This document shows positions 1 through 64,000 of a DNA stretch of 64,000 bases, piece by piece. Numbering within the stretch: the stretch's first letter is position 1; the number at the start of each line of letters is the position of its first letter. Location: assembly GCA_035578905.1 (NCBI GenBank), contig JAQJVL010002688.1, forward strand, positions 1-64,000. Direction: 5' to 3'. Source of the stretch: Stictocephala bisonia. Its lineage: Eukaryota; Arthropoda; Insecta; Hemiptera; Membracidae. The notes beneath the pieces are model-generated. The model saw nothing but the letters and a program-made list of their open reading frames with translations. It was not told the DNA's origin and made no database searches. Both the position numbers and the translations under genes were made by a program.

Positions 1-524
1 AAAATATGTGGTTCGGCTTGGGCTCTCGGAAAAATGGGCAAGCCTAAAATTAGTAAATGAATCGCCGGATATTGTTTCCTAATTAGTCTCAATAATGAAA
101 TGTACTGATCTTTAATACGTGAAAATGGCAAACTGGAGAAAATGTCATTAGTCCCCACCCAAATAATTAAGGGTTGTTGCGGGTGTAACAAATGATTTCT
201 TTTTAAGATATTTTTCAAATCGTGAATTGTGGCACCCGGAATAGCCACTCTGTACGTCATATTGATGGGGTGTTGGTTCCGTTGCATGTAGCATTTTAAA
301 CGTTTGGTGAGTGAGTCACCAATAATTTGGACACCGCGGTCGCTGTTCATTTCTCCTTTTAATTTAGAATAATTCCGTAGGGTAGGGGAGAATTGTAGGT
401 CTATTTGTGTAGCTAGACAACTGACCCACTACAGGTAGGTCAGCCAGGAAAAATCCTATTATTTACAAAATACCCTAAAAGAATTCCCATTAAAAATTAA
501 CTGTTGCCTTATTCAATTAAATTA

Positions 525-596
525 AATTTATTGTCTAATGCCCATTTAATTAATTAATAAAATTTATTGTTTAATGGCCAATTAATTAATTAATAA
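525..596. repeat. 36-bp tandem duplication
   Basis: Two adjacent 36-bp units (525-560 and 561-596) differ at only a few positions. Each starts AATTTATTGT and ends in an ATTAATTAATAA-type run. The second unit has TTTAATGGCCA where the first has CTAATGCCCAT. This is a simple local duplication of AT-rich sequence. Confidence 0.8.
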
Positions 597-2100
597 AATT
601 ACAAATACAATTTATATTTTCTTGCTTTTTAAATGCCTAAATGCGATATTTATTTAAAAGAATTGTTCCACTTTTAGTCAGTAATATTCGTCAGTGTGCT
701 TGTGCAACCAATAAGTTCAGCTGGACACGGCTGGGTGTCTTGGAGTGGATAAAACCGGTTTCTACTGAGCGGATCGATAATGCTCAAGTATAGCTGGAAT
801 ACCGTTGACCTGCTAATAGCTTGCTGGGGTGACATTTAATACTGACTGAAAAGAAAATATGCTAAACTTAACTTAATATGAACTGTACATAATCAATAGA
901 ATACATCACATACTGTAAATAATAGAAACATTAATCAATGGCTAATTGCCTCTCCACTCAGGTTACTCCGAGATTTCCCAAGCGAAATTTTATTTTCAGT
1001 CTTATTAAATCCTCACATAGTTACTCTTTTTTTTTACATTTTTTTACATTTGTTTTTACATTTTTTTTTTTTTTACATTTTTACATTAATTTTTATATAT
1101 TTTTTTTACATTTTTCCCTTTTTAATAGATTTTCACTTATTCACTTTGGAAAAGAGGACTACACCATTATTAACTTCGCTTGGAAAATAATTAGCGTGAA
1201 ATCTCCTAGGTAGTTGGATGTAACCCAAGCTTTGAGAATATCTGTCACAAAATTCGTTATCACAAGGTGTACTTAAAAATAGATTGCATCGCACATCTTA
1301 AATAAAATTAAACTATTACTAATTACTTAAATAAAATGAATGAAAAAACCCATCCAAAACTATTGGCTTTCGTATTTGCACTAATGGCTAGAGTGGAATG
1401 AATCTCCCGCAGACTTTGATAAATACTTGATAGGCCTATTGCTTTATAAGATTCCTAGTTAATATATCTGACGTTACTGATATAAATTTAAATGTTTTTT
1501 TTTCCATTAAACTCCCCAAATTCAACAAATGTGGGCACGAGGTTCGAAGGTATATTATTACATGCACTCACGCGTTCGTGTAAGAGGAAAATTTACACAA
1601 AATTGAATTCTTGACTTCTCCTCCCTTCATTTTTATTATTCATCTTCCTTGAATGAATTGCAAAATGAGGAACATATACGGAACTTGACAATGCTGACAT
1701 CACCGGATGCACGCCGTCGCAGCCTATAGACAGGTTTAAAAACGCACGACACAGCCCGTCTACACCGCAGACGCATACCTCCAGTTCTCATCTTCATTGT
1801 TCTCCGTATTTATTAAACAGAAAATTTAAATCCACTTCGTTAAAAATAACATTGCTCTAAATTCAATTCGAGTAATTCGCAAATTTGTTGCTTTATCGTT
1901 GATTGTTAGGAGTAAAAGTCATGTTTGCCGGTCGGCCGACATGCTCGTGACGACATGCTCGTGCCATGCCCGACATGTCCGAATCGGCTTCTCTTCGTGC
2001 CAGCTAACCGACCTTTCTACTAATAAAACATCTATATATATTGCCAAACTGATCGCCCTGCTATTTCACTCATAAAAAAGGTATTTAATTCTACTCTGAA

Positions 2101-2152
2101 CGCTCTGCTACCAATTGCGGGGGAAACGCTCTGCTACCAATTGCGGGGGAAA
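2101..2152. repeat. 26-bp perfect tandem duplication
   Basis: Two identical 26-bp units lie head to tail (2101-2126 and 2127-2152). Each begins CGCTCTGCTACC and ends GCGGGGGAAA. No coding context is visible. Perfect identity suggests a recent replication-slippage event. Confidence 0.9.
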
Positions 2153-2736
2153 CGCGAAATCTATTCAAAACTCGCAGCGGAGGCGGGCGAAAGAATATGT
2201 ATATATTGGCGGGTTACTTGATGTCGTCGTAATTAATTGGACGGATTAAATGTGCGATTAAAGAGCGAGTTGAATAGCTAATGATTAATTATCAGAGGCC
2301 GTGTGAGATAATCCCTGGGTAACAGATTCGCCGTTTCCACCGCGTTAGAAACGCGCGGGCTGGTACAATGGTCTCGGCCGCGTGAGTGCTTGCGAACGGT
2401 GCCTATCAATCACAACCAGCTTTGATCAGCACTAAATAGTGATCTACCTTAAAGGTACTATTATTATAGATTAATTAATTGATTATTCTAAACTGAAAAT
2501 GATAACTGGTCGGCTGCAATCCCCTCGTGCCCCAGACTACTGAATCCCTACATTTTTACTGACTGCCTAAACCCTACCTATCGGAACTACTCCCCCCCCC
2601 CTTAATGGTTAATTTAGCCTAATCTAATCATACTGAAATATTCGGTTCCTAATTAATAATGATCTACACTAAATGACTTAGCTGTCGAATGTGCGGGTGG
2701 AGTCGGTGTCCTGGCCCATCAGGCGTGCTCAACACT

Positions 2737-2764
2737 CACAGACTGTCTGTCACAGACTGTCTGT
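2737..2764. repeat. 14-bp perfect tandem duplication
   Basis: CACAGACTGTCTGT is repeated exactly twice in tandem (2737-2750 and 2751-2764). It lies in a GC-richer island (2700-2870). Confidence 0.9.
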
Positions 2765-2989
2765 CGCCTGCGTACGCCGCACCCCTTCCCAGATCCTCGC
2801 GCATGCGCACGCGCTAGTTGCATCCCCCGCCGCGGGTGGCGCCGCCACATGGTGATTAGTCAATACAGCGCCTGCAATTTGCAAAATGCAAAACCGAAAC
2901 ACTTGTGTATGGTTTTTGTCAGCTACCATTATTATTTTTTTATTCAAAATTATGTAAAAGCTGAGTTTTATAAATAATTTGGACAAAAA

Positions 2990-3960
2990 GTCAAAAAATC
3001 ATTACACTATAATTAAAATTAACAGTAAACTAATAACAAATGATCTCCTGCCCAAAGCTAAATCCAGTCCATCAAGCCATTTAAGACCTGCCTCACTGTT
3101 TCTATTTATGCTAGCTAATCCCTCAGTAAAATAGCGCAAGGCGCACTCAGTAACTATGTGATCAATTGTTTGGATAGAATCCTCCCAAATTACATCACTG
3201 ATTTACTGTCAATCCCCATTTGTATTTCCAGTAGTTACATCTGCCTACTCCAGTTCGGAATAGATTCAATAATGTAGAGGTGGGTTTCGAGATAATAAGC
3301 GACCGTTCTGACGTGGGAGATCCTGGGTAATGAGGAGGTGCGAGGCATTCAAGATCTTATTGAATTCTTTATGTAGTGCATCCTGATGTCTTATTTCTGG
3401 AGGAGCTATATTGCACAGCACCGGAAGCCAAGATAGTGGAGTTGCCATGAGAGTAACTAATAACACTAATAGCTCTCATGGCTCTATTAAGTTGGACATC
3501 AATCGCTTTTGTATGTGCGTTATTTAGCCATATGGTAGCCACTGTATTCAGCACCTGAATAAACCAGCGACAAAGGAGTAATGGAGGACGTGTACTTTGG
3601 CTCCCAAAGTTATTCCAGCAGTATGATATAGAACATTTGCCCTGGTCTTAATTTTAGCTGCTGTTTTTTGAAGATGGCTTTTAAACGTCAGTGATAACCT
3701 TACTCTTAGTTACTTTAGATGATCATTGTGGTTGAGTTTATACCATTTTAAAAAGATGCCTAGTTTTCGATTAGCTAGTTGATGAAATAGGTGGAAGCAG
3801 GCTACTTTGGTTTTTGATGGGTTAAGATTCAGCTTCCAGTTTCTAAAATATTCTTCGAGGGTTGCATAAGTCATAAATAACTTGATTTTATTGCAGAAGA
3901 TACTTTCTTTGCAGCCGAGAAGGAGCAGCCACATATACCACCTTCTTTGCATTTTGAAGA
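2990..3960 (-). pseudogene. Jockey-like LINE reverse transcriptase remnant
   Basis: The minus strand carries the C-terminal part of a Jockey-type reverse transcriptase split over several frames. Reading 3960 to 2990, the order is: the WKLNLNPSKTKVACFH block with LANRKL (about 3710-3870), NTVATIWLNNAHTKAIDVQL (about 3480-3554), the SWLPVLCNIAPPEIRHQD block (about 3370-3440), and a terminal DHIVTECALRYFTEGL block with WLDGLDLAL (about 3050-3175). This is the known block order of the thumb and C-terminal tail of insect Jockey-clade RTs (WxLxxNPxKTE, then xWLPVLxNIxPPxIRRxxAL, then DHIVxxC). At least three frameshifts make it dead. It ends near 3960, head to head with another LINE. Fragments of the same family recur at 15378-15462 and 56448-56580. 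Confidence 0.8.
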
Positions 3961-4249
3961 CTTTTTCTTTATTTTTTCTGCAGCATTTAAGACTTTAAGA
4001 GCATCTTTTTCATTATGTGTGGACTATGTTTTGCAAACTGTCCAGACAACAACTGCATTTCAACTGAGTCTTTAAGTTATTTAAACTTTTTCCTAGAACC
4101 GTTGACACAAGTGACTTGACAAACTTATATGTTCACTGCAATTCTATTGTTTCAAACAATATTAAAAACGTAAATAGGATAAATAAAGAAAAATTATGCT
4201 AGCCAAAAAATTTTTTTTAAAAATAACAAAAAACTGTAATCAAATAATC

Positions 4250-5708
4250 TGACAGTTTTACATCAAAACATTCAGCACTTACCCACTAGATTAGACTTGT
4301 TGAATATGAACTTATCAGACTTCAGTCCAAGCATAGTAGCTCTTCCCGAACATAAAAATGAAAATGAATGAACTTGAAAACCTAAACATAAAAAATTACA
4401 AAACTCGTAATTATTTTTGTCGAAAGTCTACAACAGGTGGGGAACCTTAATCCTGGTACACACTGACATTACAGCAAAAAAAAAAAAAAAACTGTCAACA
4501 ACTTACATTGATTCACTGTTCAAAGAAAAATAATTTGAATGTTGTGTGGCAAACATTGAATGTAAGTGCTGCATTAAAAGTTTTATTCTGGCTTATATTT
4601 GTCGATCTTTCCAGTTTAAATTCAAGGAAGCTTTTCTTGACAAACTTAACTGTAAGTTAGGAATCTTAACTAAAAAAAATTAAAATTTTTACTGTGTGGC
4701 GATATCAATATTGATATATTGAAACAAACAAAAACTCAAACCGCTTTCATGAGTATTCTACAAAGTCACAACTTGTATTATTTAGTAGATTTTCTTACAA
4801 GAGTAACAGAATCATGCAAAAGTGTTATTAACAACATAATTACAAATTTCAACAGGAAATTCTTAAAAATATTATAGCTGGTAACAGAGATTTATAATCA
4901 TGACGCCCAACTTTTAGAACTATTACATTTTAAAACATCCTAACTGACAAATAATACCACTGAATTCTGCAGATCATTTACAAAAATCAAAGAAGATTTA
5001 TTTCTTAAACAAATGGCTAGTGAGTCTTGGACTGATGTTACTATGCACCTGTTGATAAAAAGTATGTTTTCCATGCAATATTTACATATTACTTTAATAA
5101 TGTTTTTTTTTTTCAAAAACGAAGGAAAAGAAATTAAAAATAAATGTGATTGGATAACATATGACCTAAAATATGATCAAAAATAAATTGTTGAACTAAG
5201 CAAATTATTTCATAAATTCAAAATATGTTAAGATTTCTTTGAAGAATAAAAATCTTTTGAAAGGGAAAATCAAATGGCAAAACAAAAACACTATGACAAC
5301 AAATTGATAATTCCACAAATATTGCAAAAACCACTAGGAAACTAATCAATGATGAAAGAGGTAAAAATAATTCTTAATTTTATATTTCTTTAGTAAAAGA
5401 GAGCAGACTTTTCACTAACCCTGGAGATATCTCAAAAATGTGCATTGATTATTTTTCAAGTGTAATTAAAAAAGAAGTTTTGCCTAAAAATCAAACCACT
5501 CATTTTTCAAATACATATCAACCTAATCAAGTTTTAGTCAGTATTTTTTATTCCAAGAAGTGACAGACAAAGAGGTTTTGTTAGCAACTGACTCATTCAA
5601 AAACAAGAATTTTACTGGGTTTGATGACATTCCTGCAACAATATTAAAGAAATACAAGGTTTATCTAAATAAACCACTAACTCATTTAATAAACTCTTTC
5701 TTTATTAT
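4250..5708 (+). pseudogene. degenerate LINE: endonuclease and RT N-terminus (5' of Copia)
   Basis: Plus-strand remnant of a LINE related to the one at 38080-42224. At 4258-4365 it reads LHQNIQHLPTRLDLL and then IVALPEHK, the N-terminal AP-endonuclease block (compare HQNIRGL and VVLSEHK in ORF2 at 39122). At 5560-5705 it reads a VTDKEVLLATDSF block, then FTGFDDIPATILKKYK and NKPLTHLINS, matching the EVLKIIDSL, SSGFDEVPISLIK and KPISHLINS blocks of the intact copy. Many stops and frameshifts lie between. The match breaks off at 5708, exactly where the Copia LTR begins, and resumes after 9982. Confidence 0.75.
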
Positions 5709-5870
5709 TGAATTTAAACTAACATGCTGTATTTAACCATATGATAATGTTTATCATGTGTGTTTTTTCAATTATGTTGACTTAATTTTTCTTAAGAAAA
5801 TAAGTGTTACCTTTTTACAATGTTTATTAAAAGTCTAACAACTTTATTATAATTTCTATATGTTTTATTT
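5709..5870 (+). repeat. Copia 5' LTR
   Basis: Begins TGAATTTAAACT and ends TATATGTTTTATTT, directly before the primer binding site. It pairs with 9821-9982 over its full length with a single clear mismatch. At 162 bp it is short for a copia-type LTR. The outer edges are uncertain by 1-3 bases because both ends are T/A-rich. Confidence 0.9.
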
Positions 5871-5885
5871 GGTTATGGGCCCAGA
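5871..5885 (+). promoter_or_regulatory. primer binding site, initiator-tRNA-Met half-tRNA type
   Basis: GGTTATGGGCCCAG lies immediately after the 5' LTR. Drosophila copia uses the same type of sequence, complementary to an internal (anticodon-region) segment of initiator tRNA-Met rather than its 3' end. The match and its position directly next to the LTR support minus-strand priming by a half-tRNA. Confidence 0.85.
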
Positions 5886-5908
5886 TAAACTTTGTAAATA
5901 TATCTAAA

Positions 5909-8900
5909 ATGGATATGAAAGTACAGATAGCAAAGCTTGATGGAGCTCAGTCTTGGCGTAGATGGAAAAGGCAAATGGAATTGATGTTGAAGCATCATGG
6001 GGTCCTGGATATTGCAAAAGGCCAGAGAACTATGCCTGGAATAATCCTGGACGAGCTTGCTGATAAAGATACTGAAGAAAAAGGACTAATTGAGAAAACA
6101 CACAGAGAGGAGGTAAGAGCATATGAGAAGGATGATTCTCTAGCCCAGGTCCTGATGGTAAGTGCTGTAGATGATGCTCATGTTGAATTAACAGCAACTT
6201 GTAACTCAGCTATGGAAATTTGGCAGAAATTGTTAAGTATTTATGAACAGTCTTCTAGCCAACGGTTAGATAGGGTTTTAGAACAGTTTTTCTCTGCCAA
6301 AAAGACTGATGATGAGGAGTTAGTTCAGTACATTTCTCGTTTGCAATTAACATTTAGGGAAGTAAATGAGGAATTGCAAAAGCACAATGCTAATATTTTG
6401 CCTGATATTGTACTTATGTCCAGAATTATGAGCACATTGCCGAGCGAATTCTTTGAATTTAAAAGCGTATGGGAAAGCATTCCTGTTGTGGACAGAAGTG
6501 TCGATCTTTTGATTGAGCGGGTCAGGCTCATTGAGTCAAGATTACCTTCTAAGAATGCAACAAGTGGAGGGCATGCGTTACAGATAAACAAGAAAATATC
6601 AATGACATCAACTGGTGTTAGAAATGTTAATGAGAAACCTCTTATCAGTAGTTCAAAGGTAAAATGTTTCATTTGTAAAGGACCGCATTTTGCAAACAAG
6701 TGTCCTCAAAACTCGAGTAAGCTAAAAACTGATAAAAAGGGTGGGAGCTCTTCTAAGGAGAACCAGAAGAAATCAAGTCCGTTTTTATGTTTTGTAGCTG
6801 ACGGTCAGAATTATGATACTTTCATCGCTGACTCTGGTGCATCGCAACACATGTGCTTTAAACGAGAATATTTTGATACTTACCAGAATTATTCTAAGCC
6901 TGTTTCAGTTACTGTAGCTAATGGAGATGCGATCTATGCTGAAGGTGAAGGCGACATCCGTGTTCTTGTACAAATCGGCAAGAAGCAAATTATCCGAGTG
7001 CTGGGGGGAGTATGGTTTGTATCCGAACTTGGAAGAAATCTTCTTTCTGTGTCTAAGTTAGTTGAAAAGAACTACATTTTTAAGGCTAGTAAAAATAAAT
7101 GTGTTTTTATGAGGGATAATAAGCCACATTTATTTGGACATAATGTCAATGGTCTGTATGAATTGGAAATGTCGGTTATACAGAACAAATCTTCTGTACA
7201 ACTTGCAAATAGTACTAATAAGACGTTGCAAGAGTGGCATGAGAGTTTAGCTCATCAAAATAAGGCTTATGTTTATAAGTTTCTGCGTGCTCGTGACATT
7301 CCAGTAGAAAACGATATTTTCTGTGAGGGATGTGTATTAGGTAAACAACACCGGGAAACTTATCACACACGGACTGTAAAACCTGAGAAGCCTGGGGAGA
7401 TTATAAGTGGTGACTTATGTGGACCAATGGAAAATTTATCTCTGGGTGGTAGTCGATATTGTCTAGTGTTGAAGGATTATTACACTAAATTTCGACGTGT
7501 TTTCTTTTTGAAGGAAAAGACAGAGGTGCCTGATTGTTTGTCAATATTCTTCAGTGAGTGTAAGACTGTGGGACATGTTGTTAAAACTTTTATGAGTGAT
7601 GGCGGGACGGAATTCTGCAATGCCAAAGTGAAAAAGCTACTTTCTGATCGTGGCATTTCTATGAGAACAAGCATGCCTTACACACCTGAACAAATGGGTT
7701 CTGTGGAACGTGAGATGCGTACCTTGGTGGAAGCAGCACGTAGCATGTTACATGCTAAGAAACTGTCCTTGTGTTTGTGGGCTGAGGCTATGAACACTGC
7801 CTGTCATGTTATCAACCGCACTGGTCCGTCTGTTGGTGGTAAAACTCCTTATGAATTGTGGTTTCAAAAGGGTCCTGCTCCAATTGAACACTTTCGTCAG
7901 TTTGGTGCTGATTGCTACGTCCACGTGCCAAAACAAAAGCAAAGGAAATGGTCAGCTAAATCAGTTCCTGGAATATTAGTTGGGTATTGTGACGAGCAAG
8001 ATGGCTATAGAGTCTATGTTGCACCAAAGATTATGACAAGCAAAGATGTTGTTTTTAGGCCAATTGCTTCAGATAATATGAAGAGTAATGCATCTGTCAA
8101 CATTCAATCTCCTCTCCAAACCCAGGGCAATGAAGAAGATGTTGAAGTGTTTAGAGAATCTCAAGACCAAGACGTAGATATTAGAAATGTGGAAGTGGAA
8201 GATGACAAGTCTGCTGAAAATGATGAAGGAGGAGTCGTAAATGAAGAAGATGACACCCAACCTCAACGTCAGCGACGCCCTCCTGCGTATCTACAAGACT
8301 ATGTCTTACTTGCCGAGGCTGGTCCTACCTATGAGGAAGCAGTAAATAGTCCTGATTGGTGGCATTGGCAATCTGCTATGAACGACGAGATGGCGTCAAT
8401 GAATGAAAATGAAGTTTTTGAGTTAGTTCCTCATCCAAATAATAAGAGGATTATCGGTCTGAAGTGGGTTCTTACTATGAAACAGAATCCTGAGCGCTAT
8501 AAGGCAAGGTTAGTAGCAAAAGGATATGCTCAAAAGTATGGCGAAGATTACAACGAAACCTTTAGCCCTGTAGCAAGATGGGATACAATAAGATGTCTTT
8601 TGAATGTGGCTGTTCAAGAGGACCTTCACTTGAAACAATTTGATGTGAAGACTGCATTCCTTTATTCAAAACTGAATGAAGACATTTATACTTGGCAACC
8701 TGAAGGTTATAATGACAAGAGTGGGAGAGTTTGGAAACTCAAACGCAGTTTGTATGGCCTAAAACAAAGTCCAAGATGTTGGAGTAAACTTCTTAAGGAA
8801 AGTATGCTTAAGAAAGGTTTTAGCCAAAGTACTGCTGACCCATGTTTGTATATTCATAACAAGAATGGTACAAAAATGTATATAGTAATTTTTGTGGATG

Positions 8901-9823
8901 ATGGTCTGATTGCTGGCTCAAATAAACAAGAGGTATCTGATTTTATTGCGGAATTAGAACATGAATTCAAGCTGAAAGTTACTGATCCTGAAACTTACCT
9001 CGGGATGGAAATTCACAGAGCTGAGGGCAGAATTTCTTTGAGTCAGAAGTTGTACATCAAGAGTGTACTAGAGAGGTTCAGGATGGCAGACTGTAATCCT
9101 GTTGGCACTCCTTTATGTTTAAAGCATGAAGAATCATCGGAGGAAGACAAACCTTTACCTAAAAGTGTTCCTTTCCGAGAAGCTGTGGGCAGTCTGATGT
9201 ACATCACCAATACAAGACCAGACATAAGCTGTGCAGTAAATATGGTTGCACAGAAGTTGAATTCTCCTTCTATGAAAGCATGGAGTGATGTGAAGAGGAT
9301 TTTCCGCTATCTTAAAGGAACAATGGACTACAAGTTGACTTATTCAAAAGGTCAGAATATTTTACATTGCTATAGTGATGCAGACTTTGCAAATGATGAA
9401 ACAAGAAAATCACGCACTGGGTATCTGTGTATGTTTGCTGGGGGCATCGTTAGTTGGTCTTCTGTTAAGCAACATTGTGTTACTCTGTCAACAACAGAAG
9501 CATAATTTGTTGCTGCAAGTGAGGCTACTAAACAGATTGTATGGCTGCAAAGTATGTTGAATGAGATGTATGGACAAAAGATCAACGCTGTTCTTTTTGT
9601 GGACAATGCTGGGGCCGTTCGACTAGCAAGAAATGTGGAGTTCCATAAACGCTCAAAACACATCCATGTGAGGTACCAGTATGTTCGTGAACAATTCCTT
9701 GCAGGAACATTTGATGTGCGACATGTTGCTGGACATGAGCAGCTTGCTGATTTCCTTACGAAGGGTATGTCGGTTACAAGACTGAAGAACCTTCTGGAGC
9801 ACGTTAGTTTGAGGGCATATTGA
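5909..9823 (+). pseudogene. Copia gag-pol polyprotein (one in-frame nonsense codon)
   Basis: A single frame of about 1303 codons starts at ATG 5909, 38 bp after the LTR. Order: copia-type gag (residues about 1-230); zinc knuckle CFICKGPHFANKC at 253-265, with C-X2-C-X3-H-X4-C spacing, one residue shorter than the usual X4; aspartic protease DSGA at 308-311; HHCC zinc domain (WHESLAH, then CEGC); integrase core with D502, D564 and E600 (D-61-D-35-E); reverse transcriptase with FVDD at 995-998 (usual YVDD); RNase H. At 9503-9505 TAA interrupts the conserved LSTTEA-FVAASEATKQ block, where related elements have Glu (GAA). Reading resumes in the same frame through VDNAGAVRLA and HVAGHEQLADFLTKGM. 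The true stop, TGA at 9821-9823, is the first three bases of the 3' LTR. Apart from the one stop the protein looks intact. Confidence 0.95.
9808..9820 (+). promoter_or_regulatory. putative polypurine tract
   Basis: TTTGAGGGCATAT directly precedes the 3' LTR, and its GAGGG core is the only purine run there. The tract is weak for a plus-strand primer. Its position next to the LTR is the main support. Confidence 0.5.
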
Positions 9824-9982
9824 ATTTAAACTAACATGCTGTATTTAACCATATGATAATGTTTATCATGTGTGTTTTTTCAATTATGTTGACTTAATTT
9901 TTCTTCAGAAAATAAGTGTTACCTTTTTACAATGTTTATTAAAAGTCTAACAACTTTATTATAATTTCTATATGTTTTATTT
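9821..9982 (+). repeat. Copia 3' LTR
   Basis: Direct repeat of 5709-5870. The pol stop codon overlaps its first three bases. Downstream of 9982 the interrupted LINE resumes. Confidence 0.9.
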
Positions 9983-10655
9983 TTTATGAGTAGAATATTT
10001 CCTAACAATTTAAATCTAGCAGATTAAGCCCATTTTAAAGAAAGGCAATAATGAATATGATGTGTCCAGTTACATACCACCCTGTATCTCTTTTGCCAAT
10101 ATTTTCTGAAATCTATGAAAAATTTTTTACAATCAGCTAACCAATTACCTAGAAACTAATAGATGAATTGAAAGAGCAGCATGGCTTCCGCCCAGGCAAA
10201 TAAATTATTACAGCAACATAAGAATTCACTGAACAAATAATTGATAATGTAGATAAAAAAATTGAAAATTGGTGGAATATTCTTGGATTTAACCAGCACA
10301 TTTGACAGTGTCAAACCCAATACTGTTAGATATGTTAAAACATCTAGGAATACAAAATAGATCTTTAATTTGGTTCGAATATTATTTAAGTAATCGAATG
10401 CAGTTTGTTGAAATAACATGTCAAAACAATTTTAAAGTTAAAAAAGTTTTATCATCTTAAAGAAAGTTGATAAAACTGAAAGTGTCCCTCAGGGATTCAT
10501 AGTGTGTTCGTTAATCTTTTCGTGTTACTTAAAAGGATTACCTGGAGTAATAACTGGAAAAAACGCCAGTGTTTGCTTATATGCAGATGATACTAACATT
10601 TTAACAACAGCAGCGTCTCAGGATGAGCTGGAGATATCATCTTTTATTAATTTGT
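9983..10655 (+). pseudogene. degenerate LINE RT (3' of Copia)
   Basis: Continuation of the LINE at 4250-5708. It keeps pieces of RT in different frames: HGFRPGK near 10180, a degraded LDLTSTFDSVKP around 10280, SNRMQFVEI near 10395, VPQGFIV at about 10485-10505, and the catalytic CLYADDTNIL at about 10577-10605. These correspond to HGFRKGK, MDLSKAFDS, SNRKQFVEI, GVPQGSIL and LYADDTNI of the intact copy at 40878-41215. It stops abruptly at about 10655 against unrelated, GC-richer sequence. Confidence 0.75.
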
Positions 10656-11230
10656 CAGCCCTCAGTGCAACCATGCCAACCAGCCCTCGATACAGTAGGA
10701 CTGGACTATGTTTTCATCCGTACAGCCCAGACCGGAGAACCCTGGCAAGCTCCTCCTGTAACTATCAGGAAACAGGACCCTCCACGGTGTGATGCAGAGC
10801 TGATCCAGATCCCTGAAAGTCAACGAGCAAACAAAGAGGACCAGGCAAGATCTTTCCTCAGGGTTGAGGCCGTCAAAGATAACAGAGACTGTCTCCGCCT
10901 CAGACATAGTCAGCCACAGCACACAACTCGCCTCTCGGATAGCCCCCATGAAAGCAGATAGATCCTCGCCATACCGCTGAGGTCGATAGAATCAATTAAA
11001 GGAGGATAGTTCCTGCTAGGTTGCCCTCGTAACCTAGCAGTAACAATAAATTCGAGTGCCTCCCTATGAAAATTGTTTAGTCCCCTGTCAGGCCAGAGCA
11101 GAAGAGAGCCTTTCAGAAATGCTGCCACAACGAAAGAAAATATCAGGTGAAGTACCTCAAATCCCAAAGTTTAAGTAATCGACCAAAGAAAGTCAGAAGG
11201 GTCTCAGGATCCACTTCTTTTAACAAACCC
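10656..11230 (-). pseudogene. gag-like remnant of an LTR retrotransposon
   Basis: GC-richer than its surroundings. On minus, 10662-10949 reads MGAIREASCVLWLTMSEAE, then VIFDGLNPEERSCLVLF and a TFRDLDQLC block. 10910-11167 reads a block with ARLRGQPSRNYPPL upstream in another frame. The sequence F-x-x-AIREA...MSEAE...V-I-FDGLNPEER...F-x-DLDQLC resembles retrotransposon gag proteins in which a capsid-like helix bundle is followed by this block. That assignment is from memory of the pattern, and the element class (Gypsy or BEL) is not settled. At least one frameshift is present; no protease or RT is next to it. Confidence 0.45.
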
Positions 11231-11231
11231 C

Positions 11232-11247
11232 CCATTACTAACTACTA
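11232..11247. repeat. target-site duplication, left copy
   Basis: CCATTACTAACTACTA, identical to 11453-11468, flanks the 7SL-derived copy. Confidence 0.9.
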
Positions 11248-11452
11248 GACTGGGAGTTGTGGCGCGTTCCTGTAATCCAGCTACATGGAGGTCAGGTATT
11301 GTCGGTGATTTGAGGCTAGAGATTCTGGGCACAGTTTTCCCATGTCCGCACTAAGCTCGCCATCAATATGGTTGCCCTAAGGGAGCGTGGGGTGTCCAAG
11401 TTAGCTAAATAGGGGCGGACCAGGCCAGGGGAACCTTAAATGCCAATGCGTT
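11248..11452 (+). pseudogene. retroposed 7SL (SRP) RNA copy
   Basis: A 205-bp sequence starts GACTGGGAGTTGTGGCGCG, like the 5' end of insect 7SL RNA. It keeps the Alu-domain block CCTGTAATCCAGCTAC and the highly conserved S-domain stretch GTCCGCACTAAGCTCG followed by CATCAATATGG, then GGGAGCGTGGGG and GGGGCGGACC, which correspond to the SRP54/SRP19-binding arms of 7SL. It stops short of the full-length RNA (about 300 nt), has no A tail, and is flanked by a perfect 16-bp duplication. It is therefore a retroposed, 3'-truncated copy rather than the functional gene. 7SL is the RNA scaffold of the signal recognition particle. Confidence 0.85.
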
Positions 11453-11468
11453 CCATTACTAACTACTA
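11453..11468. repeat. target-site duplication, right copy
   Basis: Exact repeat of 11232-11247. Confidence 0.9.
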
Positions 11469-12571
11469 CCGTATCAACAAATATTTTTTTTTACAACTTC
11501 TAAATTTTTCTGTAGCAGAGGCGTCAACAGATAAAACCATAATCTGCTCCCACCCTCGGTAGAACAAGCAATCTTTTACGAGAGTGGGTTGCAGTATATA
11601 ACTTTTTATCCTTTATACACATTAACAAAGCATGATACTGGTTTACTACAGACAACAGTCCAGATTGTTTACATTCAAAACAATGTTGTAGTGCTAGCTG
11701 GGTCCTAGACATCTATTTGGTGGGATTTTGTAGACCCTTAACCATTTATCTATCAGCTGGTTTCTTTTCCAATTACATCACTATTCTGTTAATAAAACTT
11801 CTCAAGATCTTCAAACTCTAATTGGACTGGTTAAATGGTTTCCCTACTGTATTGTGTTCCACGAAGGTAATCAGAGATCCAAGAAAGGGCAATATTTCTC
11901 TTACCACGATGATATACAGTAATACTAGTAGAATTTTTTTATGTCAATTCCACTAGTGCCACGGCAGCAGCATGTAGTCCTAGTAGCGGTGCATTGGCAG
12001 CTTGACAGCAATAAAAGTACTCGAACAGCAGTATCCAATCTTTGTATCGTTGTTTTGTCATCTTCCCTCATCCTCTCGTCTCATCCCTCATCCTCTCTTC
12101 TAGCTTCTACTGCAAAATACTACAAAGTTCCATAGTGGTCAGAGGTTAAAACCTCCTCACCTTCACTCGTAGGACAACAATCCCTGCTTGCTCTGACTCC
12201 ACGACACAGGCCTTTTCGTGAGTCCAGCTCCAACTAAACTACTATTGAAAGCCTTTTATATCTGGCACGTGTATTGCTACTCAGTTCACCAACTTGGCAG
12301 CTCCACAGAAGTAGCATTGTCGTAGTCAAGAATACAGATATGCACCTGATAACCTGGTGAAAACCGTGTCATCAATATCTCGAGGTCGCCAACATAATCA
12401 TGGCACATACCATCTTCATCTTGTTCTCTGAACAACGTAAGTTCTAATTTTGAATCTTTTTAGGTTAATCATAGTTATTTTTATCCTTCCTTAATAGCTG
12501 TTTAGACCAAAACCTATTAAATTATTCTCAGTTTTTCTTGTTTTATAAAGAGCCGCTCTTCCAGCAACTAC
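11469..12571. other. no recognisable gene
   Basis: No reading frame here has a recognisable domain. The 62-codon minus frame at 11524-11712 and the 64-codon plus frame at 11941-12135 show no motif. I see no RNA-gene boxes. Confidence 0.5.
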
Positions 12572-14585
12572 AGGCCCTATTACACAAGGCAACTAGTTGC
12601 CCAGGTCATAGGCAATTAGTTGCCGGCCCGGCAACTGCGCTATTTTGCAAGTGCGATCGTTGGCCCACTATACCAAGGTAGTTTTGTTTGCAGTCATGAA
12701 GATGGTCTCACACGAGGAATTTATTTTTACTTGTTAAAAAGAGAAAACGAAAAGTTAAAAGAATGCATGTACAACTAATTTCATCTGCTAGATTGGATAA
12801 AGGATTATACTACACCCTTTTTGATGATTTTTGTACAAACCTGCAACAAATTCTAGATATTTTATATATAAATATGTTAAATATTACTAACAAAACTTAC
12901 ACATAGATAATGGTAGAAACTATAGTCGCATTTTTCTAATAAAAGTTTATATAATTCATACATAAATTATAAAACTATATAATCCATTAGATGTATAATT
13001 TCTACCATTATATATCCAATAAGTGAGTTCTCTTTCTTAACACACATTCTATATATTAAAACGAAAGAAAAAATATAACAGTACTAGGGGACTCCTCTGC
13101 TCACGAACATAATATAAATCTTTTGTGACAAGCTTTATTAATCTTGTCATCCCTTCAAATCGAGGTTATCTTTTCCTAAAATATATTTTAACTTTTTATC
13201 TTTAGTACATTCATTCTCTGCTCAAACTACATCTGTACGGTCAGTATCCATTTAAATACGGTATTATGAACTTACAGGAACGGAGATAACACAAATCAAA
13301 TCAAATCAAATCAAAAATTCTTTATTTACATGAACATTGAGTACAGTAATGGTGTCATAAAATGGTACAGAAATGTTAACATAAATAGTCAGGTATTGAA
13401 AAATTCTTCTAGGGTGTAAAAAGATTTCTGTAGCAACCAGGTCTTGAGCGATGTCTTGAAATTCTTGTCTTCTCTACGTCTCTTTAGGTCTCCTGGGAGT
13501 TGGTTGAAAAGTTTTCTCCCCATGTAGATAGGTTTCTTTTCAGACAGGGTAAGGTGGTGTGTTGGCAGAGCATAGTCATGTGCGTTTCTAGTATAGTAGT
13601 TGTGATTGTTACCTAGGTGGGCAGGTTTCTGAGCTATTGTGTAGCAGATGGCCTCGCAGATATAGAGTGAGACCACTGTCAGGATTCCAAGTTCTTCAAA
13701 GGCCTGACGGCATGACTCTTGAGGAGTCAGTTCTGCTAATATTCTAATAGCCTTTTTTTGCAGAACTAGAACACGTTCAGTGTTTCTTGCTGAAGAGTTG
13801 CCCCATGCTAATAATCCGTACCTCAAGCGGGACTCAACTAGAGAGAAGTGAGCTGTTCTAGTAGTATCTTGGTTACAAGAACTTTTTACTCTTTTAAGAC
13901 AATAAATACTGGAGTTAAGCTTACTACAGAGATCGTCAATGTGTGGATTCCAAGATAACTTGTCATCTACTATAATGCCGAGATACTTTGCTTCGTTATC
14001 TTGAGCTATTTCTGGTAAGCCATAGTAGTCACAGGCTCTTCGGCCTTTCCATATAAGTTGCTGTGTTCTGCTCTCATTAAGAACAAGATTATTATATTGG
14101 CAGTATTGTTTGGTCATATTCAAGGCTATAAAAGAGTTAAGTTCAAGGGATAGAGTGTTTTTGTGCAATAAGAAGGGCTGTGTCATCTGCATATAGCATT
14201 GCTTGGGCCCAGTCAAGAAGATAGCTTGGAAGGTCATTCGTTAGCAGAATAAAAAGCACACAATGGTCTCACAGACTAATAATAACTTATGTTTGTCTAC
14301 AAGCATAATTTCGACACGAGTCAGGTCGTAATGTTTACAATCGGAAGATCTCAGCTGTTTGTCTTGAAATGTGTGCGCATCCTAGCTGTAAGCAACTAAT
14401 CGCCTCGTGTAATACGCTCAACGCTTTTGCAGATGCCCAGGCCACTTGGAGTTGCCGCCCTTGCAACTGCTCAGCCACTGATTACCGGCCGGGCAACTGA
14501 ACTAGCCTCGTGTAATTAGTAAGGTCTTATTCAAACAATGTATCCAGAAGAACTAGGCAACTAGCTGCCTCGTGTAAAAGGGGCT
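12572..14585. mobile_element. non-autonomous TIR DNA transposon carrying a nested LINE
   Basis: The ends are inverted repeats: the left end reads GGCCCTATTACACAAGGC from 12574, and the right end (reverse complement of 14556-14584) reads GCCCCTTTTACACGAGGC. Each terminus contains a GGCAACTAGTTGCC-type palindrome (12588-12601 perfect; 12611-12624 one change; 14556-14569 one change). The interior has no transposase. Removing the LINE (13293-14265) leaves about 1.04 kb. I could not define a clean target-site duplication, so the superfamily (Harbinger/ISL2EU-like or hAT-like) is undecided. Confidence 0.75.
13293..14265 (-). pseudogene. 5'-truncated LINE, RT C-terminal half
   Basis: Minus-strand LINE inside the TIR element. 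The frame at 13389-14237 gives about 260 residues of RT. Just upstream, in another frame, lie LFILLTNDLP and the catalytic LYADDTALLIAQK (about 14160-14260), so there is one frameshift near 14160. After the active site come YLGIIVDDKLSWNPHID, a LESRLRYGLLAWGNSS block, VLQKKAIRILAELTPQESC and NHNYYTRNAHDYALP, the usual order of CR1/Jockey-group RT tails. The 3' end on minus is followed by a pentanucleotide tail (ATCAA repeats on plus, 13297-13314). The 5' end is truncated just before the NDLP block, as is common in target-primed reverse transcription. Confidence 0.85.
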
Positions 14586-14958
14586 AAGTCAGTAATTTCT
14601 CATGAGTCAAACTTCTGTAGTTGTAGTAAAAATAGTATTTTCAAAAAATAATTATTGTCTATTTTTTTTGTTTCACAGATTCCTTAGGCAGACTATGACA
14701 TCATTCAACGTCATTTAACCATGATTATTAAGAAGAAATTAAATCAAATTATTAATTATATTAAAAGTTGGCATTTAAAGTCATTTAAATAAAATGGGCA
14801 ATTTTTTTCCAATATGATCATTGATTCTATTACTGGATTCACAACTAAGAATAATTTTTTTTACACCATGGTTTTACATCACCACAACATACGTTTAGTA
14901 ATCAATTAAAATATTCTAAACTAACAGATAATACTTCTTTATCGTGTTGTAGACCTAG

Positions 14959-15129
14959 TTTTTTTTTTTTTTTTTTTTAAACTTCACTCGCCAGTTGACA
15001 TGGGCCTACAGGCCTGTGCGTCAACTTTATTCACAAAGTGAAGTACCGACCGTTGGCTCAGTGGGGATTCGAACCTTGGACCTTGCCCTCCGCAGTCCGA
15101 AGCCTTAGCCACTGAGCCACCACGCTGGC
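14959..15129 (-). mobile_element. tRNA-derived SINE
   Basis: On minus the sequence begins GCCAGCGTGGTGGCTCAGTGG, with A box TGGCTCAGTGG and B box GGTTCGAATCC about 40 nt apart, the Pol III internal promoter layout. A tRNA-unrelated segment follows and then a 20-nt A tail (T run at 14959-14978 on plus). Length is about 170 bp. It may be transcribable from its own A and B boxes. Confidence 0.85.
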
Positions 15130-15136
15130 AACAAGT

Positions 15137-15375
15137 CAATACCACCGTACGTGTATGAGTGCGCTGGTGGGTCAATACCACTGCACGTGTATGGGTGGGC
15201 TGGTGGGTCAATACCACTGCACATGTATAGGTGGGCGGGTGGGTCAACACCACAGTGCGTGTATAGGAAGGCTGGTGGGTCAGTACCACCGTACGTGCAC
15301 GTGGTATTGCACTGCACCACAAGTGATTTGTATCCCACCATCACGCAGTGGTATTGACCCACCAGCCTGTATATA
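15137..15375. repeat. 36-bp minisatellite with an inverted terminal unit
   Basis: Four to five 36-bp units start at 15137, 15173, 15209, 15245 and 15281, each beginning CAATACCAC (or CAACACCAC/CAGTACCAC) and carrying GTGTATGGGTGGGC-type sequence. At about 15343-15366 one unit lies in reverse orientation (GTGGTATTGACCCACCAGCC), so the block can fold into a hairpin. Open frames on both strands here are a by-product of a period divisible by three. The same family recurs at 17628, 31550, 31800, 34285, 55957 and 56140. Confidence 0.9.
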
Positions 15376-15377
15376 AA

Positions 15378-15462
15378 ATTTGAGACTTTAGGCAATTGTT
15401 CTGACATGGGAGATCCTGTGTAATGGGGAGATGTGGGACATTCAAGATCTTACTGAATGTCA
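15378..15462 (-). pseudogene. small Jockey-like LINE fragment
   Basis: An 85-bp block carrying TTCTGACATGGGAGATCCTG and CATTCAAGATCTTACTGAAT. It aligns with 3285-3370 of the first Jockey-like remnant in the same orientation. Confidence 0.7.
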
Positions 15463-16008
15463 AACCTACCCACCCATAGACGTACAGATGATACTCACTC
15501 TGTAGAGAGTCCTGACTGGCGATAACAACGACCTTGACTTTTTACAAGTCTACAATTTTTTGAAGCAAACAAACAATGCATCAGGAATAAAGTTACTAAA
15601 TTGGAATACCATTACTAAATTTAGGGTTGAAGGTGTCAAAGCCAAAGGACCTAAGTGACATTTTTTAATATTTTCAGATTTTATAACATATTGAAACTGC
15701 AAAAAATCCGCAATTTAGAGTTAAGAGAGCTATGTTCTTACATTCTTATATATGATATGCCGTCACAGCGTTGTGCGTATTTTAAGGCGAATATGAATGA
15801 TTATGTGAGTTTAGTCTGGTTCATTTTGATTGTTCCTCAGAAAGAGCCATTTATTCATTCAAACAGTTATCTTGGCTCCTATGCAAAAATACAACATCTT
15901 CAACTGAATACACACAGATCTCGTCTGCAAACATAATCAAGACCGTCTCTCAACAATATACATGATCTGCCACATTTTACATTTCGACAGTAAGAAGTAG
16001 CTAGATAA
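15463..16008. other. no recognisable gene
   Basis: AT-rich. The 93-codon frame at 15655-15936 has no recognisable domain or composition bias. Confidence 0.5.
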
Positions 16009-16010
16009 TA

Positions 16011-16892
16011 CAGTAATCCCTAGATAATTTAGGTTCGCCGCGGTTTGTGAAACCGCAGATAATAGAACCTTATTTAAACGAAGATTGGGAGGTTAAACGG
16101 AATTGTGGCGGATGTGGAATCTCGCTACACTCTCCCAACGACTTCGAAAAATGGTTGTGTAGTTGTTTAGCTTTTTCTCTGATGATATGGGAGCTTAGGA
16201 GAACTCTTTTCCTGGTCTGATCTTCTATACATATGCTCAATGCCTTTTCAGTATTTTCAACTCTCACATCTCGAGAAACAGAAGCTGTTTTGGCACAGAG
16301 AAGTCCATTTTCTTTCACGCTACCTCTGATATTTTCCTCGTTTTTCCGAATCTCACGAACGCTCGACTCATTCAATCTAAACTTCCTAGCAAACTTATCA
16401 ACTTTCAGTGCATCAAGAATTTTAAATTTTTCCACTAAGGACAGCACGATATGTTTTCTCTTCTCGATCTGAGACATCATAGATGAATGTTGAAAAAGGT
16501 TTACTATCAATAACTCACACTTATAATAATGAAAAAGAAAAATCTCAGGCAATAAACTGTAGGCAAGATCTGGTAGGTGATATATACAGACGACGCAGAA
16601 AGGACTAGGAAGGAGTGAGTGGCAGACTTGTGGAGTGACAGTGGTAACAGAGGCGTGGTGGGGTAGAGTGGAAGGGGCAGCGAGTCATCCGGCAGGTGAA
16701 CTTTTAAGGTTCCCGGAAATAGCAGTAATAATATAGCAGTGACTGTACAGTGGCCAATAAATATCAATTTGCATCATAATTTGTTGAATCAATAATTATT
16801 TTATTTTTATTTTTGCATTTTTTTTTTTTTTTTTTTTTTTTTGGGTTTCAGGCGAAGTTCAAAGATAAGCGAAAAATATGGAGGGTTTACTG
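16011..16892. mobile_element. Tigger/pogo-type element with deleted transposase
   Basis: Bounded by TA dinucleotides (16009-16010 and 16893-16894). Inverted ends read CAGTAATCCCTAGATAATTT (left) and CAGTAAACCCTCCATATTTT (right, reverse complement). CAGTA...CCCT ends with a TA target are characteristic of the Tigger/pogo branch of Tc1-mariner. The element is 882 bp and keeps only the N-terminal part of the transposase on minus. Confidence 0.88.
16070..16480 (-). pseudogene. Tigger/pogo transposase, N-terminal fragment (CENP-B-like)
   Basis: Starting at MMSQIEKRKHIVLSLVEKF (16480), the protein shows the Psq/CENP-B N-terminal helix-turn-helix: a KFKILDAL helix, a FARKFRLNESSVREIRK recognition helix, then the second HTH region ending LLSSHIIREKAKQLHNHFSK. 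These match the DNA-binding half of Tigger/pogo transposases. The sequence then runs into GECSEIPHPPQF and stops. The whole DDE catalytic domain is missing, so the element cannot move itself. The reading frame in front of the second Met lacks features and is probably leader. Confidence 0.82.
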
Positions 16893-17156
16893 TAATTAGG
16901 AATAGTACTAAAATAAACATATTGGTATCTGCAAGGTGGTATTTATTAAAACAAACAATATCAAAATTAGAATGTTTAACAATGATTGTAGTAGTTCCTC
17001 TATTTTAGAAAGGAGACCACATTGGATGTTTATATGCATAAACCAAGAAAATCTATTGCTAGTAAATAACTCTATAAAAACATAATCTTGATATTTAATA
17101 ATGTTGGTTTCATTTTTGTCTTGTAATTAATGAATTTGGTTACACAGTATAAAAAA
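16893..17156. other. no recognisable gene
   Basis: AT-rich sequence between the Tigger element and the exon-like block; nothing identified. Confidence 0.4.
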
Positions 17157-17650
17157 GCTTTTATTTAATTAAACTGTTAAGTTTGTTTGATCCACTGAAT
17201 AGGTCCCAAGTCTTTTAAGTTTTCAGTGTAACTATTTAAATCACTATCTATAAAACAATTAAGTGATTCATTAAAACTACTATTTACAATAGGTACATTG
17301 TTCTTAATCATACAGGTGCTGATTAACTGTGATGGAGAATATATTGGTAAGATGCCCTTGTTGTGTTTTCTTGTCACATTGTTAGTCATTAGACCTTATT
17401 GAGTTGATATCCTTGACAGAATGGCGTTGCTGGTTGTAAGTCCAAGAGGGGGTATTCTTGATGGAATTTTATGTTTGGCACCAATTCACAATGCAAAGTC
17501 AAGTTCTCTTCAACTATACAGGTTGTTGGTTCAGTCTCATCTTGTAGTGCATTTTCTTTCCAGGGAAACAAGAGGTGTTTGTAATCTTTTTCAATGTCTC
17601 TGTAGAAGTACAAGTCACATATCCTGCACGTTTATGGGAGGACAGGTGGG
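17157..17650 (-). pseudogene. unidentified exon-like coding block with AATAAA signal
   Basis: On minus, an open frame from about 17640 reads ICDLYFYRDIEKDYKHLLFP and on to FCQGYQLNKV, stopping at 17389. One base out of frame it continues at 17389-17177 as MTNNVTRKHNKGIL through LKDLGPIQWIKQT and a stop. A single one-base shift would join them into about 145 codons. A candidate splice acceptor (CGTGCAG) lies just upstream, and AATAAA follows the stop within about 25 nt. It has the complexity and composition of a terminal coding exon, but I do not recognise the protein. It may be a decayed host exon or a retroposed copy. Confidence 0.4.
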
Positions 17651-17695
17651 CCACTACTACAGTACGTGTATGGGAGGGAGGGTAGGGAAGATTAG
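17628..17695 (+). repeat. 36-bp-family minisatellite, short
   Basis: Two degenerate units with GTTTATGGGAGGACAGGTGG and ACAGTACGTGTATGGGAGGG, related to the array at 15137. Confidence 0.65.
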
Positions 17696-18497
17696 ATGAT
17701 ATCTGTACTAATTTCTGTAGCTTACGAAAAAGTAAATCATGAAGGTACTCATATCAAGCTCTTCTCTTCCTAATACATCTTAAAGTATTTAGTCAGAACC
17801 GTGTCTTCCTTTGAAATTTTATGAGGTTACCAATCTGGTGGTATTTTGCCCCTACTGCATCCCATTGGTGGATAAATTAGTTGCTTTAAACTCTTGACCT
17901 TGAAGTCCTCTGTTAGTCTCTTGAAGGCCTCATAATCAAATTAGTATGTTTGAGGATGTACTGAGGCTTAGTGACCAAACTGTAAAAACTATATCCCTAT
18001 TTGGCTTGTTGGAAGGCAGGTTACTGATTCACAAAGTTAGGGATTGGTTTGCCAAAACATTTTTTTTATCTACGGCAACCCCTGCAGACATGTTTTTTCA
18101 CATTGATGTCTATGGATATATATAGTGAGAAAATACTGTGAAGGGTTTATTGGAGTATTTATCAATAATATCTGACATGTTGGCCTTCATGACTTAAATA
18201 TTATCCATTTTTTCGTAATTAGGTATCTATATTGTGTCAGGCAAGAAAGTGTCTGAAGATAAGATTAAAGCCACTGCAGCTTCTTGTTTTGGTAGGGCCC
18301 TTGAGGAAATATACAGCCAGCTGGAGATACTCTTACATACAATCAGTTTTTCTTCTTGGTTCAAATGAAGTCCATTTCTCCTGTAATGCTTGTTGTAGTT
18401 AAAGAGATGGTTGAATTTTAAGAACTTAATCTAATCCTATAGATAATGATAGCAGCCAGGAGTTAAAACGTTCAACCTCAAAGAACTTCTTTCTCTT

Positions 18498-18713
18498 TTA
18501 TGGTTGCTGGTATAGGTACAGCAGTTCAGTTAAAACAATTTTTGCCATGATGATCTTTGTGAGTGTTTCAGTCATACGAATGATACTTTTTAAAAGCTCA
18601 GTATCTCTTGTCTTTATATATACTACCAATTCTAACTTCCTTGGAGTTGCAAAAACATACTCACTACATTCGAATGGCTTTTTTCTAGTATGAGTCCTCA
18701 TGTCATATACCAA
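18498..18713 (-). pseudogene. degenerate C2H2 finger and tail of zinc-finger locus A
   Basis: The minus frame reads MRTHTRKKPFECSEYVFATP and then LELVVYIKTRD. This keeps the HT-x-x-KPF linker, the first Cys and the spacing of a C2H2 finger. The second Cys and the zinc-binding His pair are lost (ECSEY for CxxC, YIKTRD for HIKTH). The rest (SIIRMTETLTKIIMAKIVL) is not a finger. Copy B has the same region at 29012-29290. In copy A it is separated from the main array by the LINE at 18724-20003. Confidence 0.6.
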
Positions 18714-18723
18714 AGAGGTATTT

Positions 18724-19761
18724 GATGACCTTTTATTAAAACTAAATTACTATGGATTCAGTGGTCCTTCTTTAGAGTTCTTCCAATCATACCTTAAAAA
18801 TCGCCGGCAAGTTGTGTGTGTTGATGGTGCGTGCTCACAGGAGATTCAAAATAAGTATGGAGTGCCACAAGGCTCAATACTTGGTCCATTATTGTTTTTG
18901 ATCTGTATCAATGACCTCCCATTTTCAATTAATGCTTCCACAATACTTTATGCAGACGACACAACCTTTTTAAATGTCAATACTAATTTAGATGAACTTC
19001 AACTTTTGGTAAATAACACCTTAGAAGAAGCCAGTGCCTGGTTTAAAGCCAATGGTTTTCTGTTAAATGAAAATAAAACACAGTCAATTCTTTTCAGTTT
19101 GAGACCCACTAACACGCATAATTTGGAAGATGAATCACTTCCTTTTGTTAAACTTTTGGGGATATACATTGATAATAACTTGAATTGGGGGAAACATATT
19201 GATTATATATCCACCAAACTCTCTAGGGTCTTATACCTTCTCAAGCAACTAAAACTTCATGTACAAAAGAATTATGTTAGGACAGCGTACTTTGCATATT
19301 TTCAGTCTGTAATTAAATATGGTCTTGTCCTTTGGGGAAACTGCTGTCGAGTTGATGAAATCCTTTTACTCCAAAAAAAAGCTGTTAGAATAATGGCTGA
19401 TCTGGGTCATCTCGATCACTGTAAACCAATATTTAAAGAACTAGAAATACAGACTGTAGTAAATTTATACATATTCGACTTAGCTGTTTATGTCATCAAA
19501 GATGTAAATAAATTAACATTTAATTATAATATTCATAACTACAATACTCGCAACAAGAACAATGTAGTGATAGGTCACAATAGGTTGAGCAAAACTCAGA
19601 ATAGTCATAGTGTGTTATCCCTAAAGGTGTACAATACCCTGAGCCATCTTATGAAAGTATATCCAGAAAAGCAGTTTAAAACGAAATTGTATACCTGGCT
19701 CTTGAATAATCCATTTTATAGTTTTAATGATTTTCTCTCAATGGATTTAATAGTGTTTTGA
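18724..19761 (+). CDS. LINE reverse transcriptase fragment, uninterrupted frame
   Basis: About 345 residues of non-LTR reverse transcriptase in one unbroken frame, from FDDLLLKLNYYGFSG to the stop at 19761. Motifs in order: SYLKNRRQVV (RT block 3), YGVPQGSILGPLLFLICINDLP (block 4, positions about 18858-18920), LYADDTTFL (catalytic aspartates, about 18949), LLGIYIDNNLNWGKHID, an RTAYFAYFQSVIKYGLVLWG block, LLQKKAVRIMADLG and NIHNYNTRNKNN. These belong to the CR1/Jockey group of LINEs. The N-terminal endonuclease and first RT blocks are lost by 5' truncation, so there is no native start; the in-frame Met at 18700 lies in the flanking sequence. The lack of stops indicates a young copy. Confidence 0.9.
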   Translation, partial: DDLLLKLNYYGFSGPSLEFFQSYLKNRRQVVCVDGACSQEIQNKYGVPQGSILGPLLFLICINDLPFSINASTILYADDTTFLNVNTNLDELQLLVNNTLEEASAWFKANGFLLNENKTQSILFSLRPTNTHNLEDESLPFVKLLGIYIDNNLNWGKHIDYISTKLSRVLYLLKQLKLHVQKNYVRTAYFAYFQSVIKYGLVLWGNCCRVDEILLLQKKAVRIMADLGHLDHCKPIFKELEIQTVVNLYIFDLAVYVIKDVNKLTFNYNIHNYNTRNKNNVVIGHNRLSKTQNSHSVLSLKVYNTLSHLMKVYPEKQFKTKLYTWLLNNPFYSFNDFLSMDLIVF

Positions 19762-20003
19762 GGGTTGTAATATAGTGGATATTTAATTTTTATTATATTA
19801 AATTAAAACTTAATTATGTCAAGTTCAATGTAAACAGTGTGTCACATGTTTGTAATTTTATTGTTATACTGTTATTATTGTGAAAATTATTGTGATTTCT
19901 TTTTAGATTATTTTAGGCTACATTGACTAGGTATTATTACTGTTTAATGACATTGTCAAAGATGTAACCATCCTTACAGCAAATAAAAATTATTATTATT
20001 ATT
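18724..20003 (+). mobile_element. 5'-truncated LINE inserted in copy A
   Basis: Copy B reads straight through at the same site (CCAAATAGGTATT joined to CTATGAACC). Copy A has 1280 bp between AGGTATT and CTATGAACC, ending in an ATT microsatellite tail (19990-20003). This is a clean filled/empty pair and dates the insertion after the duplication. Confidence 0.9.
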
Positions 20004-20418
20004 ATTCTATGAACCTGCATATTTAACACACGGAATACATTTTAAAAAGTTTCTCTCCAGTGTCTGTCCTCACATGTGTTTTCAAATTGGACTTCTGTGA
20101 AGTTATATACAAGACATTGAGTGCATTTAAATTTATTATCTCCAGTATGTATCCCCATGTGTATTTTTAAATTGAACTCATAAAGTTGTATACAGACACT
20201 AAGAACATTTAAATGGATTCTCTCCAGTATGTGTCCTCATATGTACTACCAATCTGGACTTCCATGAATTTGTATAAAGACAATGAGCGCATTTAAATGG
20301 CTTGTCTCCAGTGTGTGTTCTCATATGTTTTTTTTAAATTGGATCCAATGGAAGTAGTATATAGACACTGAGAACATTTAAATGGCTTCACTCCAGTATG
20401 TGTTCTCATATGTTTTTT
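20004..20418 (-). pseudogene. degenerate C-terminal fingers of zinc-finger locus A
   Basis: Further C2H2 units continue on minus past the stop of the main frame, in shifted frames. Repeated blocks reading (minus) GEKPFKC-like segments appear roughly every 84 nt with single-base indels, such as T-run expansions in the linker-proximal region. They indicate that the ancestral array was longer than the present open frame. Confidence 0.6.
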
Positions 20419-21525
20419 TTAATTGGATCCAATGGAAGTAGTATATAGACACGGAGAACATTTAAATGGCTTGTCTCCAGTGTGTGTCCTCAAATGTATT
20501 TTTAAATTGGATCCATGGGAGGTTGTATATAGACACTGAGAACATTTAAATGGCTTCTCTCCAGTGTGTGTCCTCATATGTATTTTTAAATTGGACCCTT
20601 GGGAAGTTGTATATAGACACTGGGAACATTTAAAAGGCTTCTCTCCAGTATGTTTCCTCATATGTATTTTCAAATGGGACCCTTGGGAAGTTGTATATAG
20701 ACACTGAGAACATTTAAATGGCTTCTCTCCAGTATGTGTCCTCATATGTGCTACTAAGCCGCTCTTCTTTGTGGCTGTGTAAACACACTGAGTACATTTA
20801 AATGGCTTCTCTCCAGTATGTGTCTTCATATGTACTACTAAGTATCTCTTGAGTGAGGTTGCGTAAACACACTGAGTACATTTAAATGGCTTCTTTACTG
20901 TGTGTGTCTTCATATGTACTACTAAGTATCTCTTAAGTGTGGCTGCGTAAACACACTGAGTACATTTAAATAGCTTCTTACTGTGTACATTCTTTACTGT
21001 GTGTGTCTTCATATGTGCTACTAAGTATCTCTTGTGTGTGGCTGCGTAAACACACTGAGAACATTTAAATGGCTTCTCTCCAGTGTGTGTCCTTATATGT
21101 ACTACCAACCTAGACTTCTCTGAAGTTGTATAAAGACACCGAGAACATTTAAATGGCTTGTCTCCAGTGTGTGTCCTCATATGTATCTTTAAATTGGACC
21201 CTTGGGAAGTTGTATATAGACACTGAGAACATTTAAATGGCTTCTCTCCAGTATGTGTCCTCATATGTACTACCAAACTGGACTTCTTTGAAGTTGTATA
21301 AAGACACTGAGAACATTTAAATGGCTTCTCTCCAGTATGTGTCCTCATATGTATTTTCAAATGAGACCCTTGGGAAGTTGTATAAAGACACTGAGAACAT
21401 TTAAATGGCTTCTCTCCAGTATGTGTCCTCATATGTGCTACTAAGCCGCTCTTCTTTGTGGCTGTGTAAACACACTGAGTACATTTAAATGGCTTCTCTC
21501 CTGTGTGTGCACTCATACTGTACAT
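20419..21525 (-). CDS. C2H2 zinc-finger array protein (locus A)
   Basis: 368 residues made of twelve complete C2H2 fingers plus a partial thirteenth, joined by TGEKPFKC linkers with a 28-residue period. Each finger fits C-X2-C-X12-H-X3-H, for example [21 protein letters not shown]. Such arrays bind DNA sequence-specifically in the nucleus, and target choice depends on the helix residues (QGSHLKI, KKSSLVV, EKSRLVV, HKRYLVA, LKRYLVV and others). Fingers 1-2 are repeated as fingers 9-10, showing internal expansion. One linker is aberrant (HTVKNVHSKKLF between fingers 6 and 7). The start at 21525 is the first Met (MYSMSAHTGEKPF). No N-terminal effector domain is visible, so an upstream exon may be missing. 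The frame ends inside finger 13 and decayed fingers follow. It could be a functional gene or a decaying duplicate. Confidence 0.8.
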   Translation of the reverse strand: MYSMSAHTGEKPFKCTQCVYTATKKSGLVAHMRTHTGEKPFKCSQCLYTTSQGSHLKIHMRTHTGEKPFKCSQCLYTTSKKSSLVVHMRTHTGEKPFKCSQCLYTTSQGSNLKIHMRTHTGDKPFKCSRCLYTTSEKSRLVVHIRTHTGEKPFKCSQCVYAATHKRYLVAHMKTHTVKNVHSKKLFKCTQCVYAATLKRYLVVHMKTHTVKKPFKCTQCVYATSLKRYLVVHMKTHTGEKPFKCTQCVYTATKKSGLVAHMRTHTGEKPFKCSQCLYTTSQGSHLKIHMRKHTGEKPFKCSQCLYTTSQGSNLKIHMRTHTGEKPFKCSQCLYTTSHGSNLKIHLRTHTGDKPFKCSPCLYTTSIGSN

Positions 21526-22039
21526 TGTGGTTTTTTTATCTTTTAAGTATTCTGAAGTTAGGCCAGTGTTCTCAAGACAGATTACCTTAAACAGAATAAT
21601 TTACTTTATAAAGGAAGTACACTTTGCTAATATAAAAGAATCTAGAGCTTGTAGTCATGATTTTTAAAGACTGCATTTACAATATTACTATATTTTGAGA
21701 CATTGCAGGCAAATTCTGGTCAATACTACTAAGGATAATCATGATACTGTCTCAGCCACAGAGACCAGTAGTCAGGCATTGTTTACAGGTTAGAAAATGT
21801 TTTAATGCTTATTCCCTGGTTAAATATTTGCTGGAAAATAGTAGATCCTTATTCATGCATGTTATATGTCAGTCAACAAAGATTTTACAACACAGACCCG
21901 ATATAGTAATCAACTCATTTTCATACATTAAAATTGAGAGAAGAGTTCATCTATTATGAGAAAACATACTATAACTAAATCTAAACTCACATTGAATTAC
22001 AGATTTTAATATATCCTAAGAATGAGCTACAGCAACCAA

Positions 22040-22265
22040 AACAGATTTCTCTGAATTCCAACTACACTGAGCACTAAGCCACTAGTGTCAGAAAGTAATA
22101 TTGTTGAGGCTGTAGTTTCTACCACCATGACACCTGTCTTGGAATTGTTAACGAGCCTGAAAGAGGAGGTGAAAAGGTTGAGCAGTCATGTTTCACAGTT
22201 ATAGAGGGACTTGGTCAACAAGACCGACGAGCTGGGGCAATACCAACGGCACAATCTTCTCTGAC
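22040..22265 (+). pseudogene. LINE ORF1 N-terminal fragment (copy A)
   Basis: Plus-strand translation gives VLELLTSLKEEVKRLSSHVSQ, one stop, then RDLVNKTDELGQYQRHN. This coiled-coil followed by L-x-QYQRRN is the pattern seen in the ORF1 protein at 36346-37160 (LTEMVQSLDK, then LQQYQRRNCVRV). It is truncated at the coiled coil. Copy B has the same fragment at 31090-31320. Confidence 0.6.
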
Positions 22266-22346
22266 CTTTGTCAACAAACCAGAGCTATGTAAGGGTGAGC
22301 GGGTTCCCACTGCAAGTTTATGGATGTATGGGTCACCACTGCTGTG

Positions 22347-22571
22347 CTATGCACTGTTTATAGTTGGGTAGGCTGATGGCAGTCTACGATCAAGTCCCAT
22401 CAATTGAAATCTAAAAACTATCGTTCCAAGCAACTGGTCTCCCACATAAACTCTCTGAACTGAACATTTTGGAATTCTAGTTCCATGTTTCATCTTTTTT
22501 AGTGGTTCTGGTTTTCCTGGTGGGTGGAATAATGAAGCACATACCAATTCTTCTCTTTCCTCATCGGGCAC
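22347..22571 (-). CDS. unidentified small frame shared by both duplicated copies
   Basis: 74 codons on minus: MPDEEREELVCASLFHPPGK, then LKKMKHGTRIPKCSVQRVYV and GDQLLGTIVFRFQ. The composition looks like genuine protein and the segment is kept in copy B (31975-32155), where one GGA has become TGA (HPPG versus RPP-stop). A possible acceptor (CCTTAAG) precedes it on minus. I do not recognise a family; it could be an exon of the zinc-finger locus or of another duplicated gene. Confidence 0.4.
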   Translation of the reverse strand: MPDEEREELVCASLFHPPGKPEPLKKMKHGTRIPKCSVQRVYVGDQLLGTIVFRFQLMGLDRRLPSAYPTINSA

Positions 22572-23287
22572 TTAAGGACACGTCTCATTAGGCTTCCTGT
22601 TTCCCCAACAAAAAATTCTTCCGTTTAATTACTAATAGTTTAATAAATTATGGTAAACAAATGGAAAGGCAACGTCAAATTGTCTGACTGACTTCGCAAT
22701 GTTATCAAGAGTGATGGCCCATGTATAGCACTTTACTTTTTGCTCAACTGTAAATGCATTTTCCAATTAAAAGCGCTTGAGGGTACGTCTCATTGGCTTC
22801 CTGTTTCCAACAAAATATTCTTCAACAAAGTAAATCATGAAGGTACTCATATCAAGCTCTTCTCTTCCAATTACATCTTAAAGTCTTTTAGTCAGAACCG
22901 TACGAAAGTCCGTCTCCCACACCATATCTTAGTTTGTCATCCAGCACAGCAACAATTATCTTGGCTCTTGTCTTCCTTAGAAATGTTATGAGTTTACCAA
23001 TAAAAACATCTGGTGGTATTTTGTCCCTACTGCATCCCATTGGTGGATAAATTAGTTGCTTTAAACTCTTGACCTTGAAGTCCTCTGTTAGTCTATTGAA
23101 GGCCTCATAATCAAATTAGTATGTTTGAGGATGTACTGAGGCTTAGTGACCAAGCTGTAAAAACTATATCCCTCTTTGGCTTGTTGGAAAGCAGGGTACT
23201 GATTCACAAAGTTAGGGATTGGTTTGGCAAAACATTTTTTTTTTTAATACTGCAACCCCTGCAGACATGTTTTTTTACTTTGATGTC

Positions 23288-23295
23288 CGTGGATA
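23288..23295. repeat. hAT target-site duplication, left
   Basis: CGTGGATA, repeated exactly at 28225-28232. Copy A has a single CTATGGATA-like site here. Confidence 0.95.
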
Positions 23296-23849
23296 CAGGG
23301 CCGCCCACGGTGAGGAGCAATGGCGCAAGTTGCGCCATTGAAACAAAAATTGGGAGGAATGAAAATTTTGGGGGGGAACTTTTTAAAAAGCTGGTTTTGG
23401 ATACGTTATTTACAAAGTTTAAGAAAATGTACAAGTTTGCAGTGGTTTTAACAAATTAAAGCTGTGAGAGGCAAGAAAAATAATAAATAAAAGCAAATTA
23501 AACTTTGCAATTCAAACGAGGCGAATGTAGTAGTTCTATTTTTAGACCAACAGACCCCCGCCCCCGCCTTGCCAAGGTTGTTGTCAAGGGAAAGTCCATG
23601 CACCTCATCCCTTCCGCGCCGCCCAGTGCTCAGTCAGTCACGCATTGTCTTCAAGTGTAGTGTGTAGTGTTTAAACATAACCTCAACACAACACAATAAT
23701 TAGTGTCTTTACGAACGTAGAGACCACTTGAATGTTGTGTGTGCGTTTCTGTTTCGTTTTGTTATACGAGTTTAGTATTAAGTAGCTACTGTATTTCTGT
23801 GCTAACTATAACTTTTTGTTTTATAGAATTAAATAATGCCTCGTAAATT

Positions 23850-25247
23850 TAAAAAAGGCATTCAAATATAAGTGTTTGGAACTAATGTGCAATACGGTGC
23901 ACCGCCATGACAATTGGCTAGAACACTGTAAAAAGAAACAACTCTATAAGTTCAAAAACAATATTGATATAAAATAACAGAGGAGAAAGAAGGTGATGGA
24001 CCTTGGATACCCTACATGGGACGTGGAGAACGTTCTACTTTAACTATGGACGACGAACCTCAACCATCAACTTCTGCGCAATCATCGGCTATTGAAAGCT
24101 ACCGCAATATTACAGTAACAAAATGTCCATATCTTAGTTTGTTCAATTTTATAAGCAGGGAGTAAACACATATAGGCTATGCTCTATTAATGACTCACTC
24201 CTAAAGCTTTCAAAACATTAAAACCTTTCTAAGTAACAATTAATTAAGGCATTGAAGGCCATAGAAAAGGAGAAAGCTTACAAAAGAAGACTAACCAGTG
24301 ATAAAAAACTTCAAAATGCAAGTAAATATTATACTGTATTGAAGAGATGAGGCCTGCCTGAAATGGTGACAAGCTAAATAGGCCTACACGCTACACATAC
24401 ACAGTTCAGTTTCAGTGTATATTTGTCTGTTCTAATCTCAAGGGATTCTCTATTATCTATGGCATGTCAAATAAAATAATGAGACAGGATAGCAAACAGA
24501 GGTTTTACACTGTTGAAATTAATAATTAGTTTAACCTAAACTAATTGATTATAAAGTTATTGTTTACAAACTAATTATATTAGGTTTTAAAATAAATTAT
24601 AATATTATTTCTTTTTTTCGCTACTTCTGCAAATAAGCCACCTACAAAGTTATTAAAATAAAATAAATATTCAATTAATTATTACTGTTTCAAATATATG
24701 TAAATATTAGCATTTTACATTTACAAACATACTATCAGCCAAATATTAAAGTAGTATTGGTCCAATACGTTATAAGCAAAAGCATCTAATGAAATAAAAA
24801 TTCAAATACAATTTAGTTTAATAATGTATAAGCCTATTGGTCTATAGAGTTTTTGTAATTAAAATATCAAGATCCTTTTACTTGTTATTGTTACAGCTTA
24901 CAGCTTTTGCTTTGAGCCTTCAACCCTATTAACACTCTTTGTATGTAGAAAGGAGTTGCTATCTTTAAAAAAAAACATTTTGTCATAATATATTTTACCA
25001 CTTTAGTATGATATTACCGTTTTGAGGTGCCCTGAGACAAAAGAGGTTACTCTAAAAATATATGGCTTTATGTGTGTTTGTTTATCTCCTGTTCAGTGTA
25101 GCAGAATGTGGCATATTATTGATAATAACCTCAAAAACAGTTCTAATTAATCTGTACTTGAAAAAAGGGTTTATAGATTTTACTAAACTTTTGACTAGCA
25201 GATAATTGATATAAAAGTTTACAGTGAAGGCATTTCTCTATATTTAG
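23850..25247 (+). other. hAT 5' region: possible leader exon and intron
   Basis: A short open stretch at about 24047-24115 reads MDDEPQPSTSAQSSAIESYR, a Pro/Ser-rich N-terminus common in this hAT family, followed by a GTAACA-type donor. The main coding region begins right after TATATTTAG at 25247, a plausible acceptor. I infer a 5' exon plus an intron of about 1.1 kb; no transcript evidence exists here. Confidence 0.4.
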
Positions 25248-28014
25248 ATTGGTGGTGCCTGCGCTAGAAGACAATCCACATTCTGGAACATCAGCTGTCC
25301 AAGACCGCAACGACGAAGAAGTTGAGCTGCAGTGTCACCAAAGAGGAGATGGATCTAAATATACGCCTCTAATACTTGTTCACGATAAAGAAATTGAACT
25401 TCCAACGTCCTCCATGGAAACTAGCCTGCCAATGTCAACACCAAAAGAAGAAGACGAAGTTTTAGAAAATATAGAGGACAACATACCCACAGAGAAGATA
25501 CCTGAACATATTACTTTGACTGAACTTCAATTCTCTACAATTGATCCTACAGATCCAGCATTTTATGCAAACAAAAGCCTCTCTGCTGAACTAATTAACG
25601 AAGCACTAAAGCTGGAATCGCAAGACCTAAGTATAATAGATTTTCCTTCCTCATCCGGTAGAAAATTCAACCCTAAAGTTAAAAAAAGTCTTTTACCTAA
25701 TGGAACAACCCAAGATAGGAAGTGGCTTGTTTACAGTAGACATTCTGATGCTGTATTTTGTTTGCATTGTTTGCTTTGCCATCAGAAAGAACAATTTGGG
25801 GTACCACAGGTTATAGGGGTTGGACGGATCATAGAGGAGATCGAGATATTGAACTTCATGAAAAATAAAAAATCCATATTTCTTCTCAAATTGGTAGATT
25901 GCAATGGATATCCAAAAAAAGAGTTGATACTGATTTGACTGAGCTAAATGATAAATTAGTCAGTCATCACCGTGAGGTTCTATCGGTCGTTATAGACTGC
26001 TGTCGGTATCTGACCGCGGAGATGTTGGCTTTTCGAAATAAAGAGTCTCTAAACGGAAAACTAGTAAATTTATTTCGATTGCTTGCTAAGTATAATCCAG
26101 ACGCAAGAGTTTATTTGGAGAAGCTTGATAAGTCAAAAGAAAATAAAACTAAACTTGGTTCTAATTTTCTGAGTTACAGAAACATTTATGATTTAATAAA
26201 TCTCATGAATAGAATTGTTATTTCAAGAATTCAGGATCATGTTAATGAAACTAATACATATTCTATAATTCTTGACCCCACACAAGATATTAGCAAGGAG
26301 GAATGCACAACAGTGCTAATTCGATATGTCGATCACAGAGATACATTCGGAGAAATCAAAGAGAATGTGAAGCCAGAAGAGCGGCTTGTTAACGTTTTTA
26401 CTAGCGGAGACACAACTGGCAAAAACTTATCAATTGAACTATTAAAAACTCTCCAGGAAATTGGATTTTATAAGAATGGTATGATTGGGCAGAGCATGGA
26501 TGGTGCAGGAAACATGCGTGGTCGATTTAGTGGGGTCAAATCATTTGTCCTCAAGGAATGCCCTAAAGCACTCTACATTTGGTGTTGTTCACATAGATTT
26601 GCCTTAGTTGTCGAAAAATCGATGGAATTGTGCCCACAAATAAGGGACATGTTCTCAACTCTGCAAGAACTGTACAATTTCATGTCTGGACATAAAAGAC
26701 ATCATATTTTCGTAGAGAAATTAGAAAAAGGTCCATGTCAGGCTAGAAAAAAGCGTTTGAAAAGAGACAATACGACAAGATGGTCAAGCAAATACGATGC
26801 CGTAAAAACTGTTATAACTTGCTATGATGTCCTAAGAGAAACCCTGGAAGACATATCTGATGACACTCAATCTCAAACGGACTCAAGAACATCAGCAAAA
26901 GGACTTCTGAAAGCACTATTTGATTATGAATCTGCTGCAGTTATGATCATTGCTGTCGAACTATTCAAAATTCTGTCACCAGTGACTGTTTGTTTACAGT
27001 CTAAAATTATTGACTATGGAATGATTCCGACAGTGGTGTCTGAAACTATTTCTAAACTCCAATCTATGAGAACCGACGAGGGATGGGACAAAATGGTGGG
27101 CAGTATTAATCATTTTGCTCAAGAACACAATCTCCATCAAACTTCAAACAAAAGAATCCGAAAGAGAAAAAGATTTATGGACGAACTTGCCATTGATGAA
27201 ATAATATTAGATCCTATGGCAAAACTGAGGACAGGAGTCTTCTTTAAAGTGCTTGATTCCGTGATCACACAACTACATGATCGTTTTCCTGAAAGGTCAT
27301 TAAATATTGTGCAGCAAATGACTCATTTTTCTCACGAAAAGCTGCTAAACACTGGAGATGACACCCTAAACCCAGACATTGTCAGTGACCTGTGTGGTTA
27401 AGATTGAAACTAAAAGATCGCAAGATTGAAACTCAAAGGTCGCAAGATTGAAATATGGATTGGATACAGAGAAACTTTGTGAGGAGTTTGATGTTTTCAG
27501 CCAGTTATACAAAGGCAGCTATCAAAATATTGACCTGTCAGATGTCCTTTCTTCAAAAGATGATAAATACAAAAATGCAAGACTAACCAATGAAGAAGTT
27601 GAAACCCAAGATTCTTCTGATGAAACATTGGATTGTACAAGTACAATTGCAAAGCAACGATATCTTGATCAATGGATCAAGAAGGGCTTTATAAGACCCT
27701 ATCGCTGTTTATTGAACATATCTGGGTTTCCATATTTGACATCATTGTATCAGATAATTCTCGCCCTGCCAGCAACAAGTTGCTCTGCTGAAAGAGCAAT
27801 GAGCAAACTTAAAATCGTAAAAAATAGATTGAGAAGCAGAATGGGTGATACCTGGTTGTCTGATATATTGGTTTTGGCATCCGAAAAGGATATTTTACTA
27901 TCAATTCCAAACAGTGAGATAATAGACAAATTTGGCATTTCAAGTGAGAACAGGAAAAACTGCTGCTTTACAAAGGCCATCAAGGGTAATCCAGGGTTAA
28001 GTTCATCAAGTTAG
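25248..28014 (+). pseudogene. hAT transposase, frameshifted (zf-TTF, DUF4371, hAT C-terminal domain)
   Basis: Three consecutive frames make one transposase. 25249-25938: acidic N-terminus, then the TTF-type zinc finger (RKWLVYSRHSDAVFCLHCLL). The frame shifts near 25810, where the out-of-frame sequence continues GWTDHRGDRDIELHEK and ISSQIGRLQWISKKRVDTDL. 25899-27401: DUF4371/RNase H-like core with SIILDPTQDISK (first catalytic Asp), GQSMDGAGNMRG (second Asp) and the C-x2-H element CCSHRFALVV. 27448-28014: hAT dimerisation domain, ILALPATSCSAERAMSKLK then LKIVKNRLRSRM. Between the second and third frames lies a stop and an inserted 24-bp tandem repeat (27401-27450). Two frameshifts make this copy inactive. 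The family includes domesticated ZMYM and THAP12-like genes; this copy, with TIRs and TSD, is a transposon. Confidence 0.92.
27401..27450 (+). repeat. 24-bp tandem repeat within transposase
   Basis: AAGATTGAAACTAAAAG followed by ATCGC, then a near-identical copy, then AAGATTGAAA. The expansion coincides with the second break in the transposase frame. Confidence 0.75.
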
Positions 28015-28224
28015 TTACCTTTTTGCAACACTTTCTAGCCATTTTGACTTTTAATCATAGTACTGTACATTGATTTATTATTTTGTATGGCATATGTGTT
28101 GTTTCTAATTTGTATTAAAAAAATGTTACAATAATTATACTGTATAATTTATACACCCCCATAAATGGTAAATTTTTGGGGGGGGGGAATGCACCATAGC
28201 CTTTGGGGGGGATGGGCACCCCTG

Positions 28225-28232
28225 CGTGGATA
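28225..28232. repeat. hAT target-site duplication, right
   Basis: CGTGGATA, identical to 23288-23295. Confidence 0.95.
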
Positions 28233-28325
28233 TATAGTGAGAAAATACTGTGAAGGGTTTATTGGAGTATTTATCAATAATATCTGACATGTTGGCCTTC
28301 ATGACTTGAATATTATCAATTTTTT

Positions 28326-28930
28326 TAAAATAATGAAAAAGGAACCAACTGTACCTTTAGAGGAAATAGTGCATATCTTGAAGCGAAGAACTGAGAAGAT
28401 GAGAGTTGAGATGGCCGTAGAGATGGATCTACCAGGCCTGGGGTGTCGATGTTGTCCAGCGGTCATTTTGGAGCACAACACAACACTGTTTAGAGTTTAC
28501 TTTGAATAAAATCCTGAGTAGATTGAGAGAAGAGAGATTGAGAAACAAAAAAACACATCACTGACAAATGAAACCAAAATTATACACTATAAGAGAGGGT
28601 CACGGCAATCGTGACGCGAGATCCAAGCGAACCGTTCCGCATGGCATTATGAGTTCAACTGGGTTTTTTTTATTTAGGTAGACGGGTGAAGCATGTTGAC
28701 GGGGTTCACACCACCGGTTACAAGGGTTAGACAATGTCACCTGATATTTGACTTTTGGCAAGTGCATGTGCATAGAGGCCAGTAATATTACTTAAATTTC
28801 AATATAGTAACAGGTGATTATGTTATGAGTATATGAGTAACAGTTTATGCTTAAGAGAGTATAAAAACAGATAAGAGGAACAAACTATTAAATTACTTAA
28901 TTATGAATCAAGTAATTCATTCCAACAATC
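28326..28930. other. copy B-specific sequence of unknown nature
   Basis: Copies A and B are collinear on both sides of this interval (up to AATATTATC and from CAATCAGT), but the 600 bp in B share nothing with the 130 bp in A. A 67-codon plus frame at 28306-28509 (KKEPTVPLEEIVHILKRRTE) has no recognised domain. It may be another insertion or sequence lost from A. Confidence 0.4.
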
Positions 28931-29011
28931 AGTATTTCTTCTTGGTTCAAATGAAGTCCATTTCTCCTGTAATGCTTGTTGTAGTTAAAGAGATGATTGA
29001 ATTATAAGAAC

Positions 29012-29290
29012 TTAATCTAATTTTATGGATAGTGATAGCAGCCAGGAGTTACAACGTTCAACCTCAAAAAACTTCTTTCTTTTATATGGTTGCTGATATA
29101 GGTACGGCAGTTCAGTTAAAACAATTTTTGCCTTAATGATCTTTGTAAGTGTTTCATTCATACGAATGATACTTTTTAAAAGCTCAGTATCTCTCGTCTT
29201 CATATATACTACCAATTATAACTTCCTTGGAGTTGCAAAAACATACTGACTACATTCGAATGGCTTTTTTCTAGTTTGAGTCCTCATGTC
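29012..29290 (-). pseudogene. degenerate finger and tail of zinc-finger locus B
   Basis: Counterpart of 18498-18713 with the same ELLKSIIRMNETLTKII tail and the preceding PFECSQYVF-like finger remnant. Both zinc-binding His residues are lost here too, so the loss predates the duplication. Confidence 0.6.
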
Positions 29291-29329
29291 ATATACCAAA
29301 TAGGTATTCTATGAACCTGCACAATTAAC

Positions 29330-30125
29330 ACACTGAATACACTTTAATAAGCTTCTCTCCAGTGCCTGTCCTCACATGTATTTTCAAATTGAACTTCTAT
29401 GAAGTTATGTACAAGACATTGAGTACATTTAAATGGCTTCTCTCCAGTATGTATCCTCATGTGTATTTTTTAAAAAAACTCATGACGTTGTATACAGACA
29501 ATAAGAACATTTAAATGGCTTCTCTCCAGTATGTGTCCTTATATGTACTACCAATCTGGACTTCTGTGAAGTTGTATAAAGACACTGAGAACATTTAAAT
29601 GGCTTGTCTCTAGTGTGTGTCCTTACATGTGTTTTTAAACTGGACGCGTGGGCAGTTGTATATAGACACTGAGAACATTAAAATGGCTTGTCTCCAGTGT
29701 GTGTCCTCATATGTATCTTTAAATTGGACCCTTGGGAAGTTGTATATAGACACTGAGAACACTTAAATGGCTTCTCTCCAGTATGTGTCCTCATATGTAC
29801 TACCAAACTGGACTTCTTTGAAGTTGTATAAAGACACTGAGAACATTTAAATGGCTTCTCTCCAGTATGTGTCCTCATATGTATTTTCAAATGGGACCCT
29901 TGGGAAGTTGTATAAAGACACTGAGAACATTTAAATGGCTTCTCTCCAGTATGTGTCCTCATATGTGCTACTAAGCCGCTCTTCTTTGTGGCTGTGTAAA
30001 CACACTGAGTACATTTAAATGGCTTTTTTCCAGTGTGTGTCCTCATATGTGCTACTAAGCCGCTCTTCTTTGTGGCTGCGTAAACACACTGAGTACATTT
30101 AAATGGCTTCTCTCCTGTGTGTCCT
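29330..30125 (-). pseudogene. C2H2 zinc-finger array, locus B (frameshifted)
   Basis: Shorter array than in A. The longest open part (29678-30046) has four fingers nearly identical to fingers 1-4 of locus A ([64 protein letters not shown]). It ends at KPF-stop, where CCATTTTAATG has one T more than CCATTTAAATG of A. Upstream, a further finger with TGKKPF linker is open, but the start region lacks two bases relative to A (MRTHRREAI instead of SAHTGEKPF). Downstream fingers continue in shifted frames to about 29340. At least two frame breaks make it a pseudogene. Confidence 0.8.
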
Positions 30126-30364
30126 CATACTGTACATTGTGGTGTTTTTATCTTTTGAGTATTCTGATGTTAGGCCGGTGTTCTCAAGACAGGTTACCTT
30201 AAACAGAATAATTTACTTTATAAAGGAAGTAAACTTTGCTAATATAAAAGAATCTAGAGCTTCCAGTCATGATTTTTAAAGACTGCATTTACAATATTAC
30301 TACATTATGAGACATTGCAGGCAAATTCTGTTCAACACTACTAAGGAGAATCATGTTACTGTCT

Positions 30365-30808
30365 CCACTGGTGGCGCAGTGCTGTAACTCAGCTACTTGG
30401 GGACAATGTGTTTGGGAGATTGTAGGCGATAGGTTCCATGCTCGGTTCTATTAATACCGACACGGCGTCCGCTCAGTGGTTGTCATCAATATAGACACTA
30501 CTAGAGAAATCTGAAGTGTTCGTGTTGAATGGTAGTCAAGGTTCGGATGTTGTGTGGGGGAGAGAACTAAGTGTCAAACTTGTCAGTTAGCTGAAAATCA
30601 GACCAACACTACGTGGTTCGGATCCCACGTAAAACTGTAGGTCCCATAGTTGCCCTGGCTATTGGGCTATTAATAAATGGTCATTTCTGAGCTAAGTCAA
30701 ACTCAGATAGTAACAATGACTACTCTCGTTCATCTACACTCATCACACTCATTCACGCCTCATATTCGCCCATATCTCTACGATCGGCGTCTTAGAGATG
30801 AATAATGA
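30365..30808 (+). mobile_element. composite 7SL/tRNA-like SINE (about 440 bp)
   Basis: Inserted in copy B but absent at the homologous point in A (A joins ACTGTCTC to AGCCACAGAG). The 5' part is 7SL-like: CACTGGTGGCGCAGTGCTGT, CTCAGCTACTTGGGG, then GGCGTCCGCTCAG and CATCAATAT, keeping the spacing of 7SL Alu and S-domain motifs. After about 210 bp a second module begins GACCAACACTACGTGGTTCG and includes a B-box-like GGTTCGGATCCC. It then runs into a tail (GGGCTATTAATAAATGG, CACTCATCACACTCATTCA, CATATTCGCCCATATC, CGGCGTCTTA) shared with SINEs at 47440, 48056 and 60138. The flanks ATGTTACTGTCTC and ATGAATAATGTCCC look like a diverged duplication. Confidence 0.8.
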
Positions 30809-31089
30809 ATAATGTCCCAACCACAGAAACCAGTAGTCAGGCATTGTTTAGGGTTAGAAAATATTTCAATACTTATTGCCTGGTTAAATATTTGCTGGAA
30901 AATAGTAGATCCTTACTCATTCATGTTATATGTCTGTCAACAAAGATTTTACGACACAGACCCAATATAGTAATCAACTCATTTTCATACATTAACATTG
31001 AGAGAAGAGTTCATCTATTATGAGAAACATACTACAACTAAATCTAAACTCACATTGAATTTCAGATTTTAATATATCCTAAGAATGAG

Positions 31090-31320
31090 CTACAGTAACC
31101 AAAACAGATTTCTCAGGATCCCAACTTCTACAATAAACACTAAGCCACTAGTGTCAGAAAAGAAGTGTTGAGGCTGTAGTTTCTACCACTATGGAATCTG
31201 TCTTGGAATTGTTAAACTGGAGTCTGAAAGATGAGGTGAGAAGGTTGAGCAGTCAAGTTTTACAGTTGTAGAGGGACCTGATCAACAAAACTATGAACTG
31301 GGGCAATACCTGCGGCACAA
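31090..31320 (+). pseudogene. LINE ORF1 N-terminal fragment (copy B)
   Basis: Equivalent of 22040-22265: LKDEVRRLSSQVLQL, stop, RDLINKTMNWGNTCG. More degenerate than the A copy. Confidence 0.5.
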
Positions 31321-31549
31321 TATAGAGAATACTTAGAAAAAGTGCCAAAGGCTGTTATTGATGCAGTTATCAATAGTCATCATTTCTCAATTCTCTTCGA
31401 GCAATGTAAATTGTACGTGCAAGTATTAGCATAAATTCAGCCATAATGAACTTACTTGAGTACACACTCGGCAGCAGTAATTCTACTAAGAAGACTCGCT
31501 TTTTCACGATTGGATACGACCCATCGTCAAACACACATACTGTGTTATT

Positions 31550-31740
31550 ACCACCCAACCGTACATGTAAAGTGGTATTACCTGGTACAACCCACTCACA
31601 AACACACATACACGTACATTGTTATTGACCCACCCGCTCGCCCATACACGTAAATTGGTATTAACACACCCGCCAACCCATTCACGTACATTGTTATTGA
31701 CCCACCCGCCCTCCAGACATGTACATTGCTATTTCTAGTG
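31550..31740 (-). repeat. 36-bp-family minisatellite (reverse orientation)
   Basis: Units with TATTGACCCACCCGC and CCCATACACGTA repeat about every 36-40 bp; reverse orientation relative to 15137. Specific to copy B of the duplication. A forward-orientation piece follows at about 31796-31890 (TGGGCGGGTGGGTTG). Confidence 0.75.
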
Positions 31741-31974
31741 ACCTTTGTCAACAAACTAGAGCTACCTGCCACTGCTATTTACAGGACCATTGGGTTGGCA
31801 AACCGCCAGGTTTCAATACCAATGCACTTGTAGGCGTGGGCGGGTGGGTTGAAACTGATGCATGTGTAAGGGTGAGCGGGTTCCCACTGCAGGTTTATGG
31901 ATGTACGTGTCACCAATGCTGTGTTATGCACTGTTTATGGTTGGGTAGGCTAATGGTAGTCTACGTCAAGTCCC

Positions 31975-32155
31975 ATCACTGTGAAGTCTAAAAACTATCG
32001 TTCCAACCAACTGGTCTTCCACATAAACTCTCTCAACTGAACATTTTGGAATTCTAGTTCCATGTTTCATCTTTTTTAGTGATTCTGGTTTTCATGGTGG
32101 GCGGAATAATGAGGCACATACCAGTTCTTCTCTTTCCTCATCGGGCACTTAAGGG
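31975..32155 (-). pseudogene. copy B of the unidentified 22347-22571 frame
   Basis: Reads PDEEREELVCASLFRPP, a TGA stop where A has GGA, then KPESLKKMKHGTRIPKCSVE. Otherwise nearly identical to copy A. Confidence 0.5.
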
Positions 32156-32787
32156 TACGTCTCATTAGGCTTCCTGTTTCTCCAACAAAAACTTCTTCTG
32201 TTTAATTACTAATAGTTTAATAAATTATGGTTAACATATTGAAAGGCAACGTTAAATTGTCTGACTGACTTCGCAATGTTATCAAGAGTGATGGCCCATG
32301 CATAGCACTTTACTTTTTGCTCAACTGTAAATGCATTTTCCAATTAAAAGTATGGCAACACCGTAATCAAAATAGTCACGTGGAAATGTTCTGCCTTGAC
32401 ATTTGTCTTTAGTTTAAACCACACAGTTCCTTCACAATACTCAAAGATGTTTTATAAGTATTGCACAGTTTTAACAAAATTAGTTTTTTCTGCTGTCGTT
32501 TTATTTCTATGACCATGAAAGAAATGCAATTTTTACACACCAGTTTTTTAAGTTAATTAAAAAGAATATAAAGTAGAAACGATCAGTGGGAAAATAGCAT
32601 GTAATAGAAATTCAAATGTGTTAAATTCTTTATAGCACACTTTATTACAACAGAGAAAACAAAACTTATTATAATAAAACTGTATTTGTTTATAATAACT
32701 TTAACAGGCAGTACAATATTATTATTATATATCAAAACATTTGTTGATTTTATTTGTTTGCAAAAAAATGCCTTATCATGTTGATCT

Positions 32788-33143
32788 CATGTTGACAAAG
32801 CCATTTTTATACGCATTTATAAAGAAGAGATAGGAAACATATTTACTGTAGAACAATTTCACTGTTGTCAAGCTCTGCTAAGGCGTTTAAGAAAATGGTC
32901 AAAAAGACCTCTTAGCTATGAATGGAGATTTCTAAAAGAGGATGACATAGGTGTATTTCTCAGTAATTTGAGAGGATTAAATCCAATACACTAACATCTC
33001 TATGGAGCTTTGAAAGAAAGATTCAAATAATCTAACAATTTGAGTAAAGAATTTATCGTAGTCCTAGAGTAAAAGCTGCAGCCAGACGAAAAGGAGCAAT
33101 CATACCAGCTATAGTCGAAAGCATTCAAATCTCCCAATATTAA
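32788..33143 (+). pseudogene. unidentified coding remnant in two blocks
   Basis: An open stretch without ATG reads HVDKAIFIRIYKEEIGNIFT, then VEQFHCCQALLRRLRKWSK and RPLSYEWRFLKEDDIGVFL, ending GLNPIH-stop at 32993. After a short broken interval, 33050-33143 reads RIYRSPRVKAAARRKG then AIIPAIVESIQISQY and a stop. Together they look like pieces of one real protein, basic and with Arg-rich helices. I cannot assign a family. It may be a decayed transposon protein or a host exon. Confidence 0.35.
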
Positions 33144-33491
33144 GATGTAATGTGTTATGAAGTTGAGTTTTCCCAACAACTTTTATGGCAAGTGTTGAGG
33201 ACAGTAGAATGGCCTGAGGGGTCAAAATAGTTGTAAGAAAAAAAACAACTTTACACTAAGTATAGGAACCTCGAATAGTACACTCTCCGGAAAAAATTCT
33301 AGAACATGTCTCCTGAATGAGATCAATCTTTTCTGACAGAAAAAGGAACCATAAACCCCCTATATCATTTATATCATAACAACAATAGTGATCATTTGTT
33401 TTTATGTGGGTGTTATAAATGTGAATAGAATATCTAACATTCAATATTTGTACTTAAAAAGTAAAGTGCATAAGAAATTAAGCTTTATCAT
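33144..33491. other. no recognisable gene
   Basis: AT-rich spacer. The minus frame at 33256-33444 has no recognisable features. Confidence 0.4.
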
Positions 33492-33668
33492 GGGCGAGCC
33501 GGTGGCCGAGCGGTCTGAGGTGTCAGAACTCTGAACCTGGGTTTATCAGTAATTATTGTACTGGTTCGCCCCTTACTCTGACTGAATTAGTTCTCAGCAC
33601 AGATCAATAGTCTATGGGGAATGGGCACAGTAAGATTAGAAGGTTGGCCTCTCCTTAAAAATTTTTTT
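33492..33668 (+). mobile_element. tRNA-Leu/Ser-like SINE
   Basis: Starts GGGCGAGCCGGTGGCCGAGC, with A box GGTGGCCGAGCGGTCTGAGG and, about 50 nt on, a B box of the GGTTCGCCCC type. The longer A-B distance resembles class II tRNAs (Leu/Ser) with a variable arm. A tRNA-unrelated body ends in an A5-T9 stretch that would terminate Pol III. It does not share the tail of the 47440/60138 SINE family. Confidence 0.75.
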
Positions 33669-33855
33669 TTAAATCCTTATATATAATATGTGAAGCCGTT
33701 TTAGTAAACACAACTCCTCCCTTATTCCTTGACCAATTTAGGGTGAGGGTGTCAAAATATTTGCCTCTGTCCGAAGTTGAGCAATAAGGTCTTAATTCTT
33801 CAATATTTTTATCCCGAAGGATGTAGGAAGCCTTCAAAGTTTGTTTTTCGGCCAT
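33655..33855 (-). CDS. unidentified short frame beside SINE
   Basis: 66 codons from ATG at 33855: MAEKQTLKASYILRDKNIEE, then LRPYCSTSDRGKYFDTLTLN and KGGVVFTKTASHIIYKDLK. It has normal amino-acid complexity and a reasonable start context, but its 3' end runs into the tail of the SINE, so any original continuation is lost. No family recognised; weak support. Confidence 0.25.
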   Translation of the reverse strand: MAEKQTLKASYILRDKNIEELRPYCSTSDRGKYFDTLTLNWSRNKGGVVFTKTASHIIYKDLKKNF

Positions 33856-34284
33856 AAGAGTAACATGGAGAGATTTAAATGAAACGAAAAGTAACAGCTG
33901 TTAAAATGTAAATGATTTCCAAAAAGTTTTAACAGCTGTTGGAATGTAAACAATGTATTATTCAGGAGGTTAGATGTTTCATAATGTTAAACTAGAGAAG
34001 GTTATAAGAATGGTTTTATTTCCATTTGATTGTAGGGCTTCACTCTTCTGGACTTGAATTTCATTGGTAATGTAATGCAGTTATTTTACTTATTTATTAA
34101 TTAATTGCATTATATTAGAAACAACTTTCTTCTATATCCTACGCATACAAATTTACTACATTTTATCTGCGTTATGACAAGTGGCCGAAACATCCATGTG
34201 TATCAGATCAGAGGCCAGAAAAACTATCGAATGCTAGACATAGAATAGTTGTTTACGAATATTTTCTCTCACAGACAATGTTCC

Positions 34285-34640
34285 TACCGAAACACGTAAA
34301 TCAGTATTGACCCGCCCGCCACCTATACATGTAGTGGTATTGAGCCACCCACTCACTCAGACACGTTCAGTAGTATTGACCCACCTGCCCATCCATACAC
34401 GACCAGTGGTATTGACCCGACCGCCCACTCATACATGACCAGTAGTATTGACCCGACCGCCCACTCATACATGGCCAGTAGTATTGACCCACCCGTCCAC
34501 CCATTCACAACCAGCAGTATTGACCCACCCGCCCATCCATACACGACCAGTATGTAAATACATCCACCTAATCGCCGTGAAGTCTATACCAAATCAAACA
34601 CGTAGGGTGGTATAGACCCACCCACCCACCCATACACGGT
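34285..34640 (-). repeat. 36-bp-family minisatellite, about ten units (reverse orientation)
   Basis: Units of the form CAGTAGTATTGACCCACC followed by CGCCCACTCATACATG repeat every 36 bp from about 34305 to 34550, with a decayed stretch to 34640. CCCACCCACCCACCC near 34617-34631 is a perfect four-run quadruplex motif on the minus strand. Confidence 0.88.
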
Positions 34641-34675
34641 CGGGTTATATGTCAATGTAGAACGTCAATGTCGTT

Positions 34676-34985
34676 CGAGAGGGTGGGAGGGAGGGCCGTT
34701 AACTTTGGTCATGTGAGGGTGAATGGGAGGACCGTCAATAGCGTTCGAGTGAGGTTGGGAGAGAGGGCCACAATATCGTTAGTGTGAGGACGGGCAGTTA
34801 ACTTTGTTCATGTGAGGGTGAGAGGGAGGACCGTCAGTGGCGTTAGAGTGAGGGTGGGAGGGAGGGCCGCCAATGTCGTAAGAGTGAGGCTGGGTGGGTG
34901 ATGCTGTACGTGTATGGGAGGGTGGTGGGTCCTTACCACTATACGTGTATGGGAGGGTGGGTGGATCCTTGCCATACATGTAAAT
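34676..34985 (+). repeat. G-rich minisatellite, second unit type
   Basis: Units of about 36-38 bp of the form GAGGGTGGGAGGGAGGGCCG followed by TCAATGTCGTTAGAGT-like sequence repeat from 34676 to about 34895, then revert to GTACGTGTATGGGAGGGTGG units of the main family up to 34980. GGGTGGGAGGGAGGG occurs at about 34681 and 34854. Confidence 0.85.
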
Positions 34986-34997
34986 CAAATTGGTTAA

Positions 34998-35250
34998 TTT
35001 ACGGCCTCTAAGAGTACACTTTCAGATTTGTCTAGACTGTGAAACTTAGTTATCTAGGATAACATGCTGTATTCAATGGGAAAATATACAATTTAATGTA
35101 AACACATGTATCTATAGCCAGGTCAAAGGACATGGCTAAACATGGCTAGAAACACGATATTTCACTGATTCAGAGTCAATTACCGTACTTTGCATCCTCT
35201 AAAAGTAGACTTACAGATTTTTCTTGACTATGACACTTTGTTATCTAGGA
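34998..35250. repeat. imperfect direct repeat, about 195-bp spacing
   Basis: CCTCTAAGAGTACACTTTCA...AACTTAGTTATCTAGGA (about 35005-35057) recurs as CCTCTAAAAGTAGACTTACA...CACTTTGTTATCTAGGA (about 35198-35250). No coding content. Confidence 0.7.
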
Positions 35251-36340
35251 GTTGAGCTGCCTGGAGAGTATTTGAAAAAGGGGCGAGAGTTTGGCAGAGA
35301 AGTTGAGGCAGGGGGTGGGAGTGTGTCGGCAGGGCGGGAGGAGCGTCAGGTGATACATCAGTATTGATACGTGATACGGCGGGCGAGTGTGACACCACGG
35401 GGACAACGCGACCGGCAGCGGACGGCACAACAGTATGGAGGAACTATTCATACTACAATCATACCAACAATCACACCATGACAACAAAACTAAAAGATAC
35501 TTATACATATTAAATATGGATATATAATAGGCCTACGTTTCCTAGATCGGCTCTGAGTCAACAAAAACATAGATAATTAAAGTTGGTTTGACTTACAGTT
35601 GAAAATAAATGAATGTAATAGAGCTATATACAATTATGATTATGACTTTATTTTAAATTAACAATAAAAAGTGTAAAAAGACACTCAAAATGCTCAACAT
35701 TAATGCAGAAGTACAGGTTTCATACATTATACTGAAATTGGCATACGCTTTAATAAACAGTTAATAGGGGGCGGGGAAATAATAATAATAAATTCTAAAC
35801 CATATACACACACATTCACACCATAAATACATCCTAACAACAACAATACAAGATAACCTACTAACAAAGTAATTTTAGCTAAATAATGGGTTGCAGTTAT
35901 GAATAGTTTTTTTTCTTTCTTTTATGTGATGTAAATACTAATTGAATGTGGATACAATAATTGAGCTAATATGCTGTTTAAGGAGGAACATTATGATGGT
36001 AATAATTTGCCGTTAAATATATACAAATAATAATAGTAATAATAAAGAAAACTTTGTAAAAGCAAAAATAATAATAAATCAATGAAATTAAATGTGTAAC
36101 TTATTATTTCATGAAAAACAACATTTACTTTTGTTTAATTGAATTTACCTAAATAATAACGGTAAACATAGTAATTAATAATCAAATAGTAATAATAAAT
36201 CAATAAAAATATATTTGTAACTAATATTTAAAGAAAACATTGATGATGAGTAAAGATTGAGCACTTTTAGGTTTAATAAATAATTATTTAATATTTTTAT
36301 ATGTGGTATTTGACTACAAATTTGTACATGATTACTTTAA
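35251..36340. other. no recognisable gene
   Basis: A GC-rich piece (35255-35440) with uninformative overlapping frames is followed by AT-rich sequence with AAT/TAA microsatellite runs (35780-36200). If the LINE ORF1 at 36346 once had an ORF2 downstream on minus, it is gone. Confidence 0.5.
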
Positions 36341-36345
36341 ATATC

Positions 36346-37170
36346 TTATGTCTTAGCGGCGGTAACAGGCAGGTCCTCCATTCGAGTGGCACTCCCCCGG
36401 CGACCGTCTCCGTCGATCCATATCACCCGACCGTCCACAGTCCATGTGTTGCAGACTCCGAAGATGGTTGAAGCTCTCCGGAACACCTCCAGACCCAGCT
36501 TTGTAAGATCCTCACTGATGACCATCCCGGATCCTTTCAAGTTCTTCTTTTCGGCAAACACCCTTCGCCGATCTCTGTAGCTAACGAAGCGTACTATGAT
36601 CGGCCGGTGTTGCTTGGAGCCATCTGGGCGGGGCTGCAGCACAGGTCCGAGGCGGTGGGAGCGACAGATGGCGGCTACCGGAAGCTCCACTCCAAGCTGG
36701 TCTTGGCAGAGGCTGACCATCAGCTGATCTGTGTCCTCCTCTGGCTTCTCAGGGATTCCAAAGACCCGAACACAGTTCCTACGTTGGTACTGCTGAAGGT
36801 CATCCGTCTTCTGCAACAGTTGTTTGTCCAGACTTTGCACCATCTCAGTTAGCTTCGATACTTGTCCTTTCAAAGAATTAATTTCCTCGTTAAGGGGTCT
36901 TAGGCGTCAAAAACTGCTTTATGTACTGTTTCTTCAATATTTTTGGCCAACTTAATAACTAGGTTGTCAAAAACGTCACACTGTCTTTGGTAAGAATATT
37001 TTTCAAACACTTCTCGATGAAAGCAGGGGCGACCGCAGGTGGCATTGTTGGGCAGTCCTTATCAGAGACACTTGAGAAATGCGATAACGGTCACTCGGAT
37101 TTCTGCTTATCAGCAAGCTTGCCTCTCGTCCTACCAGCCGGTGGCGAATTAAACATGAAATTGCACTAAC
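36346..37170 (-). pseudogene. LINE ORF1 protein (coiled coil plus RRM-like)
   Basis: On minus, MFNSPPAGRTRGKLADKQ (about 37157) begins an ORF1-like protein. After frame breaks it continues FDNLVIKLAKNIEETVHKA, EEINSLKGQVSKLTEMVQSL (coiled coil), LQQYQRRNCVRVFGIPE, then IVRFVSYRDRRRVFAEKKNL and GMVISEDLTKLGLEVFRR, a non-canonical RRM and C-terminal domain typical of nucleic-acid chaperones encoded by insect LINE ORF1s. The unbroken part is 36346-36873 (175 codons); the N-terminal 100 codons contain at least two frame breaks. No ORF2 follows. The 5' leader was cut by insertion of the hAT-type element at 37238 and resumes at 43755-44150. Confidence 0.75.
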
Positions 37171-37229
37171 TAAAATGCAATTTTTACCATGAGGTGAAAA
37201 GTAATTAGCAAACAAAATGTACAAGTTTA

Positions 37230-37237
37230 TTAAAAAT
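37230..37237. repeat. target-site duplication of hAT-type element, left
   Basis: TTAAAAAT, identical to 43747-43754. Confidence 0.95.
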
Positions 37238-38216
37238 TAGGGGTGTGCGAGTAGTGATTTTTGAGTTCGAGTCGAGTAGTTAGTATTTTTTTGAGTATCG
37301 AGTATTTTTCGAGCGAGTATTTACAGAAGGATTTCCTGTTCACCCAAGACAACTGTAAAAGGCAGACACCATCCTAAGCCTATGTTAAGTTTTGCCAGAT
37401 TCGTAAATATATACATCTAAACTGAACACAATAATTTTTATTTGTTGTTTGTAACTGTAACATTTGATAAATAAAACTTGTTATTTCCTGCTTTCCTACA
37501 TTTTTATGTGGCATTGTTTTGTTTAACCTTTTTCCTTTTTTCAGAACTAATATTATGTAAGAAATTAAGAAAGTATATTATTAATTGAAACAACATGGAT
37601 TATAAAGATTTAATCTGTTCACTCATATCTCAGATCAGCGTTCTATGCAAGCCAATTATACTGTTTTACAGCCGGCCGATGTGTTTATCTGGTGGTTCAG
37701 TTCGAAGTGTACCGCGAAAACGTACAGTAGCGAAGCTTGTTGGCAAAAGCTGCATTCAACCAAACTGATGCTAAAATTCAGGCATTATCGACAAATGCGG
37801 TCATTTGCTTTGAGAATTGCCTCCTCTCAACAAAAAATTGATTGTGTACACGCCAAGAAGAGTGGATCTGTATTCTGTGGATGTGTAATTCAACAATAAC
37901 AAGATTACAACTAACCAGAAATAAGCTCTGAATTACAGTATATAATCAAATTTGAAAATCTGGATGACAAAGACTGTGGTTCAATCAATTGATAATAATA
38001 ACTAAGCAGGTTTACTAAAAATAAATTTTAAAGTGGCTTAGGATGAATTAGTTTTTAAATTATGATCGGTAATGAAATATGTAAATTATAGACTTTGTAA
38101 GAGAAATAACTTGTCAAAAACAACCAAGCATAGTAACAAACTCTAGAAATCATGGAGATTTATCACCTAACTCTAACAACTCTATTAAAAGTACAGTCAA
38201 TATAATAAATTTACAT

Positions 38217-39059
38217 ATGGCAAAAGTGATTAAATACCATAGAAACAATGCAAGTGTAGGATTTGCACACAGCATTTCTAGCGATTTTCAAGATTCTCGC
38301 CACATGACAGCTGGAGTCGCTGTGGTCTTCAAAAATGAATTCGGAAAACCCATCACTGCACAACGTCTTACCAGCCATCTGGCTTTACAGAACACAGAAA
38401 ATGGGTCTGCAGTATACAGTTTAATCACCAAGGAAAAATATTTTGGCAAGCCAACCATATCAGACTATAATGCCGCGTTCAATGACTTAACTGAAGACTT
38501 TAAAATCAGGGGCCTCAAACATCTCATTTGTTCTCCTATTGGATGTGTTAGGGATAAAGTGGACTTGACTCATTTTGTAAAAAACATTTTGAAGTTTCAA
38601 CGTTGCACCAATGCCACAGTCACTATTGTATCCTATTTTCAAAAGTCCGTCCGAAGCCTACGTAATGGATTATCACACAGAGAATTTATAAACAGAATAA
38701 AGAATCTAATAAATGACGAAACAGAAAAATCAACTCCAACAGCATCCTGTGAGTCATCACTGTCCATGCATCTTGATGAGACTGTTAACATGTCTTCAAC
38801 CTCTCACGAGACTTCGACAATAGAGGTTTCCCCATCACCTGAGATATCTGCTGGTTGTGAGAGTGTTGTAATAGTGCCGGGTGACCTCACATACTGTGAG
38901 GCCCTAAAGCAGAGCAATTGTGGTAAAAATACAAGTGAAATTCTTCATGTGAATAATTTAGATAGTGATGAAAGAAATCGTACCGTCAATGACTCTCTAA
39001 GTATAAGTAATGGTTTAATTAACTCAATGGAAGTCAACTATTTTTTAGAGCAAAAGTAA
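38217..39059 (+). CDS. LINE ORF1 protein with macro domain (TARG1/OARD1-like)
   Basis: 280 residues. Residues about 14-135 read as a macro domain: VGFAHSISSDF at 14-24 and the MTAGVAVVFKNEFG loop at 30-43 (family pattern S-L-A-H-C-x-S-x-D...M-x-A-G-I-A-x-x-F-K-x-x-FG). Then AVYSLITKEKYFGKPT at 65-80 (family Y-x-L-x-T-K-x-x-x-x-KPTY) and HLICSPIGCVRDKVD at 102-116 (family PRIGCGLD). The macro fold binds ADP-ribose. In human TARG1 (OARD1) catalysis depends on a Lys in the TK motif and an Asp in GCGLD; both positions are kept here (K72/K74 and D113). Residues 170-280 are a Ser/Thr/Glu-rich tail without a domain. No coiled coil, RRM or CCHC of usual ORF1 proteins is visible. The start is the first ATG in the element. 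The frame is intact. Confidence 0.85.
   Translation: MAKVIKYHRNNASVGFAHSISSDFQDSRHMTAGVAVVFKNEFGKPITAQRLTSHLALQNTENGSAVYSLITKEKYFGKPTISDYNAAFNDLTEDFKIRGLKHLICSPIGCVRDKVDLTHFVKNILKFQRCTNATVTIVSYFQKSVRSLRNGLSHREFINRIKNLINDETEKSTPTASCESSLSMHLDETVNMSSTSHETSTIEVSPSPEISAGCESVVIVPGDLTYCEALKQSNCGKNTSEILHVNNLDSDERNRTVNDSLSISNGLINSMEVNYFLEQK
39041..39047 (+). promoter_or_regulatory. putative -1 ribosomal frameshift site
   Basis: T TTT TTA in the ORF1 phase (codons TAT TTT TTA GAG), four codons before the ORF1 stop. A -1 slip here enters the ORF2 frame at AGA (39047-39049), which is open from there into the endonuclease. Heptamers of this form are classical X XXY YYZ slippery sites. No downstream pseudoknot was established by eye. 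Confidence 0.55.
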
Positions 39060-42017
39060 AGCCAACCTCACAACGTAAGCTCCCCACACACAACAGTAGT
39101 TTAAACTGTAGCGGCGTAACCGTGTTTCATCAAAATATAAGGGGGCTTGAGTCATCAGTTGAGTCCTTAGAAATTACTCTAGTTGAATTAAATCCTGAAA
39201 TCGTAGTACTCTCAGAACACAAAATGGTTCAACCAACATTAGAACGGATAAATATTTTAGACTACACGTTAATTTCCAGTTTTGCCAGACAAACTTCCCG
39301 AGGAGGTGGGGTCATTATTTTAGCTAAGCCGCACTTGAGTTTTAAAAAGATCAATCTAAAAGAAATTGAGCAACTAAACAGTGAAACTGTTTTTGAATGT
39401 TGCACTGTTGAATTTAAGAATATTCTCCCACTTAAAAATTCAAATTTATTAATAGCTGGGCTTTATAGAAATCCAATTAGATCAAATGACACAGCATCGA
39501 CTGACAGACTAAGTGAAATGTTAGAAATTTTGACAAGAAAATTTGATAATATTGTGGTCATTGGTGATATAAATATTGACTTGACAGAACACAGCAGGAG
39601 GGCTAGAAACCTCAATAACGTTCTGGTAGCCAATGGCATGACATTTTTGGTAGATTTCCCAACCAGAATTACAGAAACATCAGAAAGTTGTATAGATAAT
39701 ATTTTTACAAATATTGATAAAAATCTGCTTAGTGTAACAGGAATAAATACTCAACTATCCGATCATGATGCCCAATTACTAGTCTTAAAATCCTTAAATA
39801 AAGAAACAAAAAACAGAAAGTCCACAGTGATATCAGAATTTTCTAGAAAATTCTCTGAAACAAACATGTCCAAATTTTCTAAAGCATTACAATCAGAGTC
39901 ATGGCATAATGTATATATGGCAGAACCTTATTGTAAATATGATGTTTTTTATGATACATTTATGTTTTATTTTAATTTATTCTTTCCTAGAAAATTAAAT
40001 AGAAGTTTTAAAAATAAAAAGCCATGGATCACTAAAGACCTTAAATCAGATAAAGTAGAAATTATTGAACTGAGTAAGGTAGCTAGAGAAACTCAAAATA
40101 ACTCCCTGTTTTTAAAGGTGAAAAAAATGAATAAATCATTTAGAAAAAAAATGTATGAGCAGAAAAAGCGACATTTTTCAAAAACTCTTAATTTATCTTC
40201 AAATGTTAACAAAACCACATGGAAAATAATTAACAATGAGGTAGGGAAAAATACTTCAAGTGAAAAAAACATTACTGTAAACATTCAGGGTAGATCTGTT
40301 CATGATCCTGCTGTTGTGTGTGAGAGTTTTAATAATTATTTCCTGAATTATGTTGAAAGCAACATTATACCTAAACTAGATAGGAATAAGACTATGACTA
40401 ATGAAATCAATCAAGTCAGTACTACCAACCTATGTATGAATGATAATTATAATGTTTTTAAGTGTAAGCCAATAGATGAGAGGGAAGTATTAAAAATAAT
40501 TGATAGTTTAAAGAATAAAAAAAGTTCAGGATTTGATGAAGTACCGATAAGCTTAATAAAAAGTTGTAAATTTCAGTTGGTAAAACCAATTTCTCATTTG
40601 ATCAATTCATCCTTCATTTCAGGCTTGTTTCCAAGCAAACTCAAAATTGCCAAAGTAATACCGTTTTTTAAAAAAGGAGAAAAAACTGATATTCAAAATT
40701 ATAGACCAATATCCATGCTTCCCACTATCTCTAAAATTTTTGAAAGAGCCTTTTGTGAGCAACTAGTCAATTTCTTAGAAAAAAAATAATTTAATTCGTG
40801 ACTGTCAACATGGTTTTCGTAAGGGAAAGTCTGTCATTACGGCAGCAACGGAATTCATTGAATCTGTAATTAATTCATTGGATGAGAACAGAAAGGTAAT
40901 GGGAATATTAATGGATCTGAGCAAAGCTTTTGATTCTATTCCTCATTCATCTCTTTTATTTAAATTATATAATTTAGGGCTAAGGGGTCAATCATATGAT
41001 TGGATTGAATCTTACTTAAGTAATCGAAAGCAATTTGTCGAAATATCTCATCAAGATGGTAAACATTTCAGAAATCATTACAAATCTTCAGTGAAAACAA
41101 TTAAATATGGTGTCCCACAGGGCTCCATTTTAGGTCCCTTTTTATTTGTTTGCTTTTTAAATGATTTTCCAAAACTGTGCTCTTCGAGTAAAATTTGTTT
41201 GTATGCTGATGATACAAATATAAATATTAATGCTCCATCTTGGGAAGAAATTGAAAGTAAGCTGGATGAGAACTTAACTCATCTCTGTCAGTATTTTAAT
41301 CAAAATGGTTTGCTTTTAAATTTAGAAAAAACCAACTGTATAGCTTATCAAACAAAGAGTTGGAAAAATAAACCTTTTAATTATACTGGTAAATTTGAAA
41401 TTTCTCAGGTTAAAGAGATAAACTTTCTAGGGTTAACATGTGACATGAATTTAGACTGGGATCTTCATGTTATGAAAGTTTTGTCCAAAGTATCATCCGG
41501 TATATTTGCAATAAGAAAATTAAGATATCTTTGTGACATAAACACTTTAAGAATGGTTTATTTTGCATACATACATTCCACCATTTATTTTGGTATATCC
41601 TTGTACGGTGCAACAAATTTAAAAAATCTTGAATCAATCTTAATAATGCAAAAGAAGGCAATAAGAATCATATTAAATTTGAAACCTCAAGTTTCAGTTA
41701 AAGAAAAATTTGCCGAACTACAAATTCTCACTGTCTATGGAATGTACATTTACGAAGTAGTACTATCCATTAGGTCAAAAATCGGACAGCAGAAACTTAA
41801 TGGCGATAATCATCATTACTATACTAGACAGCGGAACGAATTAACCATTCCCTCTCATCGATTGGCACTATTTTGTAAAAAACCACAGTATGCAGGAATA
41901 ATATTTACTAGTAAATTACCCGAAAATATCAAATCAGAAACATCTTTATCAAAATTTAAGAACAAACTTAAAATATATTTAATAAATAAAACTCTGTATT
42001 CACTTGATGAACTGTAA
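39047..42017 (+). pseudogene. LINE ORF2: AP endonuclease and reverse transcriptase (one frameshift)
   Basis: Numbered from GTG 39122, endonuclease motifs are HQNIRGL (N5), VVLSEHK (E32), LYRNPIR (114-120), VVIGDINID (D149, N151), IDNIFTNID and LSDHDA (D214, H215), a complete AP-endonuclease set. RT follows: SSGFDEVPISLIK, then NYRPISMLP to 40789. The frame breaks in an A8 run at 40779-40786 and resumes as DCQHGFRKGKSVITAA, ILMDLSKAFDS, YGVPQGSILGPFLF and LYADDTNI (catalytic Asp pair at about 41208-41213), continuing to the stop at 42017. One homopolymer indel is the only lesion. No ATG occurs in this frame before M35, which lies after two catalytic residues, so translation must start through frameshifting, reinitiation or a non-AUG codon. 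Confidence 0.92.
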
Positions 42018-43746
42018 CAGTAACACAAATGTAAATTACAAATTTCATATTTTATTCACTTCTATAAGGATATTATTTTAATCATAATTTTGCAAAGACG
42101 TGTATATGGTATGTATTAAGTACTATTTTAATTTCATTGACCTAGGTTAATACTTGACACCATTCAATGTATTCTTGTAATACTAATGAATAAAGAAGAT
42201 ATAAATAAAAATAAATAAATAAATGTGCAACTTGAAACTACTTCGATACATGAGGCTACATTGAACAACAGATAAATAATCATGTCATAACGAGAAATTC
42301 ATTAAAACCTGGTGTAATCGAATGAAAACCATGGACGTAGTCGGCTAATATAATAGGTCTACCCGATATTGGCGACGAGATGCAGTCTGAAATATCAGCT
42401 AAGTGCCAACTAGTGATACAGTGAAGATTATGGGCAGCTAAACGATAAACTTATGAATATAAAACGAGACGTTTGATAAGGCTTCGGTTCAATAAAAATT
42501 ATTTTCCGAATCTCTAAATTCGTCGTATTTTGTTTAGAAAAGGTCTTCCAACATGTTTCTCCTTCACTTTGGTTGATTCGTGATTGTTTTACAGTTTACA
42601 TCGACGTCAATGTGAACAGGGGACCGTTCAATGAATTTACGAATCAAAATTATCGTACTTTACCACCTTTTACACTCCAACTGTGTTATTGTCTAACATA
42701 GTCAGAATACTGTTCAACAATTTGACAGGAAACATATCGTATGCGCAAATATTAAACATGGTTTTGGCGATCTAAGGCGTTTTCGGAATAATAATTAATA
42801 GACGTTCGCCATGGATACATATATATGTTTTATTTAACGGAAAATAAATCAATAATGTTGTGTCACACGCTGCTAGAACGCCATTACCATGATTTATATG
42901 ATATGATACGGTATTTTCTTACGTCAAATCAATAGACGATTCCCTGCTCAGATTAAAAAAACAAAATAAACCTCAATCGACTCGCAAGAAATATACGATA
43001 ATTTCATTTCCGAAAAGGAGCTGAACGGTTCCTTGCACGTACGTATACTACAACCGAGATGAACTTTCACCTAGAAAAGATAGGAAGTTCGATTCTTGGG
43101 ATGTTAAGTGATCTGTTCTCGGGACCCTTTTGATTGAACGGTATTATTGATATGAACGAAAATATGCTGCACGCATATTTGTATCCACGCTGCACAGACC
43201 ATTAGATTTGTATTGGTAACATGTCTTTTTGAGCATCTTGAACCGGATCTCTCGTCCCCTTTCTTGGGTCATAAAGATACTAACCAGCACTTTGTTTTAT
43301 TCACGCTATTTTAGGTTACAAGTGACTAGTAGACTCGACAACCAACATGTGTGATAGCTACTATTTAAAGTGATCGCTACCTTCCCAGCTCTGTTGATCA
43401 CTTTGAACTGAACTAGTTCAAATCATACTGAACGAACTCGTTCACTACGTTGACTAGTTCATTTGACTGTCGTCGTGTACTACCTATTCTTAGGTGTATT
43501 GTTCAGTTCATAATTACGCGTACCAAACTGATAACGTATGATTAAGGGTGAAATAAAACACAAACATTTTTAATTGATAGTTTATAAAACTGTTTACTCT
43601 TAAAACTAAATTAAGATGTAAATCTGATATTTCGTGAAATACAACTACTCGATCGAACTTCGAGTAGTTTTAGGAGCTTCGAGCCGAGTTCGAGTAGTAA
43701 AATACTCGATCAAATACTCGAAGTTTCGAGTACTCGCACACCCCTA

Positions 43747-43754
43747 TTAAAAAT
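43747..43754. repeat. target-site duplication of hAT-type element, right
   Basis: TTAAAAAT, identical to 37230-37237. Confidence 0.95.
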
Positions 43755-44150
43755 ACAGTTGCCTTCAGTTATATCGCAAACCACACACTAAAATAAACAG
43801 ACAAACTACTCAAACAATCAAAGAAAACACGAGCCGATCTACAAGCGTGGCCTCTACTCACAACTCATCCCTTCCAATCTCAAGCCGGACCAACATACCA
43901 AGTGCCGACCCGTGTAAAGAGGGATAAGAGGTCATACAGGGCTCCCACAACCAAACTACTGGCTCCCTCAACCAACTCTGCTACAACAGCTAAACAAACT
44001 GGAGCAAAATTGGAGCGATAGAAGTCCCTCAGTTTCCTTCATCGATCCAGCAGACCATAGGAACCCTGTTACGATCTATAATCGCACAAAACAATAGCAT
44101 CAACCTTCTCGACACTCAGACTCTACAACATTCTGTGACACGTTTTTTAA
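43755..44150 (-). other. 5' leader of the interrupted LINE ORF1 element
   Basis: Removing the hAT-type insertion joins this sequence to the leader upstream of MFNSPPAG (37157). It has mixed composition without a long frame. Its 5' limit is not defined. Confidence 0.45.
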
Positions 44151-44504
44151 AACTAATAGGGATGAAGAATTAAAAAGTTCAATTTCTTTATATTTTGTAC
44201 GTAAATTTCTGTACAGCACTTGTGAGATATAATAAGGATTTGTTATTGAAAGTGATTTTGTAATATTTATTGCATTAATACCAATATTTGCTGAATATCA
44301 TCTGTTGTATTCGTGTAAAACAGAAGAAAAATAGAATTGGAATTCTTGTAAATATAAGTTTTAAAATATGTTTCAGAAATAATTGTTGTACTGTTAGAAC
44401 TTTGCTTTCGTTAAATAAATTTTGGGTGGGATAACAAATTCCCCTTTCTGAAACCAACCTTAAGAATTGCTTTTTGAGTTATAACAAGTGGGTGAATGAT
44501 CTCC
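44151..44504. other. no recognisable gene
   Basis: AT-rich; the 60-codon minus frame at 44275-44457 has no recognisable domain. Confidence 0.4.
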
Positions 44505-44790
44505 TTATGAGCACCTCCCTCCCCTCCCCATGCAATTATCCCAAAGGACAATAGAGATTAAACGTACGCGTAATATGCCCATTTTATTTCCTGCCCATTT
44601 TATTTCCTGTTCATTTAATATGTCACTCAATTCCCTAAAAGCAAATATGTATTTCCTGAGCTTGTGTTTTAAGAAGCAATTGTGCTCATTCCATTTCATT
44701 CTAAAGTCAAATTTAACCCCCAAATATTTATTACTATTAACCTTTTCTATAGTATTACAAGAACAAAGAGTGTTGTTATAACACTTAGGA
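44505..44790 (-). pseudogene. LINE RT fragment (thumb region)
   Basis: On minus, N-KYLGVKFDFRMKWNEHNCF, then LKHKLRKYIFAFRELSDIL and SIVLWDNCMGRGG. These match the RT thumb pattern YLGxxxDxxMKWxxHI...KLRKxIxxFRxLxxIL...QSIIxYGIxxWG. One deletion/frameshift lies between ILNEQEI and the SIVLW block. No other part of the element is nearby. Confidence 0.7.
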
Positions 44791-45009
44791 GTCCTACAGA
44801 TAGACAGTTACAAGTGTCCAGTGTCATCCTTATATGACTAAAGAATCTCAGAACCAACCATCGATGCTGTTGACTTTCCAGCAACTACTTGTGGCTGACG
44901 TTTTGGTTCGCTTTTTCTGACAATGGGTGAGTCTGAATAAACCTATCTCTTATATCACTGTCCTTAATATATATACCATCAAGTATATACTTACTTACTG
45001 CTGGGGCGT

Positions 45010-45790
45010 TATAAATCTCAGTCAGTTCTTTGTATTGTAGGTAAGTCTCTTCCACACTTCTCTGTCTTCTGCCGCACAAACTTTCTTTCTACACCGGGTC
45101 ACATCTTGCAACACTTGGTTGCACCATCTTATATTTGGTCTGCCTAAAGTATGTTTTGCTTCAGGTGCAGCTTGTTCACCCCTTTTAGATTTGTACCTTC
45201 ATCTCTTCATAGGACATGAAGCTAGTCAGCTTATTTTATTTGCCTTTATTAGTGGTATGATGTCAGGATGTTGGTAAAGCTTATGTACTTCACTACTTTT
45301 TTTTCTAATACGCCACACTCCTTTGTTATTTACTGGACCAAATATTTTACACAGGACTTTGTTTTCAACAAAAATAATGCTGCTTTCAATTTTATTTTAA
45401 AGAAAGGTTTCACAACCATGCACTGACCAATTGAATAGTTGTTGTATATAATCTTATCTTTGTAGATTTTGACAGTATTCTTGAAAAGAGAATTTTCAAA
45501 CAAGCTCCAAGGCACTTATTGACATTTGTTCATTTACTTTTTACCTCTGAATCTTTTAGGTTTGAACTGCTTATTGTTTCTTTTAAATACTTAAATATCT
45601 CTACGTTATCATTTCATCCAAAGTTTTGTTTTAGTTTTCTCCTCATTCAGCTCTAAACCAACTGTCCTTCATTCTTCAATAAATAGTTCTGCTAGTAGAC
45701 GTAGATCACTTACTCTTCGTGATAAAATCCCGACATCATCCGAAATTGCCAGTTGGGTATTTAGAGTATTTTGAATATCATGGAATTTTC
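45010..45790 (-). pseudogene. RTE-type LINE, RT palm remnant and C-terminal tail
   Basis: On minus and across several frames: ISDDVGILSRRVSDLRLLAE followed by LELNEEKTKTKLW (RT active-site region, with ISDDVG in place of FADDV/YADDV), FVENKVLCKIFGPVNNKGVW, LYQHPDIIPLIKANKIS, then EQAAPEAKHTLGRPNIRWCN and AAEDREVWKRL. The GRPxxRWxDxVxxD...AEDRxxWRxL ending is characteristic of RTE-like endonuclease-reverse transcriptases. A related remnant in the other orientation is at 56630-57220. Confidence 0.75.
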
Positions 45791-45991
45791 ATTAGTGTGT
45801 ACAACAGAAAATTAAAAAAAATATTGTAAACATAATTGTTTTGCAAAGTTAAATTATTTTTAAAAATTCAATGAACAACTGATTATTTATTTGTTTTAAT
45901 TCCTGATTCCACAGATGGTATAAGAGGTCAGATCTCTTAACCCTCAAATGGTCTACAATATTTTCCAAAAAGCCATGCTCTTTTTGGTTAA

Positions 45992-47096
45992 CCTTTTGAG
46001 GTCCATTTAAATGGTTAGTATACAGTCCCCCAGGTCCTATTTATTAACAGGCTTAATGGCCTGTATTTGCAAACACCTTCATTAAAAGAGAATATAATAT
46101 TTTGTAAGCCTTCTGAGTATGTTATATTTTTTTTTATACATTTCTCTGACAGTTACATCGGTCCAACCCCACCAAATTGAATACTGTCGCAAAGGCATGA
46201 TTTTGGTAACTTTTTCTTTTACGTACCTGTTAGTTTCCTGCACTATTTCAGCAAACAGTTGAACCGTGAAAAATAGTTGGAAAAAATCGATGGGCTTTGT
46301 TGGTGGTTCATTACCTTGATTTCTTGGAGGTACAAATCCAAAATTGGTATCATCAAAAGCAATCAAATTGAAATCAGGGGTGTTTTCATCACAAGACTCC
46401 CAGTCATTGTCAACTATTGGCGGTAGGTTAGGCCTAGGTTGAGCTCTCCGTCTCCGGCTATTATTTGTTGCATCACCACCACCGCCAATCGGTATTTCTG
46501 GTTCGTCTTCATCCTCTGATTCCACAATTACTTCACCTAATCCATTTTCATCGTCACTTTCGGGTTCAGAATAACAAAATAGGGGATCTGCGTCTTCATC
46601 ATCACTATCAATGTCACTATCAAACAAAGCGTCTTCTATTTCACCATCATATAATGGTTCAGGACCAGTTTTACTGGTTGAAGCCATTTCAACTTCACTA
46701 GAAACTAATCAAAACAGATTATAACGTAATAAAAATAATTAAATCACAAACAAAAACTATTTTGAATAAAGGTAAATACGCAATCGAAATAAACTGCGAC
46801 GTACTGCACAACTGAGGTTAGCGCACGAGTAGCGTAGCTGGCCGGCTGACGACAACACTGTGACAGCTGGTATTATTTTGCGTAAACAATAAAGTAAACC
46901 GTCTAAAAACAAACTGAAAGTAAAATATTTCGATTGTAAAACATCGAAAATATCGATTTTTTGAATAACTAATATCGTTTAAGTCGATATATCGCACTAA
47001 TATAAGAAAAAAACTAGTGTCGGACTGAGTCCGACAAAGGACCAGAACTGTCATGGCTGCCATGTCGGACTCAGTTCGCCTATGGACCGCAAAAGG
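45992..47096. mobile_element. non-autonomous piggyBac-type element
   Basis: TTAA at 45988-45991 and 47097-47100. Inverted ends CCTTTTGAGGTCCAT and CCTTTTGCGGTCCAT differ at one position. The 1.1-kb element holds only the N-terminal part of a piggyBac transposase on minus. A second TTAACCCTCAAATGG at 45937 just outside resembles a diverged end but pairs less well. Confidence 0.85.
46082..46687 (-). pseudogene. piggyBac transposase, N-terminal fragment
   Basis: 201 codons from ATG 46687. An acidic N-terminus (ALFDSDIDSDDEDADPLF, SEPESDDENG) is followed by PRNQGNEPPTKPIDFFQLFF, a TVQLFAEIVQETNRYV block and MPLRQYSIWWGWTDVTVREM, matching the start of the DDE_Tnp_1_7 domain (P-x-x-P-I-x-x-F-x-x-x-F-x...I-x-x-ETNRY...W-T-DVTV-x-EM). 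It then runs into unrelated residues and stops. All catalytic Asp residues are missing. It belongs to a different piggyBac family from 48994-52057. Confidence 0.85.
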
Positions 47097-47100
47097 TTAA

Positions 47101-47431
47101 TTTGCAGACATTTACAATAAAATGCGTAAAAATTATTAAAAATCTTAAACCTGATTACGTTTTGTATTATGATGACAATAAACAAAGTACTCTATGAACA
47201 TATAATTATAAATCTTATTGCTAAAAAATAGTTTTAATCAAACTTATATTTTGAAAAATAATTTTATACAAATGAAAAAAGTGTTTGGATATACCAAGGA
47301 AACGGTAATAAATTGATGAACTGAAATCTCCAAAATAATCAAAATGCTCTAAATTTATCTAGTTTCGGATAGAAACAAAATTCTTCTACAAAAACCATGC
47401 ATAATACAAATTTGCAGAATTAGTTACCCCG
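47101..47431. other. no recognisable gene
   Basis: Very AT-rich spacer with no frame of interest. Confidence 0.4.
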
Positions 47432-47438
47432 TTCTTTA

Positions 47439-47724
47439 TTTTTTTTTTTTTTATTTTTATTTATTCATAAGAAGCCGATCGTCAAGATATGGGCGAATAT
47501 AGATTTTGAATGAGTGTGATGAGTGTAGATGAGCGAATGTAGTCATTGTTACAAACTAAGGCCGACTATTCCTTAGAAAGTGTCATTAATTAATAGCCCA
47601 ATGACAAATGAACAGCCGGTGGTTATCAGCTGATCCTTCTCAAAATGTATTATGACTCTGATTGGGATCGAACTGAGAACCTTTAGCACATGAAGCTGGG
47701 ATTGAACCAACTACGCTACTGACC
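47439..47724 (-). mobile_element. tRNA-derived SINE with shared tail
   Basis: On minus: head GGTCAGTAGCGTAGTTGG (A-box-like) and AGTTCGATCC (B-box-like), body with GGATCAGCTGATAACCACC, tail with CATTGGGCTATTAATTAATG, ACACTCATCACACTCATTC and CATATCTTGACGATCGG, then an A-rich end (T run 47439-47462 on plus). The tail is shared with 30365-30808, 48056-48265 and 60138-60380. Confidence 0.8.
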
Positions 47725-47759
47725 AATTTAAAAATTAAAAACCAATTACTAAAAATCCG

Positions 47760-47945
47760 TTATACCTACTACATGGTTCAAAGTAGTTCTAAAATTTAGA
47801 TGAATATGTGATTTATAAAATAAATATATTTGTAGAATTGTTACCTCTGACTGTCCTTAGGATGTTTACAGTATGAAAAAATTGTTGATTGAACAATTAG
47901 TTAGTTTCGGCAAGCGGCAATGTTGCTACTAGACAATACTACTAG
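47760..47945. repeat. low-copy repeat X (uninterrupted copy)
   Basis: Carries AGATGAATATGTGATTTATA, GAATTGTTACCTCTGACTG, then GCAATGTTGCTACTAGACAA and ACTACTAGCCAT. The same blocks occur at 52860-52889 plus 54036-54175, where a Tigger element sits between them, so this copy supplies the empty site. Confidence 0.75.
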
Positions 47946-48055
47946 CCATAGTAATGACAAAAAATATTACAATAGTAAATATCAGATGATAAAAATATAT
48001 ACATCTGATATTTACTGTATATATTTTTCAAAACAAAAAAATATAACAATCAGAC

Positions 48056-48265
48056 CAGCACTACGTGGTTAGGATTCCACGCAAAGCTGTAGGTCCCTTA
48101 GTTGGCCTGGCTGTTGGGCTATTAATAAATTGCCCTTTCTGAGGAACAGTTGAACTCAGTAAGTAACCAGACTACACTCATCCACACTCATCCTACACTC
48201 ATATAATCATTCATATTCACCTTAAAATACCAACAACGTTGTGTCGGCGTCTCATATGTAAGAAT
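48056..48265 (+). mobile_element. SINE, 5'-truncated copy of the composite family
   Basis: Begins GACCAGCACTACGTGGTTAG, colinear with the second module of the composite SINE (30597 onward: GACCAACACTACGTGGTTCG). It continues GGCTGTTGGGCTATTAATAA and ends GTGTCGGCGTCTC. The 7SL-like module is missing. Confidence 0.7.
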
Positions 48266-48267
48266 TG

Positions 48268-48993
48268 ATCGTCTTATATTTTACATTGACATTGTTGTAA
48301 CAATATGAGCAGCGAACCGTTTAGTGAGTTTATGAATCAAAATTATCGTATATTACCACCTTTTACACTCCAACTGTGCTATTGTCTAACCTAGTCAGGA
48401 AACCGTTCAACAATTTGACAGAAAAACATATCATATGCGTAAATGTTACACACAGTTTTGGCGATCAGGGTGTTTATGGAATAAAAATTAATATATGTTC
48501 GCCACAGATATATATATATATTTTTTATTCAACGGAAAATAAATCAATAACTTTATGTTACACACTGCTAGAATGCCATTATCATATTTTTTATGTTATG
48601 ATACAGTATTTTCTTAGCTCAAATCATTGGACAGTTCCCTGCTCAGATTAAAAAACAGAATAGACCTAAATCAACTCGCGAGAAATACTGTATACAATAA
48701 TTTCAGTTCCAAAAAGGAGCTGAACAGTTCCTTGTACGTACAACACAAATACAACCGATATGAATTTTTGCCTAGAAGAGATGGGAAGTTCGGTTCTTGG
48801 GATGTAAAGTGACCCGTTCTAAGGACAATTATGATTGAGCGCGATATTACTGATATGAATAAAAATAGGTTTATTTTCCACGGCGTACAGACCATTAGAT
48901 TTGTGTTGGTAACAGGTCTTTTTAGCATCTTGATCTAGATCTCTCGTCCCCTTTCTTGGTTCACTAAGACATTAATCAGCACTTCTGTTTTAA
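48268..48993. repeat. hAT-type element copy 3, left part
   Basis: Matches the interior of copy 1 (about 42590-43300), for example AATTATCGTATATTACCACC, ACTCCAACTGTGCTATTGTC and TCTCGTCCCCTTTCTTGG. Continued at 52062-52368 after the piggyBac insertion. Both terminal inverted repeats are missing. Confidence 0.8.
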
Positions 48994-49301
48994 CCCTGCA
49001 GTAGGCGCGTGGTCTTTCATAACGTGCAAAGGCGCGCGGGGTACAGCTGTACCCCAAAGACTGTTTTTTTTTTTTTTTAATGTTATTATTATATTTTTGT
49101 CAAATAAAAGATATGTATCTTTTATCTACACTATCGTTTGTCATTTTAAAAAATATTTCAAATCGATTATAAATTTTCGTAACCTTTAATTTGTTTAATT
49201 ATAAAATAATGGTTTCTTGTAATTTTCAGAGTAAAAATATTGCCTAACTTTACCTTTATAAAACACAAATTTTTTTCCAGGTAACGAATAGTTTCAAACG
49301 G

Positions 49302-50040
49302 TTAATTTTACAACACATTTTATTAAAAATACAACTACATACTATTTACATGAAATATTTCTTTGCTTATAGATTAAATAATAAAAAAAACGTAAACCTA
49401 AGCAATTTACTGATGTGTACATCATGGCTTGATTGCATTTTTCAAAAACATGAGCGTTAAAATTAGAAAAACTGTTGAATAAACTAGAAAATGAATATAT
49501 GGAAACTAACAGAGTCTTATAGTAAAATCATTGTGACTTATACAAATTCAATTTTACAACAAATTTTATTTAAAATACAACTACATACTATTTACATGAA
49601 ATATTTCTTTGCTTATAGGTTAAATAATAAAAAAACGTAAACCTAAGCAATTTACTGATGTGTACATCATGGCTTGATTGCATTTTTCAAAAACATGAGC
49701 GTTAAAATTAGAAAAACTGTTAAATAAACTAGAAAATGAATATATGGAAACTAACAGATTCTTATAGTAAAATCATTGTGACTTATACAAATTTAATTTC
49801 ACAACACATTTTATTAAAAATACAACTACATACTATTTACATGAAATATTTCTTTGCTTATAGGTTAAATAATAAAAAAAACGTAAATCAAAGCAATTTA
49901 CTGATGTGTACATCATGGCTTGATTGCATTTTTCAAAAACATGAGTGTTAAAATTAGAAAAACTGTTGAATAAACTAGAAAATGAATATATGGAAACTAA
50001 CAGAGTCTTATAGTAAAATCATTGTGACTTATACAAATTT
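49302..50040. repeat. three 245-bp tandem repeats in piggyBac 3' region
   Basis: ACAACTACATACTATTTACA recurs at 49331, 49577 and 49822, spacing 246 and 245 bp. The whole unit, including CATCATGGCTTGATTGC and AAACATGAGCGTTAAAATT, is repeated with very few changes. Confidence 0.9.
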
Positions 50041-50071
50041 GAAAGTAGTTTTGTAACAGTGTAAGATAGTT

Positions 50072-51829
50072 TTAGAAACAGGACTGGCAAACTGTAGATG
50101 AATGTTCTGTGCAAACCTTTCTACCACACTTTTCACAACCTTTTCTTGATTTCCTGTCTCTTGCCCTCGGGCACAGATGGCAGCGACCGACACTGTTGTC
50201 TTGGCGAAGGGGCTGTGCTGGGGCTTCCGGCTGGATACCGAGAAGCTCTCTCCCTCTGTTCTTGAGCTGGACTGGCAGGCACGCAATTTGACACCTTCTT
50301 TGAATTTGTGGCTTGATGAGTTCCCAGGCTATGTTCTGAATGAACTCTCCTCTTGGTGGCGGCTTCAATGTTGGGTTGTTGTATTTGTGAACACACAATG
50401 CATTTATGGCCGAAACATTGAGCAGGTCAAAATATATCACCATAGGCCATCGCCTTGTATTTCTTGCCACGTTGTATTTTGCACACATTTGGTCCACAAT
50501 GTCTACGCCAATTTTAGTTTGGTTGTAGAACGTAACTATTTCAGGTTTTTGGCTTGGCCCGGTGTCTAGGTCAATTTTATTGTCATAGTGCATAGTAGAC
50601 AGAAGAATTACTGCCTTTTTAGGCTTTGAGCAATATGATACTAGTGTCTTTTTTTTGTGGAATGCAAACAGAGACGAGTTTTGTTGTCTTTCTTTTGTGG
50701 GTCTCAATTCATGAGGCACTCCAACTCGTGTAGATTTTATCGTGCCAACTACCGTCAGTTTTTTTTGTTCCAAAAGTTTCTCAGCCAAAGGTATGGATGT
50801 AAACCAATTGTCGATGGTTATGTTGCGGTTAGTGTTAGATATGGGCTCAACCATCCTGAGTGTTACCTCCTCTGAGGAATTTGATACCTTGTATGGTCCA
50901 TCTGGTTGAGTTCCAGTATATACTTCAAGGTTTACTGTGTACATTGATCGAGCACAAACTAATGCATAAATCTTGATTCCATATCGCGCAGGTTTTTTTG
51001 GCATGTACATGCGAAATGGACATTTACCCCTAAATGAAACTAACTGCTCGTCAACTGTACAAAACTCACTTGGTGTAAAGAAGGACTGGAAGTTCTGAAC
51101 CATTATTTCAAAAAATTCTCTGATCGGTGCTAATCGGTCGATTTCTTTCCTCTGCCGGCGGTCTCTGATGTCATCAAATCGCAGACAACGCATTAGAAAA
51201 TGAAACCTCTTCTCACTCATTGCCAGGTAGCATGATTCGACTCCTGAACCTTTGCTATTGTCCCAAATATGTTATGTCTTCTTTCTGTTGCTTCCTAACG
51301 TACCAGAAAGCAAAAGAATACCAAGGAACGCACGAATTTCCACCTCATCAGTATTTCGTGCATCTCGATCTCTGTCAAATCTTTCCTTGATTAGGTTTAT
51401 GTAAATGTTGGTAGACGTGACAATAAGTCTAACCAAAGCGTCATTTATAAATATATCAAAGCAATCAATTACTGAAGTTTTACCTCTAGCTGCTTCCTTA
51501 GGTCCTGGTAGCCTTATAACTAAATTTTCAGCTCTAGTACGAACGTTTCTCGGTAAGGGGGGATCTCTCTGCCATTTCATGATGTTTTTGTCCTTGTCTC
51601 TGACCAAATATACATTAGCCAGAGGAATATCGTCATCATCATCTTCGTTCTCAGTAGCTTAGTCGTCCGGTAAAGCGTCTTCTGTATCCGATTCATGGAT
51701 CTCTTCTACCACATTGTCCTCTTCACCATCGTCACTGTCATTTTCAACGAAATCGTCCTCATCAGAAGATTCCTCTTCCAAAAGTTCACTTATAAGCGCG
51801 TCATCACATAATCGCGGTCGCTTCGCCAT
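50072..51829 (-). pseudogene. piggyBac transposase (one stop, one frameshift)
   Basis: Starts MAKRPRLCDDALISELLEEE near 51829, with an acidic N-terminus (SDEDDFVENDSDDGEEDN) interrupted by a TAA at 51659-51661 after LPDD. The same frame continues ATENEDDDDDIPLANVYL, then PLPRNVRTRAENLVIRLPGP to a frameshift near 51275. From 51220: MSEKRFHFLMRCLRFDD, TVDEQLVSFRGKCPFRMY (first catalytic Asp), ITIDNWFTSIPLAEKLL (second), GVDIVDQMCAKYNVAR (third), and a Cys-rich C-terminus (CHLCPRARDRKSRKGCEKC, then VCTEHSSTVCQSCF) that binds the terminal repeats in piggyBac. All catalytic Asp residues and the C-terminal zinc domain are present. Two lesions disable it. Confidence 0.94.
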
Positions 51830-52061
51830 AGTGTAACGCGGATGGGCGCGCGGGGTACAGGTGCACCCCAAGACACTTTGACTGAGCACAGCAAAGCAAT
51901 CAATACTCCGTGACGTCTCGCGTCGCACTGACCCTGTAGCTCTAGAACCGGTTTGAAGGTACTGAAGCGCTACCCCCACTCCCGCAGCTCGACAACAAGT
52001 TACAGCAGATAGAAAAATCACTGGGGTACTCCTGTACCCCACGCGCCTGCTGGAGGGTTAA

Positions 52062-52368
52062 TCACGCTATTTGAGGTTTGGTTACAAGTGACTAGTTGAC
52101 TCCGTCAAGCAACATGTGTGATCGCTACCTTCCCAGCTCTGTTGTTAACTTTGAGTTGAACTAGTTCAAATCAAAATGAACAAACTCTTTCACTCCGTTG
52201 ACTAGTTCATTTGACTCTTGTTGTGTACTACCAGTTCTTAGGCGTATTGTTTAGTAATTATGCATACCAAACTGATAACGTGTGATTAAGGGTAAAATAA
52301 AAACCAAGGAAGCGTGCAGTTTTCGTTCATAACTTATACAACTGTTACTCTTTAAACTAAATTAAGAT
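52062..52368. repeat. hAT-type element copy 3, right part
   Basis: Matches copy 1 at about 43305-43620 (GGTTACAAGTGACTAGTTGA, ACTAGTTCAAATC, GACTAGTTCATTTGACT). Stops at AAATTAAGATGTA, about 120 bp short of the inverted terminus. Confidence 0.8.
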
Positions 52369-52369
52369 G

Positions 52370-52889
52370 TACCAGAAACAGAATAGTCCATAAAACTAAC
52401 CAGCTCTAGCTCTGTACAATGGTATATAAATTGTGTTCTTAGTGTCAATAAGTGTATTATAAGAAAGGTTAGAAACATTTGCAGCGTAACCAACTAATTT
52501 TCAACGGTTGGCGATTTGGCCCTAACATTGATCAGAGCCTGCTAGTGTCTTGTGATGCACAGACGAACAGCTAAAATTTAATTCTTTATGCTCTGTCCAT
52601 ATTCTAGTACAAGTATATTATAATATATCTAACCTCTGAAAGTGGAAGTTTCTCTTCATGTATGTCGATCAAATTGTTTTCCTCTTCGCCATCTTGGGAT
52701 ATCTAGGCATATAAAGTAAGACGATCAAACAAACCATATATATTCTTTATCTAACCTGAAATATATCCTTGATCTATGTAAATAAATGTTGATTAATTTA
52801 CAAGTAAACATAATGTTATATCTAATTTTTACATGTTTACAAAGTAGTTATGGAATGTAGATGAATACCTGATCTGAAAAATAGATATA
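52370..52889. repeat. low-copy repeat Y (with exon-like block)
   Basis: CATAAAACTAACCAGCTCT and AATTTTCAACGGTTGGCGAT recur at about 54352 and 54515. The block from GTGTCTTGTGATGC to GTTGATTAATTTACA recurs at 60445-60690. The repeat is therefore present in at least two overlapping partial copies elsewhere in the window. Confidence 0.65.
52634..52702 (-). other. 69-nt exon-like block, copy 1
   Basis: On minus, bounded by a TGCCTAG acceptor-like site and a GTTAGA donor-like site. In the shared frame: ISQDGEEENNLIDIHEEKL then PLSE. Copy 2 at 60526-60594 has the same length and frame. Confidence 0.4.
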
Positions 52890-54037
52890 CAGTAGATCCT
52901 CGGTTATCCGAGGTAATTGGGACCGAGATCAACTCGGATACGTAAAAAAATTGGATAGTACAGAGGTTATGGTAAAAATAATGTAAAAGCCATGAAAAAC
53001 GTACAAAACTAGTTTATTACAAGAAAAAACACAAAATATTGTAAATGTAGGAACAGTCCTGTAATACAGTAGGAACATCAGCTTATGTCTTTTAAAGTTT
53101 TATTGTATTAACAAAGGATGACAGGAATTTAGGAATAAGTATTCCATTTTAAAACTCTACAACAGTTGGTAAAAAACTACTACAATAGAATTTAACTGTA
53201 AAAATCTAATGTAACGTCCATAGGCAGCATTGTGGATGGGCAATTTCCTTTAATGTTACATTTGTTGACAACGAAAGCAGAGTACTTCATTCCTGTTAAC
53301 CGATCTTCCAGTGTCATTGTCTCACCCTACCTTTTGTATTTCATCTATCTACAGTCCTCGGTAGTATTCGCATCTTGGTTTTAGGTGCAGGGTACCGTTC
53401 AGTCCGATTACCAAACAAAATTATCGTATTTATCCTGTCATGTGACATATTCTGCATTACTCTCTTAATAGTGCAGGGAACCATTCAACATTTTCACGGA
53501 AGAAAATTATCGTTTCAATACCATATTTGTCGTACACATTGGCGACACAAACACTGATTGATTCATCATTTCAATTTCGTTATAAGAATTCAATTGTCAA
53601 CCATTACCACTCATATCAAAACTCTTGAATAAAATATTGTACAGTAACAGGACAGTAATAGCTCCAATATTTCCAATACTGTATTATAAAATCACAAAAG
53701 TCAACACACTAAAACTACCACATTTTTTTCAAAAGCAGAGTGGACTAAGCCGATGGTGTCAGGTGGTAATGTGTCATGCATGAGTGAATGCATTTGGGTG
53801 GGAAAATCTTTCCTATAGAAGGGTACATTATCATAAATATGTCACATGACGGCCCTGCAGCGCCCTAACCTAGCTCAAACAGCCAATAGAGACATTGATT
53901 ACTTGTCAAACAATTATATGATGTTGTGCTATAGATTTCCTTTTATTAATAATGTTTATTTTTCAGCGTCTGATGACTAGCTCGGTTAACCCGAAGCCTC
54001 AGTTAAACAAGGCTCAGATAACCGAGATTCTATTGTA
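52888..54037. mobile_element. Tigger-type non-autonomous element
   Basis: TA at 52888-52889 and 54036-54037. Ends CAGTAGATCCTCGGTTATCC (left) and CAATAGAATCTCGGTTATCT (right, reverse complement). 1146 bp with no transposase. The uninterrupted version of the flanking sequence is at about 47805-47850. Confidence 0.9.
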
Positions 54038-54540
54038 TTTGTAAAATTGTTAGCTCAATGTCCTTAGAGTGCCAGCTTGTAGTTTACGGATGAGTGAGTG
54101 AAAAAAAATTTGATTGAGCAATTAGTCTGGGCACGCAGCAGTGTTGCTACTAGTCAATGCTACTAGCCATCTGACTGATTAATAAACTTCAAATGATAAT
54201 AATATTAGATATTCAACACTTCTTCAAACTACGTTATGAATAAGCTAATAATGTTTTCTTAAGAGAGCCACCTCTTCACTCCTCATCCAAGTCCAGCTGT
54301 CACTGGCTGTGAAACCAGACTAATTGTTTGATCTGTGTCTGTAACAGATAGTCCATAAAACTAACCAACTCTTGCCCTTTACGATGGTATGTAAATATTT
54401 TCATAGAGTCAATAAGTGTACAGTATTATAAAAAGGTTTGAAACATCCGTAGCATAAACAGCTATTTTCTAATTGTTGGTGATTTAGGAACAAATATAAC
54501 CAACTTATTTTCAACGGCCACCGATTTGAAAGTTAAAATG
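54038..54540. repeat. repeat X right part and partial repeat Y
   Basis: 54038-54175 matches 47836-47945 (GTTGCTACTAGTCAATGCT). 54345-54540 matches 52385-52520. No coding content. Confidence 0.6.
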
Positions 54541-55956
54541 AGTGTAAAGGAACTTCCATTGTGTGTACAAGAAAAAATATTCCAAAATAGCTTAAGTTTC
54601 TAAATTATATCCAGTTTTTGGATATATAGTATTATAAATGTTAAATATAAGGGGAGGTTTACAACGTTTTATTGCATGAAAGTTGGCAACGACAAATCCT
54701 ATCCGCTATAACATAGCGTTTAGACAGCAAAACGTACATTTTGTCGAAATAGAATGAAAACCGTTGACAGAAATGAAAGCTAACAAGGCAAGCATTGTTT
54801 TGTGATAACTGGAATGATAAGACAAAGCGTGCAAACACTTTTCCTTGTTTGTCATATCGCCAGAAATAGATATGACTATGTATACCAACTTTTCTGTCCT
54901 GTTTTATTTGGTTGCACCATTTTGACTTGCATCTCTTTCATTGTTATTAAACCAACAGTCAAAATAGACGAGAATGATAAGGTGCTTCTTCCATTTTTTA
55001 AGTATAATATTAACATAAACTAAATGTTCACAGCACTGAGCCCAGCTAAACAGAACAAAACAGAATAAACAACATAGTTAAAGCACTGTAACATGTTATA
55101 GATTTAACAGGTTACAAAAAATACCCGATTATTTTTGTAACTCCCAGTCATGATACATGGTATGGTTATAACAAACATATAACAGCAAGTAAACGGAACT
55201 GTAACGGAACTACGAATGAAACTTAAGATTCTTGCAACTTACAGTTAATTATCGATAAAAGAACAAACTTTGAGCAGTAACTCTGTAACGTCAAGTAAAG
55301 CCGTAACGCCCGTAACTCATTATAGTAACGTAACATAAAACAAAACTTCAGCTTCATAAGCTTTGGTAACTTAGAACGTTAGCTAGACCAACCGCAATGA
55401 ATAACGAGGCTTCAAGCCATTAAGTAACGTCAGGCCATAACATAAAAACTGTCTGGAACCTAAACGGCAATGCGTTGAGAGGAACAGGTTACAAAAATAA
55501 CAGATTATTATAACACATTACCAGAACATAATAGAATTATATAACAGGTTATTGAAAAAGTAACTGTAATTCCCATCTCTAGTGTAAACGTCAACAAAAA
55601 CTGAAAACAAAATGGCTAACAAATTGGATCCACGGCTAGCGGTACATTTTATATTGGAACTCGCCGAGTCTGTGGTGTAATGGTAGTAGCTACATTAATC
55701 TTTATTTCATTATTTTATGTCACGATGCCAGAACAAACTGTTCCGCACATTCTATCTCAAATTATTTTAGCTTTTCAATTTCAATAGTTTACGTTCCATG
55801 CGTAGTTGCTTTTAAATATTGAATGCGATTTAATTAAATCTGTCCGAAATCATCTATCTTAGAATAGTTTTAGTTGTGAACTTTAAAAGTTATGTAACGA
55901 AGTTTTGAAATGGTTCAATTACTGATTCTTTGTGATCAGTTATCACGTTTTGTTAT
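54541..55956. other. no recognisable gene; possible MITE debris
   Basis: AT-rich. 55090-55570 is unusually rich in GTAAC/GTTAC motifs and ends AACTGTAATTCCCATCTCTA, which resembles a hAT-type terminus, but I found no matching left end. The short frames at 54706 and 54802 have no recognisable domain. Confidence 0.45.
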
Positions 55957-56070
55957 CAATACCACTGTACGTGTATGGGTGAGCGGGTGGGTCAATACCA
56001 CTGTACGTGTATGGGTGAGCGGGTGGGTCAATACCACTGTACGTGTATGGGTAGTTTGCAGGTTGTTTAC
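55957..56070 (+). repeat. 36-bp minisatellite, three near-identical units
   Basis: Units begin at 55957, 55993 and 56029, each CAATACCACTGTACGTGTAT followed by GGGTGAGCGGGTGGGT (third unit truncated). The most homogeneous array of this family in the window. Confidence 0.92.
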
Positions 56071-56139
56071 AAAGAATCTAAGAGTCATGTGAAACATCCA
56101 ACCACTCCACTGTTCGTTTCCTGGAAACGAAAGTTAAAG

Positions 56140-56245
56140 ACTGTGCGTGTCTGAGAGGGCGGGTGGGTCAGTAACACTCTACGTGTCTGGAAGGGTGGGT
56201 GGGTCAGTAGCACTGTACATGTCTGGGAGGGCGGGTGGGTAACGA
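56140..56245 (+). repeat. 36-bp-family minisatellite, diverged units
   Basis: Units of the form GTGTCTGAGAGGGCGGGTGG followed by GTCAGTAACACTCTAC repeat about every 38 bp. Variant of the adjacent array. Confidence 0.8.
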
Positions 56246-56447
56246 CTATCTGGAACAGCTTATTTGGACGTGCCTTCTTTATAAATCACGAGAATACTTT
56301 TCGAATATTTTGAATCGGTTCGGTTGAATGGGTAGATGTAACTACTGGAAGTATAAATGGGAATTGACACTAGATCAGTCGTGTGATTGCAGGGAGTATG
56401 CCCAAACAATGGATCAAACAATTTCATAGTGTTCCCTGTGTTCTTTT

Positions 56448-56580
56448 ATGAGGGATTGGCCAGCATAAACAAAAAGTGAGGCAGGTCGTAAATGGCTCAA
56501 TGGATTGGTTTTAGCTTTATGACAGAAGATAACTTTTATTTTATATTATATATTGCATGACTTTTGGATCTTAATCCAAA
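56448..56580 (+). pseudogene. 3' end of Jockey-like LINE
   Basis: TATGAGGGATTGGCCAGCAT, AGTGAGGCAGG and TTTTAGCTTTA align with the reverse complement of 3040-3120. Same family as 2990-3960, opposite orientation. Confidence 0.7.
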
Positions 56581-56629
56581 TACACATCACAGCTTTTAAA
56601 AAATTATTACATAGTAGCTGACAAAAACT

Positions 56630-57220
56630 TTAGAGGAATATCACTACTTAATTGTACATATAAAATACTGTCAAAGTTAGAATTAATGCAGCTAATATAT
56701 GCTACTGGAGTCTCCTAAAGCTATTCAAAAGTAAACTACTGTCAAGACCCACAAAAATAAGAATGTATATAGCTATTGTACAACCTGTTTTATTGTATGG
56801 ATCTGAGGTATGGACCCTAACAATGTATAACAAAAAAAGATTGATTACATTTGAAAACAACATTTTAAGAAGAATATATGGACCTACCTATGAATCAGGA
56901 GTGTGGAGAATGACAAAGAACGGGAGCTTAGAGAACTGTACAAGAGACCTGATATTGTGGCGGTGGTTAAAAGCAGAAGAATAAGATGGCTTGGTCATGT
57001 GAGGAAAAAGAAAGAAGAAAAAATGATAAGAAAGGTATGGATGGGGAAACCAGGAGGAAGGCAACCTCTAGGATGACCAAGAATAAGATGGGATGACCAA
57101 GTGGAACAGGATGTGAGAAGTCTTGGTGGAGACATCGAGATGGCAGAGGATAGAGGACTGTGGAGGCAACTTGTTAGCAAGGCCAAAAATCACCTTGAAT
57201 TTGAGTGGCCACAGGAGTAA
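56630..57220 (+). pseudogene. RTE-type LINE C-terminal remnant
   Basis: 56763-56984 reads MYIAIVQPVLLYGSEVWTLT, LITFENNILRRIYGPTYESG. After frame changes come RWLGHVRK, WGNQEEGNL, RIRWDDQVEQDVRSLGGDIE and MAEDRGLWRQLVSKAKNHLE. This YGSE-W...FExxxLRRIxGP...RxRWxDxVxxD...AEDRxxWRxL order matches the RTE-type remnant at 45010-45790. Confidence 0.8.
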
Positions 57221-57229
57221 GAGTAAGTA

Positions 57230-57744
57230 AGCTGACAAAAAACCATATGATATATATACCCTAGTTTTAAGAACGTGTTATTTGTAAGACAAACTAAACT
57301 AATTAATTGTTGAGTATACACTTAAACATTGTTACTAACTTAATTATTGTACTGTATGTGTTAGTGCCGTTTAATTACCAGTAGCATCACTGTCTTCATT
57401 TACCGATAACAAATAGCAACAAAAGTGATATTATTGAATTGAAGCTTCTCTTGACTCTTACAAATTGCCTGAGTTTGCAGGATTCTTGTATGAGAGCGTG
57501 AGATGATCTTTGAATGCGTGAGACTCAAGCATTTTATGAGAGAGTTGACAGGTATGAAAGAAAAAAAACAGTCTGTGGTTGACTGTCAGGATTAATTTAA
57601 TTATACTGATTTAAAGGAATACAGTATAAAATGACATATAAAAGCAAATGCTGTGTAATTTCAGCTTTGCAATACCTATCCTGTTGATGTATAAAATTAT
57701 AGTATTCGTATCAAAATATAATACATCAATGATACTTCTTCTTT
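57230..57744. other. no recognisable gene
   Basis: AT-rich spacer; no recognisable frame. Confidence 0.4.
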
Positions 57745-60035
57745 GTATAAAGTAGGGGTGTGCGAGTACTCGAAACTTCGAGTAGTTGATCGAATATTTT
57801 ACTAATCGAACTCGGCTCGAAGTTTCCGAAACTACTCGAAGTTCGATTGAGTAGTTGTATTTCACGAAATATCAGATTTACATCTTAATTTCGTTTTAAG
57901 AGTAACACGTTTTATAAGTTATGAATAAAAAATGTGCGCTTCCTTGTGTTTTATTTTACTCTTAGTCATATGTTAACAGTTTGGTACGCGTAATTATGAA
58001 CTAAACAATACGCCTAAGAATAGGTAGAACACGACGACAGTCAAATGAACTAGTTGACGTAGTGAACGAGTTAGTTCATTATGATTTGAACTAGTTCAAT
58101 TCAAAGTAAACAACAGAGCTGGGAGGGAAGCGATCACACGTGTTGGTTTTCTGAGTCTACCAGTCACTTGTAACCTAACCTAAAATAGCGTGAATAAAAC
58201 AGAAGTGCGGAATAGTGTCTGTATGACCCAAGAAAGGGGACGAGAGATCCGGTTCAAGATGCTCAAAAAGACCTGTTACCGATTCAAATCTAATGGTCTG
58301 TAAGTCGTGGAAATTTTGTTTATTTTCTTTCATATCAATAATATCGCTCAATCAAAAGGGTACCGAGAACGGTTCACTTTAGATCAAAGGATTCGAACTT
58401 CCCATCTTTTCTAGACGAAAGTTCATCTCGGTTGTAGTGTATGTACGGCAAAGAACCGTTCAGCTCCTTTTCGGAACTGAAATTATCATATATTTCTTGC
58501 GAGTCGGTTGAGGTCTATTTTGTTTTCTAATCTTAGCAGGGAATCGTCCAATGATTTGACAAGAAAATACTGTATCATATTGTATACAATATGGTAATGG
58601 CGTTCTAGCAGCGTGTGATACAACATTATTGATTTGTTTTCCGTCAAATAAAAATATATATATATATCCGTGGCGTACGTCTATTAATTATTATTCCGTA
58701 AACACCTTAGATCGCCAAAACTGTGTGCAATATTTGCGCATATGATATTTTTTCCTGTCAATTTGTTGAACGGTTTCCTGACTAGGTTAGACAATAACAC
58801 AGTTGGAGTGTAAAATGTGGTAAAGTACGACCATTTTGATTCGTAAACTCACTGAACGGTTCCCAGTTCACATTGACTTTGATGTAAACTGTAAAACAAT
58901 CACGAATCAACCCAAGTAAGGAAGAAACATGTTGGAGGACCTTTTCTAAACAAAATACGACGAATTTAGAGATTCAGAAAATAATTTTTATTGAACTGAA
59001 GCCTTATGAAACGTCTCGTTTTTTATTCATAAGTTTACAGACTGCATTTCATCGCCTATATCAGCTAGACCTATTAGGCCTATATTGGCCGACTACGTCT
59101 ATGGTATTCATTCGATTACGCCAGGTTTTCATGAATTTCTCGTTATGAAATAATTATTTATCTGTTATTCAGTGTAGCCTATGTATCGAAATAGTTTCAA
59201 GTTGCACACATTTCATTACCGATCATAATTTTAGAACTAATTCATCCTAAGCCACTTTAAAATTTATTTTTAGTAAACCTGCTTAGTTCTTATTATCAAT
59301 CGATTGAACAAAAACTTGACAAAAGTCTTTGTCATCCAGATTTTCAAATTTGATTATATAATTCACAGCTTATTTCCGGTTAGTTGTAACCTTGTTATTA
59401 CTGAATTAAATACCCACAGAATACAGATCCACTATTCTTGGCGTGTACACATTCAATTTTTTGTTGAGAGGAGGCAATTCTGAAAACAAATGACTACATT
59501 TGGCGATGACGCCTTAATTTTAGCATCCGTTTGGTTGGATGCAGCTTTTGCCAACCAGCTTCGCTACTGTACGTTTTTGCGGTACACTTTGAACTGAACC
59601 ACCAGATAAACATATCGGCTGGCTGAAACAATATAATTGGCTTGCATAGAAAATCTGATCTGTGATATGAGTGAACAGATTAGATCTTTATATTCCACGT
59701 TGCTTCAATTAATAATATACTTTCTTAGTTTCTTTCATCATATTAGTTATGAAAAAAGGAAAAAGGTTAATCAAAACAATGCCACATGAAAATTTAGGAA
59801 AAAAGTTTTATCTATCGAATGTTACAGTTACAAACAACAAATTAAAATGATTGTGTTCAGTTTAGATGTATATATTTACGAATCTATCAAAACTTAACAT
59901 AGGCTTAGGATGGTGTCTGCCTTTTACAGTTGCCTTGGGTGAACAGGAAATCCTTCTGTAAATACTTGCTCGAAAAAAATGCCAACTACTCGACTCGAAC
60001 TCAAGAATCACTACTCGCACACCCCTAGTATAAAG
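57745..60035. mobile_element. non-autonomous hAT-type element, copy 2 (clean)
   Basis: TAGGGGTGTGCGAGTA at 57753 and its inverse ending 60027, flanked by the exact 8-bp duplication GTATAAAG (57745-57752 and 60028-60035). 2275 bp without any transposase. Opposite orientation to copy 1, with collinear interior. It shows the empty sites of the LINE in copy 1 (near 59205) and of the piggyBac in copy 3 (near 58195). Confidence 0.95.
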
Positions 60036-60137
60036 GAATATATTTTATTATTTTGAGAAACAGCTACTTGTTCTTCATCATTGTTTCATCTTATCTATTA
60101 TGAAACAGTACTCTAATACTGTTCTCCATATGATGAA

Positions 60138-60380
60138 TTGGCCGGTAGCTCAGTAGGCCAATCAGAATCGTAACACTTTTAGAAAGGGATCAGCTGATAA
60201 TCACCGTCTGTTCATTTGTCATTGGACTATTAATTAATGACACTTTCTAAGAAATAGTCAGCCTTAGTTTGTAACAATGACTACAATCACTCATCTACAT
60301 TTATCACACTTATTCGAAATCCATATTCGCCCGTATCATGATGTTTGGCATCTTAAGAATATATGAAATTAAATAAATAA
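60138..60380 (+). mobile_element. tRNA-derived SINE with shared tail
   Basis: TTGGCCGGTAGCTCAGTAGG head (A box), GGGATCAGCTGATAATCACC body, CATTGGACTATTAATTAATG and CCATATTCGCCCGTATC tail, ending in AAATTAAATAAATAAATG. The B box is degraded. Confidence 0.75.
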
Positions 60381-60525
60381 ATGACGAGTTATCAAAATTA
60401 TTCAACAAATGGCCCTGCCATACATCAGAGCTTTTCAGTGTCTTGTACAGCGGCAGTCACAGTCAAAACTGCATTCTTTACGCTCAACAAATATTATAAT
60501 ACAAGTATATCATAATCACACAAAC

Positions 60526-60594
60526 CTCTGACAGGGAAAGTTTCTCTTCATGTATGTCGATCGAATATTCTTCCTCTTCACGATCAGGAAATAT
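60526..60594 (-). other. 69-nt exon-like block, copy 2
   Basis: On minus, TGCCTAG then 23 codons IFPDREEEEYSIDIHEEKL plus SLSE, then GTTTGTG. Equal length and frame to 52634-52702, with flanking intron-like sequence also conserved. Confidence 0.4.
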
Positions 60595-60739
60595 CTAGGC
60601 ATTCAAAGCAAGACAATCAAACAAATCATAAATATTCTTGATCTATACTGAAATGTACACAAATGTTGATTAATTTACGTAAACAAAAATATATATCTTC
60701 TGATTTCAATTCGTAAAGCAAACCAAATATTTTAACAAT

Positions 60740-61856
60740 TAGAAAATTTTAATGAATAAAACTTGTTTTTTTTTTCTTCATGGGTGAAAGATTTAAGTAA
60801 TTTAAAAGGATTTAAGAGAAAATTGATATTTATTTACATTTCATAATAGGGTAAAAATTTTAAAATAAATTGTGTTCTACATTAGTGGTTATAACAATAT
60901 TTATTTTCTCTTGTTACTAATATTATTAATGTGAACGTAATATGTTTGTTACTAATATTTAAAGAGCTCAAGGCATTTGCAATAAAGTGAGTAGAGAGAT
61001 TATTTATAACCTAGATTAACATATACACAATATTAACTAACCCTGTAAATGACATGGATTAATAATTTATTGGAAAAGAAAAAGTTTTTCTTATAATTGA
61101 CTTTGATGTAAAATACTCTTCAAAGTAACATCTCTTGTTTAAGGTATATAATGTTTACAAAAATACATAACAGCTGAAAAAAGAAAGCAAATATTGTTGA
61201 TAAATGTTAATGAGAACTAGAAGGCAACAGTTGAATCAAAGAACTAAGTAGGATCTCCTGATTCAACAACTCTTGTTCGTTTTAAATCACTACTTTTGAA
61301 CTTTTTGATGTTTTTTATGTGTTGCTGTTGTTTGGTCGCTTAGAAATTCTGAATTTTGTTATTTGTTGTGAAGTACATCACGAGCGTGACTAACTTCCCC
61401 AGACAAGTGTTCAACTTTCACAACAGTGTTTAGTTGAATTAAATAACTATAATGAATTGTGAATTGTATTACTTGTTTAATTGCTATTTATTTTTTACAT
61501 TATTATATTCATCATGTCATTGTTTTTATTGATTGTTTTTTGAATACTAAATAATAATTTAAAATAATCGTTCTAAACTTGATTCGCTAGTGTTAATCAA
61601 GCCAACCAATGGCCAGTGCTGATAATGACGTAATAGGTGGAGCTTGATGCTGCTCCACTAGCCCACGGCCTACCGTCTTCCTAGTTGCCATAACAATTTT
61701 TAAAGAGAATGACACAGTGGGGGAAGAGTAGTTCCTCTATTTTACACCGCTCAGTGCATCATATTCACACCCATGCTTTCAGTAGGTCGCTTTCTAAGCA
61801 TCAAAATGTAGCCTGGGAAATGATTACTATTAAATCAAAGAAGGCTAGCTGTGATG
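60740..61856. other. no recognisable gene; probable Gypsy 3' flank
   Basis: AT-rich. If the Gypsy element is complete, its 3' LTR would lie here on minus, but its partner LTR would be outside the window, so it cannot be defined. Confidence 0.4.
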
Positions 61857-63620
61857 ACTAATTAATATTTGGCACTGGGTTGTCAGGTGTGTCAGGATGA
61901 CCAAAACGTCTAGCAAATTTATTAGTATCTATATGATATGTTCATAATCTCTGAAACTAGATAAAATTTAGAATTGTTTGCTAAATTTCGTATTTGACAG
62001 TAACAACATTGTTTCCAAGGGGTACCCGTCCTTTTTTCAATTTCAGAGAAAAAAAAAACTCGATATCTAAAAAGTAACATGTTAAGTTTATGTTGTAAGG
62101 ATTCTTTTTCACCTTCCATTGATGCCAACTTTTGTTTTATTATTTGAACATAACGTTCGGCCTGCCTGTTTGTACTAGGATGGCCTGGAGCGATGAACCT
62201 TTGTTTGATACCATTTTTACTACAAAACAAATTGAATTCTGCTGAAGTAAATACAGTGGCATTGTCACTTACAAGTATTTCAGGAAGTCCATTGCGCGAA
62301 AATATTTCGCTAAGCATCTCAATCGTGGAATGGGAAGTTGGTGAAGAGTTTGATATCTTGGCTTCTGGCCACTTGGACTTTGCATCGACAAGAATCATAA
62401 AATGGTGTCCTTTATATGGACCTGCATAATCTATATGTACACGCTGCCAGTTCTCCTCTGGTTGGTCCCACACATGTAGAGGAACTTTGTTTGGATTGTT
62501 CTTAATGTCACAACATGCTCAACAGCTTTTGACAGTGTGCTCGATGTCTTTGTCAATATTCTTCCAATAACAGTACCTTCTAGCAAGAGCTTTCATTTTG
62601 ACTATTCCAGGATGTGTAATGTGTAATTCAGAAAGCATTTCAGGTTGCAGTTTCAAAGGTATGACCACTCAATGTCCACGAAAAATTGCTCCTCTATAGA
62701 GATTAAACTCGGTACTGCGTTCTTTTCCAGATTCCAAATCTTTTTTAAGCTTTGATAGAATCAGGTCTTCATCTGTGCATTGAACAATAACTTCATGTGT
62801 AATAGTTCTGGTTGAAATAGCATTTATGGTTTGTTCATTTATAATGCATTCCTCATCAATGGCTCCTGGCTTATCAATAAGTGGTAATCTAGATAGGTAA
62901 TCAGCATTTTTATGGTCTTCCGAACGTCTGTGTACTACTGAATAATTGAACCCTTTCAAAAATGTCGCGTAACGAAGCAATCGTGAAGCAGTAGTGGCTG
63001 GGAGTGCTTTGTTTGGATGAAAGATTGATTGTAATGGTTTATTATCTACAATTAGTGTAAACTTTCTTCCATATAGGTACTGATAAAATTTGTGGAAACA
63101 CCAGAAAACAGCTGTAGCCTCCCTGTCTAACTGTAAGTAACCTTGTTCAGCTGACGACAATGATCTTGAAATGAATGCTATTGGGTGTTCTAAACCGTCA
63201 ATAGTATGAGACAACACACCTGATAATCCAACTGGGCTTGCATCTGTTGCTAGAGTTAGAGGAAGATCAGGGTCGAATGGAACAAGTACTCTATCACTGG
63301 ATATTTCCTGTTTCACACGATTGAAGGCATTTTCACACTTTGAATTCCATTGAAATTTAGTATTCTTTTTAAGAAGTTGATACAAAGGTTGTAGAAGTGA
63401 TGATGCTTGCGGAATGAACTTTGAATAGTAAGCAGTTAAGCCGAGGAAATTCCTTAATTCATCGACATTTCTTGGACGTGGAGCATCTATTATAGCTTTC
63501 ACTTTTAAAGGAGATTTCTTCATGCCTTCAGCACTAATGATATGGCCTAGGTAGCCAATCTCTTCTCCGAAAAAACTTACATTTTTCAATATTTAAGTGT
63601 AAATCCAGTACAAAATATTG
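61857..63620 (-). pseudogene. Gypsy (Ty3) pol: RT thumb, RNase H, integrase
   Basis: Minus strand. From about 63620, LHLNIEKCKFF (one base out of frame) then EEIGYLGHIISAEG, ELRNFLGLTAYYSKFI (RT thumb/connection), LTLATDASPVGLSGVLSH, YLQLDREATAVFWCF and FTLIVDNKPLQSIF (RNase H D-E-D), and a DHKNADYLSRLP block. Then the integrase HHCC zinc region (ELHITHPGIVKMK, SC-stop-ACCD) and core: VHIDYAGPYKG, ILVSDNATVFTS, PSTNRQAERYVQ (D, D, E). Two TGA codons interrupt one frame at 62669-62671 (RGH-stop-VVIP) and about 62519-62521. The frame is lost after about 62050, where the C-terminus continues in another frame (FARRFGHPDTPDNPVPNIN). The RT catalytic region, protease and gag would lie upstream but are missing: homology ends near 63620. 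Confidence 0.9.
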
Positions 63621-63624
63621 GTAG

Positions 63625-64000
63625 CTGTAAAGTGCACAGCTATATTTTGGTTTAGCATCCTTATAAAACATAAATGTTTATTTATATTTGATTTGTCATT
63701 CTATTTACTCTTATTTTTTTTTTAGTTTGAGGTTAAATGTAAGAAAGGACCATGTGAGGTCCTAATTTTCACCTCAATTAAAAAGTATTTTAATTTCAAC
63801 CTGTGTTACTCACAATACACCCACCTCTATTGACTGTATATGCACTAACATAATGGTGATGTCACAGACATAAAACTGGGCTCTCTGACCATATTTTTTT
63901 AATTTTATTTAATTTTAATGTCTACAACAGTGGCATTATTTAAATTATATTCATATGTTGTTGAGGGATAACGGTTCGAACCCCTATAACAAATTAAAGT
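63625..64000. other. no recognisable gene
   Basis: AT-rich. An isolated B-box-like GGTTCGAACCCC at about 63972 lacks an A box at the proper distance and is near the window edge. Confidence 0.4.

Follow-up and report, generated by a model that had tools for sequence, protein, structure and literature searches.

Can a LINE carry a macro domain in its own ORF1 and, if so, what would a retrotransposon do with it? The question is raised by an open frame at 38217..39059 (+) in a 64,000-nucleotide stretch of Stictocephala bisonia DNA (contig JAQJVL010002688.1, positions 1 to 64,000; hereafter the window), which a sequence-only reading had taken for the macro-domain ORF1 of an almost intact LINE. The known LINE ORF1 domains are coiled coil, RRM, CCHC, PHD or esterase, and the words 'macro', 'ulp1' and 'protease' are absent from the available part of a survey of 448 Jockey-superfamily elements (PMC4120745). 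In part of the open-licence literature, neither a macro-domain LINE nor a close precedent is reported in titles and abstract openings.

The window holds a 5'-truncated LINE copy

The frame is open as had been read, 280 amino acids without stops (38217-39056, with the stop to 39059), and is nested in a 324-codon stop-to-stop frame (38085-39059). The features discussed below are:

38085..42222, plus strand: 5'-truncated LINE copy of 4,138 bp, with the C-terminal third of ORF1, a broken ORF2 and an A-rich 3' tail
38085..39059, plus strand: stop-to-stop ORF1 remnant of 324 codons, beginning where the SGNH region ends
38193..38726, plus strand: TARG1-type macro domain, with sequence, profile and structural matches (model ma0f5048e8f42)
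38430-38432 and 38553-38555, plus strand: codons of Lys72 and Asp113, respectively, within the macro domain
38877..38915, plus strand: short motif PGDLTYCEALKQS in the otherwise variable ORF1 tail, common to many homologues (by eye)
39023..40789, plus strand: first part of ORF2, 588 codons stop to stop, with an APE-type endonuclease and the start of the reverse transcriptase (RT; Exo_endo_phos E 3e-4, below the curated cut-off)
40779..42017, plus strand: second part of ORF2 in a shifted frame, reverse transcriptase (RVT_1 E 7e-29)
17682..18397, minus strand: decayed second macro copy, preceded by the end of an SGNH region (homology search)
22864..23280, minus strand: decayed third macro copy (iE 4e-19)

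Sequence comparison with close copies placed the start of homology at 38085 and its end at 42222-42225, with 98.8% identity to L031 (38085 to 42225) and 98.9% to L032 (38085 to 42222). Upstream of 38085, none of the eight close copies matched the window (compared stretch 36900-42600); the match began at exactly 38085 in six of them and at 38099 and 38186 in the other two. The window copy is thus 5'-truncated, and the leader that had been supposed in front of the ORF is flanking DNA. ORF2 does follow the ORF directly, as proposed, and is split into two frames with the junction near 40,785; 'almost intact' therefore does not describe this copy. The two-frame ORF2 recurs in L031 and L032, so that no close copy read to the end (three, with the window's) has an intact ORF2. 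The search for a target-site duplication turned up only an A/T-rich 11-mer that the 3' tail shares with a site 69 bp ahead of the 5' junction. Just upstream of the LINE copy, a frame at 36346-36906 (-) resembles by eye the coiled-coil plus RRM ORF1 of another LINE, and frames of tandem C2H2-type zinc fingers with very similar repeats (by eye) occupy 20419-21600 (-) and 29678-30124 (-).

The domain is a divergent relative of TARG1

The Pfam scan of the window ORF reported no macro domain. Searched against the PDB, the ORF matched human TARG1/OARD1 with an E-value of 5e-6 as a single sequence and 1e-12 as a 26-row profile, and structural comparison gave a macro fold with TARG1 nearest; the next matches include alphavirus macro domains, TARG1 being clearly closer. 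The macro domain of TARG1 class seen by the sequence-only reading was thus borne out in both sequence and structure. Lys72 (LITK) aligns with the LITK lysine of TARG1, and Asp113 (GCVRD) with the aspartate of GCGLD. We take the TARG1 lysine to be K84 (by our count on the human protein) and D125 to be the catalytic aspartate of loop 2. The lysines K84 of TARG1 and K80 of DarG are catalytic (PMC8501950).

The pair is also strongly conserved, as counted in 66 public homologues with redundancy included and gaps kept apart. Lys72 is K in 61, N in one, M in one and a gap in three (61/63 with a residue), and Asp113 is D in 57, S in one, L in one and a gap in seven (57/59 with a residue). The LINE domain shares with TARG1/OARD1/C6orf130 the fold, the closest PDB sequence match, the LITK lysine and the GC..D aspartate. 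It differs in being LINE-encoded and one domain of a long ORF1, in a first loop longer by four residues, and in reading GCVRD where TARG1 has GCGLD: the residue after GC is V or I in 58 of the 59 homologues with a residue there and C in one, against G in TARG1. Because loop 2 lacks this glycine, we call the domain TARG1-like and not a TARG1 orthologue; its substrate binding may differ from that of TARG1. The macro domain is likely to be an active ADP-ribosyl hydrolase in copies with an open ORF1.

In the variable tail behind the domain, the pattern PGDLTYxEALKQS (38877-38915) is partly present in many homologues, with P221 nearly invariant. The alignments comprised 23 of 32 proteins (A1), 26 rows (A2: the window piece and 25 of 31 homologues) and 19 rows (A3), and the macro alignment found no relative in collections of viral contigs and genome contigs.

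The macro domain is linked to ORF2 in a multi-copy family

The 1.68-Gb assembly holds at least 138 matches to the window ORF (2421 candidates). Nine copies, counting the one in the window, share 95-100% identity, and the remaining matches among those listed are 41-87% identical. An ORF2-like endonuclease lies 3' of the macro domain, on the same strand and 300-503 bp away, in each of the 30 loci ranked best by macro similarity among the at least 138 matches; they represent 29 distinct copies (L009 is the same as L015). The copies are dispersed, with a shared 3' end (window, L031 and L032 compared) and variable 5' truncation; ORF1 is followed by an ORF2 with an APE-type endonuclease, whose Pfam scores fall below the curated cut-offs, and an RT. 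Long open ORF1 frames occur in several subfamilies. The proposal that the ORF belongs to the LINE was therefore right, and more can be said: the window ORF forms the C-terminal part of the ORF1 in an APE-type LINE family with many copies, present in leafhoppers too, and we are all but sure that a TARG1-type macro domain resides in a LINE ORF1.

One observation speaks against a constant link between macro domain and ORF2. No macro domain was detectable in the 4.2 kb ahead of a decayed relative of the window ORF2 at 4252-5706 (27-46% identity in pieces), which may be 5'-truncated or may have another ORF1. This piece and a second one at 10069-10663, both related to the window's lineage, make up a decayed ORF2 at 4252-10663 (+). 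It is broken by an apparent Copia element (by eye) whose 1224-codon frame at 5831-9505 is open.

ORF1 of longer copies is a multi-domain protein

ORF1 is longer than the reported 280-residue ORF, which is only its C-terminal third. In L031, the ORF1 frame of 832 codons encodes a Ulp1/C48 peptidase (Pfam E 4e-7, above cut-off), an SGNH hydrolase (E 9e-5, below cut-off) and the macro domain, in the order Ulp1-SGNH-macro. The SGNH motifs ADSQG, GTND and HGMHLN can be seen by eye, of which a pattern search caught HGMHLN and missed ADSQG and GTND. L032 shows the last part of a PWWP domain ahead of the Ulp1 region, and L035 has PWWP-Ulp1-SGNH-macro in one ORF1 frame of 988 residues (SGNH below cut-off). 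In L033, an SGNH-like region (called by BLAST to other copies, not by Pfam), the macro domain, the endonuclease and the RT share one open frame of 1418 codons. The sequence-only description of ORF1 as a macro protein thus holds for the domain and falls short of the protein. The SGNH hydrolase of the longer relatives, mostly below Pfam cut-off, is gone from the window copy by truncation, and Ulp1/C48 is absent from that copy.

The public homologues of at least 500 residues (n=28, all scanned) had, above Pfam cut-off, C48 in 16, PWWP in seven, MBD in three and PHD in one, PWWP, MBD or PHD being found in 11 of the 28. Both the HW and the (D/E)CG motif of the peptidase were present by pattern in 12 of the 16 C48-positive proteins, the aspartate lying outside the scoring. 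Residues 70-229 of one protein, P0035, matched SENP8, their nearest PDB sequence, with E 6e-21, and for the putative Ulp1 peptidase of P0047 a type III effector, NopD and SENP8 were about equally near among PDB sequences.

Some members depart from this picture. P0046 has the order MBD-macro-Ulp1-SGNH, against Ulp1-SGNH-macro in the others with these domains, and one of the 28 long homologues has a sub-threshold FLYWCH match. The SGNH part of L030:109-2379 (+) scored best with Pfam OSK, the Oskar SGNH domain (E 9e-4, below cut-off), and a weak SGNH-like stretch (best E 1e-4) lies at the left end of the window, at 33-374 (-). The 1247-codon ORF1 frame of L034:3211-6951 (-) opens with weak Pfam aspartyl-protease matches (E 0.02-0.05); its start, which by eye runs into the start of a Gypsy-like RT, probably belongs to an adjacent LTR element that shares the reading frame.

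Comparison with known systems indicates that this is an APE-type LINE with a new type of ORF1. Esterase ORF1s occur in CR1, L2 and others (PMC3905857; PMC4120745), with chordates, cnidarians and sponges given as hosts in one source (PMC3905857) and only vertebrate L2 and CR1 groups in the other (PMC4120745). These type IV ORF1s, such as that of zebrafish ZfL2-1, have an SGNH hydrolase as here, generally after a coiled coil (PMC3905857); they differ in that the available text names no macro or Ulp1 domain (PMC3905857 uses 'macro' and 'protease' only in other senses), and the present family belongs to an insect genome. NeSL and one Utopia family likewise carry an N-terminal Ulp1-like cysteine protease, but combine it with a restriction-like endonuclease, generally in one protein, whereas here the endonuclease is of APE type and ORF1 is separate; 'macro', 'esterase' and 'ORF1' do not occur in the available part of that paper (PMC4640811). 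The PHD-bearing ORF1s of CR1 and L2 LINEs share a chromatin-reader domain with ours (PMC4120745), where, however, PWWP, MBD or PHD stands beside SGNH and macro domains and often Ulp1 too.

Selection, distribution and origin

The dN/dS comparison across copies that had been suggested gave low ratios between subfamilies and higher ones between close copies. For the macro domain alone (Nei-Gojobori, 30 copies), the median was 0.177 at dS 0.6-1 (3 pairs), 0.143 at dS 1-2 (27 pairs) and 0.112 at dS above 2 but finite (40 pairs), 272 of the 435 pairs being saturated, the pairs not independent and many of those at moderate dS representing a single divergence (L010-L013 vs L014 and L016). L002, L004, L015 and L019 (duplicates) and L008 (domain split over two frames) were left out. 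Close copies gave medians of 0.43 at dS 0.03-0.1 (53 pairs) and 0.54 at dS below 0.03 (40 pairs), as expected of decaying insertions and in themselves no sign of constraint. The pattern fits purifying selection between bursts, with decay after insertion.

The widest-profile protein search, which scored the 7989 candidates sharing most words, recovered 58 proteins. The 21 with a species name are all from Cicadellidae: Homalodisca vitripennis (19), Graphocephala atropunctata (1) and Macrosteles quadrilineatus (1). The window's genome also contains another TARG1-like open frame, L039 (E 2.6e-28 against PDB TARG1), which is probably the host's own TARG1-like gene. We set aside a fresh capture of host TARG1, the LINE domain being only 28% identical to L039 over 104 residues and L039 sitting far closer to human TARG1. 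The LINE macro domain is, by its sequence, a divergent TARG1 relative.

Probable exchange of ORF1 between ORF2 lineages

In an endonuclease tree of 15 copies, the window copy grouped with L034, L030 and L013, apart from L035, L014 and L033, with a support of 100/100 for the split. RT pieces agreed, being 47-57% identical within the L035/L014/L033 group, 38-56% within the window group and 28-41% across. The window's ORF1 grouped otherwise: it is closer to that of L035 (macro 59%, SGNH 60%, Ulp1 54%) than to that of L034 (macro 49%, SGNH 38%, Ulp1 29%), and a macro tree constrained to the ORF2 split was rejected (p-AU 0.009, with a program warning of long branches). Both trees used 15 representatives of the 30, drew the long-branch warning, above all for L033 and L034, and had few well-supported inner branches (5/12 for macro, 6/12 for endonuclease). 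Given this conflict and the rejected constraint, the ORF1 module was most likely exchanged between deep ORF2 lineages; reticulate ORF1 evolution has already been described for other ORF1 types (PMC4120745). The second lineage has left an RT fragment at 18694-19758 (+), with 54% identity to L033 ORF2, so that both ORF2 lineages are present in the window.

A putative eraser of host marks

An ORF1 protein in which a TARG1-like domain is joined to Ulp1, with chromatin readers added in some members, is best read as an eraser of host marks. We give a probability of roughly 0.6 to this reading as a whole, that of a multi-domain ORF1 protein whose macro and Ulp1 domains erase such marks. Some of these proteins begin with PWWP, MBD or PHD and many carry a Ulp1/SENP8-like peptidase, followed by SGNH and TARG1-like macro domains. 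The macro domain would act as a predicted mono-ADP-ribosyl hydrolase, and together with Ulp1 would strip ADP-ribose and SUMO or NEDD8 from host factors. Candidate targets are the proteins or DNA ends encountered by the LINE ribonucleoprotein; the likeliest among them are factors of silencing or of the damage response, met at chromatin and at the nick made by the endonuclease. TARG1 works via Lys84 and cleans ADP-ribosylated DNA (PMC8501950), its kin and itself having protein, DNA ends and RNA ends as substrates (PMC11088682), and in mammals SIRT6 mono-ADP-ribosylates KAP1, leading to L1 silencing (PMC4695847).

Where such an eraser would chiefly work can only be proposed tentatively. A main role against chromatin silencing is a possibility to which we give about one chance in three, and a main role at the integration nick is rather doubtful. 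An anti-silencing machine, no firmer a proposal than the first of these roles, would bind chromatin through its readers (PWWP, MBD, PHD) and take off SUMO/NEDD8 with Ulp1, acyl groups with SGNH and ADP-ribose with the TARG1-like domain, thereby reversing host repression, or PARP marks, where reverse transcription takes place, and the module would spread by ORF1 exchange.

The macro domain could instead be a reader that binds ADP-ribosylated proteins or DNA, for example PARP-marked nicks, and tethers the LINE ribonucleoprotein without hydrolysis. A loop 2 unlike that of TARG1, with V or I for G, and the reader-type partners in 11 of the 28 long homologues would suit this reading, which we nevertheless hold improbable: few residues are as conserved as the catalytic Lys and Asp, and a pure binder could do without both.

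Viral macro domains are thought to counter PARP-type defence, and the LINE domain might do the same in the cytoplasm for the LINE RNA or ribonucleoprotein. The alphavirus domains among the next structural matches agree with such a role, as does the removal of ADP-ribose from RNA ends by TARG1-type enzymes (PMC11088682); yet TARG1 is clearly closer than the viral domains, and PWWP, MBD and PHD partners point to chromatin, which makes this main role distinctly unlikely.

That the domain is a passenger with no present role would accord with the many truncated or frameshifted copies, the window's among them, but is hard to reconcile with the low dN/dS between subfamilies, the long open ORF1 frames and the conserved catalytic residues, and we hold it very improbable. 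A reading in which the domain lies next to a LINE by accident, or through a single capture of host TARG1, could cite the probable host frame L039 but has next to no chance of being right: the endonuclease 3' of the macro domain in all 30 best loci, chosen by macro similarity, refutes it, and the distance from L039 speaks against it as well.

For the eraser of host marks that we prefer, the consequences reach beyond this locus. We know of no other transposon-encoded ADP-ribosyl hydrolase; if the anti-silencing reading is true, this would be the first known. That ORF1 carries a TARG1-like domain, often beside a SENP8-like peptidase, suggests that the spread of LINEs in insects is truly held back by ADP-ribosylation and by SUMO or NEDD8, and the multi-domain ORF1 would be a natural probe of these barriers. 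The ORF1 swap between two ORF2 lineages, in turn, would be a clear case of modular LINE evolution.
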